DNA from: Thermoanaerobaculia bacterium
Lineage (GTDB): Bacteria > Acidobacteriota > Thermoanaerobaculia > Multivoradales > JAGPDF01
Assembly (NCBI GenBank): GCA_018057705.1
Contig: JAGPDF010000015.1
Coordinates: 5,248-62,074 of the forward strand
Direction: 5' to 3'
Length of the DNA: 56,827 bases
Part shown: positions 1 through 56,827 of the stretch, one piece after another
How the letters are laid out: each line of letters begins with the position of its first letter
Position numbering within the stretch: the stretch's first letter is position 1
Translations under genes and position numbers: made by a program
The notes under the pieces: generated by a model
What the model was told of the DNA's origin: nothing
The model's database searches: none
The model's input: the letters and a program-made list of their open reading frames with translations, nothing else

Positions 1-126
1 GAAGCCGAAGACTCGCTCCGCGGCGGCGTTCCAGTATCGCACCGTGCCCTTGGGATCGCAGATCAGGATCGCGTCGGGCGAGCCGCCCAGGACGCGGGAG
101 GGCAGATCGTCAGGGAGCGCCGGCAT
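1..126 (-). CDS. PAS-domain signalling protein, N-terminal fragment
   Basis: Forty-two codons read leftward from an ATG at 126 and run off the window edge. The translation contains a typical PAS start: ...GGSPDAILICDPKGTVRYWN followed by AAAERVFGF. PAS domains bind small ligands or sense redox and occur in sensor kinases, LuxR regulators and diguanylate cyclases; the effector part lies outside the window. The frame stays open upstream of the ATG, so the start is uncertain, but this ATG sits just before the PAS fold, as is common. The gene is divergent from the E1 dehydrogenase gene; the 217 bp between them show no other gene. Confidence 0.6.
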   Translation of the reverse strand, partial: MPALPDDLPSRVLGGSPDAILICDPKGTVRYWNAAAERVFGF

Positions 127-339
127 CCAGCTCCCAGTGGGCAGCGGCGCCTTATCCGGAGCGGTTCGTCGGCGCCGGTCCGCGGTGCCGTCGGAGTAGA
201 GGCTAGCGGCGCCGCCTTCGTTTTCCCAGCGCTCGATCGCGATCCGGAGGGGCAGTAGTGCGTCGTGGGCGCCGAGCCCGGAACCAAGCTGAGTATCCAC
301 GATGGAAGCCTACTCTTGACTCGAAAGTGTTGTCAATAT

Positions 340-361
340 TATTATGATGTTAATCATGATA
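340..361. promoter_or_regulatory. AT-rich imperfect inverted repeat (candidate operator)
   Basis: TATTATGAT and ATCATGATA are separated by GTTA and match as an inverted repeat at 8 of 9 positions. They lie in a strikingly AT-rich patch within otherwise GC-rich DNA, after TTGAC at 316-320. If this is an operator or promoter, the E1 gene would start downstream, for example at the in-frame GTG at 419. Seen in sequence; function inferred. Confidence 0.3.
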
Positions 362-2455
362 TCTACCGTCAGTTTCCCTCGAAAGGCAACTCTTTGGGCT
401 GCCGCCACCGACTCTCCGGTGCCTGCAAACCGGGAAGAGCTGGCGCGCTGGTACGGGCTCATGCACCTCGCCCGGTTGCTCGACGACAAGGCCCCGAACT
501 ACCTCAAACAGAGCCTCGGCTGGTCGTATCACGCGCCCTGTGCCGGGCACGACGGCATCCAGATCGCCCTCGGAGTCACCTTCCGCCCCGGCCACGACTA
601 TCTCTTTCCGTACTACCGCGACCTCGCGACCTGTCTTGCCGCCGGGCTCTCCGCGGAGGAGATCCTGCTCAACGGGATGTCCAAGCGCGACGACGTCGCA
701 TCGGGCGGCCGACACATGTCGAACCACTTCGCGAAGCCGGCGATCCACGTCCAGAACGTCTCGTCTGCCGTTGCAAACCACGCGCAGCATGCTGCAGGCC
801 TGGCCCGGGCGGTGAAGACTTACGGAGCGGACGCGGTGGTCTACTGTTCCCTGGGTGAGTCGTCCACTTCGGAAGGCTATTTCTACGAGGCCGTCAATGG
901 TGCCTCGCGCGAGAAGCTTCCGGTCATCTTCGTGGTGCAAGACAACGGCTACGGTATCTCCGTGCCGAAGAGCGACCAGACCGCAAACCGCTTCGCGTCG
1001 GACAACTTCTCGGGCTTTCGCAACCTGGAGATCCTGCACTGCGACGGCACGGACCTATTCGACTCGCTGCGCGCCTTGCGCGCGGCGGTGAAGTTCGTGG
1101 CCTCGGGAGCCGGCTGCGTGATCGTGCACGCCGAGTGCGTGCGTATCCACTCGCACTCGAACTCCGACCGGCACGAGCTCTATCGCTCCACCGAGGAGCT
1201 CGCCGCGGCGGCGGCGCGCGACCCGCTCCCGCGCTTGCGTTCTGTTCTGGAGGCGAGTGGCGACTTCACCGCGCCGGAGCTCGACGCGATCGAAGCGGCG
1301 AACCGGAGGATCTACGAAGAGGCCGCGGAACGCGCCCGCCGGGCGCCCGATCCAGACCCGGAGTCGATCTTCGAGCATGTCCTGCCCGAGCCCTGGGTGC
1401 CTGCAGGTACCGGGCTCGCGGACTCGGTCATGACGCCCGACAACGTCGGCGGCCGGCCCGCGCCCGAGATGACGATGCTCCAGGCAATCAACGGGACCCT
1501 CAAAGAGCTTTTCCGCGAGAACCCCGATACCTTTCTCTGGGGTCAGGACGTCGCCTACAAGGACAAGGGCGGGATCTTCAACGTAACCAAGGGCATGCAG
1601 GCGGAGTTCGGAGCGCGCCGGGTGTTCAACGGCCCGATTGCCGAGGACTTCATCCTCGGCACCGCGGACGGGTTCTCGCGTTGGAGTGACAGGATACGTA
1701 TTGTGGTCGAGGGCGCGGAGTTCGCCGACTACTTCTGGCCCGCGGCCGAGCAGATGGTCGAGATGTCGCACGAGTACTGGCGCACCAACGGCCAGTTCGT
1801 CCCCAATGTCACCGTGCGCCTCGCCTCGGGGGGCTACATCGGCGGCGGCCTCTATCATTCGCAGAACCTCGAGGGCTGGCTCACCACGCTTCCCGGCATC
1901 CGCATCGTCGTACCGGCGTTCGCGGACGACGCGGCCGGGTTGTTGCGCACCGCCGTGCGCTCGCCAGGCATTACGGTCTACCTGGAGCCGAAGTTCCTCT
2001 ACAACTCGGCGGCGGCGCGAGCGCGGGTGCCTTCGGGATTCGCCGTGCCTTTCGGCAAGGCACGTCGCCGACGCGAAGGCTCGGACCTCACCATCCTCGC
2101 TTACGGCACCGCAGTCCATCTGGCGCTCGAGGCCGCCCGAACTCTGGCTGGGGAGGGTAAGAGCATCGAAGTGCTCGACCTGCGCTCGCTCGTACCGCTC
2201 GACTGGGAGGCCATCGCGGTCTCGGTGAGCAAGACCTCGCGGGCGCTCATCGTGCACGAGGACAAGGTGCACGGAGGCTTTGGCGGCGAGCTCGCGGCGC
2301 GAATCGTCTCGGAGCTTTTCCCGGCTCTCGACGCTCCGGTCGACCGCGTCGGCTCTACCTTCACGCCGGTGGGTTTCCATCGCGTGCTCGAACGCGCCAT
2401 CCTGCCCGACGTCGCGCGGGTCCTGAACGCGGCCCGCAAGACCTTGGCGTACTGA
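344..2455 (+). CDS. fused alpha/beta E1 component of a 2-oxoacid dehydrogenase complex
   Basis: Thiamine-diphosphate-dependent E1, which decarboxylates a 2-oxoacid (pyruvate or branched-chain type) and passes the acyl group to lipoyl-E2. Residues about 30-340 form the alpha part, with a TPP/Mg site around LGESSTSEGYF...DNGYGISVP (about 170-208). Residues about 375-703 form the beta part (MLQAINGTLKELF, GPIAEDFILGTADGFSRW, transketolase C-terminal domain from about 560). Separate alpha and beta subunits are more common, but single-chain fusions near 700 aa are known. No E2 or E3 gene is adjacent, so substrate cannot be inferred from context. The start is uncertain: ATGs at 344, 347 and 356 lie in an AT-rich dyad, and GTG 419 would still keep the alpha domain whole. 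Confidence 0.88.
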   Translation: MMLIMISTVSFPRKATLWAAATDSPVPANREELARWYGLMHLARLLDDKAPNYLKQSLGWSYHAPCAGHDGIQIALGVTFRPGHDYLFPYYRDLATCLAAGLSAEEILLNGMSKRDDVASGGRHMSNHFAKPAIHVQNVSSAVANHAQHAAGLARAVKTYGADAVVYCSLGESSTSEGYFYEAVNGASREKLPVIFVVQDNGYGISVPKSDQTANRFASDNFSGFRNLEILHCDGTDLFDSLRALRAAVKFVASGAGCVIVHAECVRIHSHSNSDRHELYRSTEELAAAAARDPLPRLRSVLEASGDFTAPELDAIEAANRRIYEEAAERARRAPDPDPESIFEHVLPEPWVPAGTGLADSVMTPDNVGGRPAPEMTMLQAINGTLKELFRENPDTFLWGQDVAYKDKGGIFNVTKGMQAEFGARRVFNGPIAEDFILGTADGFSRWSDRIRIVVEGAEFADYFWPAAEQMVEMSHEYWRTNGQFVPNVTVRLASGGYIGGGLYHSQNLEGWLTTLPGIRIVVPAFADDAAGLLRTAVRSPGITVYLEPKFLYNSAAARARVPSGFAVPFGKARRRREGSDLTILAYGTAVHLALEAARTLAGEGKSIEVLDLRSLVPLDWEAIAVSVSKTSRALIVHEDKVHGGFGGELAARIVSELFPALDAPVDRVGSTFTPVGFHRVLERAILPDVARVLNAARKTLAY

Positions 2456-2584
2456 TCGAAGGAACATTGTGGCTGCGCAACCCGACGAAGCCGGGAGTCC
2501 ACGGCACGAAGGCTGCGGTCGCACCCAACGCCAGATCATTGTTCGAGCAGAGGCGTACGCATAAGATGGTCGAGGGGACTCAGA

Positions 2585-3757
2585 TTGAGCGAGGAGATCC
2601 GACGACGAGGTATCGCCCCTGAGGCTCTCCGAGCCGGCGCCTGGGGCGTCGCGGTCACGGGGCTGGTGGGTGCAGCCATCGTCGGCGGCTCGCGCAACCT
2701 CGCCCACTTCGACGCCGCGCTCGTCGCCTACACCTTCTCGATTCTCTTCGCCACTTTCGGGCTCACCTATCGCTACGCGATGTGGCTCGAGCGCCCGCCC
2801 ACCGCGCTCTACTGGAGGCGTGGGTGGCAGGTCGTCTTTCGCCGCGGCTCGGGCGGACGCCGCCTGCGGAACCTCGGGCGCGGTCTCGGGCAGGCATTCT
2901 CCGACATCGCTCTCAACCGCTTCATCTGGGCGCGCGGCTGGCTCCGCGGCCTGACCCACATGCTGATTCTCTGGGGTTGCCTGCTCGCGGTCGCGATTAC
3001 TTTTCCGCTGGTCTTCGGCTGGCTCATGTTCGAGTCGGTGCCTGGGAGTCCAGAGGTCTACCGCGTCTTCGCCTTCGGCTTTCCGACGTTTTCCTTTCCG
3101 AGCGGGTCGCTCATCGGCTTCCTCATGTTTCACGGGCTGGTCTGGGCATCCTTTCTGGTGATCGCGGGAGTCATGCTAGCCATGCGCCGCCGCATGCGCG
3201 AAGAAGGGGCTGCGGCCCTGCAGAGCTTCCACGAGGACTTCCTCCCGCTCTTCCTGCTCTTCGCGGTGAGCCTGACCGGCCTCATGCTCACCGCGAGTTA
3301 CACCTGGATGCGGGGATACGCCTACGATTTTCTCGCCATCCTGCACGCCGTGACGGTGATCTTCACCTTCCTCTGGCTGCCGTTCGGCAAGTTCTTTCAT
3401 GTCTTTCAGCGCCCGGCGCAGCTCGCGGTGCGTTTCTACAAGCAGGTCGGCCGCGACGAAGAGGCGGCGGTTTGCCGCCGCTGCGGTCACGGCTTCACCT
3501 CGAAGATGCACGCCGAAGACCTGATCGATGTCGAACGCCGTCTCGGTTTCGACTATGCGATCGCCGGTGCCGCCGGGCACTATCAGTGGATCTGCCCCCC
3601 CTGCCGGCGGGCGCTCCTCGCTGGCGCGCAGGGCGCCGCCTGGCGCGGCGTGCGCGGCGGTACGCTGGTCGCCCCGGGTTCGGCGCCGGCCTATGTCAAT
3701 CCTGGTCTCGGCGAGGGGCCGCTCGGCCGCGACGACGCGGAGAACTTCCATGGCTAG
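2585..3757 (+). CDS. NarI-like cytochrome b membrane subunit with C-terminal zinc ribbon
   Basis: A 390-aa integral membrane protein with about six hydrophobic segments and conserved-looking histidines in or near them (GLTHM, MFHGLVW, SFHEDF, ILHAV, FFHVF), as expected for haem b ligands in the NarI/DsrM/HdrE superfamily. After the membrane domain comes a soluble tail with CRRCGHG and CPPCRR, two CxxC pairs likely to bind zinc or iron. The probable role is to exchange electrons between the quinone pool and the molybdoenzyme encoded next. The start is TTG at 2585, preceded by GAGGGGAC; no in-frame ATG gives a full first helix. Its last 8 nt overlap the next gene, implying co-translation. Exact family is from motif reading, not a search. 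Confidence 0.7.
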
Positions 3758-5984
3758 ATTGACTGCGCTCGATCCGCCGGCCGACGATCCCTTCGGCCCG
3801 CATGCGGCTTACTCGGCGGGCCCCCGGCTCGACACTGGCGTCGTACCCGATCGGATCGTCGACACCCATTGCTGCTTCTGCGGCCAGCAATGCGGCATCC
3901 GCCTGAAGGTCAAGGACGAGCAGGTCATCGGCTTCGAGCCGCGCTACGACTTCCCGTTCAATCGCGGAATGCTCTGCCCGAAAGGGATCAAGCGCTACCT
4001 GCAGGGCGCCCATCCCGATCGCCTGCTTGCGGCGCACGAGCGCGACGAGAGCTCCCCTGGAGGTTTCCGCCCGATCGCCTACGAACGCGCGATCGAACGG
4101 ACGGCGGGCGAGATCCGGCGGATTCAGGAGAGTTACGGGCGCGATGCCATGGCGGTCCTTTCCGGCGCCTCGCTCACCACCGAGAAGGCCTACCTCGTGG
4201 GCAAGTTCGCCCACATGGCGCTCGGCACCTCGAACATCGACTACAACGGGCGTCTCTGCATGGTGTCGGCGGGCGCCGGGAACTCCAAGGCGTTCGGCGT
4301 CGACCGCGCCGCGAACCCCTGGTCGGACATTCTCGGCGCCGAGCTGATCTGGATCTCGGGAGCGAATGTCGCCGAATGTGCACCGATCACCACGGACTAT
4401 GTCTGGCAGGCGCGCGAGCGCGGCGCGCGAGTCATCGTTGTCGATCCGCGCCTGACGCCGATCGCCCGCACCTGCGATCTTTTCCTGCCCATCAAGCCCG
4501 GGCGCGACGCCGCTCTCTTCAACGGCATCCTGCACCTGATGATCGAGCACGGTTGGGTCGACCGCGATTTCGTCGCCAGCCAGACCGTCGGTTTCGACGA
4601 TCTGGCCCGGACCGTCGCCGAGTGGACACCGGCGCGGACGGCCGCGGTCACCGGCATCACCGAATCGGCGATCCGCCAGGCCGCGGAGTGGTGGGGAACG
4701 GCGCAGAGCAGCTTCCTGATGCATGCGCGCGGCATCGAGCATTCGAGCCACGGCGTGCAGAACGTTCTCGGTGCGATCAACATGGTGCTGGCCTCGGGGC
4801 GGATCGGGCGGGAATTCTGTGGCTACGCCACGATCACCGGCCAGGGCAACGGCCAGGGTGGCCGCGAGCACGGGCAGAAGTGCGATCAGCTCCCAGGGGG
4901 CCGCAAGCTCGCCGACCCGGAGGCGCGCGACTACATCGCCGGCGTCTGGGGGATGCCGGTCGAAGAGATGCCGCAGCCCGGCGTCGACGCCTACGAAATT
5001 TTCCGCCGGATCGAGCGCGGCGAGATCAAAGGCCTCCTCTCGCTCTGCTTCAATCCGGTGGTGTCGCTCCCGGACAGCGACTACGTCCGCAGGATGTTGG
5101 CGAAGCTCGACTTCTACGTGGCGATCGAATTCTTCCTGAGCGAGAGTGCTCGCCACGCCGACATCGTCCTGCCCGGGTCGCTGCAGGAGGAGGACGAGGG
5201 CACGGTGACGACCGCCGAGGGGCGGGTGATCAAGATCAACAAGGCGATCGCCTGCCCGGGCGAGGCGCGCGAAGACTGGCGAATCATCCAGGATCTGGCG
5301 CGCGCCATCGGTCGTGAGCGCGGTTTCACGTTCGCCGGGCCGCGCGCCATGTTCGAGGAGCTCCGGGTCGCGTCGAAGGGCGGCATCGCCGACTATTCCG
5401 GGATCACCTGGGAGAAAATCGAGCGCCAACAAGGCGTGTTCTGGCCTTGCCCGAGCGAGAATCACGCCGGCACGCCGCGCCTCTTCGAGCCGGGCTCGTG
5501 GAACGTCGTCGCGCAAGGCAAGGGCCCGTTCTATTTCCCCGACGGCAAAGCCCGTTTCAACACCGCGACCTATTCGCCCCCGACGGAAGATATCGACGAC
5601 GAGTTCCCGATCATTCTCACCAGCGGCCGCCTCGTCAGCCAGTTCCTGTCGGGCACCCAGACGCGCAGGATCGGTCCGTTGCTCGACATGGATCCCGAGC
5701 CGTTCATCGAGCTCCATCCGCGCCTCGCCGAGAAGCTCTCGATCGGCGACGGGATGTGGGCGACGGCCGAGACGCGGCGCGGCCGCCTGACGCTCAAGGC
5801 ACGAGTGGTCGCGACCATCCGGCCCGACACCATCTTCGTCCCCTATCATTGGCCCGGCAAGCGCAGCGTCAACCGCCTCACGATCTCCGCCCAGGATCCG
5901 ATCTCGAAGATTCCCGAGTTCAAGGCCTGCGCGGCGCGTCTCCGTGCAGCGACGGCCGAAGAAGTGCGCGAGGCCCGCGCTTGA
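3750..5984 (+). CDS. molybdopterin (bis-MGD) oxidoreductase, nitrate reductase/formate dehydrogenase-like
   Basis: Catalytic subunit of 744 aa. The N-terminus has a 4Fe-4S site ([15 protein letters not shown], then [10 protein letters not shown]) as in NasA/NarB/FdhF enzymes. The stretch [12 protein letters not shown] carries the cysteine expected to ligate molybdenum and matches the RLCM context of cytoplasmic and periplasmic nitrate reductases. The C-terminal molydop-binding domain follows ([17 protein letters not shown]). There is no Tat signal, so it should be cytoplasmic. Start ATG 3750 overlaps the end of the cytochrome gene and gives the usual family length; the longer open frame upstream is not needed. 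Substrate (nitrate, formate or another) cannot be decided from sequence alone; RLCM and the HC-x2-C-x3-C spacing lean towards the assimilatory-nitrate-reductase branch. Confidence 0.88.
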
Positions 5985-6024
5985 GCCTCGCGGGCACCCT
6001 TCCCGTCCGCGGAGCTTCCCGCTG

Positions 6025-6669
6025 ATGCCGGTACCCGCGCAGTACAACTTCTACATCGACCCGGCCCGCTGCATCGGCTGCAACGCCTGCGTCCAGGCCT
6101 GCTCGGAGTGCGATACGCACAAGGGGCAGTCGATGATCCAGCTCGACTTCATCGACCGCTCGCTCTCGCCGCAGACGGTGCCGGTGATTTGCATGCACTG
6201 CGACCAGCCGACCTGCGCCGAAGTCTGCCCGGCCGACGCCATCAAACGCACCGAGGACGGGGTCGTGCAGACGGCTCGCAAGGCGCGGTGCATTGCGTGC
6301 AACAACTGCGTGCTCGCCTGCCCGTTCGGCGTGCCGAAGATGCACGACGAGGCCAACCTGATGATGAAGTGCGACATGTGTTACGACCGGACTTCGCAGG
6401 GCTTGAAGCCGATGTGCGCCTCGGTCTGCCCGAGCCAGGCGCTGTTCTTCGGCACCCGCGAGGAGTTCGAACGCCTGCGCCCCAACTCTCAGCCGGTCGA
6501 CACATTTCGCTTCGGCGCCCAGCAGGTCACGACCAAGGTGAAGATGGTCGTGCCGAAGTCCTTCGCCGGGAACCTGCTGCAGATCACGGCACCTCTCGAG
6601 CGCGGCGCTCCGAGCGCCGCGCCGGTCGATCCCTTGCTCGCGAACTACTTCGAGGAGACTTCGCTTTGA
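6025..6669 (+). CDS. 4Fe-4S dicluster electron-transfer subunit (DmsB/NrfC-like)
   Basis: A 214-aa ferredoxin-like subunit with four cysteine groups, enough for four 4Fe-4S clusters: [38 protein letters not shown], and MKCDMC with CASVCP. This is the standard beta-subunit layout of DMSO-reductase-family enzymes; it relays electrons between the Mo subunit and the membrane or Rieske partners. Start ATG 6025 lies 40 nt after the previous stop. Its stop codon overlaps the TTG start of the Rieske gene. Confidence 0.9.
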
Positions 6670-7211
6670 GCCGTCGTGACCCGGACGAGCTCACGATTGC
6701 GCCGGACGGCCGGCCGATGGAGGAGCAGCCGAAGTGGCGCCGGGACTTTCCCGTCGATGTTCCCCAGGATCAGTACGTCGCGCGGCGCGAGTTCACCAAG
6801 TTCCTCGCTCTCACCAGCTTCGCCTTCGTCGCCGGTCAGGCCTGGATTCTCGCCAAGAGCTATCTCGGCAAGCGGGTCGGCCCGCGCGAGCTCGCCGTTG
6901 CCCGTCTCTCGGAGTTGCCAGTTGGCGCGACCCTGGAGTTCGACTTTCCGGGCCCGGGCGAGCCGAAGCTCCTGGTCCGCTTGAGCGAGCGCGAGCTCGT
7001 GGCGTTCGACCAACGCTGCACCCATCTCTCCTGTCCGGTCATCCCGCAAGTGGAGCAGGGTCGCTTCCACTGCCCCTGCCACTCCGGCAACTTCGACCTC
7101 GTCACCGGCCGGCCGATCTCCGGCCCGCCGCGCCGGCCGCTGCCCAAAGTGGAGCTCGAAATCCGCGGCGATCAGGTCTTCGCCGTCGGTATCACGGAGC
7201 GCACAGCGTGA
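6666..7211 (+). CDS. Rieske 2Fe-2S protein with Tat-like signal anchor
   Basis: A 181-aa protein whose C-terminal half carries both Rieske ligand boxes, CTHLSC and CPCHSGNFD, which bind a 2Fe-2S cluster through two Cys and two His. The N-terminal part has [18 protein letters not shown], a twin-arginine-type signal that may stay as a membrane anchor. This would place the cluster outside the membrane while the Mo subunit appears cytoplasmic. Start TTG 6666 is chosen because it overlaps the preceding TGA by 4 nt (TTGA); ATG 6717 is the alternative and keeps the whole signal. A Rieske subunit beside a ferredoxin-type subunit and a NarI-like cytochrome is an uncommon mix. Confidence 0.88.
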
Positions 7212-7435
7212 ACGGCCGGCGACGATTTACGCGGGCCGAGAAAGTCCCGATCCTCTCGGGCATCGTCGCGATCGTGGTGCTGATCGTCGTGCTGCAGCTC
7301 TGGCTCCTTACCGCGACGATGAACGCGTATCTCGGCGGAGATCGTGGCGCTGCACTTCCCGCCGCCGTGGCCAGCTCGGTCTGTTTCGTGCTCATCCTCG
7401 GCCTGCTGCGCTACGTCTACCGGCTCGATCGCTGA
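7208..7435 (+). CDS. small two-helix membrane protein of the molybdoenzyme operon
   Basis: Seventy-five residues starting at GTG 7208, which overlaps the Rieske stop (GTGA). Two hydrophobic stretches, VPILSGIVAIVVLIVVLQL and AVASSVCFVLILGLL, suggest two transmembrane helices joined by a short loop. It has no cofactor motifs. Position and translational coupling suggest an accessory or assembly subunit of the complex; no function is recognised. Confidence 0.7.
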   Translation: MNGRRRFTRAEKVPILSGIVAIVVLIVVLQLWLLTATMNAYLGGDRGAALPAAVASSVCFVLILGLLRYVYRLDR

Positions 7436-7454
7436 TCGGCGAAGCGGCGAACGA

Positions 7455-8546
7455 ATGACCGGGGCTGGAGTCGAGACGCTGCGCGGTCGGTTCAGCCAGG
7501 TGATCGCGACGCTCTTTCCGGGTTACTTCGCCCTGGTGATGGCGACGGGCATCGTCTCGATCGCCAGTCAGCTCCTCGGCTTTCCGGTACCGGCGCGGCT
7601 GCTCCTGGCGGCGAATCTCGTCTTCTACGCGATCCTTCTCGCACTGACTTGCGTGCGGGCCGTCCGCTTTCCCCGGCGCCTGCTCGCTGATCTCGCCGAT
7701 CACTCTCGGGGCCCGGGATATTTCACCCTGGTGGCGGCGACGAACGTTCTCGGCAGCCAGTGTCTGCGTGTCGCCGGCTGGCGAGGCGCCGCAGAGGTGT
7801 GCTTCGCCGCCGGGCTTGGCCTGTGGGTGCTAGTGATGTACTCCTTCTTCCTCGCCGTCGTCGTGCGCGAAAACAAGCCGACGCTGGGTCAGGGAATCAA
7901 CGGCGCCTGGTTGCTGGCGACGGTGTCGACGCAGTCGGTCGCGGTCCTCGGGGCGAGCCTGGTGGATCCGTTCGGCTGGTCCGCGCCGATCGTGCTCTTC
8001 GGCGCCCTGGTTCTGTTTCTGATCGGTTGCATGCTCTACCTGTCGATCATTACCCTCATCTTCTATCGCTTCACTTTTCTCGAGCTCGAGACCGCGACCC
8101 TCACCCCGCCCTATTGGATCAGCATGGGAGCGGTGGCGATCACCGCGCTCGCCGGCGCCACCTTGCTGCTCGCCGCCGATCGCTCTCCGCTGCTCTCCGA
8201 GCTTGCGCCGTTCCTGCGCGGCTTCACGCTCTTCTTCTGGGCGGCGGGCAGCTGGTGGATCCCGCTGCTGTTGCTGCTCGGCGCCTGGCGCCACCTCTGG
8301 CGCCGGCACGCGCTCACCTATGACCCGCAGTATTGGGCGATGGTCTTCCCACTCGGGATGTACGCCGCCGCCACCTGGCAGCTCGCCGCCGCGCTTCCCA
8401 TGCCACCGCTCGCCGCGCTGGCTCGCGCCACGCTGCCGGTCGCGTTGTTCGCCTGGGCCGCCACCGCACTGGGCATGGTCCACTCCTGGTGGCGGTGGAG
8501 CCGCGAGTACCGAAGCGGGCGGCCACAGGGAAACGAGGCGGCTTGA
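7455..8546 (+). CDS. TDT-family (TehA/SLAC1-like) transporter
   Basis: A 363-aa protein with about ten hydrophobic helices. The N-terminal FPGYFALVMATGIVSIA resembles the first helix of tellurite-resistance/dicarboxylate transporters (TDT) and SLAC1-type anion channels. It follows the small membrane protein by 19 nt and is probably in the same operon, so a role in moving an anion connected with the molybdoenzyme (substrate or product) is plausible but unproven. Start ATG 7455 is preceded by a modest GAAGCGGCGAACG. It converges with the FAD oxidoreductase gene 19 bp downstream. Confidence 0.75.
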   Translation: MTGAGVETLRGRFSQVIATLFPGYFALVMATGIVSIASQLLGFPVPARLLLAANLVFYAILLALTCVRAVRFPRRLLADLADHSRGPGYFTLVAATNVLGSQCLRVAGWRGAAEVCFAAGLGLWVLVMYSFFLAVVVRENKPTLGQGINGAWLLATVSTQSVAVLGASLVDPFGWSAPIVLFGALVLFLIGCMLYLSIITLIFYRFTFLELETATLTPPYWISMGAVAITALAGATLLLAADRSPLLSELAPFLRGFTLFFWAAGSWWIPLLLLLGAWRHLWRRHALTYDPQYWAMVFPLGMYAAATWQLAAALPMPPLAALARATLPVALFAWAATALGMVHSWWRWSREYRSGRPQGNEAA

Positions 8547-8565
8547 TTCTGTTTGACCCTCCCCA

Positions 8566-9747
8566 TCAGGCCGGCAGCCTGCCAACCAGCTCTCTAGAAC
8601 CGAGCGGCCCGGGCTCGGCGATTAGTGAGCGAGCGGCGTCGACCTGGTCCCAGGTGTTCCACAGCAGGATCCCGCGCACCCTGCGCTCGCGCAAGTAGTA
8701 GACCACTCCCTTGCGAAAGGGCTCGCGCCAGTCCGCTACCATCTCCCCGCGGGGGTCCATCTGCCCGACAGCTTCGTAGCCGAGCTCGAACAGGTCCGAG
8801 TAGAAGAACGGCAGGTGCGAGTAGGACGCGGGATCGCCCGCCATGGCGCGGCCCGCCGCGTGGCCCATGGTGACCGCATTGTCCTCGTGCTCGACGCGCA
8901 TGCGGCCGAGCGACGGCGCGTCGAAGCGAGCGACGTCGCCGGCGGCGAAGACGTCGGGATGAGAGGTTCGCAGGCCCGCGTCCACGATGATTCCGTCATC
9001 GACTTCGAGGCCGGACTGCGTGGCCAGATCCGTGTTGGGCACGATGCCGATGCCGGCCACGACCGCGTCCACGGTGACCTTGCGCCCACTCTTGGTCTCG
9101 AGCACCTGTTGCGAGCCGCTCCGGCTCAGGCCGGTCACCCTCTCGCCCCGCAGGGCTTCTACGCCGTGTTCCGCGTAGTAGCCGACCAGGAACCGAGCCA
9201 GGTCGGCAGGGAAAAGCCGCGCACCGATCCCGTCTTCAGGGAAGAGCAGCGTCACTTTGCTCCCTTGCATGGCGAGGGCGGCTGCGACCTCGGAGCCGAT
9301 GAAGCCGCCGCCGATCACCGCGAAGCTCTTACCCTGCTCGGCCATGGCGTGAAGGCGGCGGAAGTCGGCGAGAGTGCGGAAGTAGATCGTCTCCTCGCCG
9401 CCGAACGGCAGGTGTCGTGGCGTGCCGCCGGTCGCGATGAGGAGCTTCTCGAAGGTGTACTCCGCGCCGTCATTGTCGGTCACCTTCTTGCCGTGCAAGT
9501 CGAGAGCCGTTGCACGCCGGCCGAGGAGGAGGTCCACTCCATGCTCGGCGGTGTTCCTCCACACGCTCTCCAGCGGATCCCCCTTCCAGAGCCCCTTGGA
9601 GAGCGGTGGCCGGGCGTACGGCGGGTCGGTCTCTTCGCCGATGAGCCCGATGGGGCGGACGGCGTCGAGCTCGCGAATGCCGCGCACCGCGGCATCCGCC
9701 GCCATGCCGCCGCCGAGGATGAGGTACGGATAGTGTGCCATCTTCAT
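8566..9747 (-). CDS. FAD-dependent pyridine nucleotide-disulfide oxidoreductase (ferredoxin reductase/AIF type)
   Basis: A 393-aa flavoprotein. YLILGGGMAADAAVRGIRE is the FAD Rossmann motif, AVIGGGFIGSEVAAALAMQG the NAD(P) motif, and VFAAGDVARF the second FAD contact. The final 90 residues look like a reductase C-terminal domain. It lacks the redox CxxxxC of glutathione-reductase-type enzymes, so ferredoxin or rubredoxin reductase-like activity is more likely. The start overlaps the stop of the AhpD-like gene by 4 nt (ATGA), so the two are co-translated. Confidence 0.85.
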   Translation of the reverse strand: MKMAHYPYLILGGGMAADAAVRGIRELDAVRPIGLIGEETDPPYARPPLSKGLWKGDPLESVWRNTAEHGVDLLLGRRATALDLHGKKVTDNDGAEYTFEKLLIATGGTPRHLPFGGEETIYFRTLADFRRLHAMAEQGKSFAVIGGGFIGSEVAAALAMQGSKVTLLFPEDGIGARLFPADLARFLVGYYAEHGVEALRGERVTGLSRSGSQQVLETKSGRKVTVDAVVAGIGIVPNTDLATQSGLEVDDGIIVDAGLRTSHPDVFAAGDVARFDAPSLGRMRVEHEDNAVTMGHAAGRAMAGDPASYSHLPFFYSDLFELGYEAVGQMDPRGEMVADWREPFRKGVVYYLRERRVRGILLWNTWDQVDAARSLIAEPGPLGSRELVGRLPA

Positions 9748-10160
9748 GCTCCTTTCATCGCCTGCCGCTTACCGGCTCCGGGCGACTGCTCGCCTGACGT
9801 CGTCGTCTGTTCCTCTTTCGTTTCGCGGGAGTGCGCCAGGCTGTCCAGAGCGAGGGCGGAATGCGCGTAGGCGGCTCCGGCACGCATCTCCGCAGCCACC
9901 CAGATCGCCTCCATGATCTCCTCGGGTGCGGCGCCGTGACGTTCGGCAGCACGGGTATGGGCGCGAATGCAGTACGGGCACTGCGTAACGTGCGCGACAG
10001 CGACCGCGATCAGCTGCTTCGCTTTCACCGGCAGCGCCCCGTCTGCGAAAACGCTCTGGCTGAAGGCCCGGAAGGTATCGGCAGGCCCGGGGGCCAGTCG
10101 GCGGCGTTTCTCGGCGAGGTCGAGGGTCGAGCGAGGGTACATCTCGTGGGGTTCCGGCAT
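9744..10160 (-). CDS. carboxymuconolactone decarboxylase / AhpD-like protein
   Basis: A 138-aa protein with the signature TQCPYCIRAHTRAAERHGA: a CxxC pair and downstream His as in AhpD-type alkylhydroperoxidases. These proteins pass reducing equivalents to peroxides or act as decarboxylases. Pairing with a flavin reductase in the same operon fits a peroxide or redox-defence role, which is inference. The tail after about residue 110 is low in structure (ETKEEQTTTSGEQ). Upstream is the divergent regulatory region shared with the PAS-LuxR gene. Confidence 0.85.
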   Translation of the reverse strand: MPEPHEMYPRSTLDLAEKRRRLAPGPADTFRAFSQSVFADGALPVKAKQLIAVAVAHVTQCPYCIRAHTRAAERHGAAPEEIMEAIWVAAEMRAGAAYAHSALALDSLAHSRETKEEQTTTSGEQSPGAGKRQAMKGA

Positions 10161-10245
10161 GGGCTGCTCCCTTCAGGATCCTCCCGTCACCGCGGCGTTT
10201 GACGCGGCCGCGGCACGACTGCATGATGGGAGACGGCGGAATCCA

Positions 10246-10267
10246 CCGCAATGGTCGGTTCGTACCG
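10246..10267 (-). promoter_or_regulatory. conserved 22-bp motif, copy A (candidate operator)
   Basis: Read on the minus strand: CGGTACGAAC, 3 nt, CCATTGCGG. The same motif occurs at 12237-12258 with 19 of 22 positions identical. It sits in the divergent region between the AhpD-like gene and the PAS-LuxR gene. Overlapping it is a second dyad, GTACCG-TGC-CGGTAC at 10262-10276. Binding protein unknown; the adjacent LuxR-type regulator is the first candidate. Confidence 0.5.
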
Positions 10268-10350
10268 TGCCGGTACCCAATTGGCTCATGCGTGCCTGTT
10301 GGGGCGGCCTCCGGGAGGACGCCACGCCTGTTCCGCGCAGAGGAGCGACA

Positions 10351-11013
10351 ATGCTGGAAGCGGAGATATTCACCTTGCTCGAGCAGACGGCCGATGCCGC
10401 GTATTCGGTCACCGAGGAGGGCGAAATCTGCTCCTGGAACAACGCCGCCGAAGAGCTCTTTGGCTATCCCGCCGGGGAGGTTCTGGGCCGCAACATCCAC
10501 GAGGTGCTCGAGGCTCGCGACGCCCTGGGCACCCAAGTGCTCGCGGGCGACGGTGAGGCTGCGGTCCGCCGATGGAACCGGACGTCCCCGGGGATCCCCA
10601 ACTTCGATCTCGAGGTCCGCACGCGGTCCGACCGGCGGATCTGGGTGAACGTCTCGACGATCGTGCTCGACCCTCCGCGCTCGGGGCGCCGCCTCTTCCT
10701 GCGGCTGGCACGTGATATCTCCCAGCGCCGTCGCGACGCGGAGCTCCTTCAGCGGGTGCTGGGAGCCGCCCGCCAGCTCGTGGCGGTCGCCGGCGACTCG
10801 TCCAGCCATGCGCAGATCGAGCCGCTCTCCGACCAGGAGATTCGGATCCTGAAGCTGTTCGCCGAGGGCCGCGACTCCACCGGCATCGCCCGCATGCTGA
10901 AGATTTCCGCGCATACGCTGCGCAACCACCTCCACCACATCAACCGCAAGCTCCGCACCCATAGCCGCCTCGAGGCGGTAACCCACGCGCAGCGGCGCGG
11001 GCTGATCGACTAG
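10351..11013 (+). CDS. PAS-domain LuxR-type transcriptional regulator
   Basis: A 220-aa single-component regulator. Residues about 5-125 are a PAS domain (AAYSVTEEGEICSWNNAAEE, GYPAGEVLGRN) and residues about 155-220 a LuxR/GerE helix-turn-helix (LSDQEIRILKLFAEGRDSTG, then HTLRNHLHHINRKL). It has no receiver domain, so the PAS domain probably senses the signal itself. Start ATG 10351 follows AGAGGAGCGACA. It is divergent from the AhpD/FAD pair and lies next to copy A of the shared 22-bp motif; the second copy lies in front of the DUF488-transaldolase operon, so this protein may control both. Confidence 0.88.
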   Translation: MLEAEIFTLLEQTADAAYSVTEEGEICSWNNAAEELFGYPAGEVLGRNIHEVLEARDALGTQVLAGDGEAAVRRWNRTSPGIPNFDLEVRTRSDRRIWVNVSTIVLDPPRSGRRLFLRLARDISQRRRDAELLQRVLGAARQLVAVAGDSSSHAQIEPLSDQEIRILKLFAEGRDSTGIARMLKISAHTLRNHLHHINRKLRTHSRLEAVTHAQRRGLID

Positions 11014-11031
11014 CTGCGGCGCCGGCCCAGC

Positions 11032-12039
11032 TCACAGCTGCACCGCGCTCGCCACGCTCGGTTGCCCGGGCGGCGCATCGATAAGAACTCCGTCAAGTAT
11101 CGGAGAGGCCTCGCGGGTCGGGAGGGCGGGTTTCTTGCCGAGCCTCCTGAGGCTCTCCGCTACGCGCTCCGGGCGGCCCCAGTCACTCCACTCGATGTTG
11201 GCGAGTGACAGGACCAGGGCAGCTTCTGGACAGCGCTGCACTAGATCCCGCGAGAAGTCGGCATGCGGCATCCGGTGATAGGCCCGGCTGATGGCGCGAT
11301 CGATCTCTGCCTTGGAGGGCTCTCCGAGCGAAGCGCCGAGCTCGCGGCAGAGAGCATAGAGCGGAAGCATCATTTCGGGCAGGAGTTGCTGGCCCAGCCG
11401 CCACAGAGTGTCGACGCGGGCGGCAAAGATCATGGTGTTCCACAGCCCCCCGCGGGCGAGGAACCGCTCGGCTCGCTCGCGGTCAGGCTTCTCCTCGAAA
11501 CCAGCCACCGGCCGAAGTGGGAGCGAGTGCTGCTGAGTGGCGGGCAGGATCCAGCCGAAGTCGGTCTCGGGCCAGAGCGGCCTGGCGCCCAGCATTACCA
11601 ATCTCCCTGGCTGCTCGGCCGCTTCGCGGCATGCGGCTTCGGCCAGGGCGATGAAGTCCGCCTTGGGATGGATGAAGTGATCCGACGGCATGACGACGAC
11701 CGTCGCCGAGGGGTCGCGGGCAGCGACGAGCGCGGTTGGCAGGAAGATGCCCGGCGCCGTACCGCGATCGGCTGGCTGTTCGATGACCGCCCCTGGCGCT
11801 GGCTCCTCGATGCCGTCGAGGAATTGGAGATGCCCTCGGCCCACGATGGTGGTCACTTGGTCCGGCGGAGCCATGGCCCGCGCGCGGTCCCACGTATGGC
11901 CGAGCATGGAACGGCGGCCGGAGAACGCGCAGTACTGCTTCGGGCGTTCCTCACCCAGCCAGCTGCGGATGAAAGACTGCATTCGCCGCCCTTCGCCGCC
12001 CGCGAGCACGATCGGCCAGACGCTGGAACTGCTTCTCAT
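11032..12039 (-). CDS. mannose-1-phosphate guanylyltransferase-like nucleotidyltransferase
   Basis: A 335-aa nucleotidyltransferase. WPIVLAGGEGRRM is the GTP/Mg-binding loop, ERPKQYCAF carries the conserved lysine context of GDP-mannose pyrophosphorylases, and VVVMPSDHFI and GFEEKP are further family motifs. The expected reaction is mannose-1-phosphate + GTP to GDP-mannose, used for polysaccharide or lipid-linked sugars. It lacks the C-terminal isomerase domain of bifunctional ManC. Start ATG 12039 was chosen over the longer frame because AGGAGACCAGG lies just upstream on the minus strand. It converges with the PAS-LuxR gene (18-bp gap) and may share the regulatory region at 12237. Confidence 0.82.
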   Translation of the reverse strand: MRSSSSVWPIVLAGGEGRRMQSFIRSWLGEERPKQYCAFSGRRSMLGHTWDRARAMAPPDQVTTIVGRGHLQFLDGIEEPAPGAVIEQPADRGTAPGIFLPTALVAARDPSATVVVMPSDHFIHPKADFIALAEAACREAAEQPGRLVMLGARPLWPETDFGWILPATQQHSLPLRPVAGFEEKPDRERAERFLARGGLWNTMIFAARVDTLWRLGQQLLPEMMLPLYALCRELGASLGEPSKAEIDRAISRAYHRMPHADFSRDLVQRCPEAALVLSLANIEWSDWGRPERVAESLRRLGKKPALPTREASPILDGVLIDAPPGQPSVASAVQL

Positions 12040-12236
12040 CCTGGTCTCCTTATTCGGGCCGCCGTCGACCGCTTGGGCCCGAATCGATCCTGGTCGGACT
12101 TTGCCCCTGTGGCAATGATCTGTTTGTCCCGAGAACAAGGACGGGCGTCATGCGCGACGCACTTCGGACAATCGCGCCGGCGCACGAAGCCGGCGCTGGC
12201 GATGGGCGTGCTGCGAGTGACCGTTGGCTCCTCACA

Positions 12237-12267
12237 CGGTACGAACGAGCCATTGCGGTTCGTGCCG
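12237..12267 (+). promoter_or_regulatory. conserved motif copy B within a 31-bp inverted repeat
   Basis: CGGTACGAAC, 3 nt, CCATTGCGG at 12237-12258 repeats the element at 10246-10267. Here it is extended: CGGTACGAAC at 12237-12246 and GTTCGTGCCG at 12258-12267 form an inverted repeat (9 of 10) around an 11-bp spacer. It lies in the 323-bp gene-free stretch between the guanylyltransferase gene (leftward) and the small exported protein (rightward), where it could act on both. I see no other gene in that stretch. Confidence 0.5.
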
Positions 12268-12363
12268 AGCGCGCTCAACATGCTCTCGGAGCGCGAGCAG
12301 AGAGTGTGGCCAAGCTGCTCGTTCCGTCTTACAGGCCAGCGACTCAGTCGCAAGGAGCACCTC

Positions 12364-12690
12364 ATGAAATCGCCCACGGTTGCAGTCGTTCTCGCGATCA
12401 TTCTCGCCTTCGCAGTGGTGGGAGTGTGCGCCTTCGCAACAGCCGACACGCGGGTCGCGCCGAAGAGCGCCGTCGTTGCCGCTGGCTTCGCGGCGATTCT
12501 CGGCCTGAGGTCTTCGGTCGGCGACACCGTCGAGGGGAGGGTCGCGGTCACCCATCGTCGCGCGAAACGGGGAGCACCTCCGGCGCCGGCGGACCTGCAG
12601 CGCTATCGAAGCGTCTTGGCGATCCAGGTCTCCGTCGACGATCTCCTGGACCGGAGCAGGCGAGCCATGCAGGAAAGGACGTATCTGTGA
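12364..12690 (+). CDS. small exported or membrane-anchored protein of unknown function
   Basis: A 108-aa protein with an N-terminal hydrophobic segment (VAVVLAIILAFAVVGVCAFA) that looks like a signal peptide or anchor. A short Ala-rich region and a basic C-terminal half follow (HRRAKRGAPP, DLLDRSRRAMQ). ATG 12364 follows AAGGAGCACCTC. The stop overlaps the GTG start of DUF488 (GTGA). I do not recognise a family. Confidence 0.6.
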   Translation: MKSPTVAVVLAIILAFAVVGVCAFATADTRVAPKSAVVAAGFAAILGLRSSVGDTVEGRVAVTHRRAKRGAPPAPADLQRYRSVLAIQVSVDDLLDRSRRAMQERTYL

Positions 12691-13091
12691 TCGCGCTGAA
12701 GCGCGCCTACGAACCGGTCACGCGCGACGATGGAGTCCGCTTCCTGGTCGAACGTCTGTGGCCCCGCGGCGTCACGAAGGAGAAGCTGAGGGTGGGTGCT
12801 TGGCTGAAGGAAGTCGCACCTACGACGGAGCTCCGGAAGTGGTTCAGCCATGATCCGGACAAGTGGTCCCGATTCCGCGCCCGCTACTTTCGCGAGCTCG
12901 ACGCAGCGCCCGAGGCGTGGCGGCCACTTCTCTCCGCGGCAAGGCGCGGGACGGTGACTCTGGTCTACAGCTCTCATGACGAGCGACACAACAACGCCGT
13001 GGCGCTGAGGGACTACCTCGAGAACCGCCACGGTTCGTCGGCGAAGACGCCGCCCATGGCCACAGCTCGTACGCGGCGGATCCCGGAATGA
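12687..13091 (+). CDS. DUF488 family protein (YeaO-like)
   Basis: A 134-aa protein with the DUF488 signatures RFLVERLWPRGVTKEKL, ELRKWFSHDPDKW and LVYSSHDERHNNAVAL. The family is widespread and biochemically undefined, though often found near stress or DNA-repair genes, as here. The GTG start at 12687 overlaps the previous stop by 4 nt. The last 20 residues are basic and poorly conserved in appearance. Confidence 0.85.
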   Translation: MIALKRAYEPVTRDDGVRFLVERLWPRGVTKEKLRVGAWLKEVAPTTELRKWFSHDPDKWSRFRARYFRELDAAPEAWRPLLSAARRGTVTLVYSSHDERHNNAVALRDYLENRHGSSAKTPPMATARTRRIPE

Positions 13092-13170
13092 CGATGCCGT
13101 CCGGTGCGCGGGAGGGGCTGATCCCTTTCCTGAATGAAAGCAAAGCTGGCGTGCGCGACCGGAGCGATGC

Positions 13171-14277
13171 GTGAAGCCGACCCAACGACTGCAAGAGGTC
13201 GGGCAAAGCCTGTGGCTCGACAACATCGCTCGCGGGCTGCTGACAGATGGCACCTTGCGGCGGTACATTGCCGAGCTGTCGGTGACCGGCCTCACGTCGA
13301 ACCCCACGATTTTCGATCATGCCATCAGAGATGGCGGCGCCTACGACAGCGGCATCCGCCGGAAAGCAGCTGAAGGCACGACGGGCCAGGGTTTGTTCTT
13401 CGATCTCGCCCTCGAGGACTTGACCCAGGCCGCCGAGCTCTTCCGCCCCGCTTACGACCGCACCGGGGGCGTCGATGGGTGGGTGTCGTTGGAGGTGTCG
13501 CCGCTGCTGGCCAACGATACGGCGGGGACGATCGCGGCGGCAGCGCAGCTTCACACGCGAGCCAATTGCTCCAACCTCTTCATCAAGATCCCGGGCACGC
13601 CGGAGGGTATTCCCGCGATCGAGGCGTCGATCCTCGCCGGAGTGCCGATCAATGTGACGCTCTTGTTTTCCACCGACCAGTACCTCGCGGCGGCCGAGGC
13701 CTACGTGCGAGGGCTCGAGCGGAGGCTTGCGGCCGGCCTGAATCCGCGGGTCGATTCCGTCGCGTCACTGTTCGTCAGCCGCTGGGATGTGGCGGTCAAG
13801 GACCTGGCACCCCGGGAGCTGCGCAATCGTCTGGGTATCGCCGTGGCTCGGCGCACGTACAAGGCCTACCGCGATCTTCTGGCGTCGGCCCGGTGGCGGC
13901 GATTGGCGGCCGCGGGCGCCCGAACGCAACGCCTGCTTTGGGCCAGCACGGGAACCAAGGATCCTGGTGCGCCGGATACGATGTACATTGAGGCGCTGGC
14001 CGCGCCGGAGACCATCAACACGATCCCGGACAGGACGTTGCTCGCCTTTGCCGACCACGGGCATCTGAGTGGGGAGATGCCGGCCGATGGTGGCGATGCC
14101 GAAGAGACACTCGCCTCCTTCCGGCGGATCGGGGTGGACGATACGGCCCTCGCGACCCGGCTCCAGCGCGAAGGCATTGTGTCCTTCGACCGATCGTGGC
14201 AGGAGTTGCTGGCCCGCATTGAGTCGAAAATCGCCGCGATCGAGCAGGTCGATCACTCCAGTCCGGGGCGACCATGA
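13171..14277 (+). CDS. tal: transaldolase
   Basis: A 368-aa class I transaldolase, which exchanges dihydroxyacetone units between sugar phosphates in the non-oxidative pentose phosphate pathway. TGLTSNPTIFDHAI is the N-terminal Tal signature, and FIKIPGTPEGIPAIEA contains the Schiff-base lysine. The later NVTLLFSTDQY and LWASTGTKDP fit the long actinobacterial/cyanobacterial-type Tal. Start GTG 13171 follows GGAGCGATGC. Its end overlaps the DUF2090 gene by 4 nt (ATGA). It lies 79 nt after DUF488, probably in one operon with it. Confidence 0.93.
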   Translation: MKPTQRLQEVGQSLWLDNIARGLLTDGTLRRYIAELSVTGLTSNPTIFDHAIRDGGAYDSGIRRKAAEGTTGQGLFFDLALEDLTQAAELFRPAYDRTGGVDGWVSLEVSPLLANDTAGTIAAAAQLHTRANCSNLFIKIPGTPEGIPAIEASILAGVPINVTLLFSTDQYLAAAEAYVRGLERRLAAGLNPRVDSVASLFVSRWDVAVKDLAPRELRNRLGIAVARRTYKAYRDLLASARWRRLAAAGARTQRLLWASTGTKDPGAPDTMYIEALAAPETINTIPDRTLLAFADHGHLSGEMPADGGDAEETLASFRRIGVDDTALATRLQREGIVSFDRSWQELLARIESKIAAIEQVDHSSPGRP

Positions 14278-15227
14278 ACGGTGGTGGAAAAAGGGCGAGG
14301 ATCTCCTCGTCGCAGCGTGAGCCGGGCCTTCGCGGCTACGACCGACCGCTCTACCTGCTGCCGTTCGACCACCGGCATTCCTACTTGACCGGGATGTTCA
14401 ACGCCACGCCTCCGCTGACAGCGGACGAATGTGCTGCGGTCATCGACAGCAAGCGGGTGATCTACGACGGGTTCCAGCAGGCGCTCGGCCGTGAGCTGCC
14501 GCTTGCTTCCGCCGGCATCCTGGCCGACGAGGAATTCGGCGCCGGCATCCTGCGCGACGCGGCCAGGAACGGATACGTGACTGCGTTGGCTATCGAGAAG
14601 AGCGGCTCGGACGAGTTCGAGTTCGAGTACGGCACAGAGTTCGCCGAGCACATCGAGGCGTTCGAGCCTACCTTCGCGAAGGTGCTGGTGCGCTACAACC
14701 CGGAAGGCGACGAGGCGCTCAATCAGCGGCAAACTGCCCGGCTGAGACAGATTTCCGACTACTGTCGGAGGTCGAGCCAGCTCTTCATGTTCGAGCTCCT
14801 GGTGCCAGCGACGGAGGCGCAAGACGTCGCGACCTACGATCTGCGGACGCGGCCGGGATTGATGCTTCAGGCCATCCGCAGGTTGCAGGATGCGGGTGTC
14901 GAGCCGGATGTCTGGAAGATCGAAGGGCTCGACCGCCGCGAGGACTGCGAGCGCGTCGTCGCCACCGTGCGGCGCGACGGTCGGCGCGGAGTGGGCTGCA
15001 TCGTATTGGGACGCAGTGCCGATGAGAAGAAGGTAGCGGTCTGGCTCGAGACCGCCGGGTCCGTTCCGGGGTACATCGGTTTCGCGGTCGGACGGACTAC
15101 CTTCTGGGAACCGGTGGCAGACTACCTGGCGCACGACACGACGCGGCCGGAGGCGGTCTTCCGCATCGCGCAACGCTACCGCGCTTGGGCGGCGATCTTC
15201 GAGCGGGCGCGGTCGGTGGCCGACTGA
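14274..15227 (+). CDS. DUF2090 (IolC C-terminal-like) aldolase-fold protein
   Basis: A 317-aa protein resembling the stand-alone C-terminal domain of IolC-type proteins (DUF2090), which in inositol catabolism is linked to 2-deoxy-5-keto-gluconate phosphate aldolase activity. Visible motifs are LYLLPFDHRHSYLTGMF at the N-terminus, KVLVRYNPEGD, FELLVPATEAQ, WKIEGLDRREDCERVV and GFAVGRTTFWEPV. The TIM-barrel character and overlap with transaldolase suggest a carbon-carbon lyase acting on a sugar phosphate. The substrate here is unknown; no other inositol genes are present. Confidence 0.8.
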   Translation: MNGGGKRARISSSQREPGLRGYDRPLYLLPFDHRHSYLTGMFNATPPLTADECAAVIDSKRVIYDGFQQALGRELPLASAGILADEEFGAGILRDAARNGYVTALAIEKSGSDEFEFEYGTEFAEHIEAFEPTFAKVLVRYNPEGDEALNQRQTARLRQISDYCRRSSQLFMFELLVPATEAQDVATYDLRTRPGLMLQAIRRLQDAGVEPDVWKIEGLDRREDCERVVATVRRDGRRGVGCIVLGRSADEKKVAVWLETAGSVPGYIGFAVGRTTFWEPVADYLAHDTTRPEAVFRIAQRYRAWAAIFERARSVAD

Positions 15228-15231
15228 ATCT

Positions 15232-15846
15232 ATGCCGCGAGAAACTGCAGCAGCCTCCGCCTATCCCACTCTCGAAGGATTGCTGACTGCCGTGCGGAGC
15301 TGTCGGGCGTGCGAAGTGGATCTTCCGCTGGGCCCGCGCCCGGTGCTGAGCGCCAGCGCAACCGCACGCATCCTCGTCGTGGGCCAAGCCCCCGGTGTGC
15401 GGGTGCACTTGACGGGCATTCCGTGGGACGACGCGAGCGGGGCGCGGTTACGCGGGTGGATGGGTGTGGACGAGGACGCCTTTCATGACGAATCGAGAAT
15501 CGCGATCATTCCCATCGGCTTTTGCTATCCCGGGCGCGGGAGAGGTGGTGATTTACCACCGCGCCGTGAATGCGCCGCGCTCTGGCTCGACCAGCTGCTC
15601 GCCCGCCTGCCCCGGATCGAGCTGACTCTGCTCGTCGGGCAGCATGCTCAACGCCGCTTCCTCGGTCCCCGCCGCAAACCGTCGTTGGCCGAGACGGTCA
15701 AGGCCTGGCGGGAGTACGCGCCGCAATATCTGCCGCTGCCCCACCCCTCGCCGCGCAATCAACCGTGGTTCCGGCAGCACCCCTGGTTCGAGCGGCAGCT
15801 CGTCCCGGTGTTACGCGCGCAGATCAACGCATTTTCTGCTCGCTGA
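15232..15846 (+). CDS. uracil-DNA glycosylase family protein
   Basis: A 204-aa protein with the fold markers of the UDG superfamily: ILVVGQAPGVRVHLTGIPW for the uracil-binding motif A and LPLPHPSPRNQPWF for the HPSPRN motif B. Cysteines CRAC at about residues 24-27 recall the Fe-S family-4 enzymes, but the second pair is not obvious, so cluster binding is doubtful. It follows DUF2090 by 4 nt and is the last gene of the stress cluster before the accessory island. Its role is probably base-excision repair or a related nucleotide-binding function. Confidence 0.85.
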   Translation: MPRETAAASAYPTLEGLLTAVRSCRACEVDLPLGPRPVLSASATARILVVGQAPGVRVHLTGIPWDDASGARLRGWMGVDEDAFHDESRIAIIPIGFCYPGRGRGGDLPPRRECAALWLDQLLARLPRIELTLLVGQHAQRRFLGPRRKPSLAETVKAWREYAPQYLPLPHPSPRNQPWFRQHPWFERQLVPVLRAQINAFSAR

Positions 15847-15964
15847 CGTCCGGACCGGCGAGGCATGGCAGTTGGAACCGGCAGTTCACTTCGCCGGGTC
15901 CAGGGCTCGAAGTGTAAATCTCCGCAGCAGAGTGAGAAAAGAAATGGTGGACCAAATCACTCTG

Positions 15965-15995
15965 AGTTCGAACACCCCAGGAAGTTCGAACACCC
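15965..15995 (+). repeat. two iteron-like repeats, copy 1
   Basis: AGTTCGAACACCC occurs at 15965-15977 and again at 15983-15995, an 18-bp period, typical of Rep-binding iterons. The core GTTCGAAC is palindromic. Placed about 180-210 bp upstream of a RepA-type gene. Only two units are visible. Confidence 0.6.
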
Positions 15996-16140
15996 TGATT
16001 TTCTGGCTCCGGGAAGTCGCGGCATTGAGGCAGGCGGCGTGAGTTCGATGCCGTTGAAGGGCCTGTCTCCGGGTTCCGTACGCCGTCTCCGGAGGAGCCC
16101 GGCAGGGCGCCTCGCCGGGACCGGCGTCCCTCTCTGGTCT

Positions 16141-16157
16141 CCGCTGCAAGGCAGCGG
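16141..16157 (+). promoter_or_regulatory. hairpin upstream of rep gene, copy 1
   Basis: CCGCTGC-AAG-GCAGCGG is a perfect 7-bp stem with a 3-nt loop, directly before the GGAGGGG ribosome-binding site of the rep gene. The same hairpin is conserved at 21235-21251 in the second copy, where flanking leader bases have diverged, suggesting translational control. Confidence 0.45.
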
Positions 16158-16171
16158 AGCGGAGGGGCAGT

Positions 16172-17140
16172 ATGCCTGGAAAGACCGCTTGGAAGTCCGC
16201 GACCCCGCAGCTCTCGTTGGTCCTCCCTGGCGCCCCGGCGTCACAGTTTCATTCTCCAGATGTTGAGACCAGGCCCCGCAAATCCAGGCGCGCCGGCAGC
16301 CTGATCCGGCAGTCGCTCTACCTCGACCAGGAGGATGCCTACGCCGCCGGCGAAGTCGGTTTCCTGGCCCGGGCCCTGGTGCAGGCGACCCTTCCGCACA
16401 GCGACCCGAAGGCCAACGAGTTCGTCCGGCGGAACGGACACTTCACCCTGTCCATCCTTGCCCCGAAGGACGTCGGGCTGCCGTACGGCCGCTATCCGCG
16501 CCTGGTCCTCGCCTACCTCACGACCGAGGCGGTGCGCCGCAAGAGCCCCGACGTCGAGCTCGGCGGCCACTTCTCGCGCTTCTGCGCTGCCCTCGGGATC
16601 CCGCCGACCACGGGACCGCGTGGGTCGTTGCCGCAGCTCCGCGACCAGCTCCAGCGTCTCTTCGCCTCGACCTTCCAGTGCATCTTCCACGACGAGAGCC
16701 AGGGGAGACACGCTGGCGATGGCTTCCTGATCGCCGAGAAGCGGGAACTCTGGTGGGACCCGCGGCTGAGGAAGGGCGAGGCTGCGTGGGGGTCCCACGT
16801 CGTTCTCTCGGACCGGTTCTATCGGGAGGCGACTGAAGCGCCGGTCCCGCTCGACTTGCGGGTCCTTCGCGCCCTCCGGTCGCCGTTCGAGATCGACATC
16901 TACGTCTGGTTGACCTGGCGCTTCTTTCGTCTGCGGAAGCCGGTCACCATCCCGTGGGCCTCTCTGGCGCTCCAGTTCGGCTGCGGCTACGCCAATCCCC
17001 GGCACTTCAAGAAGCGGTTCCTCGGCTACCTTCGGAGCGTCATCGACTACTACCCCGGCGTCAGGCTCGAGAGCTTGGCCACCGGCTTGCTGCTCAAGCC
17101 CTCGCCGACGCACATCGGGCAGCGGCCTGCAAAGGGCTGA
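16172..17140 (+). CDS. plasmid-type RepA replication initiator homologue, copy 1
   Basis: A 322-aa protein resembling the plasmid-encoded RepA family (IncW/pSa-type, Pfam RPA): RLVLAYLTTEAVRRKSPDVE, SLPQLRDQLQRLFAST, DLRVLRALRSPFEIDIYVWL, RKPVTIPWASLALQFG, FKKRFLGYLRSV and a GLLLKPSPTH-like end. Such proteins bind iterons and open the plasmid origin. ATG 16172 follows GGAGGGGCAG. About 29 of 322 residues differ from copy 2, and both reading frames are intact. No partition, mobilisation or transposase genes accompany it, so it may be an orphan from an integrated plasmid or a distinct element. Confidence 0.8.
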   Translation: MPGKTAWKSATPQLSLVLPGAPASQFHSPDVETRPRKSRRAGSLIRQSLYLDQEDAYAAGEVGFLARALVQATLPHSDPKANEFVRRNGHFTLSILAPKDVGLPYGRYPRLVLAYLTTEAVRRKSPDVELGGHFSRFCAALGIPPTTGPRGSLPQLRDQLQRLFASTFQCIFHDESQGRHAGDGFLIAEKRELWWDPRLRKGEAAWGSHVVLSDRFYREATEAPVPLDLRVLRALRSPFEIDIYVWLTWRFFRLRKPVTIPWASLALQFGCGYANPRHFKKRFLGYLRSVIDYYPGVRLESLATGLLLKPSPTHIGQRPAKG

Positions 17141-17191
17141 GCGGAGCATGGTGGTCAGCACGGAAGTTAACCGTGGGTTAACAGTCGTGCG

Positions 17192-17636
17192 TCATGAGCG
17201 CCGTAGCTCGAAGGAACGGAACCGGCCGGATGGCGACGGACTCTTCGCCGTCGCACCGGCCCAGAGCATCCAGGCGAACGTCGCTGCCGACCTCGTGCGG
17301 CAAGGGATCCTCCAAGCGCGTCGGCGCGGGATCGTTTCCGCGAAGGATGAAGCTCGACTTCTTGCCGAGCTTGGCAGCTGGGGTAGGACGGTAGCCGCGC
17401 GATGACCGCCCGCCAGTAAGCCGCGCCGCTGGCCTTCGAGCAGGCGCTCGAATAGCGGCTCAAGTCCTCGTTGGCCACCGGCGTTGAATTCGCTCGGCGA
17501 CGCCAATTGCTCGTCTTCAATCGCTTCCTCGCTCGCCTCGCCCACGTCGATGGCGACGCCGTCGCACTCGAGGGAGACTCGTCCTCGAAACCTCGTTGAG
17601 GATCTCGAGGTAGCTGCGTCGCATCTCGTAGCTCAT
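17192..17636 (-). pseudogene. possible frameshifted small gene remnant
   Basis: On the minus strand, ATG 17636 opens MSYEMRRSYLEILNEV, after which the protein-like composition jumps to another frame (SLECDGVAIDVGEASEEAIE, then LEPLFERLLEGQRRGLLAGG). This suggests one frameshift near 17575-17590. The left part also contains the 72-bp repeat. No family is recognised; the whole 17141-17955 stretch otherwise shows no convincing intact gene. Confidence 0.3.
17332..17403. repeat. 72-bp dispersed repeat, copy 1
   Basis: 62 of 72 bases match 42609-42680, beginning TCGTTTCCGCGAAGGATGAA and ending CGCGCGAT. Sequence on both sides is unrelated between copies. On the minus strand one frame of each reads AAKLG-x-KS-x-FILRGN. 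Confidence 0.6.
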
Positions 17637-17955
17637 CGATCATCCTTCAGTTGGATCGTCAAGGCGGATCGTCGACTCGTATCTCCTTCGTCTCGAGAAC
17701 CTGGGCCGCCTCCCCATTTGGGTTGGACCGACCCTCCGCGCGGGTGGTGCATGTCCGCGAATTCCGGCCTACCTTTTCAACCCAGAAGGGTGGTCGTTTC
17801 GTGGTCTTCCACCAAGTCCTGCCTCGGCTGCCCTTTTCTGGGCAGGCTCCCATCGAGAAGTGGATATGAACAATGACCTTGGTTTGGCGTCCGGCCGATT
17901 GCTTCCGGGGCGCAGTCTCGTCGACTTGGATTTTCTCAGGAAGGGGAGGGTCTTT

Positions 17956-19545
17956 ATGTTCTCTTTGCTCAAGGGGCGCTCGGTGGCCCTTATCGCGGTT
18001 GCGTTCTTCGTTTCCATACTCTACTCGTCGGCGGCTCACGCGAGCGATAGGTTCTTTCCCGCTCGCGATAATGGGGTACCAGGAAGCTACGGCGTTACGC
18101 TCCTCCGGCCAGTCGCGAGCTCAACGCCCGAGCTTCTCGTAGGCACGGTCGGCGGGAGGCTGGGGTACATCTATCGCTTCGTGTTGAACGGGTTCGAGGC
18201 TGAACTGACCGAATATCAAGCGGAACGTCTGGCCCGGCACCCATTGGTCAAGAGCGTCGTTCAAGAGACGTATCTCCGCGACCAGGTAAGCTATACCCTG
18301 CCTCATTGCTACGAGGACTTCGATACGAATACACGTACATTGCCGCCACTCCCCGGCCCGGGCAATCCCGTTCCTCAGCAGACGTTGGATTGTGCGGATC
18401 CCGCGCCTGGGGGAGACTGCATCGACAATTGGGGGGTAGATCGCGTCGACCAATACGGGCTGCCGCGCGATGAGGAGTTCAGCTATCGTCAGGCGTCTGG
18501 AAACGTCAGAGTATTCGTCGTCGACAGGGGAGTCGCTCGGGACAACCGAGAGTTCGACGATGCCTCGGGGACCTCTCGCGTCTCCCCCGGCATCGACACC
18601 AACTGTGCGACCTTCCCGAACAACTGCAATCCAGGGGATGCGCCATGCGAGAACCAGTTTGATGTCGGAAAAGGCCATGGCACGCACGTGGCCGGGATTC
18701 TCGGAGGAAGGACCTTCGGATTGGCAAGGGATGTCGAGATCGTTCCCATCAAGGCGCTCTGCCCGGGCTACACCACCACGCACTTTAAGCGCGCGCTCGA
18801 TTGGATCCTGGGTGAACACTTGGCTTCAGCGGCAGAGACCGCGATAGTGAACCTCAGCGGCCTTAATGTCGCTTGCTACGCTGACCTGGGCTGCAGCTCT
18901 GGGGCTCAGCTTCGAGAGGCTGTCATCAACGTGGCGAGCCGGAACAATTTATTGCTTGTACAGTCGGCAGGTAATCAGTCATTCACACCCTTGCCCGACC
19001 CGCCCGGAGGCTTCAATGGGCTGGTTAGTGCATGTGACTACACCTTTGGCGACGAGGATCGCTACACAGTTCCCTCTGAAGCTGCGGCAATTGCCCGCAT
19101 ACTCGTCGCGGCAGGAAGCGACGAGATTGACGGTCTCTGGCGAAGTGAATCGGGCGATTACGGCGATCCGATCGGCTCGAACGTCGGCGAGTGTGTCGAC
19201 GTCTTCTCTCCAGCCGCCCATATCGTCTCGGCCTTCTTCCCTCTGGATCCAGGCTCCTCTGACCCCGATGAAATCGTCTGTCAGCTCTCGGGGACGTCGA
19301 TGGCTGCGCCCCACGTTTCTGGAGTCGCGGCGATGATTCTTCAGAACAGTCCCACTATGAATTCTGCGGCGTTGAAGGCGATGATTCTCAACTGGACGGA
19401 GCGGGACGCGTTACAGTCGAATCCAACGGATCCCAACTACATCGGAACCGGATCTCCAAATCGCCTCCTGCACTGGGATCCGAGTGCGATCTCCCGGGAC
19501 GGTTTCGAAACCGGAGACATGCGTCTCTGGTCGGTTTCGCCCTAG
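17956..19545 (+). CDS. secreted subtilisin-like serine protease (S8 family)
   Basis: A 529-aa protein: signal peptide about 1-29 (ending SSAAHA), an I9-type inhibitor propeptide around 43-110 (GFEAELTEYQAERLARHP), then the S8 catalytic domain. The triad is visible as D190 (VFVVDRGV), H241 (GKGHGTHVAGILGG) and S448 (LSGTSMAAPHVSG), with N340 for the oxyanion hole. DRG replaces the usual DTG/DSG. Many Cys in the catalytic domain suggest disulfides. The C-terminus ends DGFETGDMRLWSVSP, a motif shared with other secreted proteins here. ATG 17956 was preferred over the longer frame because GGAAGGGGAGGG lies just upstream. It lies between the two rep repeats. Confidence 0.9.
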   Translation: MFSLLKGRSVALIAVAFFVSILYSSAAHASDRFFPARDNGVPGSYGVTLLRPVASSTPELLVGTVGGRLGYIYRFVLNGFEAELTEYQAERLARHPLVKSVVQETYLRDQVSYTLPHCYEDFDTNTRTLPPLPGPGNPVPQQTLDCADPAPGGDCIDNWGVDRVDQYGLPRDEEFSYRQASGNVRVFVVDRGVARDNREFDDASGTSRVSPGIDTNCATFPNNCNPGDAPCENQFDVGKGHGTHVAGILGGRTFGLARDVEIVPIKALCPGYTTTHFKRALDWILGEHLASAAETAIVNLSGLNVACYADLGCSSGAQLREAVINVASRNNLLLVQSAGNQSFTPLPDPPGGFNGLVSACDYTFGDEDRYTVPSEAAAIARILVAAGSDEIDGLWRSESGDYGDPIGSNVGECVDVFSPAAHIVSAFFPLDPGSSDPDEIVCQLSGTSMAAPHVSGVAAMILQNSPTMNSAALKAMILNWTERDALQSNPTDPNYIGTGSPNRLLHWDPSAISRDGFETGDMRLWSVSP

Positions 19546-19552
19546 CACCGTC

Positions 19553-20773
19553 ATGAAAGACAGCCTCGACCTCGAGCGCCTCCTGGTTCCACTGGCAATC
19601 GCCGCCACTTTCAGCGTGGCGGCGTCGTTTTCGCTCCCCGCTGTCGCCTTCGCCGCTTCTTTCCGAGGTCTGGGGGTATTGCCAGGAGGGGAATACCCTT
19701 ACAGCAAGGCCTTGGATATTTCGGCGGACGGCTCCGTCGTCGTCGGAGAGAGTCTGTCAGCCAATGGCCTCGAGGCCTTCCGCTGGAGCGCCTCGACGGG
19801 AATGGTGGGCTTGGGCAATCTCGGCGGCGTGGAATCCTTCAGTAGCGCTCTTGGCGTTTCGGCGGACGGCCTGGTGGTGGTCGGCGGAAGCTCATCGCCG
19901 CAGTCGGGCTCTCGGAGCGAGGCCTTTCGTTGGACAGCAGCCACCGGGATGGTTGGCCTTGGCGCTCTGCCGGGTGGAGAGGAATACTCGAGTGCTGCCT
20001 CCGGGGTCTCGGGCGACGGGTCGGTCGCGACGGGAAGCAGCACTTCCGACCTGTCCCCGACCTGGGGCGAAGCCTTCCGCTGGACCGAGGTGACGGGGCT
20101 CGTGGGGCTGGGCGTGCTACCTGGAAGCGAGATTCCAACCACCGTTCCGGAACGGATTTCGGCCGATGGGACGGTCGTAGTCGGCTGGGCCTTTACCGAG
20201 AACGGTCGCGAGGCGTTCCGGTGGTCGGAGGCTGATGGGCTGGTCGGCCTGGGCGACCTGCCGGCTGGCAATTTCGACAGTTGGGCAAGGGGAGTCTCGG
20301 CGGAGGGGTCGGTGATCGTGGGCTCCGCACTCAACCCGGGTCCGACGTCTTTTCTCTGGGCGGCAGCGACGGGCTTGGTGGACCTGGGAAGGCCGCCTGG
20401 GGGGAATAGCAGCTCGGCTTGGGGTGTGTCCGCCGACGGCTTGGTAGTCGTGGGTGATGCGGGTGTGGCTGGCGAACGTGTTCCGGCCATCTGGGACGAG
20501 AGCCACGGTATGCGAAACCTCGTAGATGTTCTCGTCGATCTTGGTCTGGCCTCGGACATGGCGGGCTGGGACCTGGAACTGGCGAAAGCGGTCTCGGCCG
20601 ACGGACTGACGGTCGTCGGCTGGGGGTACAACGCCTCCGGAGGGCAGGAGGCCTGGATCGCGAACCTCGGGCAGCCGAGCCTGGTCGAGATCCCGACCGT
20701 GTCGAGAGCGGCGCTCATTGTCTTCGGTGCGCTTCTAGCGACTGTCGCGCTCGTTACACTCCGCTTGCGCTGA
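19553..20773 (+). CDS. secreted HAF-repeat protein with C-terminal IPTL-CTERM-like sorting tail
   Basis: A 406-aa protein with a signal peptide (LAIAATFSVAASFSLPAVAF) and about six repeats of 50-60 residues built on GVSADGxVVVGxS...EAFRW...GLVGLGxLPGG, the HAF beta-propeller-like repeat. The C-terminus has VEIPTVSRAALIVFG, a hydrophobic helix and a basic end (LRLR), like IPTL/PEP-CTERM-type sorting signals. It begins 8 nt after the subtilase stop, so the two are likely co-transcribed. Function unknown; probably an extracellular structural or adhesive protein. Confidence 0.8.
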   Translation: MKDSLDLERLLVPLAIAATFSVAASFSLPAVAFAASFRGLGVLPGGEYPYSKALDISADGSVVVGESLSANGLEAFRWSASTGMVGLGNLGGVESFSSALGVSADGLVVVGGSSSPQSGSRSEAFRWTAATGMVGLGALPGGEEYSSAASGVSGDGSVATGSSTSDLSPTWGEAFRWTEVTGLVGLGVLPGSEIPTTVPERISADGTVVVGWAFTENGREAFRWSEADGLVGLGDLPAGNFDSWARGVSAEGSVIVGSALNPGPTSFLWAAATGLVDLGRPPGGNSSSAWGVSADGLVVVGDAGVAGERVPAIWDESHGMRNLVDVLVDLGLASDMAGWDLELAKAVSADGLTVVGWGYNASGGQEAWIANLGQPSLVEIPTVSRAALIVFGALLATVALVTLRLR

Positions 20774-21058
20774 AGTCGCGCAGTGGAGGCATTGCGGCTC
20801 CCTTGCGAAGAATCGTCGAAGTCCGCGTTGTCGGCCTTGCCGGGTGTGGCCTAGGCGGACGCCCCGAAATCTCGAACGGCACGGGGACCGGATGAGTTGG
20901 CGCGAGAGCTACGCGCGCAGCCAGTAGGTTTTCGAACACCGCCCATCTCGTTGAAGCGGCGAGGGTTACCGCTTGGTGTGGCTTGAGGCGTGTCGTTTGG
21001 TACAAAGCGTAAGTGCTTAGCGCAGAGTGATTTGAGAATGGTGGACCAAATCACTCTG

Positions 21059-21089
21059 AGTTCGAACACCCCAGGAAGTTCGAACACCC
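21059..21089 (+). repeat. two iteron-like repeats, copy 2
   Basis: AGTTCGAACACCC at 21059-21071 and 21077-21089, same 18-bp period and bases as in copy 1. Confidence 0.6.
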
Positions 21090-21234
21090 TGATTTTCTGG
21101 CTCCGGGAGGTCGCGGCAATGAGGCAGGCGGCATGACGCCGATGGCGTCGAAAGGCCTGTCTCCGGGTTCCGCACGCTCACCTCAGAAGCGCCCTGAATG
21201 GCGCCCTGTGGGGACCGGCGTCCCTCGCTGGGTT

Positions 21235-21251
21235 CCGCTGCAAGGCAGCGG
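21235..21251 (+). promoter_or_regulatory. hairpin upstream of rep gene, copy 2
   Basis: CCGCTGC-AAG-GCAGCGG, identical to the hairpin of copy 1 and again directly before GGAGGGG and the rep start. Confidence 0.45.
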
Positions 21252-21265
21252 AGCGGAGGGGCCCT

Positions 21266-22234
21266 ATGTCTTGGAAGACCGCTTGGAAGTCCGCGACCCC
21301 GCATCTCTCGTTGGTCCTCCCTGGCGCCCCGGCGTCACAGTTTCATTCTCCAGATGTTGAGATCGGGTCCCGCAAGTCCAGGCGCTCGGGCAGCCTGATC
21401 CGGCAGGCGCTCTACCTCGACCAGGAGGACGCCTACGCTGCCGGTGAGGTCGGTTTCCTGGCCCGGGCCCTGGTGCAGGCGACCCTTCCGCACAGCGACC
21501 CGAAGGCCAACGAGTTCGTCCGGCGGAACGGACACTTCACCCTGTCCATCCTCGCGCCCAAGGAAGTCGGACTGCCGTACGGCCGGTATCCGCGCCTGGT
21601 CCTCGCCTACCTCACGACCGAGGCGGTGCGCCGCAAGAGTCCGGACATCGAGCTCGGTAGCCACTTCTCGCACTTCTGTGCCTCCCTCGGGATCCCGCCG
21701 ACCACGGGACCGCGGGGGTCCTTGCCGCAGCTCCGCGACCAACTCCAGCGTCTCTTCGCCTCGACCTTTCAGTGCATCTTCGACGACGAGAGCCAGGGGA
21801 GACACGCTGGCGACGGCTTCTTGATCGCCGAGAAGCGAGAGCTCTGGTGGGACCCGCGGCCGAGGAAGGCCGCCGCGGCCTGGGGGTCTCACGTTGTTCT
21901 GTCGGATCGGTTCTTCCGGGAGGCGACCGAAGCGCCGGTCCCGCTTGACTTGCGGGTCCTGCGCGCTCTGCGGTCGCCGTTCGAGATCGACATCTATGTC
22001 TGGCTGACCTGGCGCTTCTTCCGCCTGAGGAAGCCGGTCACCATCCCTTGGGCCTCGCTGGCGCTCCAGTTCGGCTGCGGCTACGCCAACCTCCGGCACT
22101 TCAAGAAGCGGTTCCTCGGGTACCTACAGAGCGTCATCGACTACTACCCGGAGGTGAGGCTGGAGAGTATGGCGACAGGGCTCGTGCTGAAACCTTCGCC
22201 GAGTCACGTCGACAGCCGGCCGGCGCGGCGCTGA
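21266..22234 (+). CDS. plasmid-type RepA replication initiator homologue, copy 2
   Basis: A 322-aa paralogue of the protein at 16172-17140, same length, about 91% identical, with all family motifs retained (RLVLAYLTTEAVRRKSPDIE, SLPQLRDQLQRLFAST, RKPVTIPWASLALQFG). Most changes are conservative and cluster in the first 50 and last 45 residues, suggesting selection on the core rather than decay. ATG 21266 follows GGAGGGGCCCT. It ends 45 bp before the converging sigma-54 activator gene. Confidence 0.8.
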   Translation: MSWKTAWKSATPHLSLVLPGAPASQFHSPDVEIGSRKSRRSGSLIRQALYLDQEDAYAAGEVGFLARALVQATLPHSDPKANEFVRRNGHFTLSILAPKEVGLPYGRYPRLVLAYLTTEAVRRKSPDIELGSHFSHFCASLGIPPTTGPRGSLPQLRDQLQRLFASTFQCIFDDESQGRHAGDGFLIAEKRELWWDPRPRKAAAAWGSHVVLSDRFFREATEAPVPLDLRVLRALRSPFEIDIYVWLTWRFFRLRKPVTIPWASLALQFGCGYANLRHFKKRFLGYLQSVIDYYPEVRLESMATGLVLKPSPSHVDSRPARR

Positions 22235-22279
22235 CCGCCGCGGCGCCTGCAAGATGAGTGGGCGTCTGCTGTCACAGAT

Positions 22280-23917
<1,638 letters not shown>

Positions 23918-24066
23918 GGGAGGCCTCCCTTTCACTTCGAGAGAGCACTCTATCCACTTGAGATCACGAAAGATGGACGCGGCGCCGACCCCGGCGGAGA
24001 CGAAGCCGCCGGTCTCGCCTATCATCGCGCGATGGACGCCTGCTCCGCTCTCCCCGGGTTCCCGTC

Positions 24067-25911
24067 GTGACCAGCGCCCGCGCCGACCGCCTCGTCGTGC
24101 CGGTCGATCCCGCTCGCGACCACGTGCTGGGCGGCGTCGACGCCCAGATCACTCTGGTCGAGTACGGCAGCTACGCATGCGAGCACTGCCACGCGGCGCA
24201 CGAGGTGGTGACGCGCGTGCGCGAGCGGCTGGGCCAGAGGCTGCGCTATGTCTACCGCCACCTGCCGCTCACCGAGCGCCAGCTGGCGACGCGCGCCGCC
24301 GAAACGGCCGAGTACGCCGCCGCCACCGCGGTGAACTTCTGGGCCGCGCACGACGCGCTCATGAGCGGTCCGCCCCTCGCCTCGGAGCGCGAGCTCGCGC
24401 GCATCGCCGGCGGGCTCGGCGTTCCCCCCGCGGCCGAGCGCGACGCCGGCGCTGTGGCCGCGGCGGACGCCCGCGTGCGCGAAGACGCCCGGAGCGGAAT
24501 TGACAGCGGCGCCCGCGCCACGCCGACCTTCTTCATCGACGGCCGCCGCTACGAGGGGGCCTGGGACGAGAGCGCTCTGACCGAGGCGCTACTGCGCCCG
24601 GTCGGGCACCGGATCCAGGTCGCGTCGCTCGATTTCGCCCGCTGGGCGCCGTCGACCGGCGTGCTGCTGCTGCTCGCCATGCTGGTCGCCCTGGCGCTGA
24701 GCAATTCGGCGGCCGGTCCAGGCTTCCTCGGGCGCTGGGAGACGCCGCTCGGCATCCTGCTCGGCGGGCGCTCGTTCGCCCTCTCCGTGCTGGATTGGGT
24801 CAACCACGGTCTGCTCACCGTTTTCTTCCTCGTGGTGGGGCTCGAGATCAAGCGCGAGCTGACGGTGGGCCGGCTCGCGTCGCGCCGCGCCGCGGTGCTG
24901 CCGATCGCCGCCGCGCTCGGCGGCATGACGCTGCCGGCGCTCATCTACCTCGCGCTCGTCCCGAGCGGACCGCTCGCGGTGGGCTGGGGCCTGACGATCG
25001 CCACGGACACCGCGTTCGCGGTCGCGCTGATCGCGGTTCTGGGCGCCCGCGTCTCGCTGGACCTGCGGGTCTTTCTCACCGCCGCAGTCATCGTGGACGA
25101 TCTGGTCGCGATCGCGCTGGTGGCGCTCCTCTACACGGAGACGATCGCGCTCGGCTATCTGGCGGCGGCGGCCGTCGTCACCGGCCTTCTGGTGAAGCTC
25201 AACCGGTGGAGTGTCTACCGCGCGCTGCCGTACGCGGCGCTCGGTGTCGTGCTCTGGTTTTGCCTGCACGAAGCCGGCGTGCACGCGACACTCGCGGGCG
25301 TGATCCTGGCCTTGGTGACGCCGACGCGGCCGCCGGCCAACCTCTCGGCGCTGATGGCCCAGGCCCAGGCCGCCATCCAGGCGGAGTCGCCAGCCGGAGG
25401 AGGGAGAGCGCGGCGCAGCCCTTCCGAGCACCTGCTCCGCGAGATGGACGCGATCCACGATCGCATCGAGTCGCCCGCCAGCAAGCTCCTGCGCTCGATC
25501 GAGCCCTGGTCCAGCTACGCCGTGCTGCCGCTCTTCGCGCTCGCCAACGCGGGCTTCGTCTGGTCCTCTGGCATCCTCGACGGCCACGGGCGGATGGTGC
25601 TCGCGATCGTGTTGGGGCTCGCGGTCGGAAAACCGGTCGGGATCTTCGCCGGCGCGTGGCTTGCCGTCCGCTCCGGGATCGCCACCAAGCCCGCGACCTA
25701 CGGCTGGCGCCAGCTCGCCGGAGCGGGAGCCCTGGCGGGGATCGGCTTCACGATGTCGCTCTTCATCGCCGGCCAGGCCTTTCCGGACCCGGCCGACTTC
25801 GCCGCGGCGAAGGTCGCGATCTACCTCGCCTCGCTGATCTCGGGCGCGGCGGGGCTGACGATCCTCTGGCGGCGCGGAGGAACGCCCTCATCGGAGACGG
25901 AACGGCAATGA
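24067..25911 (+). CDS. nhaA: Na+/H+ antiporter NhaA fused to an N-terminal DsbA-like thioredoxin domain
   Basis: A 614-aa fusion. Residues about 1-180 are a DsbA/thioredoxin-like domain with ACEHC (CxxC at 38-41) and the cis-Pro loop ATPTFFIDG. Residues about 190-610 are NhaA with about 11-12 helices, including [28 protein letters not shown] and [11 protein letters not shown], which hold the aspartates that carry Na+ and H+. The loop near residues 430-465 is long and polar. NhaA exports Na+ using the proton gradient. The soluble domain has no signal peptide and probably faces the cytoplasm, perhaps making the pump redox-responsive; that is inference. Start is GTG 24067. Confidence 0.92.
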
Positions 25912-25929
25912 ACGACCCCGAAGCCGCAG

Positions 25930-26167
25930 CGCCCATTCGATCGGCGAGACGCGCGGCTTCATGAAGGCCATCCTCGACGGCCCCACCGACCGCATCCTCG
26001 GATTCACCATGCTCGGTCACGGTGCCGGCGAGGTGATCGCGGTCGTCCAGACCGCGATGTTGGCCGGGCTGCCCTACACGGCGCTCCGCGACGCCATCCT
26101 GACCCATCCGACGATGGCGGAAGGGCTCAACGTCCTCTTCGCGACCGCGCCGGCGGAGCTCGCGTGA
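25930..26167 (+). pseudogene. C-terminal fragment of a mercuric reductase/lipoamide dehydrogenase-type flavoprotein
   Basis: Codons from about 25930 to the stop at 26167 read HSIGETRGFMKAILDGPTDR, then ILGFTMLGHGAGEVIAVVQ and LRDAILTHPTMAEGLN. This is the dimerisation-domain tail of pyridine nucleotide-disulfide oxidoreductases. The FAD and NAD domains are missing; upstream is the intact end of nhaA. An ATG at 25961 could give a 68-aa product, but it is most likely a deletion remnant. Confidence 0.7.
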
Positions 26168-26198
26168 ATCCGCGCTCCGGCCGGCGTCCTGCTCTCTA

Positions 26199-26639
26199 CT
26201 AGCTCAGGCCGATCTGCTGGAGGAACCCCACCAGGTCGTACATGAGGTTTTCCTCGACGATCTGACCGTCATTCCACCTGGCGACCGTGTAGAAGTCCAC
26301 CTCGAACGACTTGCCGGTCGGTGGGATCTCCTTGCCGCCGACGAACATCGGCCCCTTCATCGTGCCGCGGAAGCGGGCGATCGAACAGGTCCAGTCGCCG
26401 GATGCGAAGAACACGCGATACGGCCGGTTGTCGAGCTTCTGATCGGGGAACGTCTTCCAGAACCGGATCGACTCGGCCGTATGGTCCTCGATCCCCACCG
26501 TCGGATCGGGTTGTCCCGGCCAGCGCACGATCACGTCGGGTTTGTGGCGTGCACGGAAGATCTCCACGTCCTGAGCGTTCCAAGCGTCGTCCAGCGTCTG
26601 CATGAGCTCCATGTTGCGCGCTTCCACGGCCGTCGGCAT
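26199..26639 (-). CDS. SnoaL-like / NTF2-fold ester cyclase family protein
   Basis: A 146-aa cone-fold protein of the SnoaL-like polyketide cyclase/ester cyclase group: LMQTLDDAWNAQDVEIFRAR, VIVRWPGQPDPTVGIED, FPDQKLDNRPYRVFFASGDW and a tail of MYDLVGFLQQIGLS. ATG 26639 is preceded by GGAGGATTAC on the minus strand, better than the longer frame to 26762. It is divergent from the YceI operon across a 321-bp regulatory region and may share its control. Confidence 0.8.
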   Translation of the reverse strand: MPTAVEARNMELMQTLDDAWNAQDVEIFRARHKPDVIVRWPGQPDPTVGIEDHTAESIRFWKTFPDQKLDNRPYRVFFASGDWTCSIARFRGTMKGPMFVGGKEIPPTGKSFEVDFYTVARWNDGQIVEENLMYDLVGFLQQIGLS

Positions 26640-26805
26640 GTAATCCTCCTGTAAGTGTGGCAGATCGCCTTCTTGCTGACGTCGAAGGAATGCCTCCGCC
26701 CGCCAAGGATCAGCGTAGACCGCCTCGTAGCACCGGTCAATCGTCTGGTCGCCGCCGGTCACGGACGAAGGAGGTCAGCCTTGCCGGCTGCGACTCTCAT
26801 TATGA

Positions 26806-26817
26806 TTGTCTAGTCTA
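26806..26817. promoter_or_regulatory. imperfect operator-like palindrome (distal)
   Basis: TTGTCTAGTCTA matches the proximal palindrome TTGACTAGTCAA at 10 of 12 positions and lies 62 bp upstream of it, about six helical turns. Confidence 0.35.
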
Positions 26818-26866
26818 TCGAATTGAGTTGATCAGGCGGTGCCAAGAGACGCAGACCGCTGATTTG

Positions 26867-26880
26867 GTTGACTAGTCAAC
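26867..26880. promoter_or_regulatory. perfect 14-bp palindrome (candidate operator)
   Basis: GTTGACTAGTCAAC is fully self-complementary and ends 2 bp before the sigma-54-like promoter. The shape fits a MarR-, TetR- or GntR-type dimeric repressor site, but no such regulator gene is present in the window. Confidence 0.5.
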
Positions 26881-26882
26881 TA

Positions 26883-26898
26883 TGGCACGGTCCGTGCT
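26883..26898 (+). promoter_or_regulatory. sigma-54 (-24/-12) type promoter candidate
   Basis: TGGCACGGTCCGTGCT: the GG at 26884-26885 and GC at 26896-26897 are separated by exactly 10 nt, and TGGCACG is the consensus -24 box. The -12 box reads GTGC instead of TTGC. It lies 63 bp before the YceI start and would need an activator such as the one at 22280-23917. Confidence 0.55.
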
Positions 26899-26960
26899 CT
26901 ATCTCCTGGCAACCCCGGCAGCGAATGAAAGACCGGGCTCAACGAAAAGGAGAGACGAAC

Positions 26961-27509
26961 ATGACGACCCAGACCTGGCAGATCGACAGCGCCCACTCGG
27001 GCATCCACTTCGCCGTCCGGCATCTGGTGATCGCCAAGGTGCGTGGGCAGTTCAGCCGCTGGACCGGCGCGCTCACCGTCCCGGAGGGCGACTTCTCGCA
27101 GGCCACCGTCGAGGTGACGATCGACGCCACCTCGATCGAGACCGGCGTCGCCGACCGCGACGCGCACTTGAAGTCGGCCGACTTCTTCGATGTCGAGAAG
27201 TTTCCGGAGCTCACCTTCCGCAGTCGTCGAATCGAGCCCAAGGGGAGCGACCGCTTCGCCCTGGTCGGCGACCTGACGATCCGCGGCGTCTCCCGCGAAG
27301 TGGCGCTCGATGTCGAGAGCGCCGGTCAGACGAAAGACCCGTGGGGCAACGTCCGCGTCGGCTTCGAGGGCAAGACCGCCGTCGACCGCAAGGAGTTCGG
27401 TCTGACCTGGAACCAGGTGCTCGAGGCCGGCGGCGTCATGGTCGGCGACAAGGTCGAGATCGAGATCGAGGTCGAGGCGGTGCGCCAGGACGCGACCGTC
27501 GCGGCCTGA
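26961..27509 (+). CDS. YceI family lipid-binding-fold protein
   Basis: A 182-aa YceI-like protein: WQIDSAHSGIHFAVRHLVIA, KSADFFDVEKFPELTFRS, LTIRGVSREVALDVES and GFEGKTAVDRKEFGLTWNQ. The family binds isoprenoid or other amphiphilic molecules in a lipocalin-like barrel. There is no signal peptide, so this one is probably cytoplasmic. ATG 26961 follows AAGGAGAGACGAAC. It is the first gene of the operon after the palindrome and sigma-54-like promoter. Confidence 0.9.
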   Translation: MTTQTWQIDSAHSGIHFAVRHLVIAKVRGQFSRWTGALTVPEGDFSQATVEVTIDATSIETGVADRDAHLKSADFFDVEKFPELTFRSRRIEPKGSDRFALVGDLTIRGVSREVALDVESAGQTKDPWGNVRVGFEGKTAVDRKEFGLTWNQVLEAGGVMVGDKVEIEIEVEAVRQDATVAA

Positions 27510-27567
27510 GAAGGCCCGAACCGGTTCGCTTCACGACAACGAAATCCGTCGACAAGGGAGAACGGCA

Positions 27568-28035
27568 ATGAACAGCAAACTCGAGAAGTACGGATCGCTC
27601 GTCGCCCGCTTCGCGGTCGCCGCGATCTTCGTTTACGGCGGCTGGGGCAAGCTCAACGGGCTCGACGGCACCGCCGCCTACATCGCGTCGAAGGGTCTTC
27701 CAGCGGCGGAGCTGGGCGCGCTCTTCGCCGCCCTGCTCGAGCTCGTGGGCGGCCTCGCGATCGCTCTGGGCATCGGCACGCGCTGGGCCGCGCTCGCGCT
27801 GGCGATCTTCCTGGTGCCGGCCACCTGGCTCTTCCACAACCCGATCGGTCTGGACGCCGCCGCGGCGCAGATGCAGATGATCCACGTCTACAAGAACCTG
27901 GCGATCGCCGGCGGCCTGCTCGCCTTCACCGCCTTCGGCGCGGGACCCCTCGCGCTCGAGGCGAGGACGCGGCGCCCCTGGCAGCCAGGGCAGCTCGGTT
28001 TCCGGTCGATCTCACGGTCGGGCGTACAGTCCTGA
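27568..28035 (+). CDS. DoxX family membrane protein
   Basis: A 155-aa protein with four hydrophobic helices and the DoxX pattern (LVARFAVAAIFVYGGWGKL, GLPAAELGALFAALLELVGG, MIHVYKNLAIAGGLLAF). DoxX relatives include CatD, encoded next to the CatE dioxygenase in the Bacillus catechol/quinone-stress operon; a CatE-like gene lies 0.7 kb downstream here. The probable role is membrane-associated redox or quinone handling. ATG 27568 follows GGGAGAACGGCA. Confidence 0.88.
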   Translation: MNSKLEKYGSLVARFAVAAIFVYGGWGKLNGLDGTAAYIASKGLPAAELGALFAALLELVGGLAIALGIGTRWAALALAIFLVPATWLFHNPIGLDAAAAQMQMIHVYKNLAIAGGLLAFTAFGAGPLALEARTRRPWQPGQLGFRSISRSGVQS

Positions 28036-28064
28036 AGGTGATGCCGGACTCAGGGGAGAACGCA

Positions 28065-28427
28065 ATGGCACCGGAAGCCGAGACCGCGACCACCGGGGGC
28101 ACTACCGGCGTCCGGCATGCCGCAGCCGCCCGCCGTTTCGAGTGGGCCGAGGAGGGCGAAACGGCGACCCTCACCTACTCCCTCGGCGGCGGCTCGGTCG
28201 TCTTCCTCCACACCGGGACCCCGTTGAGGATCCGAGGCCGCGGTATTGCCGCGAAGCTGGTGGCGAGCGGCCTTGCCTTCGCACGCGAGCACGGGCTGAC
28301 CGTCGTGCCCCTCTGTCCGTACGTTGCGAGCTACATTCGCCGTCACCCCGAAACACTCGAGTTGGTGCGGCCGGACTGGCGAGAACGGCTCGCCGGGCCC
28401 GACCCGAACGAGAGGAGGTCCGTGTGA
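28065..28427 (+). CDS. YjdJ-type GCN5-related N-acetyltransferase
   Basis: A 120-aa short GNAT of the Acetyltransf_CG group: RRFEWAEEGETATLTYSLGG, VVFLHTGTPLRIRGRGIAAK (acetyl-CoA loop) and VVPLCPYVASYIRRHPE. ATG 28065 is chosen for AGGGGAGAACGCA; GTG 28038 and ATG 28041 are alternatives. Its stop overlaps the GTG start of the ferredoxin-like gene. E. coli yjdJ and yjdI form the same neighbour pair, supporting both calls. Substrate unknown. Confidence 0.85.
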   Translation: MAPEAETATTGGTTGVRHAAAARRFEWAEEGETATLTYSLGGGSVVFLHTGTPLRIRGRGIAAKLVASGLAFAREHGLTVVPLCPYVASYIRRHPETLELVRPDWRERLAGPDPNERRSV

Positions 28428-28699
28428 AGCGAATCCAGACATATCCCGCAGCGGGAATCACTGTCACCTTCGATCCCAACGTCTGCGAGCACTCGGGTGT
28501 CTGTTTGAAAGCTCTTCCGGCGGTCTTCGATGTCCGCCGTCGCCGCTGGGTCGCCGCCGATGCAGCGAGCCCCGCCGAGGTCGCCGCGGCCATCGACCGC
28601 TGCCCGTCGGGAGCGCTGCGCTACGTGCTCGAGCCGGCAACGGAGTCGAAGCCGGCTGTCGAGCTGCCTGAGCCATCGGACAACGACCCGAACGGCTGA
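28424..28699 (+). CDS. YjdI-type (4Fe-4S) mono-cluster protein
   Basis: A 91-aa Fer4_19-like protein: FDPNVCEHSGVCLKALPAVF and IDRCPSGALRYVLE hold three clear cysteines, fewer than a classical ferredoxin. GTG 28424 follows AGAGGAGGTCC and overlaps the YjdJ stop. It probably transfers electrons within this redox operon; the partner is unknown. The last 20 residues are acidic and variable. Confidence 0.85.
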   Translation: MKRIQTYPAAGITVTFDPNVCEHSGVCLKALPAVFDVRRRRWVAADAASPAEVAAAIDRCPSGALRYVLEPATESKPAVELPEPSDNDPNG

Positions 28700-28741
28700 T
28701 TGCTGATCTCAACCGCAGGTACGACCCAGGAAGGGGCAAAG

Positions 28742-29692
28742 ATGAGTGTGACGACTCGCGACATCTTCGGTGCTGCGCCGGCCATCGAGCCGGCGACACC
28801 CGGCAGCTACGGCGAGGCGCCGAGCGGCTTCCGCCTGCCGGCGGAAACGTCGGTCGGGGCGGTCACTCTCCAGGTCGCCGACCTCGAGCGATCGCTCGAC
28901 TTCTACCGCGAAACCCTGGGCCTCGCCCTGCTCGAGCACGATGGCGGTGTGGCCAGGCTCGGAGCGGGCGCTCGTCCGCTCGTCGAGCTGCGCGAACGCC
29001 ACGGCGCCCGGCCCGCGGGACGCGGCCGGCTGGGACTGTTCCACTTCGCGATCTTGTTGCCGGACCGGCCGGCGCTCGGTCGTTTCGTCCAGCATCTCGC
29101 CGACCTCGGCGTCCATGCTGGCGCGGGCGACCACCTGGTCAGCGAAGCGTTCTACCTCTCCGATCCGGACGGGCTCGGCATCGAGGTCTACGCCGACCGT
29201 CCGCGCGAGAGCTGGCGCCGCAATGGGCGCGAGCTCCTGATGGCGACCGATCCGGTCGACGTTGCCGGGGTCGTGGCTGCGGGCGGGTACGCCACCTGGA
29301 CCGGAATGCCGGAAGGCACGACGATGGGGCACGTCCACCTCCACGTCGGCGATTTGGAGCGTGCTTCGCGCTTCTACTCGGAGGCGCTTGGGCTCGACCG
29401 TACCGTCTGGAGCTACCCCGGCGCCCTCTTTCTCGCGGCGGGGGGCTACCACCATCACCTCGGTACCAACCTCTGGGCTGGATCGGCGGCTCGGCCGCCA
29501 GAAGCCGATCAGGCGCAGCTCCTCGAATGGAGGCTCGAGCTGCCGGACGCCGGATCCCTCCGGAGCGTCGCCGCCAGTCTTGCCTCCGCGGGATTCCCGG
29601 CGGAGGTCGCGCCCGAAGGAACCGCGGCCCGAACCTGGGACCCGTGGGGGACGCCCCTCACCCTCGTCGTTCGAAAGGATCAGAGATCATGA
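28742..29692 (+). CDS. CatE-like extradiol (catechol-2,3-) dioxygenase, VOC family
   Basis: A 316-aa protein with two vicinal-oxygen-chelate modules: VTLQVADLERSLDFYRETLG...LLEH in the first and MGHVHLHVGDLERASRFYSE with GGYHHHLGTNLW in the second. Candidate metal ligands are His in HVHLHV, His in YHHHLG and Glu in the SDPDGLGIEVYAD motif. It resembles Bacillus CatE/MhqA-type ring-cleavage dioxygenases that remove catechols and hydroquinones. ATG 28742 follows AGGAAGGGGCAAAG. It overlaps the FMN reductase gene by 4 nt (ATGA). Confidence 0.85.
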   Translation: MSVTTRDIFGAAPAIEPATPGSYGEAPSGFRLPAETSVGAVTLQVADLERSLDFYRETLGLALLEHDGGVARLGAGARPLVELRERHGARPAGRGRLGLFHFAILLPDRPALGRFVQHLADLGVHAGAGDHLVSEAFYLSDPDGLGIEVYADRPRESWRRNGRELLMATDPVDVAGVVAAGGYATWTGMPEGTTMGHVHLHVGDLERASRFYSEALGLDRTVWSYPGALFLAAGGYHHHLGTNLWAGSAARPPEADQAQLLEWRLELPDAGSLRSVAASLASAGFPAEVAPEGTAARTWDPWGTPLTLVVRKDQRS

Positions 29693-30261
29693 AGACCTAC
29701 CGCATCGGCTACTTCGTCGGGAGTCTCTCGAGCACGTCGATCAACCGCCGGCTGGCGGTGGCGCTCGCGCGGCTCGCGCCGCCCGAGCTCGAGCTCGTGG
29801 AGATTCCGATCCGCGACCTGCCGCTCTACAGCCCCGACTACGACGCCGACTACCCTCCGGTCGCCCGCGACTTCAAGGCGGCGATCTCGGCGGTCGACGG
29901 CGTGCTGTTCGTGACGCCCGAGTACAACCGGTCGATTCCGGGAGCGCTCAAGAACGCTATCGACTGGGCGAGCCGGCCCTATGGGCAGAACGCGTTCACT
30001 CGCAAGCCGAGCGCGGTGATCGGCGCCTCGCCGGGCCGTCTCGGGACGGCCGTCGGCCAGCAGCACCTGCGCAGCATCCTCGGATTCTGCAATTCGCCCC
30101 AGATGAACTCGCCCGAGGCGTACGTCCAATTCACCCCCGAGCTGATCACGGCCGCCGGCGAGGTCACCGACGAGGCGATGGAGGAGTTCCTGCGGCGCTT
30201 CCTCGGCGAGCTGCGCGACTTCGTCATCCGCGTGCTCACCGTGTTGCCGCGAGCAAGCTGA
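29689..30261 (+). CDS. NADPH-dependent FMN reductase (quinone/azo reductase type), paralogue 1
   Basis: A 190-aa flavodoxin-like reductase: GYFVGSLSSTSINRRLA binds the FMN phosphate, VLFVTPEYNRSIPGALKNAI is the family signature and PSAVIGASPGRLGTAVGQ lines the active site. Relatives (ChrR, YieF, AzoR-like) reduce quinones by two electrons and so avoid semiquinones. It is translationally coupled to the dioxygenase. A second, similar gene lies at 34162-34737 on the other strand. Confidence 0.9.
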   Translation: MKTYRIGYFVGSLSSTSINRRLAVALARLAPPELELVEIPIRDLPLYSPDYDADYPPVARDFKAAISAVDGVLFVTPEYNRSIPGALKNAIDWASRPYGQNAFTRKPSAVIGASPGRLGTAVGQQHLRSILGFCNSPQMNSPEAYVQFTPELITAAGEVTDEAMEEFLRRFLGELRDFVIRVLTVLPRAS

Positions 30262-30290
30262 CGGAACGGTCCGTTTCGAGAGGAGGAGTC

Positions 30291-31031
30291 ATGAGCCAGC
30301 CCCGCACCCGCATCGAGATCTGGTCCGACATCGCCTGCCCCTGGTGCTACATCGGCGAGCGGCGGTTCTTCCGCGCTCTCGACGCGCGGGCGGACCGCGA
30401 GGCCTTTGAGGTCGTCTTCCGGCCGTTCGAGCTCGACCCGGAAGCCCCGGTTCCGGGTGAGCCGCTTCGGGATCGCCTCGCAAGCCGCTACGGCGCCCGC
30501 TCGGAAGCCATGATGCGGCAAGCGGGAGGCGCCGCCGCCGGGGAGGCCATCGCGGCCGACTGGGAGCGTGCTCTCACGGCCCGCACCCGGACCGCGCATC
30601 GCCTGCTGGTTCTCGCCGCTCGAGAGCACGGCGAGAAGACGCAGCGCCGGCTCGCCGAGCTGTTGTTCGCCGCGCAGTTCGAGCACGGCGGCGACGTTTC
30701 CTCCGTCGACGAGCTGACGCGACTCGCTGTTGCGGCCGGGATGGACGAGGCACGCGTTCGCAACCTGCTCGCATCGAACGAGGGGGAGGCGGAGGTCGAG
30801 GCCAAGATCGAGCGCGCGGGAAGGCTCGGCATCCATTCGGTGCCGACCTTCGTTCTCGGCGACCGATACGCGGTCGCGGGGGCGCAGTCGACCGCGACCT
30901 TCGCCGAGCTGCTCGACGAACTGGTTCGCGAGGCCGCCGCGGCGACAGCGGCTGGGGTCGGAGCGGAGGAGGGAGCCGACTGTGCCAGTGGGGCTTGTAT
31001 CGCTACCCGGCGAACCGCTGAGATCAGGTGA
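30291..31031 (+). CDS. FrnE-like DsbA family oxidoreductase
   Basis: A 246-aa 2-hydroxychromene-2-carboxylate isomerase/DsbA-type protein: IEIWSDIACPWCYIGERRFF carries the CPWC active site, and GIHSVPTFVLGDRYAVAGAQ is the cis-Pro loop with the product-side motif. The C-terminus has an extra Cys pair (DCASGAC). No signal peptide, so cytosolic. FrnE proteins help against oxidative and thiol stress. ATG 30291 follows AGAGGAGGAGTC. Confidence 0.88.
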   Translation: MSQPRTRIEIWSDIACPWCYIGERRFFRALDARADREAFEVVFRPFELDPEAPVPGEPLRDRLASRYGARSEAMMRQAGGAAAGEAIAADWERALTARTRTAHRLLVLAAREHGEKTQRRLAELLFAAQFEHGGDVSSVDELTRLAVAAGMDEARVRNLLASNEGEAEVEAKIERAGRLGIHSVPTFVLGDRYAVAGAQSTATFAELLDELVREAAAATAAGVGAEEGADCASGACIATRRTAEIR

Positions 31032-31123
31032 GTGCAAGACTGTCGATCTCGCGCTCGAAGGCGGAGACCGTACGCGAGCCGGGTGCGACTTTTTCAGTCA
31101 CGCAACAGAGAGGGAGGGGACCC

Positions 31124-31876
31124 ATGAAGCTCGAGAACCAAGTCATCATCGTCACCGGCGGGGCCAGCGGCATCGGCCTCGAGGCGAGCCAGGCGCTCGC
31201 CCGCGAAGGCGCGCGACTCGTCGTCGCCGACTTCAATCTCGACGGCGCGGAGCGGGTCGCGTCCGGGCTCCGCTCGACGGGAGCGCAGGCCTTCGCCTTC
31301 CGCGTCGACGTTTCCAAGGCCGCGGAGGTCGAGGCGATGGTCGACTTCGCGGTCGAGAAGTTCGGCACCCTCAACGGGATCTTCAACAACGCCGGGATCG
31401 GCCTGGTCAAGCCGTTTCTCGAGATGGATCCGGCGACCTACCTCAAGGTGATCGAGGTCGACCAGCACAGCGTCTATTACGGGATGTACTTCGCGGCGCG
31501 GAAGATGGTCGCCCTCGGGGCGAAGGGGACGTTCGTCAACACGGCGTCGATCTACGGCACCACGGCGTCGGTCGGGAGCTTCAACTACAACGCGGCCAAG
31601 GCCGCGGTGATCATGATGACGAAATCGGCCGCGCTCGAGCTGGCCCCGCTCGGCATCCGGGTCGTCGCGGTGGCGCCCGGATTCATCGACACCCCGATCC
31701 TCGGTAGGGATCCGGAACTGAAAGAGGCGCTGGCGCGCCAGCATCTCCACGGCGAGCTGATCCCGCCGGAGAAGATCGCGAGCGTGGTGGCCTTCCTGTT
31801 CACCGACGCCGCCTCGGCGATCAACGGCAGCACGATTCCCGTCGAGGACGGCTTTCAGATATTCAAGAACAGCTGA
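31124..31876 (+). CDS. short-chain dehydrogenase/reductase
   Basis: A 250-aa classical SDR: VTGGASGIGLEASQAL is the NAD(P) motif, FNNAGIG the structural NNAG, and Ser of NTASIYGTTAS with the YNAAK motif form the catalytic set. VAPGFIDTPIL and the C-terminal VEDGFQIF are typical. Substrate is unknown. ATG 31124 follows GAGGGAGGGGACCC; the longer frame from 31028 lacks a good site. Its TGA overlaps the next gene's ATG by 1 nt. Confidence 0.92.
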   Translation: MKLENQVIIVTGGASGIGLEASQALAREGARLVVADFNLDGAERVASGLRSTGAQAFAFRVDVSKAAEVEAMVDFAVEKFGTLNGIFNNAGIGLVKPFLEMDPATYLKVIEVDQHSVYYGMYFAARKMVALGAKGTFVNTASIYGTTASVGSFNYNAAKAAVIMMTKSAALELAPLGIRVVAVAPGFIDTPILGRDPELKEALARQHLHGELIPPEKIASVVAFLFTDAASAINGSTIPVEDGFQIFKNS

Positions 31877-32916
31877 TGAAGCCCCATCTCGAGCTCGGCG
31901 TCGACACGTTCGGCGACGTGACCTACGGCGCCGACGGGAAGCTCCTGACGCAACCGCAGGTCCTGAGGAACCTGGTGGCCGAGGGCGTGCTCGCCGACGA
32001 GCTCGGGCTCGACTTCTTCGGCGTCGGTGAGCACCACCGCGAGGACTTCGCGGTGTCGGCGCCGGAGGTGGTGCTGGCGGCGATCGCCGGGAAGACGAGT
32101 CGAATCCGGCTCGGCTCGGCGGTCACGGTGTTGAGCTCCGACGATCCGGTGCGTGTCTACGAGCGTTTCGCGACGCTCGACGCCATCTCGAACGGCAGGG
32201 CGGAGATCCTGGTCGGCCGGGGCTCGTTCACCGAGTCTTTCCCACTCTTCGGCTTCCCTCTCGAGCGCTACGAGGAGCTGTTCGAGGAGCGCCTCGACCT
32301 GCTCGCGAAGCTGCTCACCGAGCGGCCGGTGACCTGGTCCGGCCGGACGCGCACGGCGCTCGCGAATCAGCGCGTCTTTCCGCCCACCGCTTCCGGCGCC
32401 CTCCGCACCTGGGTCGGCGTCGGCGGCACGCCGGAATCGGTCCTGCGCGCCGCGCGACACGGCTTTCCGATGATGCTCGCCATCATCGGCGGGAATCCGC
32501 TCTCTTTCGCGCCGCTCGTCGACCTCTACCGGCGCGTGCTCGCCGAGGCGCGCCGGCCCGTCGATCTGCCGGTGGGCGCCCATTCCCCCGGCTACGTCGC
32601 GGCATCCGACGCTCAGGCCCGCGAAGAGGCCTGGCCGCACTACTCGGCGATGATGACGCGCATCGGCCGCGAGCGGGGCTGGCGCCCCATGGCCCGCGGC
32701 GAGTACGAGCAGGCCGCGGGCCCCGACGGCGCGCTCTTCATCGGCGCACCTGAGACGGTGGCGGCCAAGATCGCGAGAGTCGCCCGCGCTCTCGACCTGT
32801 CGCGCTTCGACCTCAAGTACAGCCTCGGCACCCTGCCGCATGGAAACCTGATGGAGAGTTTGCGTCTGTACGCCAACGAAGTCGCGCCACGGGTGCGGAG
32901 AGCCCTCGAAGAATGA
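31876..32916 (+). CDS. luciferase-like (LLM) flavin-dependent monooxygenase
   Basis: A 346-aa bacterial-luciferase-fold enzyme: DFFGVGEHHREDFAVSAPEV (active-site region), RIRLGSAVTVLSSDDPVRVY, VGRGSFTESFPLFG and GAPETVAAKIARVARALDL. Such enzymes use reduced FMN, F420 or FAD to oxygenate varied substrates. The FMN reductase encoded in the same operon could supply reduced flavin. Last gene of the rightward operon; converges with the alcohol dehydrogenase (37-bp gap). Confidence 0.88.
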   Translation: MKPHLELGVDTFGDVTYGADGKLLTQPQVLRNLVAEGVLADELGLDFFGVGEHHREDFAVSAPEVVLAAIAGKTSRIRLGSAVTVLSSDDPVRVYERFATLDAISNGRAEILVGRGSFTESFPLFGFPLERYEELFEERLDLLAKLLTERPVTWSGRTRTALANQRVFPPTASGALRTWVGVGGTPESVLRAARHGFPMMLAIIGGNPLSFAPLVDLYRRVLAEARRPVDLPVGAHSPGYVAASDAQAREEAWPHYSAMMTRIGRERGWRPMARGEYEQAAGPDGALFIGAPETVAAKIARVARALDLSRFDLKYSLGTLPHGNLMESLRLYANEVAPRVRRALEE

Positions 32917-32953
32917 CCGTGCGAGGGGCGGAGTCTCTGTCGCTCCTCGCCGC

Positions 32954-34069
32954 TCAGCCGCCGATCCGGAGTACCGGTTTGATGACTTCGCCGGACTTCG
33001 AATCGGCGAGCGCGCTCTCGATGTCGGTAAAGGGGTAGGTGCGGATCAGCTTGTCGAAGGGGAAGCGCCCTTGTTCGAAAAGTTGGACGAGAGCCGGAAT
33101 GAGCTGACCCGAGCGGCCGCCACCGCCGAGGACGCCGATCACCCGCTTGCCCCACAGGGTCGAGAGGTGGTCGAGGGAGAAGCGGGCCCCAGCCGGAGCC
33201 CCGCCGATCAGCACCAGAGTGCCCAGCATGCCGACGGTCTCGGCGAGAGTCTCGATCACGGAAATCACGCCCGTACAGTCGAATGCGAAGTCGACGGTTG
33301 ATCCGGTGATCTCGCGCACGCTGGCGGCGAGGTCGGCGCGCTTCGAGTTGATGACGTGGGTGGCGCCGAACTCCTTCGCGAGCTCCAGGCGGGAATCGTG
33401 CACGTCGGCGGCGAGGATCCGCGTCGCGCCGGTGTTCGTCGCCGCCGCGATTGCCGCCAGCCCGACCGCGCCCACGCCGCAGATCAGAATCGAGTCGCCC
33501 AGCCGGGGGCGCGCTTCGTTGAGTACCGCCCCGGCACCAGTGGCGAGACCGCAGGCCAGCGGACCCAGGAGCTCGAGCGGCACGCTCGCGTCGACGCGCA
33601 CCAGAGCGTCGGCGCCGACGATGGAATGGGTGGCGAACGACGACTGGCCGAAGAAGTGCCCGTTCATCGGCCGGCCGTCGAGCCGCGAGTAGGCGGAGGT
33701 GCCCGCGAGCTCGCCCTTGAATCGGCGCCCGGAGACCAGCGCTTCGCCGGTGCGCAGGCAATAGCGCGGCTGGCCCGCGAGGCAGTTGCGGCACTCGCCG
33801 CAGGAGGGCCAGCCGAGGATCACCTTGTCGCCCACGGCCACTTGGCTGACCCCGTCGCCGAGTCGTTCGACGACCCCCGACCCCTCGTGACCGAGGACCG
33901 AGGGGAAGGGCATCGGCATGTCGCCCGCCCGGGTGATCGCGTCGGTGTGGCAGACGCCCGAGGCGACGATACGCACCAGCACTTCTCCGCGGCCGGGAGG
34001 CCCGAGCTCGAGCTCCTGCATCGTGAACGGAGCGTCTTTCTCTTCGACGACGAGTGCCTGGATTCTCAA
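32954..34069 (-). CDS. zinc-dependent alcohol dehydrogenase (aryl-alcohol type)
   Basis: A 371-aa medium-chain dehydrogenase. The catalytic zinc site is in VASGVCHTDAI and LGHEGSGVVERLG, the structural zinc site in CGECRNCLAGQPRYC, and the NAD site in ILICGVGAVGLAAIAAA. The pattern is close to class-III/aryl-alcohol dehydrogenases (XylB-like, AdhC), which oxidise aromatic or aliphatic alcohols to aldehydes. With the XylR-type activator and dioxygenase nearby it could belong to aromatic-compound turnover. It lies 92 bp after the FMN reductase on the same strand. Confidence 0.9.
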   Translation of the reverse strand: MRIQALVVEEKDAPFTMQELELGPPGRGEVLVRIVASGVCHTDAITRAGDMPMPFPSVLGHEGSGVVERLGDGVSQVAVGDKVILGWPSCGECRNCLAGQPRYCLRTGEALVSGRRFKGELAGTSAYSRLDGRPMNGHFFGQSSFATHSIVGADALVRVDASVPLELLGPLACGLATGAGAVLNEARPRLGDSILICGVGAVGLAAIAAATNTGATRILAADVHDSRLELAKEFGATHVINSKRADLAASVREITGSTVDFAFDCTGVISVIETLAETVGMLGTLVLIGGAPAGARFSLDHLSTLWGKRVIGVLGGGGRSGQLIPALVQLFEQGRFPFDKLIRTYPFTDIESALADSKSGEVIKPVLRIGG

Positions 34070-34161
34070 GTCGGTCTCCTTGGCAGCGCGCGCTCCGGCG
34101 GCGCGCTGGACCGGGCCCTTCGATGGTAGCGCCGCGATCCGCGGCTGCCCCGCAGCACGAC

Positions 34162-34737
34162 CTAACTCGGGCGGGGCAGCACGGTGTAGACACGTTCGAT
34201 GAAGCCGTGGAACTCCGTCATGAACTGGCGCAGGAAGCTCTCCGTCGACGGATCGGTCACTTCACCATCGTCGGTGATCAGCCCTTTCGTGAACTGCAGG
34301 TAGGCCTCCATCGAATTCATCAGCGGCGCGTTGCAGAACGCGAGGATGCTGCGCAGGTGCGACTGCGCGATGGCCGTGCCGATCTTCCCGGTCGACGTGC
34401 CGATGATCGCCGTCGGCTTGCGGGCGAAGACGTTCTGCCCGTAGGGGCGGCTCCCCCAGTCGATGGCGTTTTTCAACCCGCCGGGGATGGAGCGGTTGTA
34501 CTCCGGGGTCACGAAGAGCACCGCGTCGGCGGCCGCGACCGCTTCCTTGAAGGCCCTCGCCGCCGGCGGGTAGTCGCTGTCGTAGTCGTAGCTGTACAAC
34601 GGCAGGTCGCCGAAAAGGACCTCGTCGAGCACGAGCCCCGGTGGCGCCAGCCGAGCCAGCGCTCGAGCCAGCCTGCGGTTGATGGAGGCCTTGGCGAGGC
34701 TCCCCACCAGGTAGCCAACCTTGTACGTCGCTATCAC
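34162..34737 (-). CDS. NADPH-dependent FMN reductase (quinone/azo reductase type), paralogue 2
   Basis: A 191-aa protein clearly paralogous to the reductase at 29689-30261, sharing GYLVGSLAKASINRRLARAL, LFVTPEYNRSIPGGLKNAI, AFCNAPLMNSMEAYLQFT and the C-terminal RVYTVLPRPS. ATG 34737 follows AAGGAGAGGACGGTG on the minus strand. Upstream (34761-34775) is TTGATCTAGTATGAA, which shares the CTAGT core with the palindromes at 26806 and 26867. Confidence 0.9.
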   Translation of the reverse strand: MIATYKVGYLVGSLAKASINRRLARALARLAPPGLVLDEVLFGDLPLYSYDYDSDYPPAARAFKEAVAAADAVLFVTPEYNRSIPGGLKNAIDWGSRPYGQNVFARKPTAIIGTSTGKIGTAIAQSHLRSILAFCNAPLMNSMEAYLQFTKGLITDDGEVTDPSTESFLRQFMTEFHGFIERVYTVLPRPS

Positions 34738-34772
34738 CGTCCTCTCCTTCTGTGGGATCGATTCATACTAGA

Positions 34773-35744
34773 TCAAGGCAGGCCGCGGTGGTTCACGCGC
34801 TCGCGAGCCACTGGCTCGATCCCGCCCTTCCGATGGCGGGACGGAGGAACGACGAGAACGTCGCAGCGCACGGCGCGCAGGACCTCGCCGGCGACCGCGC
34901 CGAGAAACGCGTACGCAAGGCCGGAGCGGCCGCGCGTCCCAAGGACGAGAAGGTCCGTCTCCGCCTTCCTGACTGCTTTGGCTATGACCAGTCTCGGCGA
35001 GTCACGTTGAATGTGCATCCTCCATGTGGGCGCTTGGTTCACCGGAACATTCGCGCCAGCGAGAGCGGCGGAGAGCAGCTCGCCGATCTTCACGGCAGCC
35101 TTTCGCCGGTAGGTTCCGCGATACTTGTCCGCCCCTTCCTCGGAGAGGCTGGGATAGATCAGGCCATAGTAGGGAGCGTCGTATGCGTGGATGACGGTCA
35201 CCGGCGACCGCGGACTGGAGATCACCTTGAGGAGCTGCTCAAGAGCTGCCATAGCTGCGTCATCGAGATTCAAAGCGATGGCCGGCCGTCCGTAAGGAGC
35301 TCTGGGAGGTAGCCGGACTACGAGCACCGGAAGCTGCGTTCGCCGGACGACCCGCTCGGCAGTGGACCCGAGAAACATGTCGCGCAGGGTGCGGCCGCCC
35401 CCGCGCCCCATGGCGATCAACTCGGCCTTCGTTTCCGCGCTGTGCGAGGCGATCTTCGCCGCCGCAGTCCCCGCCGTGACGACGGGCACGACAGAAACGT
35501 CCCTGGGCAGCGACCTCGCGAAGCTCCGGGCTTCCTCGGCGAGAACCTTCATCGCGTCAAGCTCGGCACGGCGCCGAGTCGTTACCGGCAGAGTGTCGGG
35601 GACGACATGCAGGAGCGTGAGTCGAGCTTTCCGAGCCAGCGGAAGCAATGCCACGCGCCCCAGGACACGATCCGAAGCCGGCGAGAGGTCGATGGGGACC
35701 AGGAGAGATCGGAAGCCGCTCCGATTGTCGCTGCTGTGGGTCAT
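34773..35744 (-). CDS. tandem UspA universal stress protein
   Basis: A 323-aa protein with two UspA domains. The first (about 10-145) has RSLLVPIDLSPASDRVLGRV and the ATP-binding loop GRGGGRTLRDMFLGSTAERV; the second (about 160-300) has the loop GTRGRSGLAYAFLGAVAGEV. Both G-2x-G-9x-G(S/T) type motifs suggest nucleotide binding. ATG 35744 is preferred for AAAGGAGTCTCCACG. It lies between the FMN reductase and the Mrp operon, on the same strand as both. Confidence 0.9.
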   Translation of the reverse strand: MTHSSDNRSGFRSLLVPIDLSPASDRVLGRVALLPLARKARLTLLHVVPDTLPVTTRRRAELDAMKVLAEEARSFARSLPRDVSVVPVVTAGTAAAKIASHSAETKAELIAMGRGGGRTLRDMFLGSTAERVVRRTQLPVLVVRLPPRAPYGRPAIALNLDDAAMAALEQLLKVISSPRSPVTVIHAYDAPYYGLIYPSLSEEGADKYRGTYRRKAAVKIGELLSAALAGANVPVNQAPTWRMHIQRDSPRLVIAKAVRKAETDLLVLGTRGRSGLAYAFLGAVAGEVLRAVRCDVLVVPPSRHRKGGIEPVARERVNHRGLP

Positions 35745-35793
35745 CGTGGAGACTCCTTTCCTGTGGCGCGAGCCCATCGGCGCGAACGCATCC

Positions 35794-36150
35794 TCATGCG
35801 TCCGGGGGTACGCTGAGTGGAGGTGGTGTGTCAGATACGCCAGCGTTGCGCCGGCGGAACAGCGCGACTCGGGCGAGCAGCAGCGTCGTCACGGGAACCG
35901 TGATCGTGAGCAGGAGGACAATCAGTCCCGGGTGCAGCACGAGTCGCCTCTCCAGCATCGAGAAGTAGATCATGCTGGCGAGAATCACGCTCCAGGTGCC
36001 GAGAGTGTAGGCGAGAGCGGGCGGGTGCATGCGCGTGAAGAAGTCCTGCAAGCGGCAAAAACCGAGGGCCGACACGAGGACGAACACGCCACTCAGCGCG
36101 ACCAGAACGGCGACGACCGCTTCCAGCCAGAAGGGTACAGCGCCGTTCAC
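35794..36150 (-). CDS. mrpG: Mrp antiporter subunit G
   Basis: A 118-aa subunit with three helices, including LEAVVAVLVALSGVFVLVSA, FFTRMHPPALAYTLGTWSVI and VLLLTITVPVTTLLLARVAL. The RMHPP...LG pattern is typical of MrpG/MnhG. Last gene of the leftward mrp operon; start overlaps the end of mrpF by 4 nt. Confidence 0.93.
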   Translation of the reverse strand: MNGAVPFWLEAVVAVLVALSGVFVLVSALGFCRLQDFFTRMHPPALAYTLGTWSVILASMIYFSMLERRLVLHPGLIVLLLTITVPVTTLLLARVALFRRRNAGVSDTPPPLSVPPDA

Positions 36151-36425
36151 TCGATCACCTCGCCGCGCAGAATGAACTTTGCCATCGCCGAGGAGCTCAC
36201 GAAGCTGAAGAGGGCGATCAGCAAGGCGCCCTCGAAGTACCTGTCACTGCCATGACGAAGGCCGAGAACCAGCATGAAGAGCATCCCGTGGAGGTAGAGG
36301 AGGTCGAGCGCGAGAACGCGATCCTGGGCGCGCGGTCCGCTGATCAGCCGCACGACCACCAGGACCGATGCCACCGCGTAGCAGCCAAGCGCGAAGAGGA
36401 TGGCATAGGAGAGCAGCGGGCTCAT
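36147..36425 (-). CDS. mrpF: Mrp antiporter subunit F
   Basis: A 92-aa, three-helix subunit: LVVVRLISGPRAQDRVLALD carries the conserved GP..DR..A.D motif of MrpF/MnhF. ATG 36425 overlaps the mrpE stop by 4 nt and the end overlaps mrpG by 4 nt, so translation is coupled. Confidence 0.93.
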   Translation of the reverse strand: MSPLLSYAILFALGCYAVASVLVVVRLISGPRAQDRVLALDLLYLHGMLFMLVLGLRHGSDRYFEGALLIALFSFVSSSAMAKFILRGEVIE

Positions 36426-36919
36426 TCGAAGATCTCCCTGAGCGGCACCTCGTAGCGCGCCTTGAAGCGGGCGACGAAGGCCCCCACCTCGTCGACGTCC
36501 CACACGTGCAGCATGAGCGCGCTGCGATCGAGTGCAATCTCGGACCAAACCGTGCCCGGCACCACCGTCGTCACCATGGCCAGGGCAGCGAGGCCGAGCG
36601 GATCGCGCAGCTCGAGCGGAATGACGACGAAGCGTGGGGCCGGCCGGCGCCATCGCCGGAAGAGGACGCCCCACGCCACTTGAAAGCTCGACGCCACCAC
36701 ATCGCGAGCGACCGTCAGGATGAAGCGCGCGACGACCAACGGTCGGTGGACGCGCACCGCCATCAGGTGCAGGTTTGCGGTCAGCAGCGGCACCACAAGG
36801 GCGAGCGCGATGCCAATCAGGATGTGACCGGCGCTCATTGAGCGTGCAAGCGCCAGCCACAGGGCCAGCAGCGCCGCCGACAACCACGGCGCGGGCACCA
36901 TTCTCGCGAGAAGGGTCAC
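36422..36919 (-). CDS. mrpE: Mrp antiporter subunit E
   Basis: A 165-aa subunit with hydrophobic helices at the N-terminus (LSAALLALWLALARSMS; HILIGIALALVVPLL), then PRFVVIPLELRDPLGLAALA and MVTTVVPGTVWSEI, the MnhE signature. GTG 36919 overlaps the mrpD stop (GTGA). The cytoplasmic tail has LMLHVWDVDEVGAFVARFKA. Confidence 0.92.
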   Translation of the reverse strand: MTLLARMVPAPWLSAALLALWLALARSMSAGHILIGIALALVVPLLTANLHLMAVRVHRPLVVARFILTVARDVVASSFQVAWGVLFRRWRRPAPRFVVIPLELRDPLGLAALAMVTTVVPGTVWSEIALDRSALMLHVWDVDEVGAFVARFKARYEVPLREIFE

Positions 36920-38577
36920 GGGGCTTTCTCCCCGTCGACGCTCGACCGCCCCAGTCCCGGTACGGGCGCTGTCGACATGACCGCATGGATGTAGGCCTTC
37001 GGTGAATGGAGAGACTCGGCGGCGGCGCGCGTGTAGCGCAGGACCCGCTCGGCATTCACCGTGAGCCAGGCGCAAACGAGTATGAGCGCAAGGACGGGCG
37101 CACCTTCAGCGACCCTCAGGCGGGTCGGGAGACTGCTGGGCGTCGACCAGAAGCGTCGAATGCCTGCCCTCGACAGGGAGATTGTCGCGAACAGGCCCGA
37201 GAGGAGCAGCAATCCGAAGAGCCACCAGGCGAGTGGCGTCGCTGCCGAGTCGTGCGCAGCAGCGAGCCCATTGGGTCTCAAGAGCGCCGCCATCAGCGCC
37301 CATTTCGCGACGAAACCCGACAGCGGCGGCAGCCCCGCGACGAGCAAGACGCAGGCGATGAAGGCCAGTCCGAGCAGCGCCAGGGACGCCGGTATCGCTC
37401 GGCCGACGAGTGGCGTCTCATCGTCGTCGAGGTTCGTGTCCTCACCAGGCTCCAGGCCCACCTCGACCAGTGGCAGGCGTTCGCCGGTGCCCGTGCGCTC
37501 GAGGAGATCGACGAGGAGAAACAGCGCCGCCACGGCGAGCGTGGAGCTCAATAGATAGAAGAGCGCGGCTGACGTCACGCCAGCACCCCCCACTCCGATT
37601 GCCGCAAGGAGCGTCCCCGACGACACGATGATCGAGAAGCCCGCGATCCGCGCCAGTCGCAGCGAGGCCATGAGGCCGAGGACGCCGAAGACGACGGTCG
37701 CGAGCCCGCCGTAGAGAAAGACGCTTGCCCCGAAGTGCGCCGATGGGCCTGCGTCCGCCGAAAAGAGCAGCGTCCATAAGCGCAGCAGAGTGTAGATGCC
37801 GACCTTGGTCATCAACGTAAAGACCGCCGCGACCGGTGCGCTCGCCGCCGCGTAGGCCGGCACCAGCCACGAGTTGAGCGGCCAGATGGCCGCCTTGGTG
37901 AGGAACGCCACGGCGAGGATTCCCGCGCCCGCGTGCAGCAGCCCGCGATCGACCTCCGCGACGAGCGGCAGCTTGGCGGCGATGTCCGCCATCGAGAGCG
38001 TGCCCATGACGCCGTACAGCATGGCGAGGCCGACCAGGAAGAGCGACGATGCCAGCAGGTTGACCGCGATGTAGTGCAGCCCGGAGCGCACCCGCGGCCA
38101 GCCCGACCCGTGCAGTTGCAGACCGTAGGAGGCGGCGAGAGCCACCTCGAAGAAAACGAAGAGGTTGAACAGGTCGCCGGTGAGAAATGCCCCGTTCAGG
38201 CCCATGAGCTGAATCTGGAAGAGCGGATGAAAGTAGACGCCTGCCCGGCTCCATGCGGCCGTCGAATAGACGGCCGCGCCGAGGCTCACCACGGAGGCGA
38301 GAACCAGCATGAGCGCCGACAGCCGATCAGCCACCAGCACGATGCCGAACGGTGCCTCCCAGTTCGCAGTCAGGTAGACGCCTATCGCTCCAGGTACGCC
38401 GTCGGCGTCGACCTGTCTGAGGATTGCAAGTGAGACGAGAAGGCTCGCGAGCGTCGTGCCGACGTTGACGATCGACTTGAACCGCGGCCGCCGATCACCG
38501 AGAAGCAGCAGAATCGCGGCTGCCAGCAGAGGCAGCACGATGGGAACCACGAGGAGGTGCGGCAGAGCCGAGCTCAT
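36916..38577 (-). CDS. mrpD: Mrp antiporter subunit D
   Basis: A 553-aa multi-helix subunit homologous to NuoM/NuoN of complex I. LNGAFLTGDLFNLFVFFEVA holds a key glutamate; VAFLTKAAIWPLNSWLVPAY and the lysine-containing LMTKVGIYTLLR helix fit the proton-channel pattern. A polar loop GLEPGEDTNLDDDETPLVGR separates late helices, longer than usual. Start ATG 38577 overlaps mrpC by 4 nt. Confidence 0.94.
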   Translation of the reverse strand: MSSALPHLLVVPIVLPLLAAAILLLLGDRRPRFKSIVNVGTTLASLLVSLAILRQVDADGVPGAIGVYLTANWEAPFGIVLVADRLSALMLVLASVVSLGAAVYSTAAWSRAGVYFHPLFQIQLMGLNGAFLTGDLFNLFVFFEVALAASYGLQLHGSGWPRVRSGLHYIAVNLLASSLFLVGLAMLYGVMGTLSMADIAAKLPLVAEVDRGLLHAGAGILAVAFLTKAAIWPLNSWLVPAYAAASAPVAAVFTLMTKVGIYTLLRLWTLLFSADAGPSAHFGASVFLYGGLATVVFGVLGLMASLRLARIAGFSIIVSSGTLLAAIGVGGAGVTSAALFYLLSSTLAVAALFLLVDLLERTGTGERLPLVEVGLEPGEDTNLDDDETPLVGRAIPASLALLGLAFIACVLLVAGLPPLSGFVAKWALMAALLRPNGLAAAHDSAATPLAWWLFGLLLLSGLFATISLSRAGIRRFWSTPSSLPTRLRVAEGAPVLALILVCAWLTVNAERVLRYTRAAAESLHSPKAYIHAVMSTAPVPGLGRSSVDGEKAP

Positions 38578-38918
38578 GACTGGCCCATGGTGCCGTCGAC
38601 ATGGTCGGTGCCGCTCAGGCCGCGCGATGCGAGCAGCACCACGAGAAAAAGCGCCGTGGTCGCGAAACCGATAACGATGGCAGTAAGCACGAGAGCTTGC
38701 GGCATCGGATCCGTATAGTGCGCGAGGTCGGCCGGGACTCCCGGCGCGATGATCGGCGGCCGGTCAATGACGAGGCTGCCCATGCTGAAAATGAAGAGGT
38801 TCACCGAGTACGACAGCAGGGCGAGCCCCAGGATCAGCTGGAACGTTCGAGGGCGCAGCACGAGCCACACCCCGGCCCCGCCGAGCACGCCGATGACGAG
38901 AGCCAGCAGGGCTTCCAT
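38574..38918 (-). CDS. mrpC: Mrp antiporter subunit C
   Basis: A 114-aa NuoK-like subunit with three helices: LVIGVLGGAGVWLVLRPRTF, ILGLALLSYSVNLFIFSMG and ALVLTAIVIGFATTALFLVV, the last two holding the family's DP(M)xQALxLTAIVI motif. It begins immediately after the end of the mrpAB gene. Confidence 0.94.
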   Translation of the reverse strand: MEALLALVIGVLGGAGVWLVLRPRTFQLILGLALLSYSVNLFIFSMGSLVIDRPPIIAPGVPADLAHYTDPMPQALVLTAIVIGFATTALFLVVLLASRGLSGTDHVDGTMGQS

Positions 38919-41834
38919 TCAGGTCGCGCCCGTGGTCTGCGACGACTCGCTTCCCGGCGCCGGCTTGCGATGGGAACGGATGGACTGGTGCGCGAGCGCC
39001 GTGAGGATGAGCAGAGTCGCCCCGACGACCACTGCGAACACTCCGACATCGAAGAGCGTCGCGCTTGGCAGGTGTACCGCGCCGACGACCGGCAGCGGGA
39101 CATGAGCGGTGAGGGTCGTGAGGAAGGGATAGCCGAGCGCCATCGCGCCGAGCCCGGCGACCACTGCGAGCTGCAGCCCGACTCCGATCCACCGCGCGGG
39201 GCGGATGCGCGTTCGAGCCTCGACCCACTGCGTCCCGGCGACGAGGTATTGCATGATGAGGGCGACCGCGACGACGAGGCCAGCGACGAAACCGCCGCCG
39301 GGCTCGTTGTGCCCGCGTAGCAGCAGATGCATGGCGACAACCACGGCGACAGGCAGGAGTAGCCGCGCGATGACCGCCGGCACCATCATGTAGCCGCGCG
39401 CTGCGTCCTGAGCGGTCCGCGGCTTCACCAGGTCGGTGACGACGTCGGGCGGCAAAGCCCTCTGCTGGCGCGGTTGCTCGATGCTCTCCTGTGGTGGACG
39501 AAAGCGGCGCAAGAGCGCGTACACGGTCAGCGCCACGGCGCCGAGCACGGTGATCTCGCCAAGTGTGTCGAAGGCGCGAAAATCGACCAGCATCACGTTG
39601 ACGACGTTGGTGCCGCCCCCTTCGGGCAGAGCGCGGCGCAGAAAGAAGGGTGAGATGCTCTGCGGCGCGGGCCGGGTGAGCATCGCGTAGGAAAGCGCCG
39701 CGAGGCCGCCCCCAGCGCCGGTCGCGAGCGCCAGGTCGCGCACGCGCCGCGCCTTGTCGCGTGTCGCTTCATGGCGCGGGGCCCCTTCCAGACGCATCGG
39801 AAGCCATCGCAGCCCGAGCAGGAAGAGCACGGACGTCACCACCTCGACGACGAGCTGCGTGAGTGCGAGATCGGGCGCCGAGAACCACAGGAAGGTGAGG
39901 CAGGTGACGAGACCGGCACCGCCCATCAGGATGAGCGCCACGAGGCGATGGTACTTCGCCTTCACCGCGGCTCCGACGGCGCAAACGATGCCGATGACCC
40001 ACAGCACCACGAACGCCGGCGACGCCGGCAACCGGTCGCGATCTCCCCACACGAAGGGCTCGCCTCGCAACGCCAGCAGCGCGAGCAGGAGAGCGACAGC
40101 CACGATGGCGAACATCTGGGGCTGAAGGCGCCGCGTGCCGACGATGCGCAGAGCGGAGCGGGACAGTCGAGTGATCCCGATCAAGGTGCTCTCGAAAAGC
40201 CGCCTGGCGTTGAGTCGCTCGGTGCCAGGCGGATTTTCAAACCGTCCGCGTCGCTGATGCCGGCGCAGCCAGAGGTAGCCGACGGTGCCGCCGGCGATCG
40301 CCACGAGGCTCATGAGGAACGGCGCGTTGAAGCCGTGCCAGAGGGCCAGGCTGTAGACGGGCAGCACGCCGCCGACCACCGGACGGGCTGCCACCGCCAG
40401 GAATGGGCCGATGGACCACGCCGGCGCGACGCCCACCACGAGGCACGCGAGCACGAGCGCTTCGACGGGGATCCGCATCCACTGCGGCGGCTCCTCCGGC
40501 TGGCGGGGCAGATCCGTCGAGGGTGGGCCGAAGAAGATGTCGTAGCCGAAGCGCAGCGAGTACACGACGGCGAAGACTCCAGCGAGCGTGGCCGCCATCG
40601 GCAGGCCGATCTCGATCCACTTGTGTGTCGAGATGAACACGGTCTCGGCGAAGAACATCTCCTTCGAGAGAAAGCCGTTCAGCAGCGGCACGCCTGCCAT
40701 GGCAGCGCTCGCCACCAGCGCCAGCGTGCCGGTGATCGGCATCGCGCGCAGGAGTCCGTTGAGGCGCCGAATGTCGCGGGTGCCCGTTTCGTGATCGACG
40801 ATTCCCGCCGCCATGAACAGGGAGGCCTTGAACGCCGCGTGGTTCATGATGTGGAACACGCCGGCAACCGCGGCGAGCGAGCTGTTGAGGCCGAAAAGCA
40901 GCGTGATGAGCCCGAGGTGGCTGATCGTCGAGTACGCCAGCACGCGCTTGAGGTCGTGCTGGAACATCGCGATGTACGCGCCAAGCAGGAGCGTCGTCGC
41001 GCCTGCGCCGCCGACCAGCCAGAACCACAGGTCCGTCCCCGACAGCACCGGCCAGAACCGCGCGAGAAGAAAGACACCCGCCTTCACCATGGTCGCCGAG
41101 TGCAGGTAGGCAGATACGGGAGTCGGCGCCGCCATCGCCCGCGGCAGCCAGAAGTGAAACGGGAACTGCGCGCTCTTGGTAAACGCTCCGAGCAGGACCA
41201 GCACGAGCGCCACTGGATAGAGGCCGTGGGCGCGGATGAGGCCGCCCGAAGCGAGGACCGTGTCGAGGTCGTAGCTGCCGACAATTTGCCCGAGGACTAC
41301 GACACCACCCAGCAGCGCGAGTCCGCCTGCGCCGGTCACGGTCAGAGCCATGAATGCGCCCCGTCGCGCTTCCACCCGGTGATACCAGTAGCCAATGAGC
41401 AGGAACGAGAGCAGGCTCGTCAGCTCCCAGAAGAGGACGAGCTGGACGAGGTTTCCGGAAAGGACGACCCCGAGCATCGCGCCCATGAACGCGAGGAACG
41501 ACGCATAGAAGCGGGCCACCGGGTCTTCTGGTGACATGTAATAGCGCGCGTAAAGCGCGACGAGCGCGCCGATGACCGTGACGAGCACCGCGAACATCCA
41601 GGCGAAGCCGTCGAGCCGAAGGACCAGATCGAGTCCGAGCGAGGGCACCCACGGGAGCTCCTGGCGGATCACGCCCCCGTCGCGCACCTCGGGGAACAGG
41701 CTGATGATCCAGATTGCCGCGGCCGCTGACACGAGCCCCGCCCAACTGGCGAGCATGGTTCGCGCCCTCGTCGGCAGGAGCGCGGTGATCAGGCTGCCGA
41801 AGAACGGCAGAAGCAGCAGAACGAAGAGCGACAT
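38919..41834 (-). CDS. mrpA: fused Mrp antiporter subunit A/B
   Basis: A 971-aa protein. Residues about 1-770 are MrpA, a NuoL-like antiporter subunit: YMSPEDPVARFYASFLAFMG, VLFWELTSLLSFLLIGYW, GAFTKSAQFPFHFWLPRAM and HAAFKASLFMAAGIVDHETG. The tail from about 800 to 960 is MrpB (MVPAVIARLLLPVAVVVAMH, LLRGHNEPGGGFVAGLVVAV), a fusion also known in other Gram-negative bacteria. Together with C-G it forms the large Na+/H+ antiporter used for pH and salt homeostasis. The operon start is at 41834; the 142 bp upstream hold no gene. Confidence 0.95.
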   Translation of the reverse strand: MSLFVLLLLPFFGSLITALLPTRARTMLASWAGLVSAAAAIWIISLFPEVRDGGVIRQELPWVPSLGLDLVLRLDGFAWMFAVLVTVIGALVALYARYYMSPEDPVARFYASFLAFMGAMLGVVLSGNLVQLVLFWELTSLLSFLLIGYWYHRVEARRGAFMALTVTGAGGLALLGGVVVLGQIVGSYDLDTVLASGGLIRAHGLYPVALVLVLLGAFTKSAQFPFHFWLPRAMAAPTPVSAYLHSATMVKAGVFLLARFWPVLSGTDLWFWLVGGAGATTLLLGAYIAMFQHDLKRVLAYSTISHLGLITLLFGLNSSLAAVAGVFHIMNHAAFKASLFMAAGIVDHETGTRDIRRLNGLLRAMPITGTLALVASAAMAGVPLLNGFLSKEMFFAETVFISTHKWIEIGLPMAATLAGVFAVVYSLRFGYDIFFGPPSTDLPRQPEEPPQWMRIPVEALVLACLVVGVAPAWSIGPFLAVAARPVVGGVLPVYSLALWHGFNAPFLMSLVAIAGGTVGYLWLRRHQRRGRFENPPGTERLNARRLFESTLIGITRLSRSALRIVGTRRLQPQMFAIVAVALLLALLALRGEPFVWGDRDRLPASPAFVVLWVIGIVCAVGAAVKAKYHRLVALILMGGAGLVTCLTFLWFSAPDLALTQLVVEVVTSVLFLLGLRWLPMRLEGAPRHEATRDKARRVRDLALATGAGGGLAALSYAMLTRPAPQSISPFFLRRALPEGGGTNVVNVMLVDFRAFDTLGEITVLGAVALTVYALLRRFRPPQESIEQPRQQRALPPDVVTDLVKPRTAQDAARGYMMVPAVIARLLLPVAVVVAMHLLLRGHNEPGGGFVAGLVVAVALIMQYLVAGTQWVEARTRIRPARWIGVGLQLAVVAGLGAMALGYPFLTTLTAHVPLPVVGAVHLPSATLFDVGVFAVVVGATLLILTALAHQSIRSHRKPAPGSESSQTTGAT

Positions 41835-41976
41835 GCCAAGTCAGTTTATCGGCAGCGCGGCCTCGGACCAAGGGCGCGGAGGACGCAAGAGACCAGGCGC
41901 GACTCGCCATCATCGCGAACGAAAGGACCGCGAAAGCGTTTACGGCGGAGGCGAAGCTCGAAGGCTCGGCGAGATT

Positions 41977-42387
41977 CTAGCGGGAGAAGTCGCCGGCCGC
42001 CTCGGGCTGATAGAGCACTTCCTCGACTCGGAGGCGCCGCGTGCCCCCGGGCACTGCCCACTGGATTTCGTCCCCGACCCGATAGCCGAGCAGGGCGGCG
42101 CCGATCGGCGCGATGACGGAGATCCTCCCCTGGGAGAAGTCGGCGTCCTGGGGGTAGGCCAGAGTGTAGTCGAGCGTCTCGTTCTGATCGAGGTCGAGGA
42201 GCCGGGCCCTGGAATTCATCGTGATCACGTCCGGCGGGATTTCGGCGGCCGGGACGACGGTCGCGCGCTGGAGCTCGATGACCAGCTCACGCACGTCCTC
42301 GCGATCGCGGTCGGCCGTCGGACGCATGAGGATCGCCTCCAGGCGCTTACGGTCTTCGGCAGTTATGAAGATGGTGCGCTCACTCAC
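41977..42387 (-). CDS. GreA/GreB C-terminal-domain protein (Rnk-like)
   Basis: A 136-aa protein: a short N-terminal coiled region (SERTIFITAEDRKRLEAIL) and a GreA_GreB C-terminal domain (LDLDQNETLDYTLAYPQDAD, ISVIAPIGAALLGYRVGDEI). This is the Rnk layout; Rnk binds RNA polymerase near the secondary channel but lacks the long coiled coil that cleaves RNA. GTG 42387 is chosen because AGGAGGTTCTCCC precedes it. Stands alone between mrp and the gene remnants. Confidence 0.85.
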   Translation of the reverse strand: MSERTIFITAEDRKRLEAILMRPTADRDREDVRELVIELQRATVVPAAEIPPDVITMNSRARLLDLDQNETLDYTLAYPQDADFSQGRISVIAPIGAALLGYRVGDEIQWAVPGGTRRLRVEEVLYQPEAAGDFSR

Positions 42388-42473
42388 GGGAGAACCTCCT
42401 GGGGCGACGGTCGCCGGTCCATTCCATTCTACCGCTCTTCCAGGCGACGAGAGCGGTGTCGAAGGGACGATCG

Positions 42474-42608
42474 TCAGCCTCGCCGGGCCGCCTCGATGGC
42501 GGCGAAGGCGCGCTTCGTCGCGGTGCCCCCCGCCGCTGGCGCCTCGATGAGCACGCGCAGGGTGATCTGCCAGTTGAGGCCCCAGCGGTCCTTGCACCAG
42601 CCGCACGC
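42474..42608 (-). pseudogene. 3' remnant of a PhnB-like VOC (glyoxalase-fold) gene
   Basis: The minus-strand frame ending at TGA 42474-42476 reads CGWCKDRWGLNWQITLRVLI and then KRAFAAIEAARRG. This is the conserved C-terminus of PhnB-like VOC proteins (CGWxKDRxGLxWQI). Upstream of the CGW, protein similarity stops abruptly at 42608, exactly where the 72-bp repeat begins. No start codon or N-terminal part remains. Confidence 0.65.
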
Positions 42609-42680
42609 TCGTTTCCGCGAAGGATGAAGCACGACTTGTTGCCGAGCTTGGCGGCCAGGGTCGGGCGGCTGGCGCGCGAT
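42609..42680. repeat. 72-bp dispersed repeat, copy 2
   Basis: Matches 17332-17403 at 62 of 72 positions. It abuts the truncated VOC gene on the left; the 36 bp on its right lead to the PIN gene. Confidence 0.6.
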
Positions 42681-42716
42681 AGCTGCTCGTGAGGTCCGTG
42701 ACGCCGAGCAACAGCG

Positions 42717-43127
42717 CTACTTGTCAGTGAGGAACTGATCCACGAATTGGCGTGGCCGTAGCACCCGGACGGTTCGCCAACCGTCGTGATCGAGAAGGTC
42801 CTTGTCGCCCGACACGATGGCGGCGACTCCTGCGGCACTAGCGGAAGCGAAGAACTTGTCGTCGTCCGGATCGGCGGAGACCGGTGCCGGCAGGGCCGGC
42901 GCCTCGATGATCTCGGCTTCGACCGTCAGGAGAGCGAGGATCGGTTCGAGATCCACGCCGCCGTAATGGGCGCTGAGAGCTTGCCCGACGCGCTGGTACT
43001 CGTCGAGGATGGCAGCGGAAAGAACCAACTGAAGCCGACCATCGCGCCACGCCTCGAGGATCCGTCCGGGGACACCGCCGAAGAAGACGCCCGAGACGAA
43101 GACGTTCGTGTCGAGGACGATCCTCAC
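42717..43127 (-). CDS. PIN-domain toxin (putative RNase) of a type II toxin-antitoxin pair
   Basis: A 136-aa PIN protein of the 'putative toxin component, PIN family' group. Acidic residues expected at the metal site are visible: RIVLDTNVFVSG (first Asp), ILDEYQRVG (Glu), ADPDDDKFFASA and IVSGDKDLLDHDGW (Asp pair). The predicted activity is Mg-dependent RNA cleavage. Its start overlaps the AbrB antitoxin stop by 4 nt. Confidence 0.9.
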   Translation of the reverse strand: MRIVLDTNVFVSGVFFGGVPGRILEAWRDGRLQLVLSAAILDEYQRVGQALSAHYGGVDLEPILALLTVEAEIIEAPALPAPVSADPDDDKFFASASAAGVAAIVSGDKDLLDHDGWRTVRVLRPRQFVDQFLTDK

Positions 43128-43387
43128 CGAGCGGCGCGGACCTTCGCGACGGCGCGCTTCACGTCCGCCGGCTTCATGCCCGCCTTGCGTGCAGCACCGC
43201 GAGCCGTTCGCACGAGCTCGTCGAACTCCGCCATCGCCGGCGGCGCGATCGTCTTGAAAATCACGACGTCGCGATCTCCGACAACCACGAACTGTGTCCC
43301 TTCTTTGAGCCCGAGACGCAGACGAATCTCCTCCGGGATGACAACTTGTCCCTTGGAGGAGAGCTTGGTTGTTGCGAGTGACTCCAT
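43124..43387 (-). CDS. AbrB/SpoVT-type antitoxin
   Basis: An 87-aa protein with an N-terminal AbrB swapped-hairpin DNA-binding domain (TTKLSSKGQVVIPEEIRLRL, LKEGTQFVVVGDRDVVIFK) and a basic helical tail (VRTARGAARKAGMKPADVKR) likely to wrap the PIN toxin. ATG 43387 follows GGAGGCGCC. It is first in the operon and probably represses it by binding the inverted repeat at 43398. Confidence 0.92.
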   Translation of the reverse strand: MESLATTKLSSKGQVVIPEEIRLRLGLKEGTQFVVVGDRDVVIFKTIAPPAMAEFDELVRTARGAARKAGMKPADVKRAVAKVRAAR

Positions 43388-43397
43388 GGCGCCTCCG

Positions 43398-43413
43398 ATC
43401 TTACGGGTAAGAT
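43398..43413. promoter_or_regulatory. autoregulatory operator candidate of the PIN/AbrB pair
   Basis: ATCTTAC-GG-GTAAGAT is a perfect 7-bp inverted repeat placed over the transcription start and touching the -10 box of the promoter at 43412-43440. Confidence 0.6.
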
Positions 43414-43440
43414 TCTAGACAGGCGCAAGGAGTGGGTCAA
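43412..43440 (-). promoter_or_regulatory. sigma-70-type promoter of the AbrB/PIN operon
   Basis: On the minus strand: -35 TTGACC (43435-43440), exactly 17 bp, -10 TAGAAT (43412-43417). Both boxes match consensus at 5 of 6 positions. Confidence 0.65.
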
Positions 43441-43527
43441 GCGGTGAAGGCCCGCGGTCGGGCGACCAGAGGAGATTCGAACTCTCTCAACCCATTGAAG
43501 CTCAGAGAGTTAACTCGGCAGGCAGTA

Positions 43528-43588
43528 CCGCCGGATCCAGAGCTCGAAGCGTAAGTCTTTACTGCAGAGTGAGATCAGAAATGGTGGA
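43528..43588. other. tRNA-Ala 3' flank similar to the left edge of the rep repeat
   Basis: From CGCCGGATCCAGAGCTCG to the tRNA 3' end (ATGGTGGA), about 50 of 60 bases match 15891-15950, the DNA entering rep copy 1. Shorter parts (GCGTAAGT, GCAGAGTGA, ATGGTGGA) also match 21007-21046. It could be an attachment or former insertion site. Confidence 0.55.
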
Positions 43589-43657
43589 GCGGAAGGGATT
43601 CGAACCCTCGACCCCCACGATGCGAACGTGGTGCTCTCCCAGCTGAGCTACCGCCCC
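43582..43657 (-). tRNA. tRNA-Ala (anticodon CGC)
   Basis: Reads 5' GGGGCGG on the minus strand and ends CCGCTCC-A-CCA, so CCA is encoded. The acceptor stem has the G3-U70 pair that identifies alanine tRNA. D-arm GCTCAGCTGGGAGAGC, anticodon arm CCACG-TTCGCAT-CGTGG with CGC at 34-36, and T-loop GGTTCGAATCC are all regular. It decodes GCG. Confidence 0.96.
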
Positions 43658-43696
43658 ATTTTCAAACCCGCGCGTCGCGCGTCGTGCAGAAAAGAG

Positions 43697-43726
43697 AGTC
43701 TATCCGGGGTGGGCACCGTGGTTCAA
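43697..43726 (-). promoter_or_regulatory. promoter of tRNA-Ala
   Basis: Minus strand: TTGAAC (43721-43726), 18 bp, TAGACT (43697-43702), about 40 bp before the mature tRNA 5' end. Confidence 0.5.
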
Positions 43727-43754
43727 GCGGCGGGCTTCCGGCGCGGATTCGCGG

Positions 43755-44531
43755 CTAACGCCGCTTTAGGGCGGACGTGGCCGCTTCGACGTCGAGGCGC
43801 TCCATCGCGTCGTGCGGCGTCGAGGCCGCGGCCTGGGTGAGGAGCTTCCCGGCCTCCTTCTTGCCCTTCTCGCCGTCGAGCTTCAGCAGGCCGCTGGCGA
43901 GCTCGACACGGCCGATCACACTTGCCGGGTCGAGCTTCAGCGCGCGCCGGTAGAGGGCGAGGCCAGTGGCCGCGTCGGCTCCCTGCGTCCGGCCGATCAG
44001 CCGGCCGACGTGGTCGATCACCTCGGCGTGAAAGGACCCCAGGGCGATGTGGGCATCGGCGTGCCGGGGCGAGAGCGCGATTGTCCGCTCGAGCGCCGAC
44101 TTGACCTTGCCGCCGAGCCCCTGCGCCAGCGCCTTGACGACGCTGATCCCCTGGCCGTAGCGCCCGAGCGCGTAGCCGTGCCAGTACCAGGCGTTCGGGT
44201 TCTCCGGTTCAGCACGCTGCTGCGCCTCGGCGCGTGCGGCGGCTTCGAGGTAGAGCGCCAGCTTCGTGTCCTCGTTCCGCTCGAGGTAGTGGGCGTAGAT
44301 GCACTGCGCCTTGTTGGCCGCCGTCCTGCCGGCACCGCCGGCTTTCAGGCCGGCGTCAACGGCCTTTCGGAACTCGCCGGCGTGGAAGTGCGCCCAGGCC
44401 GCGACAACCCTGTCGTCCTCCGGCCACGGCTCGCCGTCGCCGGCGTGGAGGCGCGCCCACTGCTTCCGGAGCTGGCCGGGGTCGTAGGTGTAGTCGGTCC
44501 TGTCGTACGGGAAGGCGGCCCACTTCGCCAT
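43755..44531 (-). CDS. TPR-like protein of unknown function
   Basis: A 258-aa soluble, mostly helical protein. TPR-like units are visible (AWYWHGYALGRYGQGISVVK; ADAHIALGSFHAEVIDHVGR; ATGLALYRRALKLDPASVIG). The N-terminus (WAAFPYDRTDYTYDPGQLRK) is distinctive. No signal peptide. The likely role is scaffolding or protein interaction; no partner is evident. Stands alone downstream of nothing obvious on this strand. Confidence 0.75.
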   Translation of the reverse strand: MAKWAAFPYDRTDYTYDPGQLRKQWARLHAGDGEPWPEDDRVVAAWAHFHAGEFRKAVDAGLKAGGAGRTAANKAQCIYAHYLERNEDTKLALYLEAAARAEAQQRAEPENPNAWYWHGYALGRYGQGISVVKALAQGLGGKVKSALERTIALSPRHADAHIALGSFHAEVIDHVGRLIGRTQGADAATGLALYRRALKLDPASVIGRVELASGLLKLDGEKGKKEAGKLLTQAAASTPHDAMERLDVEAATSALKRR

Positions 44532-44651
44532 CGTCGACTCCCTCGCGGCGCGGCGGCGCGCTCGCGGCGCTCAGTGTACGGCGAGCGGACGCCCATCGTC
44601 GAGACGGCCAGTGCCCCCTGGATCGTGCGGAGGGGAACGCTCCGCACCTCG

Positions 44652-45887
44652 TCAGGGGACGGTCGCCGACCAGGCCTGCGGCGTGGCGCTTTCGAAGCCG
44701 TCGGCGAAGAGCGGCAGCGCCGAGGCGAAGCGGCGCATGCGCACATCCAGGAAGGTCGTCGGCATGATGTAGACGTTCTTGTCCCAGGCGACGACGAAAT
44801 CGCCGCCGCCGAGCATCGCCACCTGCGGGGTCGTCTGCTGCTGCGTGGTGTAGGCGTTGGCCTGGAACTGCGCCCCCAGGCCGCTGCCGTCGGCGAAGAA
44901 GGCGCGCCCCTGGGCGCTCGTCTGGCTATTGTCCGAGCCCGGCGAGCCGGCGCTCAACCAGCTGACGACGAAATTCCCCGAAGCGTCCTTGGCGATCCGC
45001 GGCTGCTGCTGCGAGCTGGTGGTGTAGGAGTTCACCAGGAACTCTGCGCCCACCGCCGCGCCCGCTGCGTCGAACCGGCGCCCGAAAACGCCGGAGTCGT
45101 CGCCGCTGCCGGCGCCGTTCCAGACGACCGTGAAAGAGCCTTCGCGGCTGCGGTCGACATCGGGGTTGATCTGGCCGGCGGTCGTGTAGCTGTTGACCTG
45201 GAAATCGGGGCTGGCCGGGATGCCGGCGGAGTCGAGGAGCCGCGCGCGGACGTCGTAGTTGCCGGAGGCTTCGCGGTCCCAGGCGACGATGTAGCCCTGC
45301 TCGCCTGCGGAATAGGCGATGCGCGGGTTGCGGTCCGCGGCGGTTCCGGAGCTCACCAGCTGTTCGGCAGCCGCCGCGCCGCCCGTGTTGTCGAAGCGCC
45401 GCGACTTCACATCGAAGTCGTAGGAGCCGGTCGTGTCCTCCGCCCAGACGACGACGAAGTTGCCGGCGGCGTCCGCGGCGACGTCCCCCCAGAGCAGCAC
45501 GTCGGTGTCGGCGTCCACGTCCGCCGCCGCTGTCGGCACGTTGCTGGCGGAGTAGAAGCGCTTCTTGACACGCCACGTTCCCGACTCGTTCGACCGCCAG
45601 ACGACCATGAAACTGCCGGTGTCGGCGACCGCGACGCTCGGATACGCGCCGGGACTGGCGACGGTGAAGGCGCCGCCGATCGCCGAACCGTCGGCAGCGA
45701 AGCGCTGACCCTGAATCCCGCTGTCGGTCCAGACGACGACGAACTCACCGTCGGCGTTCGCCGCCACCGCCGGGCGAGACGAGCCCGCGGGATCGACGAT
45801 CACGTCGCCGGCGTCGATCGGCGTCGGCGTCTGGGCGAAGGCGGTGCTGGCCAGCAAAGCACTGAAGACGGTGATCGCACGTCGCAT
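44652..45887 (-). CDS. secreted beta-repeat protein with DGFES...WS C-terminus
   Basis: A 411-aa exported protein: signal peptide about 1-19 (ITVFSALLASTAFAQ), then about seven repeats of 45-50 residues around GNFVVVWxxxxxGS...VxxRRFDxxG, resembling beta-propeller-like repeats in bacterial surface proteins. The C-terminus is FADGFESATPQAWSATVP. ATG 45887 follows GAGGGGACGCGCC. Function unknown; the DGFES tail matches the subtilase and the Cys-rich protein of this window. Confidence 0.72.
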   Translation of the reverse strand: MRRAITVFSALLASTAFAQTPTPIDAGDVIVDPAGSSRPAVAANADGEFVVVWTDSGIQGQRFAADGSAIGGAFTVASPGAYPSVAVADTGSFMVVWRSNESGTWRVKKRFYSASNVPTAAADVDADTDVLLWGDVAADAAGNFVVVWAEDTTGSYDFDVKSRRFDNTGGAAAAEQLVSSGTAADRNPRIAYSAGEQGYIVAWDREASGNYDVRARLLDSAGIPASPDFQVNSYTTAGQINPDVDRSREGSFTVVWNGAGSGDDSGVFGRRFDAAGAAVGAEFLVNSYTTSSQQQPRIAKDASGNFVVSWLSAGSPGSDNSQTSAQGRAFFADGSGLGAQFQANAYTTQQQTTPQVAMLGGGDFVVAWDKNVYIMPTTFLDVRMRRFASALPLFADGFESATPQAWSATVP

Positions 45888-46128
45888 GGCGCGTCCCCTC
45901 CGTGGTCTTTGGGGGAATCCCGTTTGGATCCGGAGCGGCCTCTGCGCGATCCGCCCCCCGTCCCCCTCGCGCAGGCCGGTCGTCGGATCTGCCCAACCGA
46001 TGCGGGCCCCGAGGTGCCGGTAGTAAGAGTCTACGGACGAGGCGGGCGCAGGTTGCGGGCGCCCTCTCCGCCTGAGCCTTCGCTCTCGAGTCGTTATCAG
46101 CCCGGGATGCACTGCGCCCGCGGGCGGA

Positions 46129-46794
46129 TCAGACGCAGTTGCCGTTGCCGTCGCAGGTTGCGCCGCCGTTCTGCGCGCAAGGGGTGCCGGCGGGCTCGAA
46201 GTCGAACGTCGGGACTCCCCCGGAACAAGACTCCGCGGTGCATTGGTTGCCGTCGTCGGGGATGTCGCTATTGTCGGGCACGTCGCCCGGCTCACCGCTG
46301 CCGTCGCAGACGTTCACCTGGCAGTCGCCGAACGTCTGAGCCGAGGTCTCCGTGCCGGCAGGGGTGTAACCGGTACCGCAGGTCAGTGCGGTACAGGTCC
46401 GGAACGCGCAATCGGTATCGGCTCCGGGGCAGTTGGCGGGCTTCAGGCATTGGGCGCAGATCCCGTTCGAGCAAATCGCGCTCTGGCAGTCGCCGTCGAC
46501 GAGGCAGTTCTCGAAGTCTTCGCAGCCGCCGCAAGTGCGGCCGCCGCAGTCGATGTCGGTCTCGCATCCGTCTTCGAGGCCGTTGGAACAGGTGTCGGCG
46601 TCCGGCGGCTGCACCGCCGACCAGGGGCAGCTCGAGGCGGACTCGAAACCGTCCAGGAAGACGGTGGACGTCCCCAGCCAGGCCTGGAAGGAGGCGAAGG
46701 AGGTGGAGCTCTGCGCCGGGATGGCCGCGGCCATCGTGAGAAGTGCGACGGAGACGGCAAAACGAACCGCGAGTTCACGCGACCGGTCGACCAT
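46129..46794 (-). CDS. secreted cysteine-rich protein with DGFES...WS motif
   Basis: A 221-aa exported protein with signal peptide about 1-28 (AVSVALLTMAAAIPAQ). The DGFESASSCPWS motif is near the mature N-terminus (about 48-59), and about 20 cysteines follow in a series such as CSNGLEDGCETDIDCGG, CSNGICAQC and CDGNGNCV, probably forming disulfides. The CETDIDCGG...C pattern recalls disulfide-rich modules in myxobacterial and acidobacterial surface proteins. Function unknown. Confidence 0.7.
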   Translation of the reverse strand: MVDRSRELAVRFAVSVALLTMAAAIPAQSSTSFASFQAWLGTSTVFLDGFESASSCPWSAVQPPDADTCSNGLEDGCETDIDCGGRTCGGCEDFENCLVDGDCQSAICSNGICAQCLKPANCPGADTDCAFRTCTALTCGTGYTPAGTETSAQTFGDCQVNVCDGSGEPGDVPDNSDIPDDGNQCTAESCSGGVPTFDFEPAGTPCAQNGGATCDGNGNCV

Positions 46795-46869
46795 GGATTC
46801 CTCCTGCTGAAGAACTTGCGGGATGGTAACACCGAGTGGCGCGCGACGGGTGAGGACGACGACTCTCGG

Positions 46870-47822
46870 CTAGTCGGGATAGAGCCGTGCGAGGATCGCG
46901 CGCGCGGCCGCAGTCACAGGTGCGGTGAGCCGTGCCGCCAGCGGCGCGCTCCCGGTCTCGGCTCGGCGATCGGCCCAGAGCCGGTCGAGCTCCAGACGCC
47001 GCAGTGAGCTCGTGCAGGGCGACGAGACGGTCGGTGCTGGCGCGGATATCGGTGTCGAGGCGCGCGGCGAGCGCCTGCATGGCCGCCTGCTTCGGAGTCG
47101 CGGCGCCGTCGCGCCCGATCCCGAGCGTCAGCGCGAGGTCGCGAACCCTGCCGGCGAGGCCGGTGGTCGTCACGAGCTCGCGGTCGACCGCGGCGCGGAG
47201 CGCCACCTCCTGCACCCAGCAGCGCGCGAAAGCGTCGAGTGCCATCACGCCGCGGACGATCGCGTGCCGGGCCATGTGGGCCCGCCAGGTCGCGAGCTCC
47301 TCTGCCTCCGCCTCGAGCTCCTGCCGAATCGAGCACGGTATCCCGACTCGTCGACGATCACCGCCAGGACGGCCGGGCCGCCTGCCGCGGCCAGCAGGTC
47401 GAGGAACAACCCTTGATTTTCCGTCTCGGGGGTCGCCGTCAGCGCGAACAGGGGGGTGATCTCCGTCACGCCGCCGGCGAAGTCGGAAGCGCCGAGGCTG
47501 GGCCGAGAACGGCGCCCAGCAACGAGCGCACGGCGTTGGCGCCGAGGAATGTGCTCTACCATCCGGCGCGGTACTCGAAAGCGAGGCCGCGCAGGTAGAT
47601 GCTGGCGAGCGCGCCGAGCGCGAAGGCGATTGCGCCGACGTGCAGCACGCGACCGAGGCGCGCGGTCGTCAAAGTGGAGCAGGCTCGCGCCCAGTCCGCG
47701 TCGCCCAAGCTCGATCCTCTTCGCTCCACGCCAATCCCGCAGATCCTGCCGAGACGGCCGGCAATTCCCGCTCGACGGCCCGGATCAGCACCGTCTCGCG
47801 GGCGGCAGCCTCGTTCACGTCT
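46870..47822 (-). pseudogene. decayed DUF2868 membrane protein gene
   Basis: Minus-strand fragments in three frames follow the DUF2868 order: DVNEAAARETVLIRAVEREL (from about 47822); LGRVLHVGAIAFALGALASI and LRGLAFEYRAGW, then an in-frame TAG at 47556-47558 where the family has Glu (GWESTFL), continuing STFLGANAVRSLLGAVLGPA; then, shifted, FALTATPETENQGLFLDLL and AVIVDESGYRARFG; then, shifted again, ELEAEAEELATWRAHMARHA to LVALHELTA, and a last shift to LRRLELDRLWADRRAETG, ending at 46870. At least three frameshifts and one nonsense codon. The end part may derive from a DUF3482-like partner. Confidence 0.7.
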
Positions 47823-47905
47823 CGAGTCTGCCACTTCTCCGGCGGTACTGGTGGCGTCGTCTGCGGCTTGCTCCGCGGGCAGCGACGCGGTACAAAGCGG
47901 CGGAG

Positions 47906-49870
47906 ATGACCGACTACGCCTGGACGCCCCCAGCCGACGCCCGCCGCCGGTTCCGGGTCGGGGAGCTCCTGACCCGGCTCGGCGGCAAGAAGAGCGAGGT
48001 CCGCGATGAGATCGACGGCATCGACTGGATCGGTCGCCGTATCGCGACTGCGGGCGCCGACCCCGCCCGGTTCTGGCCGGAAGTCGTCGACCATCTCGAC
48101 ATTCCGTTCACGGCTCCGTTTCGCGAGGTCGTCGATCTCTCGCGGGGCCCGCAGTGGGCCGACTGGTTCGTCGGTGGCGAACTGAACCTCGCTGCCGCCT
48201 GCATCGACCGGCCGGCTCGGGGGAGCGGGGCGGATCGCGCGGCGATCGTCGCGGTGCGCGAAGACGGTGTCGTCGCTGCACTCTCGCGCCGCGAGCTCGC
48301 GGCGGAGGTCGCGCGTTGTGCCGCGGCGCTCGCCCGCGCCGGCATCGTCGCCGGCGATCGCGTCGCCGCCTTCATGCCGACCTCGGCGGAGGTGGCGATC
48401 CAGATGTTCGCCACGATCCGTCTCGGCGCGATATTCGTCCCGGTCTTTTCCGGCTTCGGCGCCGAAGCGCTCGCTGAGCGGCTGCGCGACTGCGAGGCGA
48501 AGCTCCTCTTCACTGCCGATACGAGCTTCCGCCGCGGCGAGCCGGTGCCGATTCTGCCGGCCGCGCGCCGCGCGGCAGGCGCGTCGCCGTCGGTCGGGCA
48601 GATCGTCGTCGTCGAGCGTTCTGGAGCGGCTGCCCTGGGCGAGCGCGAGATCTCCTGGCAGGAGTTTCTCGGGCCGAAGGTCGAGCCCCGAGCGGCGCTG
48701 TCGTTCCCGGCGATGCATCCGGCGCTGCTGCTCTACACCTCCGGCACAACCGGCCGTCCCAAGGGCACCGTCCACTCGCACGCCGGAACGCTGGTCAATA
48801 CCGCGAAGGAACACGGCTACGCCTTCGACCTGCGCGCCGACGACGTCTTCTTCTGGCTCACCGACATCGGCTGGATGATGGGGCCCTGGCTGCTCATCGG
48901 CGGCCTCTTCCACGGCGCCACCGTGGTGCTCTTCGAAGGCGCGATCGACTGGCCGACACCCGAACGTCTATGGGAAATCTGCGCCGCGCACGGGGTGTCG
49001 ATCCTCGGCGTCTCGCCTACGGCGGTGCGCCTGCTGCGCAAGCTCGATGCGGCACCGCGCGGCCACGACCTCTCGCGCCTGCGGATTCTCGGCTCGACCG
49101 GCGAAGCGTGGGACGAGGCTTCGTGGCACTGGTTCTTCCGCGAGGCCGGCGGCGAGCGCTGCCCGGTGATCAACATCTCCGGCGGCACCGACCTCATGGG
49201 ATGCTGGTTGTCGCCGACGCCACTGCATCCGTTGAAACCGGCGAGTCTCGGTGGCCCGGGCCTCGGCATGTCGGTCGATGTCTGGAACGAAGCGGGCGAG
49301 AGCGTCCGCGGCGAGGTCGGCTATCTCGTCGCCACCCGGCCGGCGCCGTCGATGACCCGCGGGCTTTGGAAGGACCCGGCTCGCTATCTCGAAAGCTACT
49401 GGTCGAAGTGGCCTGGAATCTGGAACCATGGCGACTGGGCGACCGTCGACGGCGACGGGCAGTGGTTTCTGCGCGGGCGCGCCGACGACACGCTGAAGAT
49501 CGCCGGCAAACGCCTGGGTCCGTCGGAGGTCGAGGGCGCGTTGATCGCCACCGGCATGGTGAGCGAAGCGGCGGCGATCGGCATCCCGGACGAGCTCAAA
49601 GGAGAGGCGATCGCCGCCTTCGTCGTCCTCCGGCCGGGCGTCGAGCCGACCGAAGAGTTGCGAACCGCGCTCGCCGCCGCGGTGGCCGATCAGTTGGGAA
49701 AGGTCGCCCGGCCGAGGGAAGTGCGCTTCGTCGGCGATCTGCCGAAGACCCGCAGTGCCAAGATTCTGCGCCGCGTCGTGCGCGCCGTCCGGCTCGGCGA
49801 GACCGGCCTCGGCGATCTCTCGACTCTCGCCAATCCCGAAGCGATCGACGCGGTGCGACAGGCGTTCTGA
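47906..49870 (+). CDS. acyl-CoA synthetase (AMP-binding, acetyl-CoA synthetase-like)
   Basis: A 654-aa ANL-superfamily ligase that makes acyl-CoA from a carboxylic acid, ATP and CoA. The P-loop YTSGTTGRPKG, the A5-like ISGGTDLMGCW, WNHGDWATVDGDGQW and the hinge GRADDTLKIAGKRLGPSEVE are present. The C-terminal PKTRSAKILRRVVR holds the catalytic lysine. An extra N-terminal region of about 115 residues resembles Acs/acetoacetyl-CoA-synthetase-like caps. ATG 47906 follows GGCGGAG. Substrate undetermined; it converges with the aminotransferase gene. Confidence 0.92.
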   Translation: MTDYAWTPPADARRRFRVGELLTRLGGKKSEVRDEIDGIDWIGRRIATAGADPARFWPEVVDHLDIPFTAPFREVVDLSRGPQWADWFVGGELNLAAACIDRPARGSGADRAAIVAVREDGVVAALSRRELAAEVARCAAALARAGIVAGDRVAAFMPTSAEVAIQMFATIRLGAIFVPVFSGFGAEALAERLRDCEAKLLFTADTSFRRGEPVPILPAARRAAGASPSVGQIVVVERSGAAALGEREISWQEFLGPKVEPRAALSFPAMHPALLLYTSGTTGRPKGTVHSHAGTLVNTAKEHGYAFDLRADDVFFWLTDIGWMMGPWLLIGGLFHGATVVLFEGAIDWPTPERLWEICAAHGVSILGVSPTAVRLLRKLDAAPRGHDLSRLRILGSTGEAWDEASWHWFFREAGGERCPVINISGGTDLMGCWLSPTPLHPLKPASLGGPGLGMSVDVWNEAGESVRGEVGYLVATRPAPSMTRGLWKDPARYLESYWSKWPGIWNHGDWATVDGDGQWFLRGRADDTLKIAGKRLGPSEVEGALIATGMVSEAAAIGIPDELKGEAIAAFVVLRPGVEPTEELRTALAAAVADQLGKVARPREVRFVGDLPKTRSAKILRRVVRAVRLGETGLGDLSTLANPEAIDAVRQAF

Positions 49871-49898
49871 AGCGTCGGCTCGCGGGTGAGCCGTCGGT

Positions 49899-51104
49899 CT
49901 AGACCAACTCGCCGAGCGCGCCGGCGGCGGCGGCCAGTCCGGATTCGAGCTCCTCATCCGGCACGGCGAAGGAGAGTCGCAGGAAGCCCTCCTGCAGGAA
50001 GGCCGCGCCGGCGGCGGTGAGAACCCCGGCGCGTTCGACGAGGTAGGAGGCCACCTCCTCGGAGCTCGAGAGCGTCCTGCCGTCGGGGGTCCTCTTGCCG
50101 AACGTGCCGCTCACGTCCCAGAACGAATAGAAGGTCGCCGGGGTCGGCCAGACCTCGACGTGCGGCAGGCGAGGAGCCCAGGCGGCGACCCGATTGCGTT
50201 TGGCTTCCAGGTCGCGCCGCAGCTCGCCGTCGTAGCGACCGCGCAGGGCCGCGAGAGCAACGTGCTGAGCCGGGGTCGAAGGCCCCGAGGTGTAGTGGCT
50301 TTGCAGATTGATCATCGCCTTGGCGACGTCGGTCGGCGCCACCGACCAACCGATCCGCAGTCCCCCGGCGCGACGGAAGTTCTTCGACAGACCATCGACC
50401 TGGATCAGCCACGGGTGCGTCTCTTCGTCGATCCGCGGCTCGGCGTAGATCGCGCCGTCGAAGAGCAGTTGCCAGTAGAGTCGGTCGAGCACGAAGTAGA
50501 TGCGGCGCTCGACGCAGACCGCGAGGAGCTCTTCGACCTCGCGCGCGTCGTAGAGCTGTGCCGTCGGATTGCACGGGTTGTTGAGCAGGAAGAGTCGGGA
50601 ATGCGGCCGCAGGTCGAGATTGCGCCGCAGGTCGTCGGCGGTGACCTTGAGGTGCGCGGTGGTGCTGCGCGGCACGACCATGATCGGTACCGCATAGGCC
50701 GCCGCGGCGAGCGGCTGGTAGCTCACCCACGGCGCGGCATCGAACAGCACGCAGTCGGCCGGGTCGCAGGTCGCCAGGAAGATGTTGAACAGGCTTTGCT
50801 TCGCCCCCGAGGTGATCACCACGTTCTCGATGCCGTAGTGATTCTCGAGCCCGAGCCAGACCAGCACCTGGCGCCGCAGATCGATCAGTCCGGCGGGGTC
50901 ACCGTACATCGTCAGCCCGTCGCGGTAGGCATGCTCGCCCGCTTCGCGCAGCTCGACCGGCAGCGCGCCCTTGGTTTCGCCGAGGCCGAAGTCGTGCACC
51001 GGCAGCCCTGCTGCGCGGCGCTCCTCCGCCTGGTGTTTGAGCTCGAGGGTGAGCGACGGCCGGAACTTGACCAGTTTGGCGGAGAGCCGATCGGTGGGGT
51101 TCAA
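49899..51104 (-). CDS. class I/II PLP-dependent aminotransferase
   Basis: A 401-aa aminotransferase: SGAKQSLFNIF (PLP phosphate region), NNPCNPTAQLYDAREVEELL, and DGLSKNFRRAGGLRIGW with the Schiff-base lysine. Other family markers include VLDRLYWQLLFDG and, near the end, GFLRLSFAVPDEE. The substrate is not predictable. It is 13 bp downstream of the radical SAM aminomutase gene on the same strand, so it may act on its beta-amino acid product. Confidence 0.92.
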   Translation of the reverse strand: MNPTDRLSAKLVKFRPSLTLELKHQAEERRAAGLPVHDFGLGETKGALPVELREAGEHAYRDGLTMYGDPAGLIDLRRQVLVWLGLENHYGIENVVITSGAKQSLFNIFLATCDPADCVLFDAAPWVSYQPLAAAAYAVPIMVVPRSTTAHLKVTADDLRRNLDLRPHSRLFLLNNPCNPTAQLYDAREVEELLAVCVERRIYFVLDRLYWQLLFDGAIYAEPRIDEETHPWLIQVDGLSKNFRRAGGLRIGWSVAPTDVAKAMINLQSHYTSGPSTPAQHVALAALRGRYDGELRRDLEAKRNRVAAWAPRLPHVEVWPTPATFYSFWDVSGTFGKRTPDGRTLSSSEEVASYLVERAGVLTAAGAAFLQEGFLRLSFAVPDEELESGLAAAAGALGELV

Positions 51105-51117
51105 GGTCCCTCGGTTC

Positions 51118-52485
51118 TCAGCTTGCCACCGGCAGCGCGAGCAGGCGCTTTTCCTCGGGCGTGCGCTCGCGCACGCCTTCGAAGAAGAAGTGGTCTTCTC
51201 CCAACGCCGGCTCGAGCTGGTCGAACCAGGTCGCGCGAGGGTTGAACCTGGCGAAGAACGGCCGGCCGACCCAGAGCGGGTTGCGCGCCTGGAGGAGATC
51301 GAGGACGAAGACCTTCTCGCTCCCGACCGTCTGCACGCCGAGCACCCGGACCTTGCCGGGCATCGCCGACATCGACGGCCCGCGCACCGTGCGGGCGAGG
51401 CCGCTCACCTGCTGGTAGGCGTCGCGATAGATCTGATAGGCGCGCGCCAAGGGCACCTCGAAATAGTTCTTCGGGCCCGTGTCGCGCTCGACGAACATGT
51501 AGTACGGCACCAGGCCGAGGCGGACCCCCGTGCGCCACATTTCGGACCAGATCGCAGAGTCGTCGTTGACGGCTCGCACCAGCGGCGCCTGCATGCGGAT
51601 CTCCGCGCCGGTGGAGCGGATGCGCGCGATCGCCTCGCGCACCAGCTCGGTCGAGAGCTCGCGCGGATGGCTGAAGTGAGCCATCAGCGCGAGGTGTCTC
51701 CCCGAGGCGACGACCTGGGAGAAGAAACGCAGCAGGTCGTCGGCGTCGTCGTCGGTCACGAAGCGCTGCGGCCAGTAGGCGAGCGCCTTCGAGCCGATGC
51801 GGATCGACTGCACGTGCGCGTATTCCGGCCGGAGCAGCGGCTCGAGGTGGGCGCGAAGCGCTGCCGACTTCATGATCATCGGATCGCCGCCGGTGACCAG
51901 GACATCCGTCACTTCGGTGTGCTCGGCGAGGTAGGCGGTGAGGTCGCTGGAAGTGCGCGCCTCGAACTTGAGCCCGGGCATTCCGACGAACTGTGGCCAG
52001 CGGAAGCAGTAGGTGCAGTAGGCGTGGCAGGTCTGGCCCTGGGCGGGGAAGTAGAGCACTGTCTCGCGATACTTGTGCTGGAGGCCTTCGAGGGGCCGCC
52101 CGTGAAGTCGCGGTACGTTGTGCGTCTTCTGCCCTGCCGGATGCGGGTTCATCCGCAGGCGGATCTCGTTCGCCGCCGTCTTGAGCTCGGCGGCCAGATC
52201 CCGATCGATCAGGCCGGATAGCTTGCGAAACTCGCCGGGAGTGAGCATCTCGGCCTGCGGGAAGGTGAGCTGAAAGATCGGATCATCCGGTGCGGCGGCC
52301 CAATCGATCAAGTCGAGAACATAGCTGTTCGTCCGGAACGGCAGCACGTGCGAAAGTACTTCGACGCCGCGACGAGCTTCCGCCGGGAGTGCTCCGAAGC
52401 GTGGATCGTTGGCGATTTGCCGCGCGCTGATGGCGCGGTAGCGTCCGGTGATCTCGACATCTGCGAGCATGGGTTCGCTCTCCAT
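51118..52485 (-). CDS. KamA-family radical SAM aminomutase (lysine/glutamate 2,3-aminomutase-like)
   Basis: A 455-aa radical SAM enzyme with C-HAY-C-TY-C (QTCHAYCTYCFRWPQFVG) for the 4Fe-4S cluster. LVTGGDPMIMKSAALRAHLE, IRIGSKALAYWPQRFV and MQAPLVRAVNDD match the PLP-dependent 2,3-aminomutase family. Such enzymes shift an amino group from alpha to beta carbon. It lacks the Cys-rich C-terminal zinc extension of classical KamA, so the substrate may differ from lysine. ATG 52485 is chosen as a sensible family start; the longer frame to 52716 is basic and unconserved in appearance. Confidence 0.85.
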   Translation of the reverse strand: MESEPMLADVEITGRYRAISARQIANDPRFGALPAEARRGVEVLSHVLPFRTNSYVLDLIDWAAAPDDPIFQLTFPQAEMLTPGEFRKLSGLIDRDLAAELKTAANEIRLRMNPHPAGQKTHNVPRLHGRPLEGLQHKYRETVLYFPAQGQTCHAYCTYCFRWPQFVGMPGLKFEARTSSDLTAYLAEHTEVTDVLVTGGDPMIMKSAALRAHLEPLLRPEYAHVQSIRIGSKALAYWPQRFVTDDDADDLLRFFSQVVASGRHLALMAHFSHPRELSTELVREAIARIRSTGAEIRMQAPLVRAVNDDSAIWSEMWRTGVRLGLVPYYMFVERDTGPKNYFEVPLARAYQIYRDAYQQVSGLARTVRGPSMSAMPGKVRVLGVQTVGSEKVFVLDLLQARNPLWVGRPFFARFNPRATWFDQLEPALGEDHFFFEGVRERTPEEKRLLALPVAS

Positions 52486-52554
52486 TCGTCCGCCGGCCCG
52501 ACGGGGATGGCGAGGACGCTCCTTCGAGCGATCGCATCCCGTCGAGGCACAGAG

Positions 52555-52564
52555 TTCGTACGAA
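52555..52564. promoter_or_regulatory. palindrome upstream of the aminomutase operon
   Basis: TTCGTACGAA is a perfect 10-bp palindrome 70 bp upstream of the radical SAM gene, in the 244-bp gap (52486-52729) that holds no recognisable gene. Confidence 0.3.
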
Positions 52565-52729
52565 GTGTCGGTCGCCGACGAAGATCGGCATGGCGCGACG
52601 AGGGTGAGAAAGAGCCTGCGGCCACTCGTCTGACCGACGTGCCCGCGCCACTCGCGCGGGCCCAGAGCGCTTGTTGGCGCCTTTGGAAGGTAACAGATCG
52701 GGTTTGTCCGGCGCAACCCTCGCTGCAGG

Positions 52730-53854
52730 CTAGCGCAGGGCGGCGAGCAGAACGCCGGCGGCGATCGCCGAGCCGATGACGCCGGCGACGTTGGGCGCCA
52801 TGGCGTGCATGATGACGAAGTTGGTCGGATCCTCCTCGGCGGCGACCATCTGGGCCACTCGCGCCGAATCGGGCACCGCCGAAACCCCGGCGCAGCCGAT
52901 GATCGGGTTGATCTTGTCGTCCGAGAAGACGTTCATCAGCTTGGCGAAGAGCACGCCGCCGGCGGTGGCGAGCGCGAACGAGGCGGCGCCGAGGACGAAG
53001 ATCTTGATCGAGGTCGGCGTGAGGAATCGCGAAGCGTCGGTCGAGGCGCCGACCGTAAGTCCGAGGAGAATCGTGATCGCGTCGAGGAAGGCGTTGCGCG
53101 CCGTCTGCGCGAGCCGCTCCGTCACCCCGGACTCCTTGAGCAGGTTGCCGAAGAAGAGCATGCCCAGGAGGGTGATCGAACCGGGAGCGATGAAGGCGGT
53201 GAGCAGGAAGGCGACGACGGGAAAGAGGATGCGCATCCTCTTCGACACCGGGCGGTTCGGCTTCATGCGGATCCGGCGCTCGGCGCGCGTCGTGAGCAGG
53301 CGGATGATCGGCGGCTGGATCACCGGCACCAGCGCCATGTAGGAGTAGGCGGCGATGGCGATCGCGCCGAGGTACTCGGGCGCCAGCTTCGAGGCGAGGA
53401 AGATCGCCGTCGGCCCGTCGGCGCCGCCGATGATCCCGATCGCCGCCGCGTGGGGCGTATCGAAGCCGAGAAGGAGCGCGCCCCAGAGGGCGCCGAAGAT
53501 GCCGATCTGCGCCGCCGCGCCGAGGAGGATCAGGCGCGGATTCGAGAGCATGCAGGAGAAGTCGGTCATCGCGCCGATACCGAGGAAGATGAGCGGCGGA
53601 TACCAGCCGAGCGTCACTCCCTGGTAGAGGAAGGCGAGGACGCTCCCCTGTTCGTAGATGCCGATCCCCATTCCGGCGGCGTAGGGGATGTTGCCGATCA
53701 GGATGCCGAAGCCGATGGGCACCAGCAGCAGCGGCTCGTAGTCCTTGCGAATGGCGAGATAGAGAAAGAGCAGGCCGACCGCGAGCATGCCCAGATTGCC
53801 CCAGGAGAGATTGCCCACGGCGCCGGCGGCGAGAAAGTCCTCGAGCGTCTGCAT
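52730..53854 (-). CDS. sodium-translocating decarboxylase beta subunit (OadB/MmdB type)
   Basis: A 374-aa integral membrane protein with about ten helices. GIIGGADGPTAIFLASKLAP is the conserved loop with the functional aspartate of OadB, and GCAGVSAVPDSARVAQ and HAMAPNVAGVIGSAIAAGVL close the family pattern. It couples decarboxylation of carboxybiotin to Na+ export. Its start is 1 bp after the biotin-carrier stop. Last gene of the leftward operon. Confidence 0.95.
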   Translation of the reverse strand: MQTLEDFLAAGAVGNLSWGNLGMLAVGLLFLYLAIRKDYEPLLLVPIGFGILIGNIPYAAGMGIGIYEQGSVLAFLYQGVTLGWYPPLIFLGIGAMTDFSCMLSNPRLILLGAAAQIGIFGALWGALLLGFDTPHAAAIGIIGGADGPTAIFLASKLAPEYLGAIAIAAYSYMALVPVIQPPIIRLLTTRAERRIRMKPNRPVSKRMRILFPVVAFLLTAFIAPGSITLLGMLFFGNLLKESGVTERLAQTARNAFLDAITILLGLTVGASTDASRFLTPTSIKIFVLGAASFALATAGGVLFAKLMNVFSDDKINPIIGCAGVSAVPDSARVAQMVAAEEDPTNFVIMHAMAPNVAGVIGSAIAAGVLLAALR

Positions 53855-53855
53855 G

Positions 53856-54272
53856 TCATTCGTAGTGGAGGAGAGCCTGCCCCTCCTGCACGGCGTCGCC
53901 GGGCGCCACCAGGATCTGGGCCACCCGGCCGACCCCCGGGGCGACGATCGAGGTCTTCATCTTCATCGCCTCGAGCACGAACAGGACCTTGTTCAACTCG
54001 ATCGCTTCGCCGTTGCGGCAGTGCACTTCGAGCACGGTGCCAGCGACCGGGGAGGCGACAGACCGGCGGTCCGCGGTCGACGCGGATGGCACCGTCGCCG
54101 CAGGCTGGCCCGGGTGGGAGGCGGCAGGCGCGCTGGCGCGGGTCGCGGCGGCCCGGCCCGGCGCGAGCGGGGCGATCGGCAGCGCCGAGGAGGGCGGGAA
54201 GCCCTCGCCGGGGTCGAGCACTTCGACGTCGACTTCGTAGGCGACACCGTGGACGGTGATCTTGAGCTTCAT
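53856..54272 (-). CDS. biotin carrier subunit (gamma) of the Na+-pumping decarboxylase
   Basis: A 138-aa protein. It has an N-terminal short fold (KLKITVHGVAYEVDVEVLDP), a flexible Ala/Pro-rich linker (about 30-70) and a biotinyl domain ending VLEAMKMKTSIVAPGVGRV, where EAMKM carries the biotinylated lysine. It ferries the carboxyl group from the alpha to the beta subunit. It lies between the delta-like and beta genes. Confidence 0.95.
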   Translation of the reverse strand: MKLKITVHGVAYEVDVEVLDPGEGFPPSSALPIAPLAPGRAAATRASAPAASHPGQPAATVPSASTADRRSVASPVAGTVLEVHCRNGEAIELNKVLFVLEAMKMKTSIVAPGVGRVAQILVAPGDAVQEGQALLHYE

Positions 54273-54311
54273 GGATTCACTCCGCAGGAGGTCGAATGGA
54301 GGCGAGCGCGG

Positions 54312-54683
54312 TCAGCCGCCGCGCGGCCGGGAAGACATCACGTGAGAACCCTGGAGAACAGCGCGACCGGTGACCGACCAGGCCGAAGCGGCGCCCTCGC
54401 CGGGCAGCATGCGGCGCACGCCGCGAATCCGGTGGCGGCCGGCGACGAGGGTCGCGGCGGCCGCGGCGAGCAGGACGAGCGTGGTCGAGTCGATCGTCGG
54501 CGCCGCCAGCAGGGCCTCCGCTTCTCCCCGTTTTTCGGCTGACTGCCAGCGCTCGTCGAGACGGCGCATGAGCGTGATCGCGCCGGTCACCAGCAGCAGG
54601 CCGAGAAAGACGACTCCCATGCCGATCAGGGAGATCTCGAGTCCGAAGCTCAGGGTATCGGTGTCCATGGGCGTGGTCGTCAC
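54312..54683 (-). CDS. OadG/MmdD-like delta (gamma) subunit of the decarboxylase
   Basis: A 123-aa protein with an N-terminal transmembrane helix (GLEISLIGMGVVFLGLLLVT) typical of OadG, an Arg/Glu-rich stretch (RRLDERWQSAEKRGEAE) and a second hydrophobic patch (TTLVLLAAAAATLVAG). The C-terminal RRMLPGEGAASAW looks like a docking tail. GTG 54683 overlaps the carboxyltransferase stop (GTGA); ATG 54668 is the other possible start. It anchors the alpha subunit to the membrane complex. Confidence 0.82.
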   Translation of the reverse strand: MTTTPMDTDTLSFGLEISLIGMGVVFLGLLLVTGAITLMRRLDERWQSAEKRGEAEALLAAPTIDSTTLVLLAAAAATLVAGRHRIRGVRRMLPGEGAASAWSVTGRAVLQGSHVMSSRPRGG

Positions 54684-56230
54684 ATCGGAATCAGGCCGTG
54701 CTTCTTCTGCGGGCGAAGCTCCCGCTTGGAACGCAGGACCTCGAGTGCGCTCGCGACGTAGACCCGGGTCTCCGCCGGCTCGATGATGTCGTCGAGCATG
54801 CCGCGCGCCGCGGCGACCCGCGGGTCGGCGAAGCTCTCGCGGTAGGCCGCCGCGCGGCGCGCAAGCTCGGCGGCGGGATCCTCCGCCGCTTCGATCTCCT
54901 TGCGCGCCAGCACCCGCACCGCGCCCTCGGCGCCCATGACGGCGATCTCGGCGCCCGGCCAGGCGCAGGAGCGGTCGGCGCCCATCGCCTTGGCGCACAT
55001 CGCGAGATAAGCCCCGCCATAGGCCTTGCGGACGATGACCGTCACCTTGGGCACGGTCGCCGCGGCGTAGGCGAAGAGCATCTTGGCGCCGTGCCGGATG
55101 ATGCCGCCCAACTCCTGGCGGACGCCGGGCAGGAACCCGGGGACGTCGACGAAAGTGACCAGCGGGATGTTGAAGGCGTTGCAGAAGCGGATGAAGCGCG
55201 CCGCCTTGTCGGAGGCGTCGATGTCGAGTGCGCCGGCACGCACCATGGGCTGGTTGCCGAGGACGCCGACGGTGCGTCCGGCGACGCGGCCGAAGCCGAT
55301 CAACAGATTGGCGGCGTACGCTGCCTGGATCTCGAGAAAGTCGCCGCGATCGACCGTGCGCCGTACGATCTCGCGCATGTCGTAGGGCTCGCGCGGGTCG
55401 GCCGGAACGATCGCCGAGAAGCCGTCGTCGGGATAAAGCGCCTCCTCGTGGAGCTCGGCGATGAAAGGCGGATCCTCGGTGTTGTTGGCGGGCAGGAAGT
55501 CGAGCAGGCGGCGGGCGATCGCCACCGCGTCGGCGTCGTCTGCGGCGACGAAGTGGACGACCCCCGAGTAGTGGGCGTGGCTTTCGACGCCGCCGAGCTC
55601 CTCGGCAGTGACCTCCTCGCCGGTGACCTCACGGATGACCGACGGGCCGGTGATGTACATCTGGCCGACACTCGCCACCTGGATGATGAAATCGGTGAGC
55701 GCTGGCGAGTAGGCGGCGCCGCCGGCGCAGGGGCCGGCGATGATCGACAGTTGCGGCACGACGCCGGAGAGCAGGACATTGCGGTAGAAGATCTGGCCGT
55801 AACCGTCGAGGGCGGCGACGCCTTCCTGGATGCGCGCGCCGGCGCCGTCGTTGAAGACCAGCACGGGGTGGCCGGAGCGCAGCGCCGCGTCCATGAGCTC
55901 GGCGATCTTGCCCGCCCCGGATTCGCCGATCGAGCCGCCGACGACGGTGAAGTCCTGACTGGCGGCATAGACCGGCCGGCCGCCGACGCTGCCGACGCCG
56001 GTCACCACGCCTTCGGCCGGCAGTTCCTTGCCGGCGAGATCGGGATGGGTGGAGCGGTGGCGCACCCAGAGATTCCACTCCTGGAAGGTGTCGGGGTCGT
56101 AGAGCAGGGCGAGGCGCTCGCGCGCCGTCAGCTTGCCAGCGGCGCGCTGTTTGGCGAGCCGCTCGGGGCCTCCCCCCTGCTGGAGGCGGGCGCGTTCGAG
56201 ACGCAGGCGCTCGATTGCCGGGTCTGCCAT
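54680..56230 (-). CDS. mmdA: carboxyltransferase (alpha) subunit, methylmalonyl-CoA decarboxylase type
   Basis: A 516-aa acyl-CoA carboxyltransferase. It has the two crotonase-fold halves: FTVVGGSIGESGAGKIAELM with FNDGAGARIQEGVAALDGYG, then FVDVPGFLPGVRQELGGIIR with KAYGGAYLAMCAKAMGADRS. The family includes propionyl-CoA carboxylase beta, but neighbours encoding biotin carrier, delta and beta subunits identify a Na+-translocating decarboxylase: methylmalonyl-CoA (or glutaconyl/malonyl-CoA) is decarboxylated and Na+ exported. ATG 56230 follows GGAGGAACC. First gene of the operon. Confidence 0.93.
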   Translation of the reverse strand: MADPAIERLRLERARLQQGGGPERLAKQRAAGKLTARERLALLYDPDTFQEWNLWVRHRSTHPDLAGKELPAEGVVTGVGSVGGRPVYAASQDFTVVGGSIGESGAGKIAELMDAALRSGHPVLVFNDGAGARIQEGVAALDGYGQIFYRNVLLSGVVPQLSIIAGPCAGGAAYSPALTDFIIQVASVGQMYITGPSVIREVTGEEVTAEELGGVESHAHYSGVVHFVAADDADAVAIARRLLDFLPANNTEDPPFIAELHEEALYPDDGFSAIVPADPREPYDMREIVRRTVDRGDFLEIQAAYAANLLIGFGRVAGRTVGVLGNQPMVRAGALDIDASDKAARFIRFCNAFNIPLVTFVDVPGFLPGVRQELGGIIRHGAKMLFAYAAATVPKVTVIVRKAYGGAYLAMCAKAMGADRSCAWPGAEIAVMGAEGAVRVLARKEIEAAEDPAAELARRAAAYRESFADPRVAAARGMLDDIIEPAETRVYVASALEVLRSKRELRPQKKHGLIPM

Positions 56231-56532
56231 GGTTCCTCCGGCCACGCTCCGTGCAGCAGGGGCGAGGCCGGATTCAGGGTAGCAGCCTTCGCCGCCCCGC
56301 CTGCTGCTTCTCGGGGTAGGGAAGGCGATCCGGCGGAGAGGGGGTGTCGGCCAGCGCCCGGTTCGGGCGCCGCGACTTGCCGAGTGCGACGTTTTCCTGC
56401 ACGATCGGCCCTCGCCATCGTCGACGGGCCCGCCCAGGGGGGCGTCCCGGCGTCCTGGCGCCCCGGTGCTCCGCCGATCCCGCCGCTCCCGGCGCTCGCG
56501 GCGAGGGCCGCGCCGTGCAAGGGAGGCAAGAG
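56231..56532. other. 302-bp gene-free divergent region
   Basis: No protein-like frame, tRNA or strong repeat is visible between the decarboxylase operon (leftward) and the VWFA-related gene (rightward). Presumably it holds both promoters; no confident -35/-10 pair stands out. Confidence 0.5.
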
Positions 56533-56827
56533 ATGAAACTCGCGCTGGTTGCCTGCTCCATGGTCGCCGCCGGGCTCGCCGCGACTCTCCCGGTCGCCGC
56601 CCAGGAAGCTCCGCCTGCGTTCGGCGAGCGCGTCGAGGTCGAGGTGGTGAACGTCGACGTCGTCGTCACCGATGCCGCGGGCAAGCGGGTCACGAACCTC
56701 ACCCGGGAGGACTTCCGCCTGGAGGTCGACGGCAAGCCGATGCCGATCGACTACTTCGCGCCTCCGGGCGCGCAGCCGCTGACCAAGCCGCGGAGCGCCT
56801 CCGAGCCCGAGGTCGAGACGGTCGATC
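56533..56827 (+). CDS. VWFA-related secreted protein, N-terminal part
   Basis: The first 98 residues of a protein cut by the window end. Signal peptide about 1-23 (LVACSMVAAGLAATLPVAAQ), then VEVEVVNVDVVVTDAAGKRV and LTREDFRLEVDGKPMPIDYF. This is the hallmark start of the 'VWFA-related Acidobacterial domain' family, in which a von Willebrand A domain follows. ATG 56533 comes after GGGAGGCAAGAG. It is a useful taxonomic clue. Confidence 0.88.
   Translation, partial: MKLALVACSMVAAGLAATLPVAAQEAPPAFGERVEVEVVNVDVVVTDAAGKRVTNLTREDFRLEVDGKPMPIDYFAPPGAQPLTKPRSASEPEVETVD

Follow-up and report, generated by a model that had tools for sequence, protein, structure and literature searches.

The window, the whole 56,827-nucleotide stretch of the Thermoanaerobaculia contig analysed here, carries a gene for a one-component regulator together with genes for an AhpD-family protein, an FAD-dependent oxidoreductase and a guanylyltransferase, and an operon on the plus strand (Table 1). 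Pfam places a PAS domain at residues 7-124 of the regulator (PF00989/PF13426) and a GerE (LuxR) helix-turn-helix at residues 158-213 (PF00196) with no other domain, and the structure model agrees; the protein belongs to the PAS plus GerE one-component regulators, in which both domains share one chain and there is no receiver domain. The sequence CGGTACGAAC-N3-CCATTGCGG matches exactly at copies A and B (boxes A and B), which agree in 19 of 22 bases, the 3 unequal bases being the spacer; shuffled sequences gave a mean of 0.02 and none gave two. Both copies are non-coding, A lying between the AhpD start (10160) and the luxR start (10351) and B between the guanylyltransferase start (12039) and the open reading frame at 12364. 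Exact matching and gene models thus agree with the two non-coding copies of the first-pass annotation, but the count is three, a weaker copy on the minus strand (box C, GGGACAAACAGATCATTG) having been overlooked.

Table 1. Genes, boxes and predicted promoter elements at the regulator locus (window coordinates)
Feature	Position	Strand	Evidence and remarks
One-component regulator, N-terminal PAS and C-terminal GerE (LuxR) HTH, 220 aa	10351..11013	+	Pfam, ortholog alignment, model; proposed box binder
Box A	10246..10267, core 10249-10265	-	Exact match, PWM 22.0 bits; ends in predicted -35 of AhpD/FAD promoter
Predicted -10 of promoter A, CATCAT	10223..10228	-	17 bp after TTGCGG; conserved spacing
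AhpD/CMD-family protein	9744..10160	-	PF02627; first gene under box A
FAD-dependent pyridine nucleotide-disulphide oxidoreductase	8566..9747	-	PF07992, AIF_C; second gene under box A
Box C	12113..12130, core match 12113-12129	-	Pattern with 1 mismatch, PWM 16.7 bits; guanylyltransferase orientation
Predicted -10 of promoter C, CAGGAT	12087..12092	-	17 bp after TTGCCA; conserved spacing
Nucleotidyl (guanylyl) transferase	11032..12039	-	PF00483, start from gene model; under box C
Box B	12237..12258, core 12239-12255	+	Exact match, PWM 25.2 bits; ends in predicted -35 of operon promoter
Predicted -10 of promoter B, CAACAT	12276..12281	+	17 bp after TTGCGG; conserved spacing
Small protein, no Pfam match	12364..12690	+	First ORF under box B; AAGGAG before ATG; overlaps DUF488 start
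DUF488 protein	12687..13091	+	PF22752/PF04343; under box B
Transaldolase family (TAL)	13171..14277	+	PF00923; under box B
DUF2090 protein	14274..15227	+	PF09863; under box B
Uracil-DNA glycosylase superfamily (UDG)	15232..15846	+	PF03167; under box B

The repeat had been drawn as 22 bp and copy B as part of a 31-bp dyad. While the repeat is exact over that length, the conserved core is only a 17-mer, with the position weight matrix (PWM) consensus (R)GTACRAAYGNNYYATTG; the flanks carry almost no information and the outer CG...CGG bases of the 22-mer fall outside the core. The dyad likewise exists (12237-12246 with 12258-12267, 9/10 pairs) but is not conserved: at least 7 of 10 pairs occur in 1 of 84 sites, copy B itself, and as a functional element it was rejected and appears incidental. 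Self-complementarity of the matrix gives no clear peak at any offset, with a weak GAA-N3-TTC core visible in some sites.

The whole 5.08-Mb genome was searched with sequence patterns and a sequence-only covariance model, and the full PWM was applied to the window and to relatives' loci. Allowing at most 3 mismatches, the 22-mer has 2 exact matches in the genome, confined to A and B, and 2 with 3 mismatches, while the reversed 22-mer has 0. The core GTACRAAYNNNYYATTG with at most 1 mismatch finds exactly three sites, A, B and C, none of them further than 2 kb from the regulator gene, with 0 matches for the controls; the genome scan proposed in the first-pass annotation thus leads back to this locus. 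Scored with a PWM built from other loci only, B, A and C stand above the next best site in the window (10.3 bits), a sharpness that is inflated in appearance by the seeding of the matrix with consensus-like sites. In the genome ranking by the covariance model, which describes the box and the -10 and had no window sequence in its training set, B comes first and A second; box C is absent from the genome matches of the model.

Computation across other genomes establishes the conservation of the boxes, their orientation, their spacing to a -10-like element and their co-occurrence with the regulator. A contig search returned 64 relatives of the regulator, mainly from Gemmatimonadota, at 65-74% identity, and from Acidobacteriota, at about 44-58%. 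Near-identical boxes adjoin 43 of 56 orthologous PAS-LuxR genes of the two phyla, a box being counted as adjacent when it scored at least 14 bits with the PWM and lay no more than 400 bp before the start codon or about 350 bp past the stop; with the matrix columns reversed, no box appears at the same 56 loci. Several of the 13 orthologs without an adjacent box have one elsewhere in the locus. Relative to the regulator, the 33 boxes upstream all occupy the minus strand and the 34 downstream all occupy the plus strand, so that every one of them points away from it. Over all loci 127 of 136 sites are intergenic by the gene calls of a simple in-house caller; of the 9 inside genes, 5 belong to genomes that yielded no close ortholog. 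The motif is therefore not one that lies mainly inside genes, which had been named as contrary evidence, and the comparison of homologous loci supports the earlier reading that a shared motif marks out a local regulon centred on the PAS-LuxR gene. These same data contradict a repeat duplication, a mobile-element remnant or a chance recurrence with no regulatory role: the copies are near-identical and local and RepA-like genes are close by (16172 and 21266), but the boxes keep the same sequence, position and direction in both phyla, at intergenic sites, which leaves that explanation a negligible probability.

The box also tracks the regulator from genome to genome. The GTACRAAYGNNYYATTG pattern is present in 33 of 50 ortholog-carrying genomes (control matches 0) versus 6 of 198 others (Fisher p 1.5e-22, indicative only, as relatedness among genomes is uncorrected). 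The 198 are an even sample of Acidobacteriota only, in which the ortholog search scored the top 15 candidates per genome and could miss an ortholog. Five of the six outside matches lie inside genes, as chance matches would, and the single intergenic one (L188) may mark a genome with a missed ortholog. The orthologs share an almost unchanged recognition helix, TLRNHLHHIN, with a single HLHN variant (L044), whereas PAS-LuxR paralogs in box-less genomes have a different helix (TVNNHVQHIL and similar) and loci without boxes. We infer that binding of the box by the regulator is well supported, because the two co-occur and the recognition helix is near-invariant where the paralogs differ.

When the non-redundant sites are aligned on the box, the sole further conserved feature seen is a -10-like nAnnnT, found 17-18 bp after the box-terminal TTGnnn in 58 of 84 sites (flank shuffles: mean 8, maximum 19). 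Its fixed columns, four bases apart, hold A in 61 and T in 48 of the 84. The -10 hexamers match TATAAT poorly, and in the window the distance from box to start codon is 89, 109 and 74 bp for A, B and C, respectively. In a related locus a DUF488 gene is preceded by a tandem pair of identical boxes 20 bp apart (L074 4571-4608). Given that transcription usually begins some 7 nt past the -10, the TTGnnn-to-nAnnnT register would place the end of the box in the -35 and the centre of the box at about -41/-42. Such a layout, in which TTGnnn is the -35, matches a sigma70-type promoter, and with the start site so predicted the box would have the centre near -41.5, the -35 overlap and the fixed orientation of a class II activator site.

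Strict direction and spacing to the -10 would also be expected if GTACRAAYGNNYYATTG were the extended -35 of an alternative sigma factor promoter and the PAS-LuxR gene a mere neighbour. We consider this very unlikely, as the genome holds only three copies, each at most 2 kb away from the regulator, the regulator and the box co-occur across phyla, and TTG-17-nAnnnT alone fits sigma70. Somewhat less remote, though still improbable, is repression by the regulator: bound to the box, it would cover the -35 and hold the promoters silent until a trigger reaches the PAS domain. The box does overlap the -35, and repression is common among regulators that cover that element; but a repressor does not need a single fixed direction, and a fixed register and orientation of box and promoter, along with weak -10s, are what activator-dependent promoters typically show. 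Activation is thus suggested by position.

The most probable explanation, which we hold with good confidence, is that the PAS-LuxR regulator binds the boxes as its operator and acts by class II activation of sigma70-type promoters. The repeat would be the operator of the regulator encoded beside it, with the GerE helix-turn-helix binding GTACRAAYGNNYYATTG. Box and promoter would be fused, the last TTG of the box serving as the -35 with a weak nAnnnT -10 lying 17-18 bp on, and from its class II position the regulator would most likely recruit sigma70 RNA polymerase. Promoters A, B and C, none more than 2 kb from the regulator, would then make up a small regulon. The PAS domain of the regulator may sense a redox, oxygen or NO-type signal.

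Box direction and -10 register assign A to the AhpD/FAD pair, B to the small-ORF-DUF488-TAL-DUF2090-UDG operon and C to the guanylyltransferase. Motifs do precede all three, as had been proposed, but the guanylyltransferase is reached through its own box C and not through copy B. A divergent promoter at copy B shared with the guanylyltransferase was rejected, as the orientation rule and box C speak against it, and copy B is predicted to drive the plus-strand operon only. Targets of the window recur under the box in relatives, as box-AhpD-UDG-DUF488 (L177/L040), box-DUF488-AhpD (L146/L074) and box-DUF488 (L069/L151, L071, L077, L063 and others). The relatives' target lists, which take in distant and possibly wrong genes, further include multicopper oxidase/cupredoxin proteins (a cluster of 19 targets), MmgE/PrpD, a NorB-type nitric oxide reductase, hemerythrin, SCO1-like, NuoA-like and universal stress proteins, MetE, dehydrogenase E1, a DeoC/LacD aldolase, a 6-phosphogluconate dehydrogenase-like protein and FAD/NAD reductases. 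The common theme of the targets appears to be redox, NO or energy stress.

Acidobacterial regulators (L042-L079) have a PAS domain with four conserved cysteines, roughly C-x12-C-x3-C-x5-C, possibly a metal or Fe-S site that was lost in Gemmatimonadota and in the window protein. Since the four cysteines are missing from both, sensing has probably diverged. In the regulator tree the window protein falls inside the Gemmatimonadota clade (100/100 support) though the genome is filed as Acidobacteriota, and relatives in the same order are without a close ortholog. Window positions 4351-16066 are 99.93% identical over 11,716 bp to contig JAGOCP010000028.1 of another Thermoanaerobaculia MAG (L030, another species of the genus), reflecting either recent transfer or a shared mis-binned contig; that genome, which is 84% complete, lacks a match to the gene at 36916-38577. 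Two near-identical RepA_C-type plasmid replication proteins are encoded at 16172-17140 and 21266-22234, and the sister genome's contig ends just before the first, which suggests a repeat and a plasmid-derived segment.

Known regulators of similar build differ from this one in operator, sequence or domain order. EL222 (LOV-HTH) likewise joins a sensor PAS/LOV domain to a LuxR-type HTH on one chain and is a weak fold match to the modelled regulator; it senses light via a flavin adduct, and the window regulator presumably has no recognisable LOV signature. VqmA of Vibrio and vibriophage VP882, also a one-component PAS plus LuxR-type HTH activator, gives a weak full-length fold match with the model, and a PDB profile search with the window regulator found no sequence match to it; VqmA senses DPO and its operator is built on GG-N6-CC or GG-N9-CC (PMC8284805). 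PimM, PteF and AmphRIV of Streptomyces share the N-terminal PAS, the C-terminal LuxR HTH and a length of about 200 aa, and PimM-type regulators are activators whose operator, CTVGGGAWWTCCCBAG, sits at the -35 region of target promoters (PMC9774167). That operator is palindromic and the targets are antibiotic clusters, unlike those of the window regulator, which was excluded from the PimM type both by operator (GTACRAAYGNNYYATTG here) and by HTH, the LSRQGVEYHVTxLLRKL signature being replaced in its family by TLRNHLHHINxKLRTHxRLEAV. FG214 of Fimbriimonas, an HTH-PAS heme switch, is also a one-component protein with a LuxR-type HTH and a PAS domain, in reversed order; redox or gas sensing has been proposed for it and its operator is formed from purine-rich GGGGCGGGG half-sites (PMC13060918). 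In the open-access literature we found no description of the operator GTACRAAYGNNYYATTG and no paper on such regulators in Acidobacteria or Gemmatimonadetes; as a literature word GGTACGAAC had no evident connection among the matches listed, which are probably primers.

The regulator is thus of a known kind, the one-component PAS/LOV-LuxR proteins, and what appears to be new is its operator. We lean towards the view that it represents an undescribed module of PAS-LuxR regulator and GTACRAAYGNNYYATTG box common to Acidobacteriota and Gemmatimonadota, moving as a unit and controlling a redox, NO and energy-stress regulon (DUF488, AhpD, UDG and respiratory genes). Within such a module the sensor may have diverged from the four-cysteine PAS of Acidobacteria to the cysteine-less PAS of Gemmatimonadota and the window while the operator stayed unchanged. 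A common control would connect the widespread, uncharacterised DUF488 family with a uracil-DNA glycosylase and AhpD-type redox proteins. With a near-zero background per genome the box is specific enough for targets to be listed in any genome, and a one-component regulator family in two genetically tool-poor phyla now has a proposed operator and promoter architecture, together with a candidate regulon.
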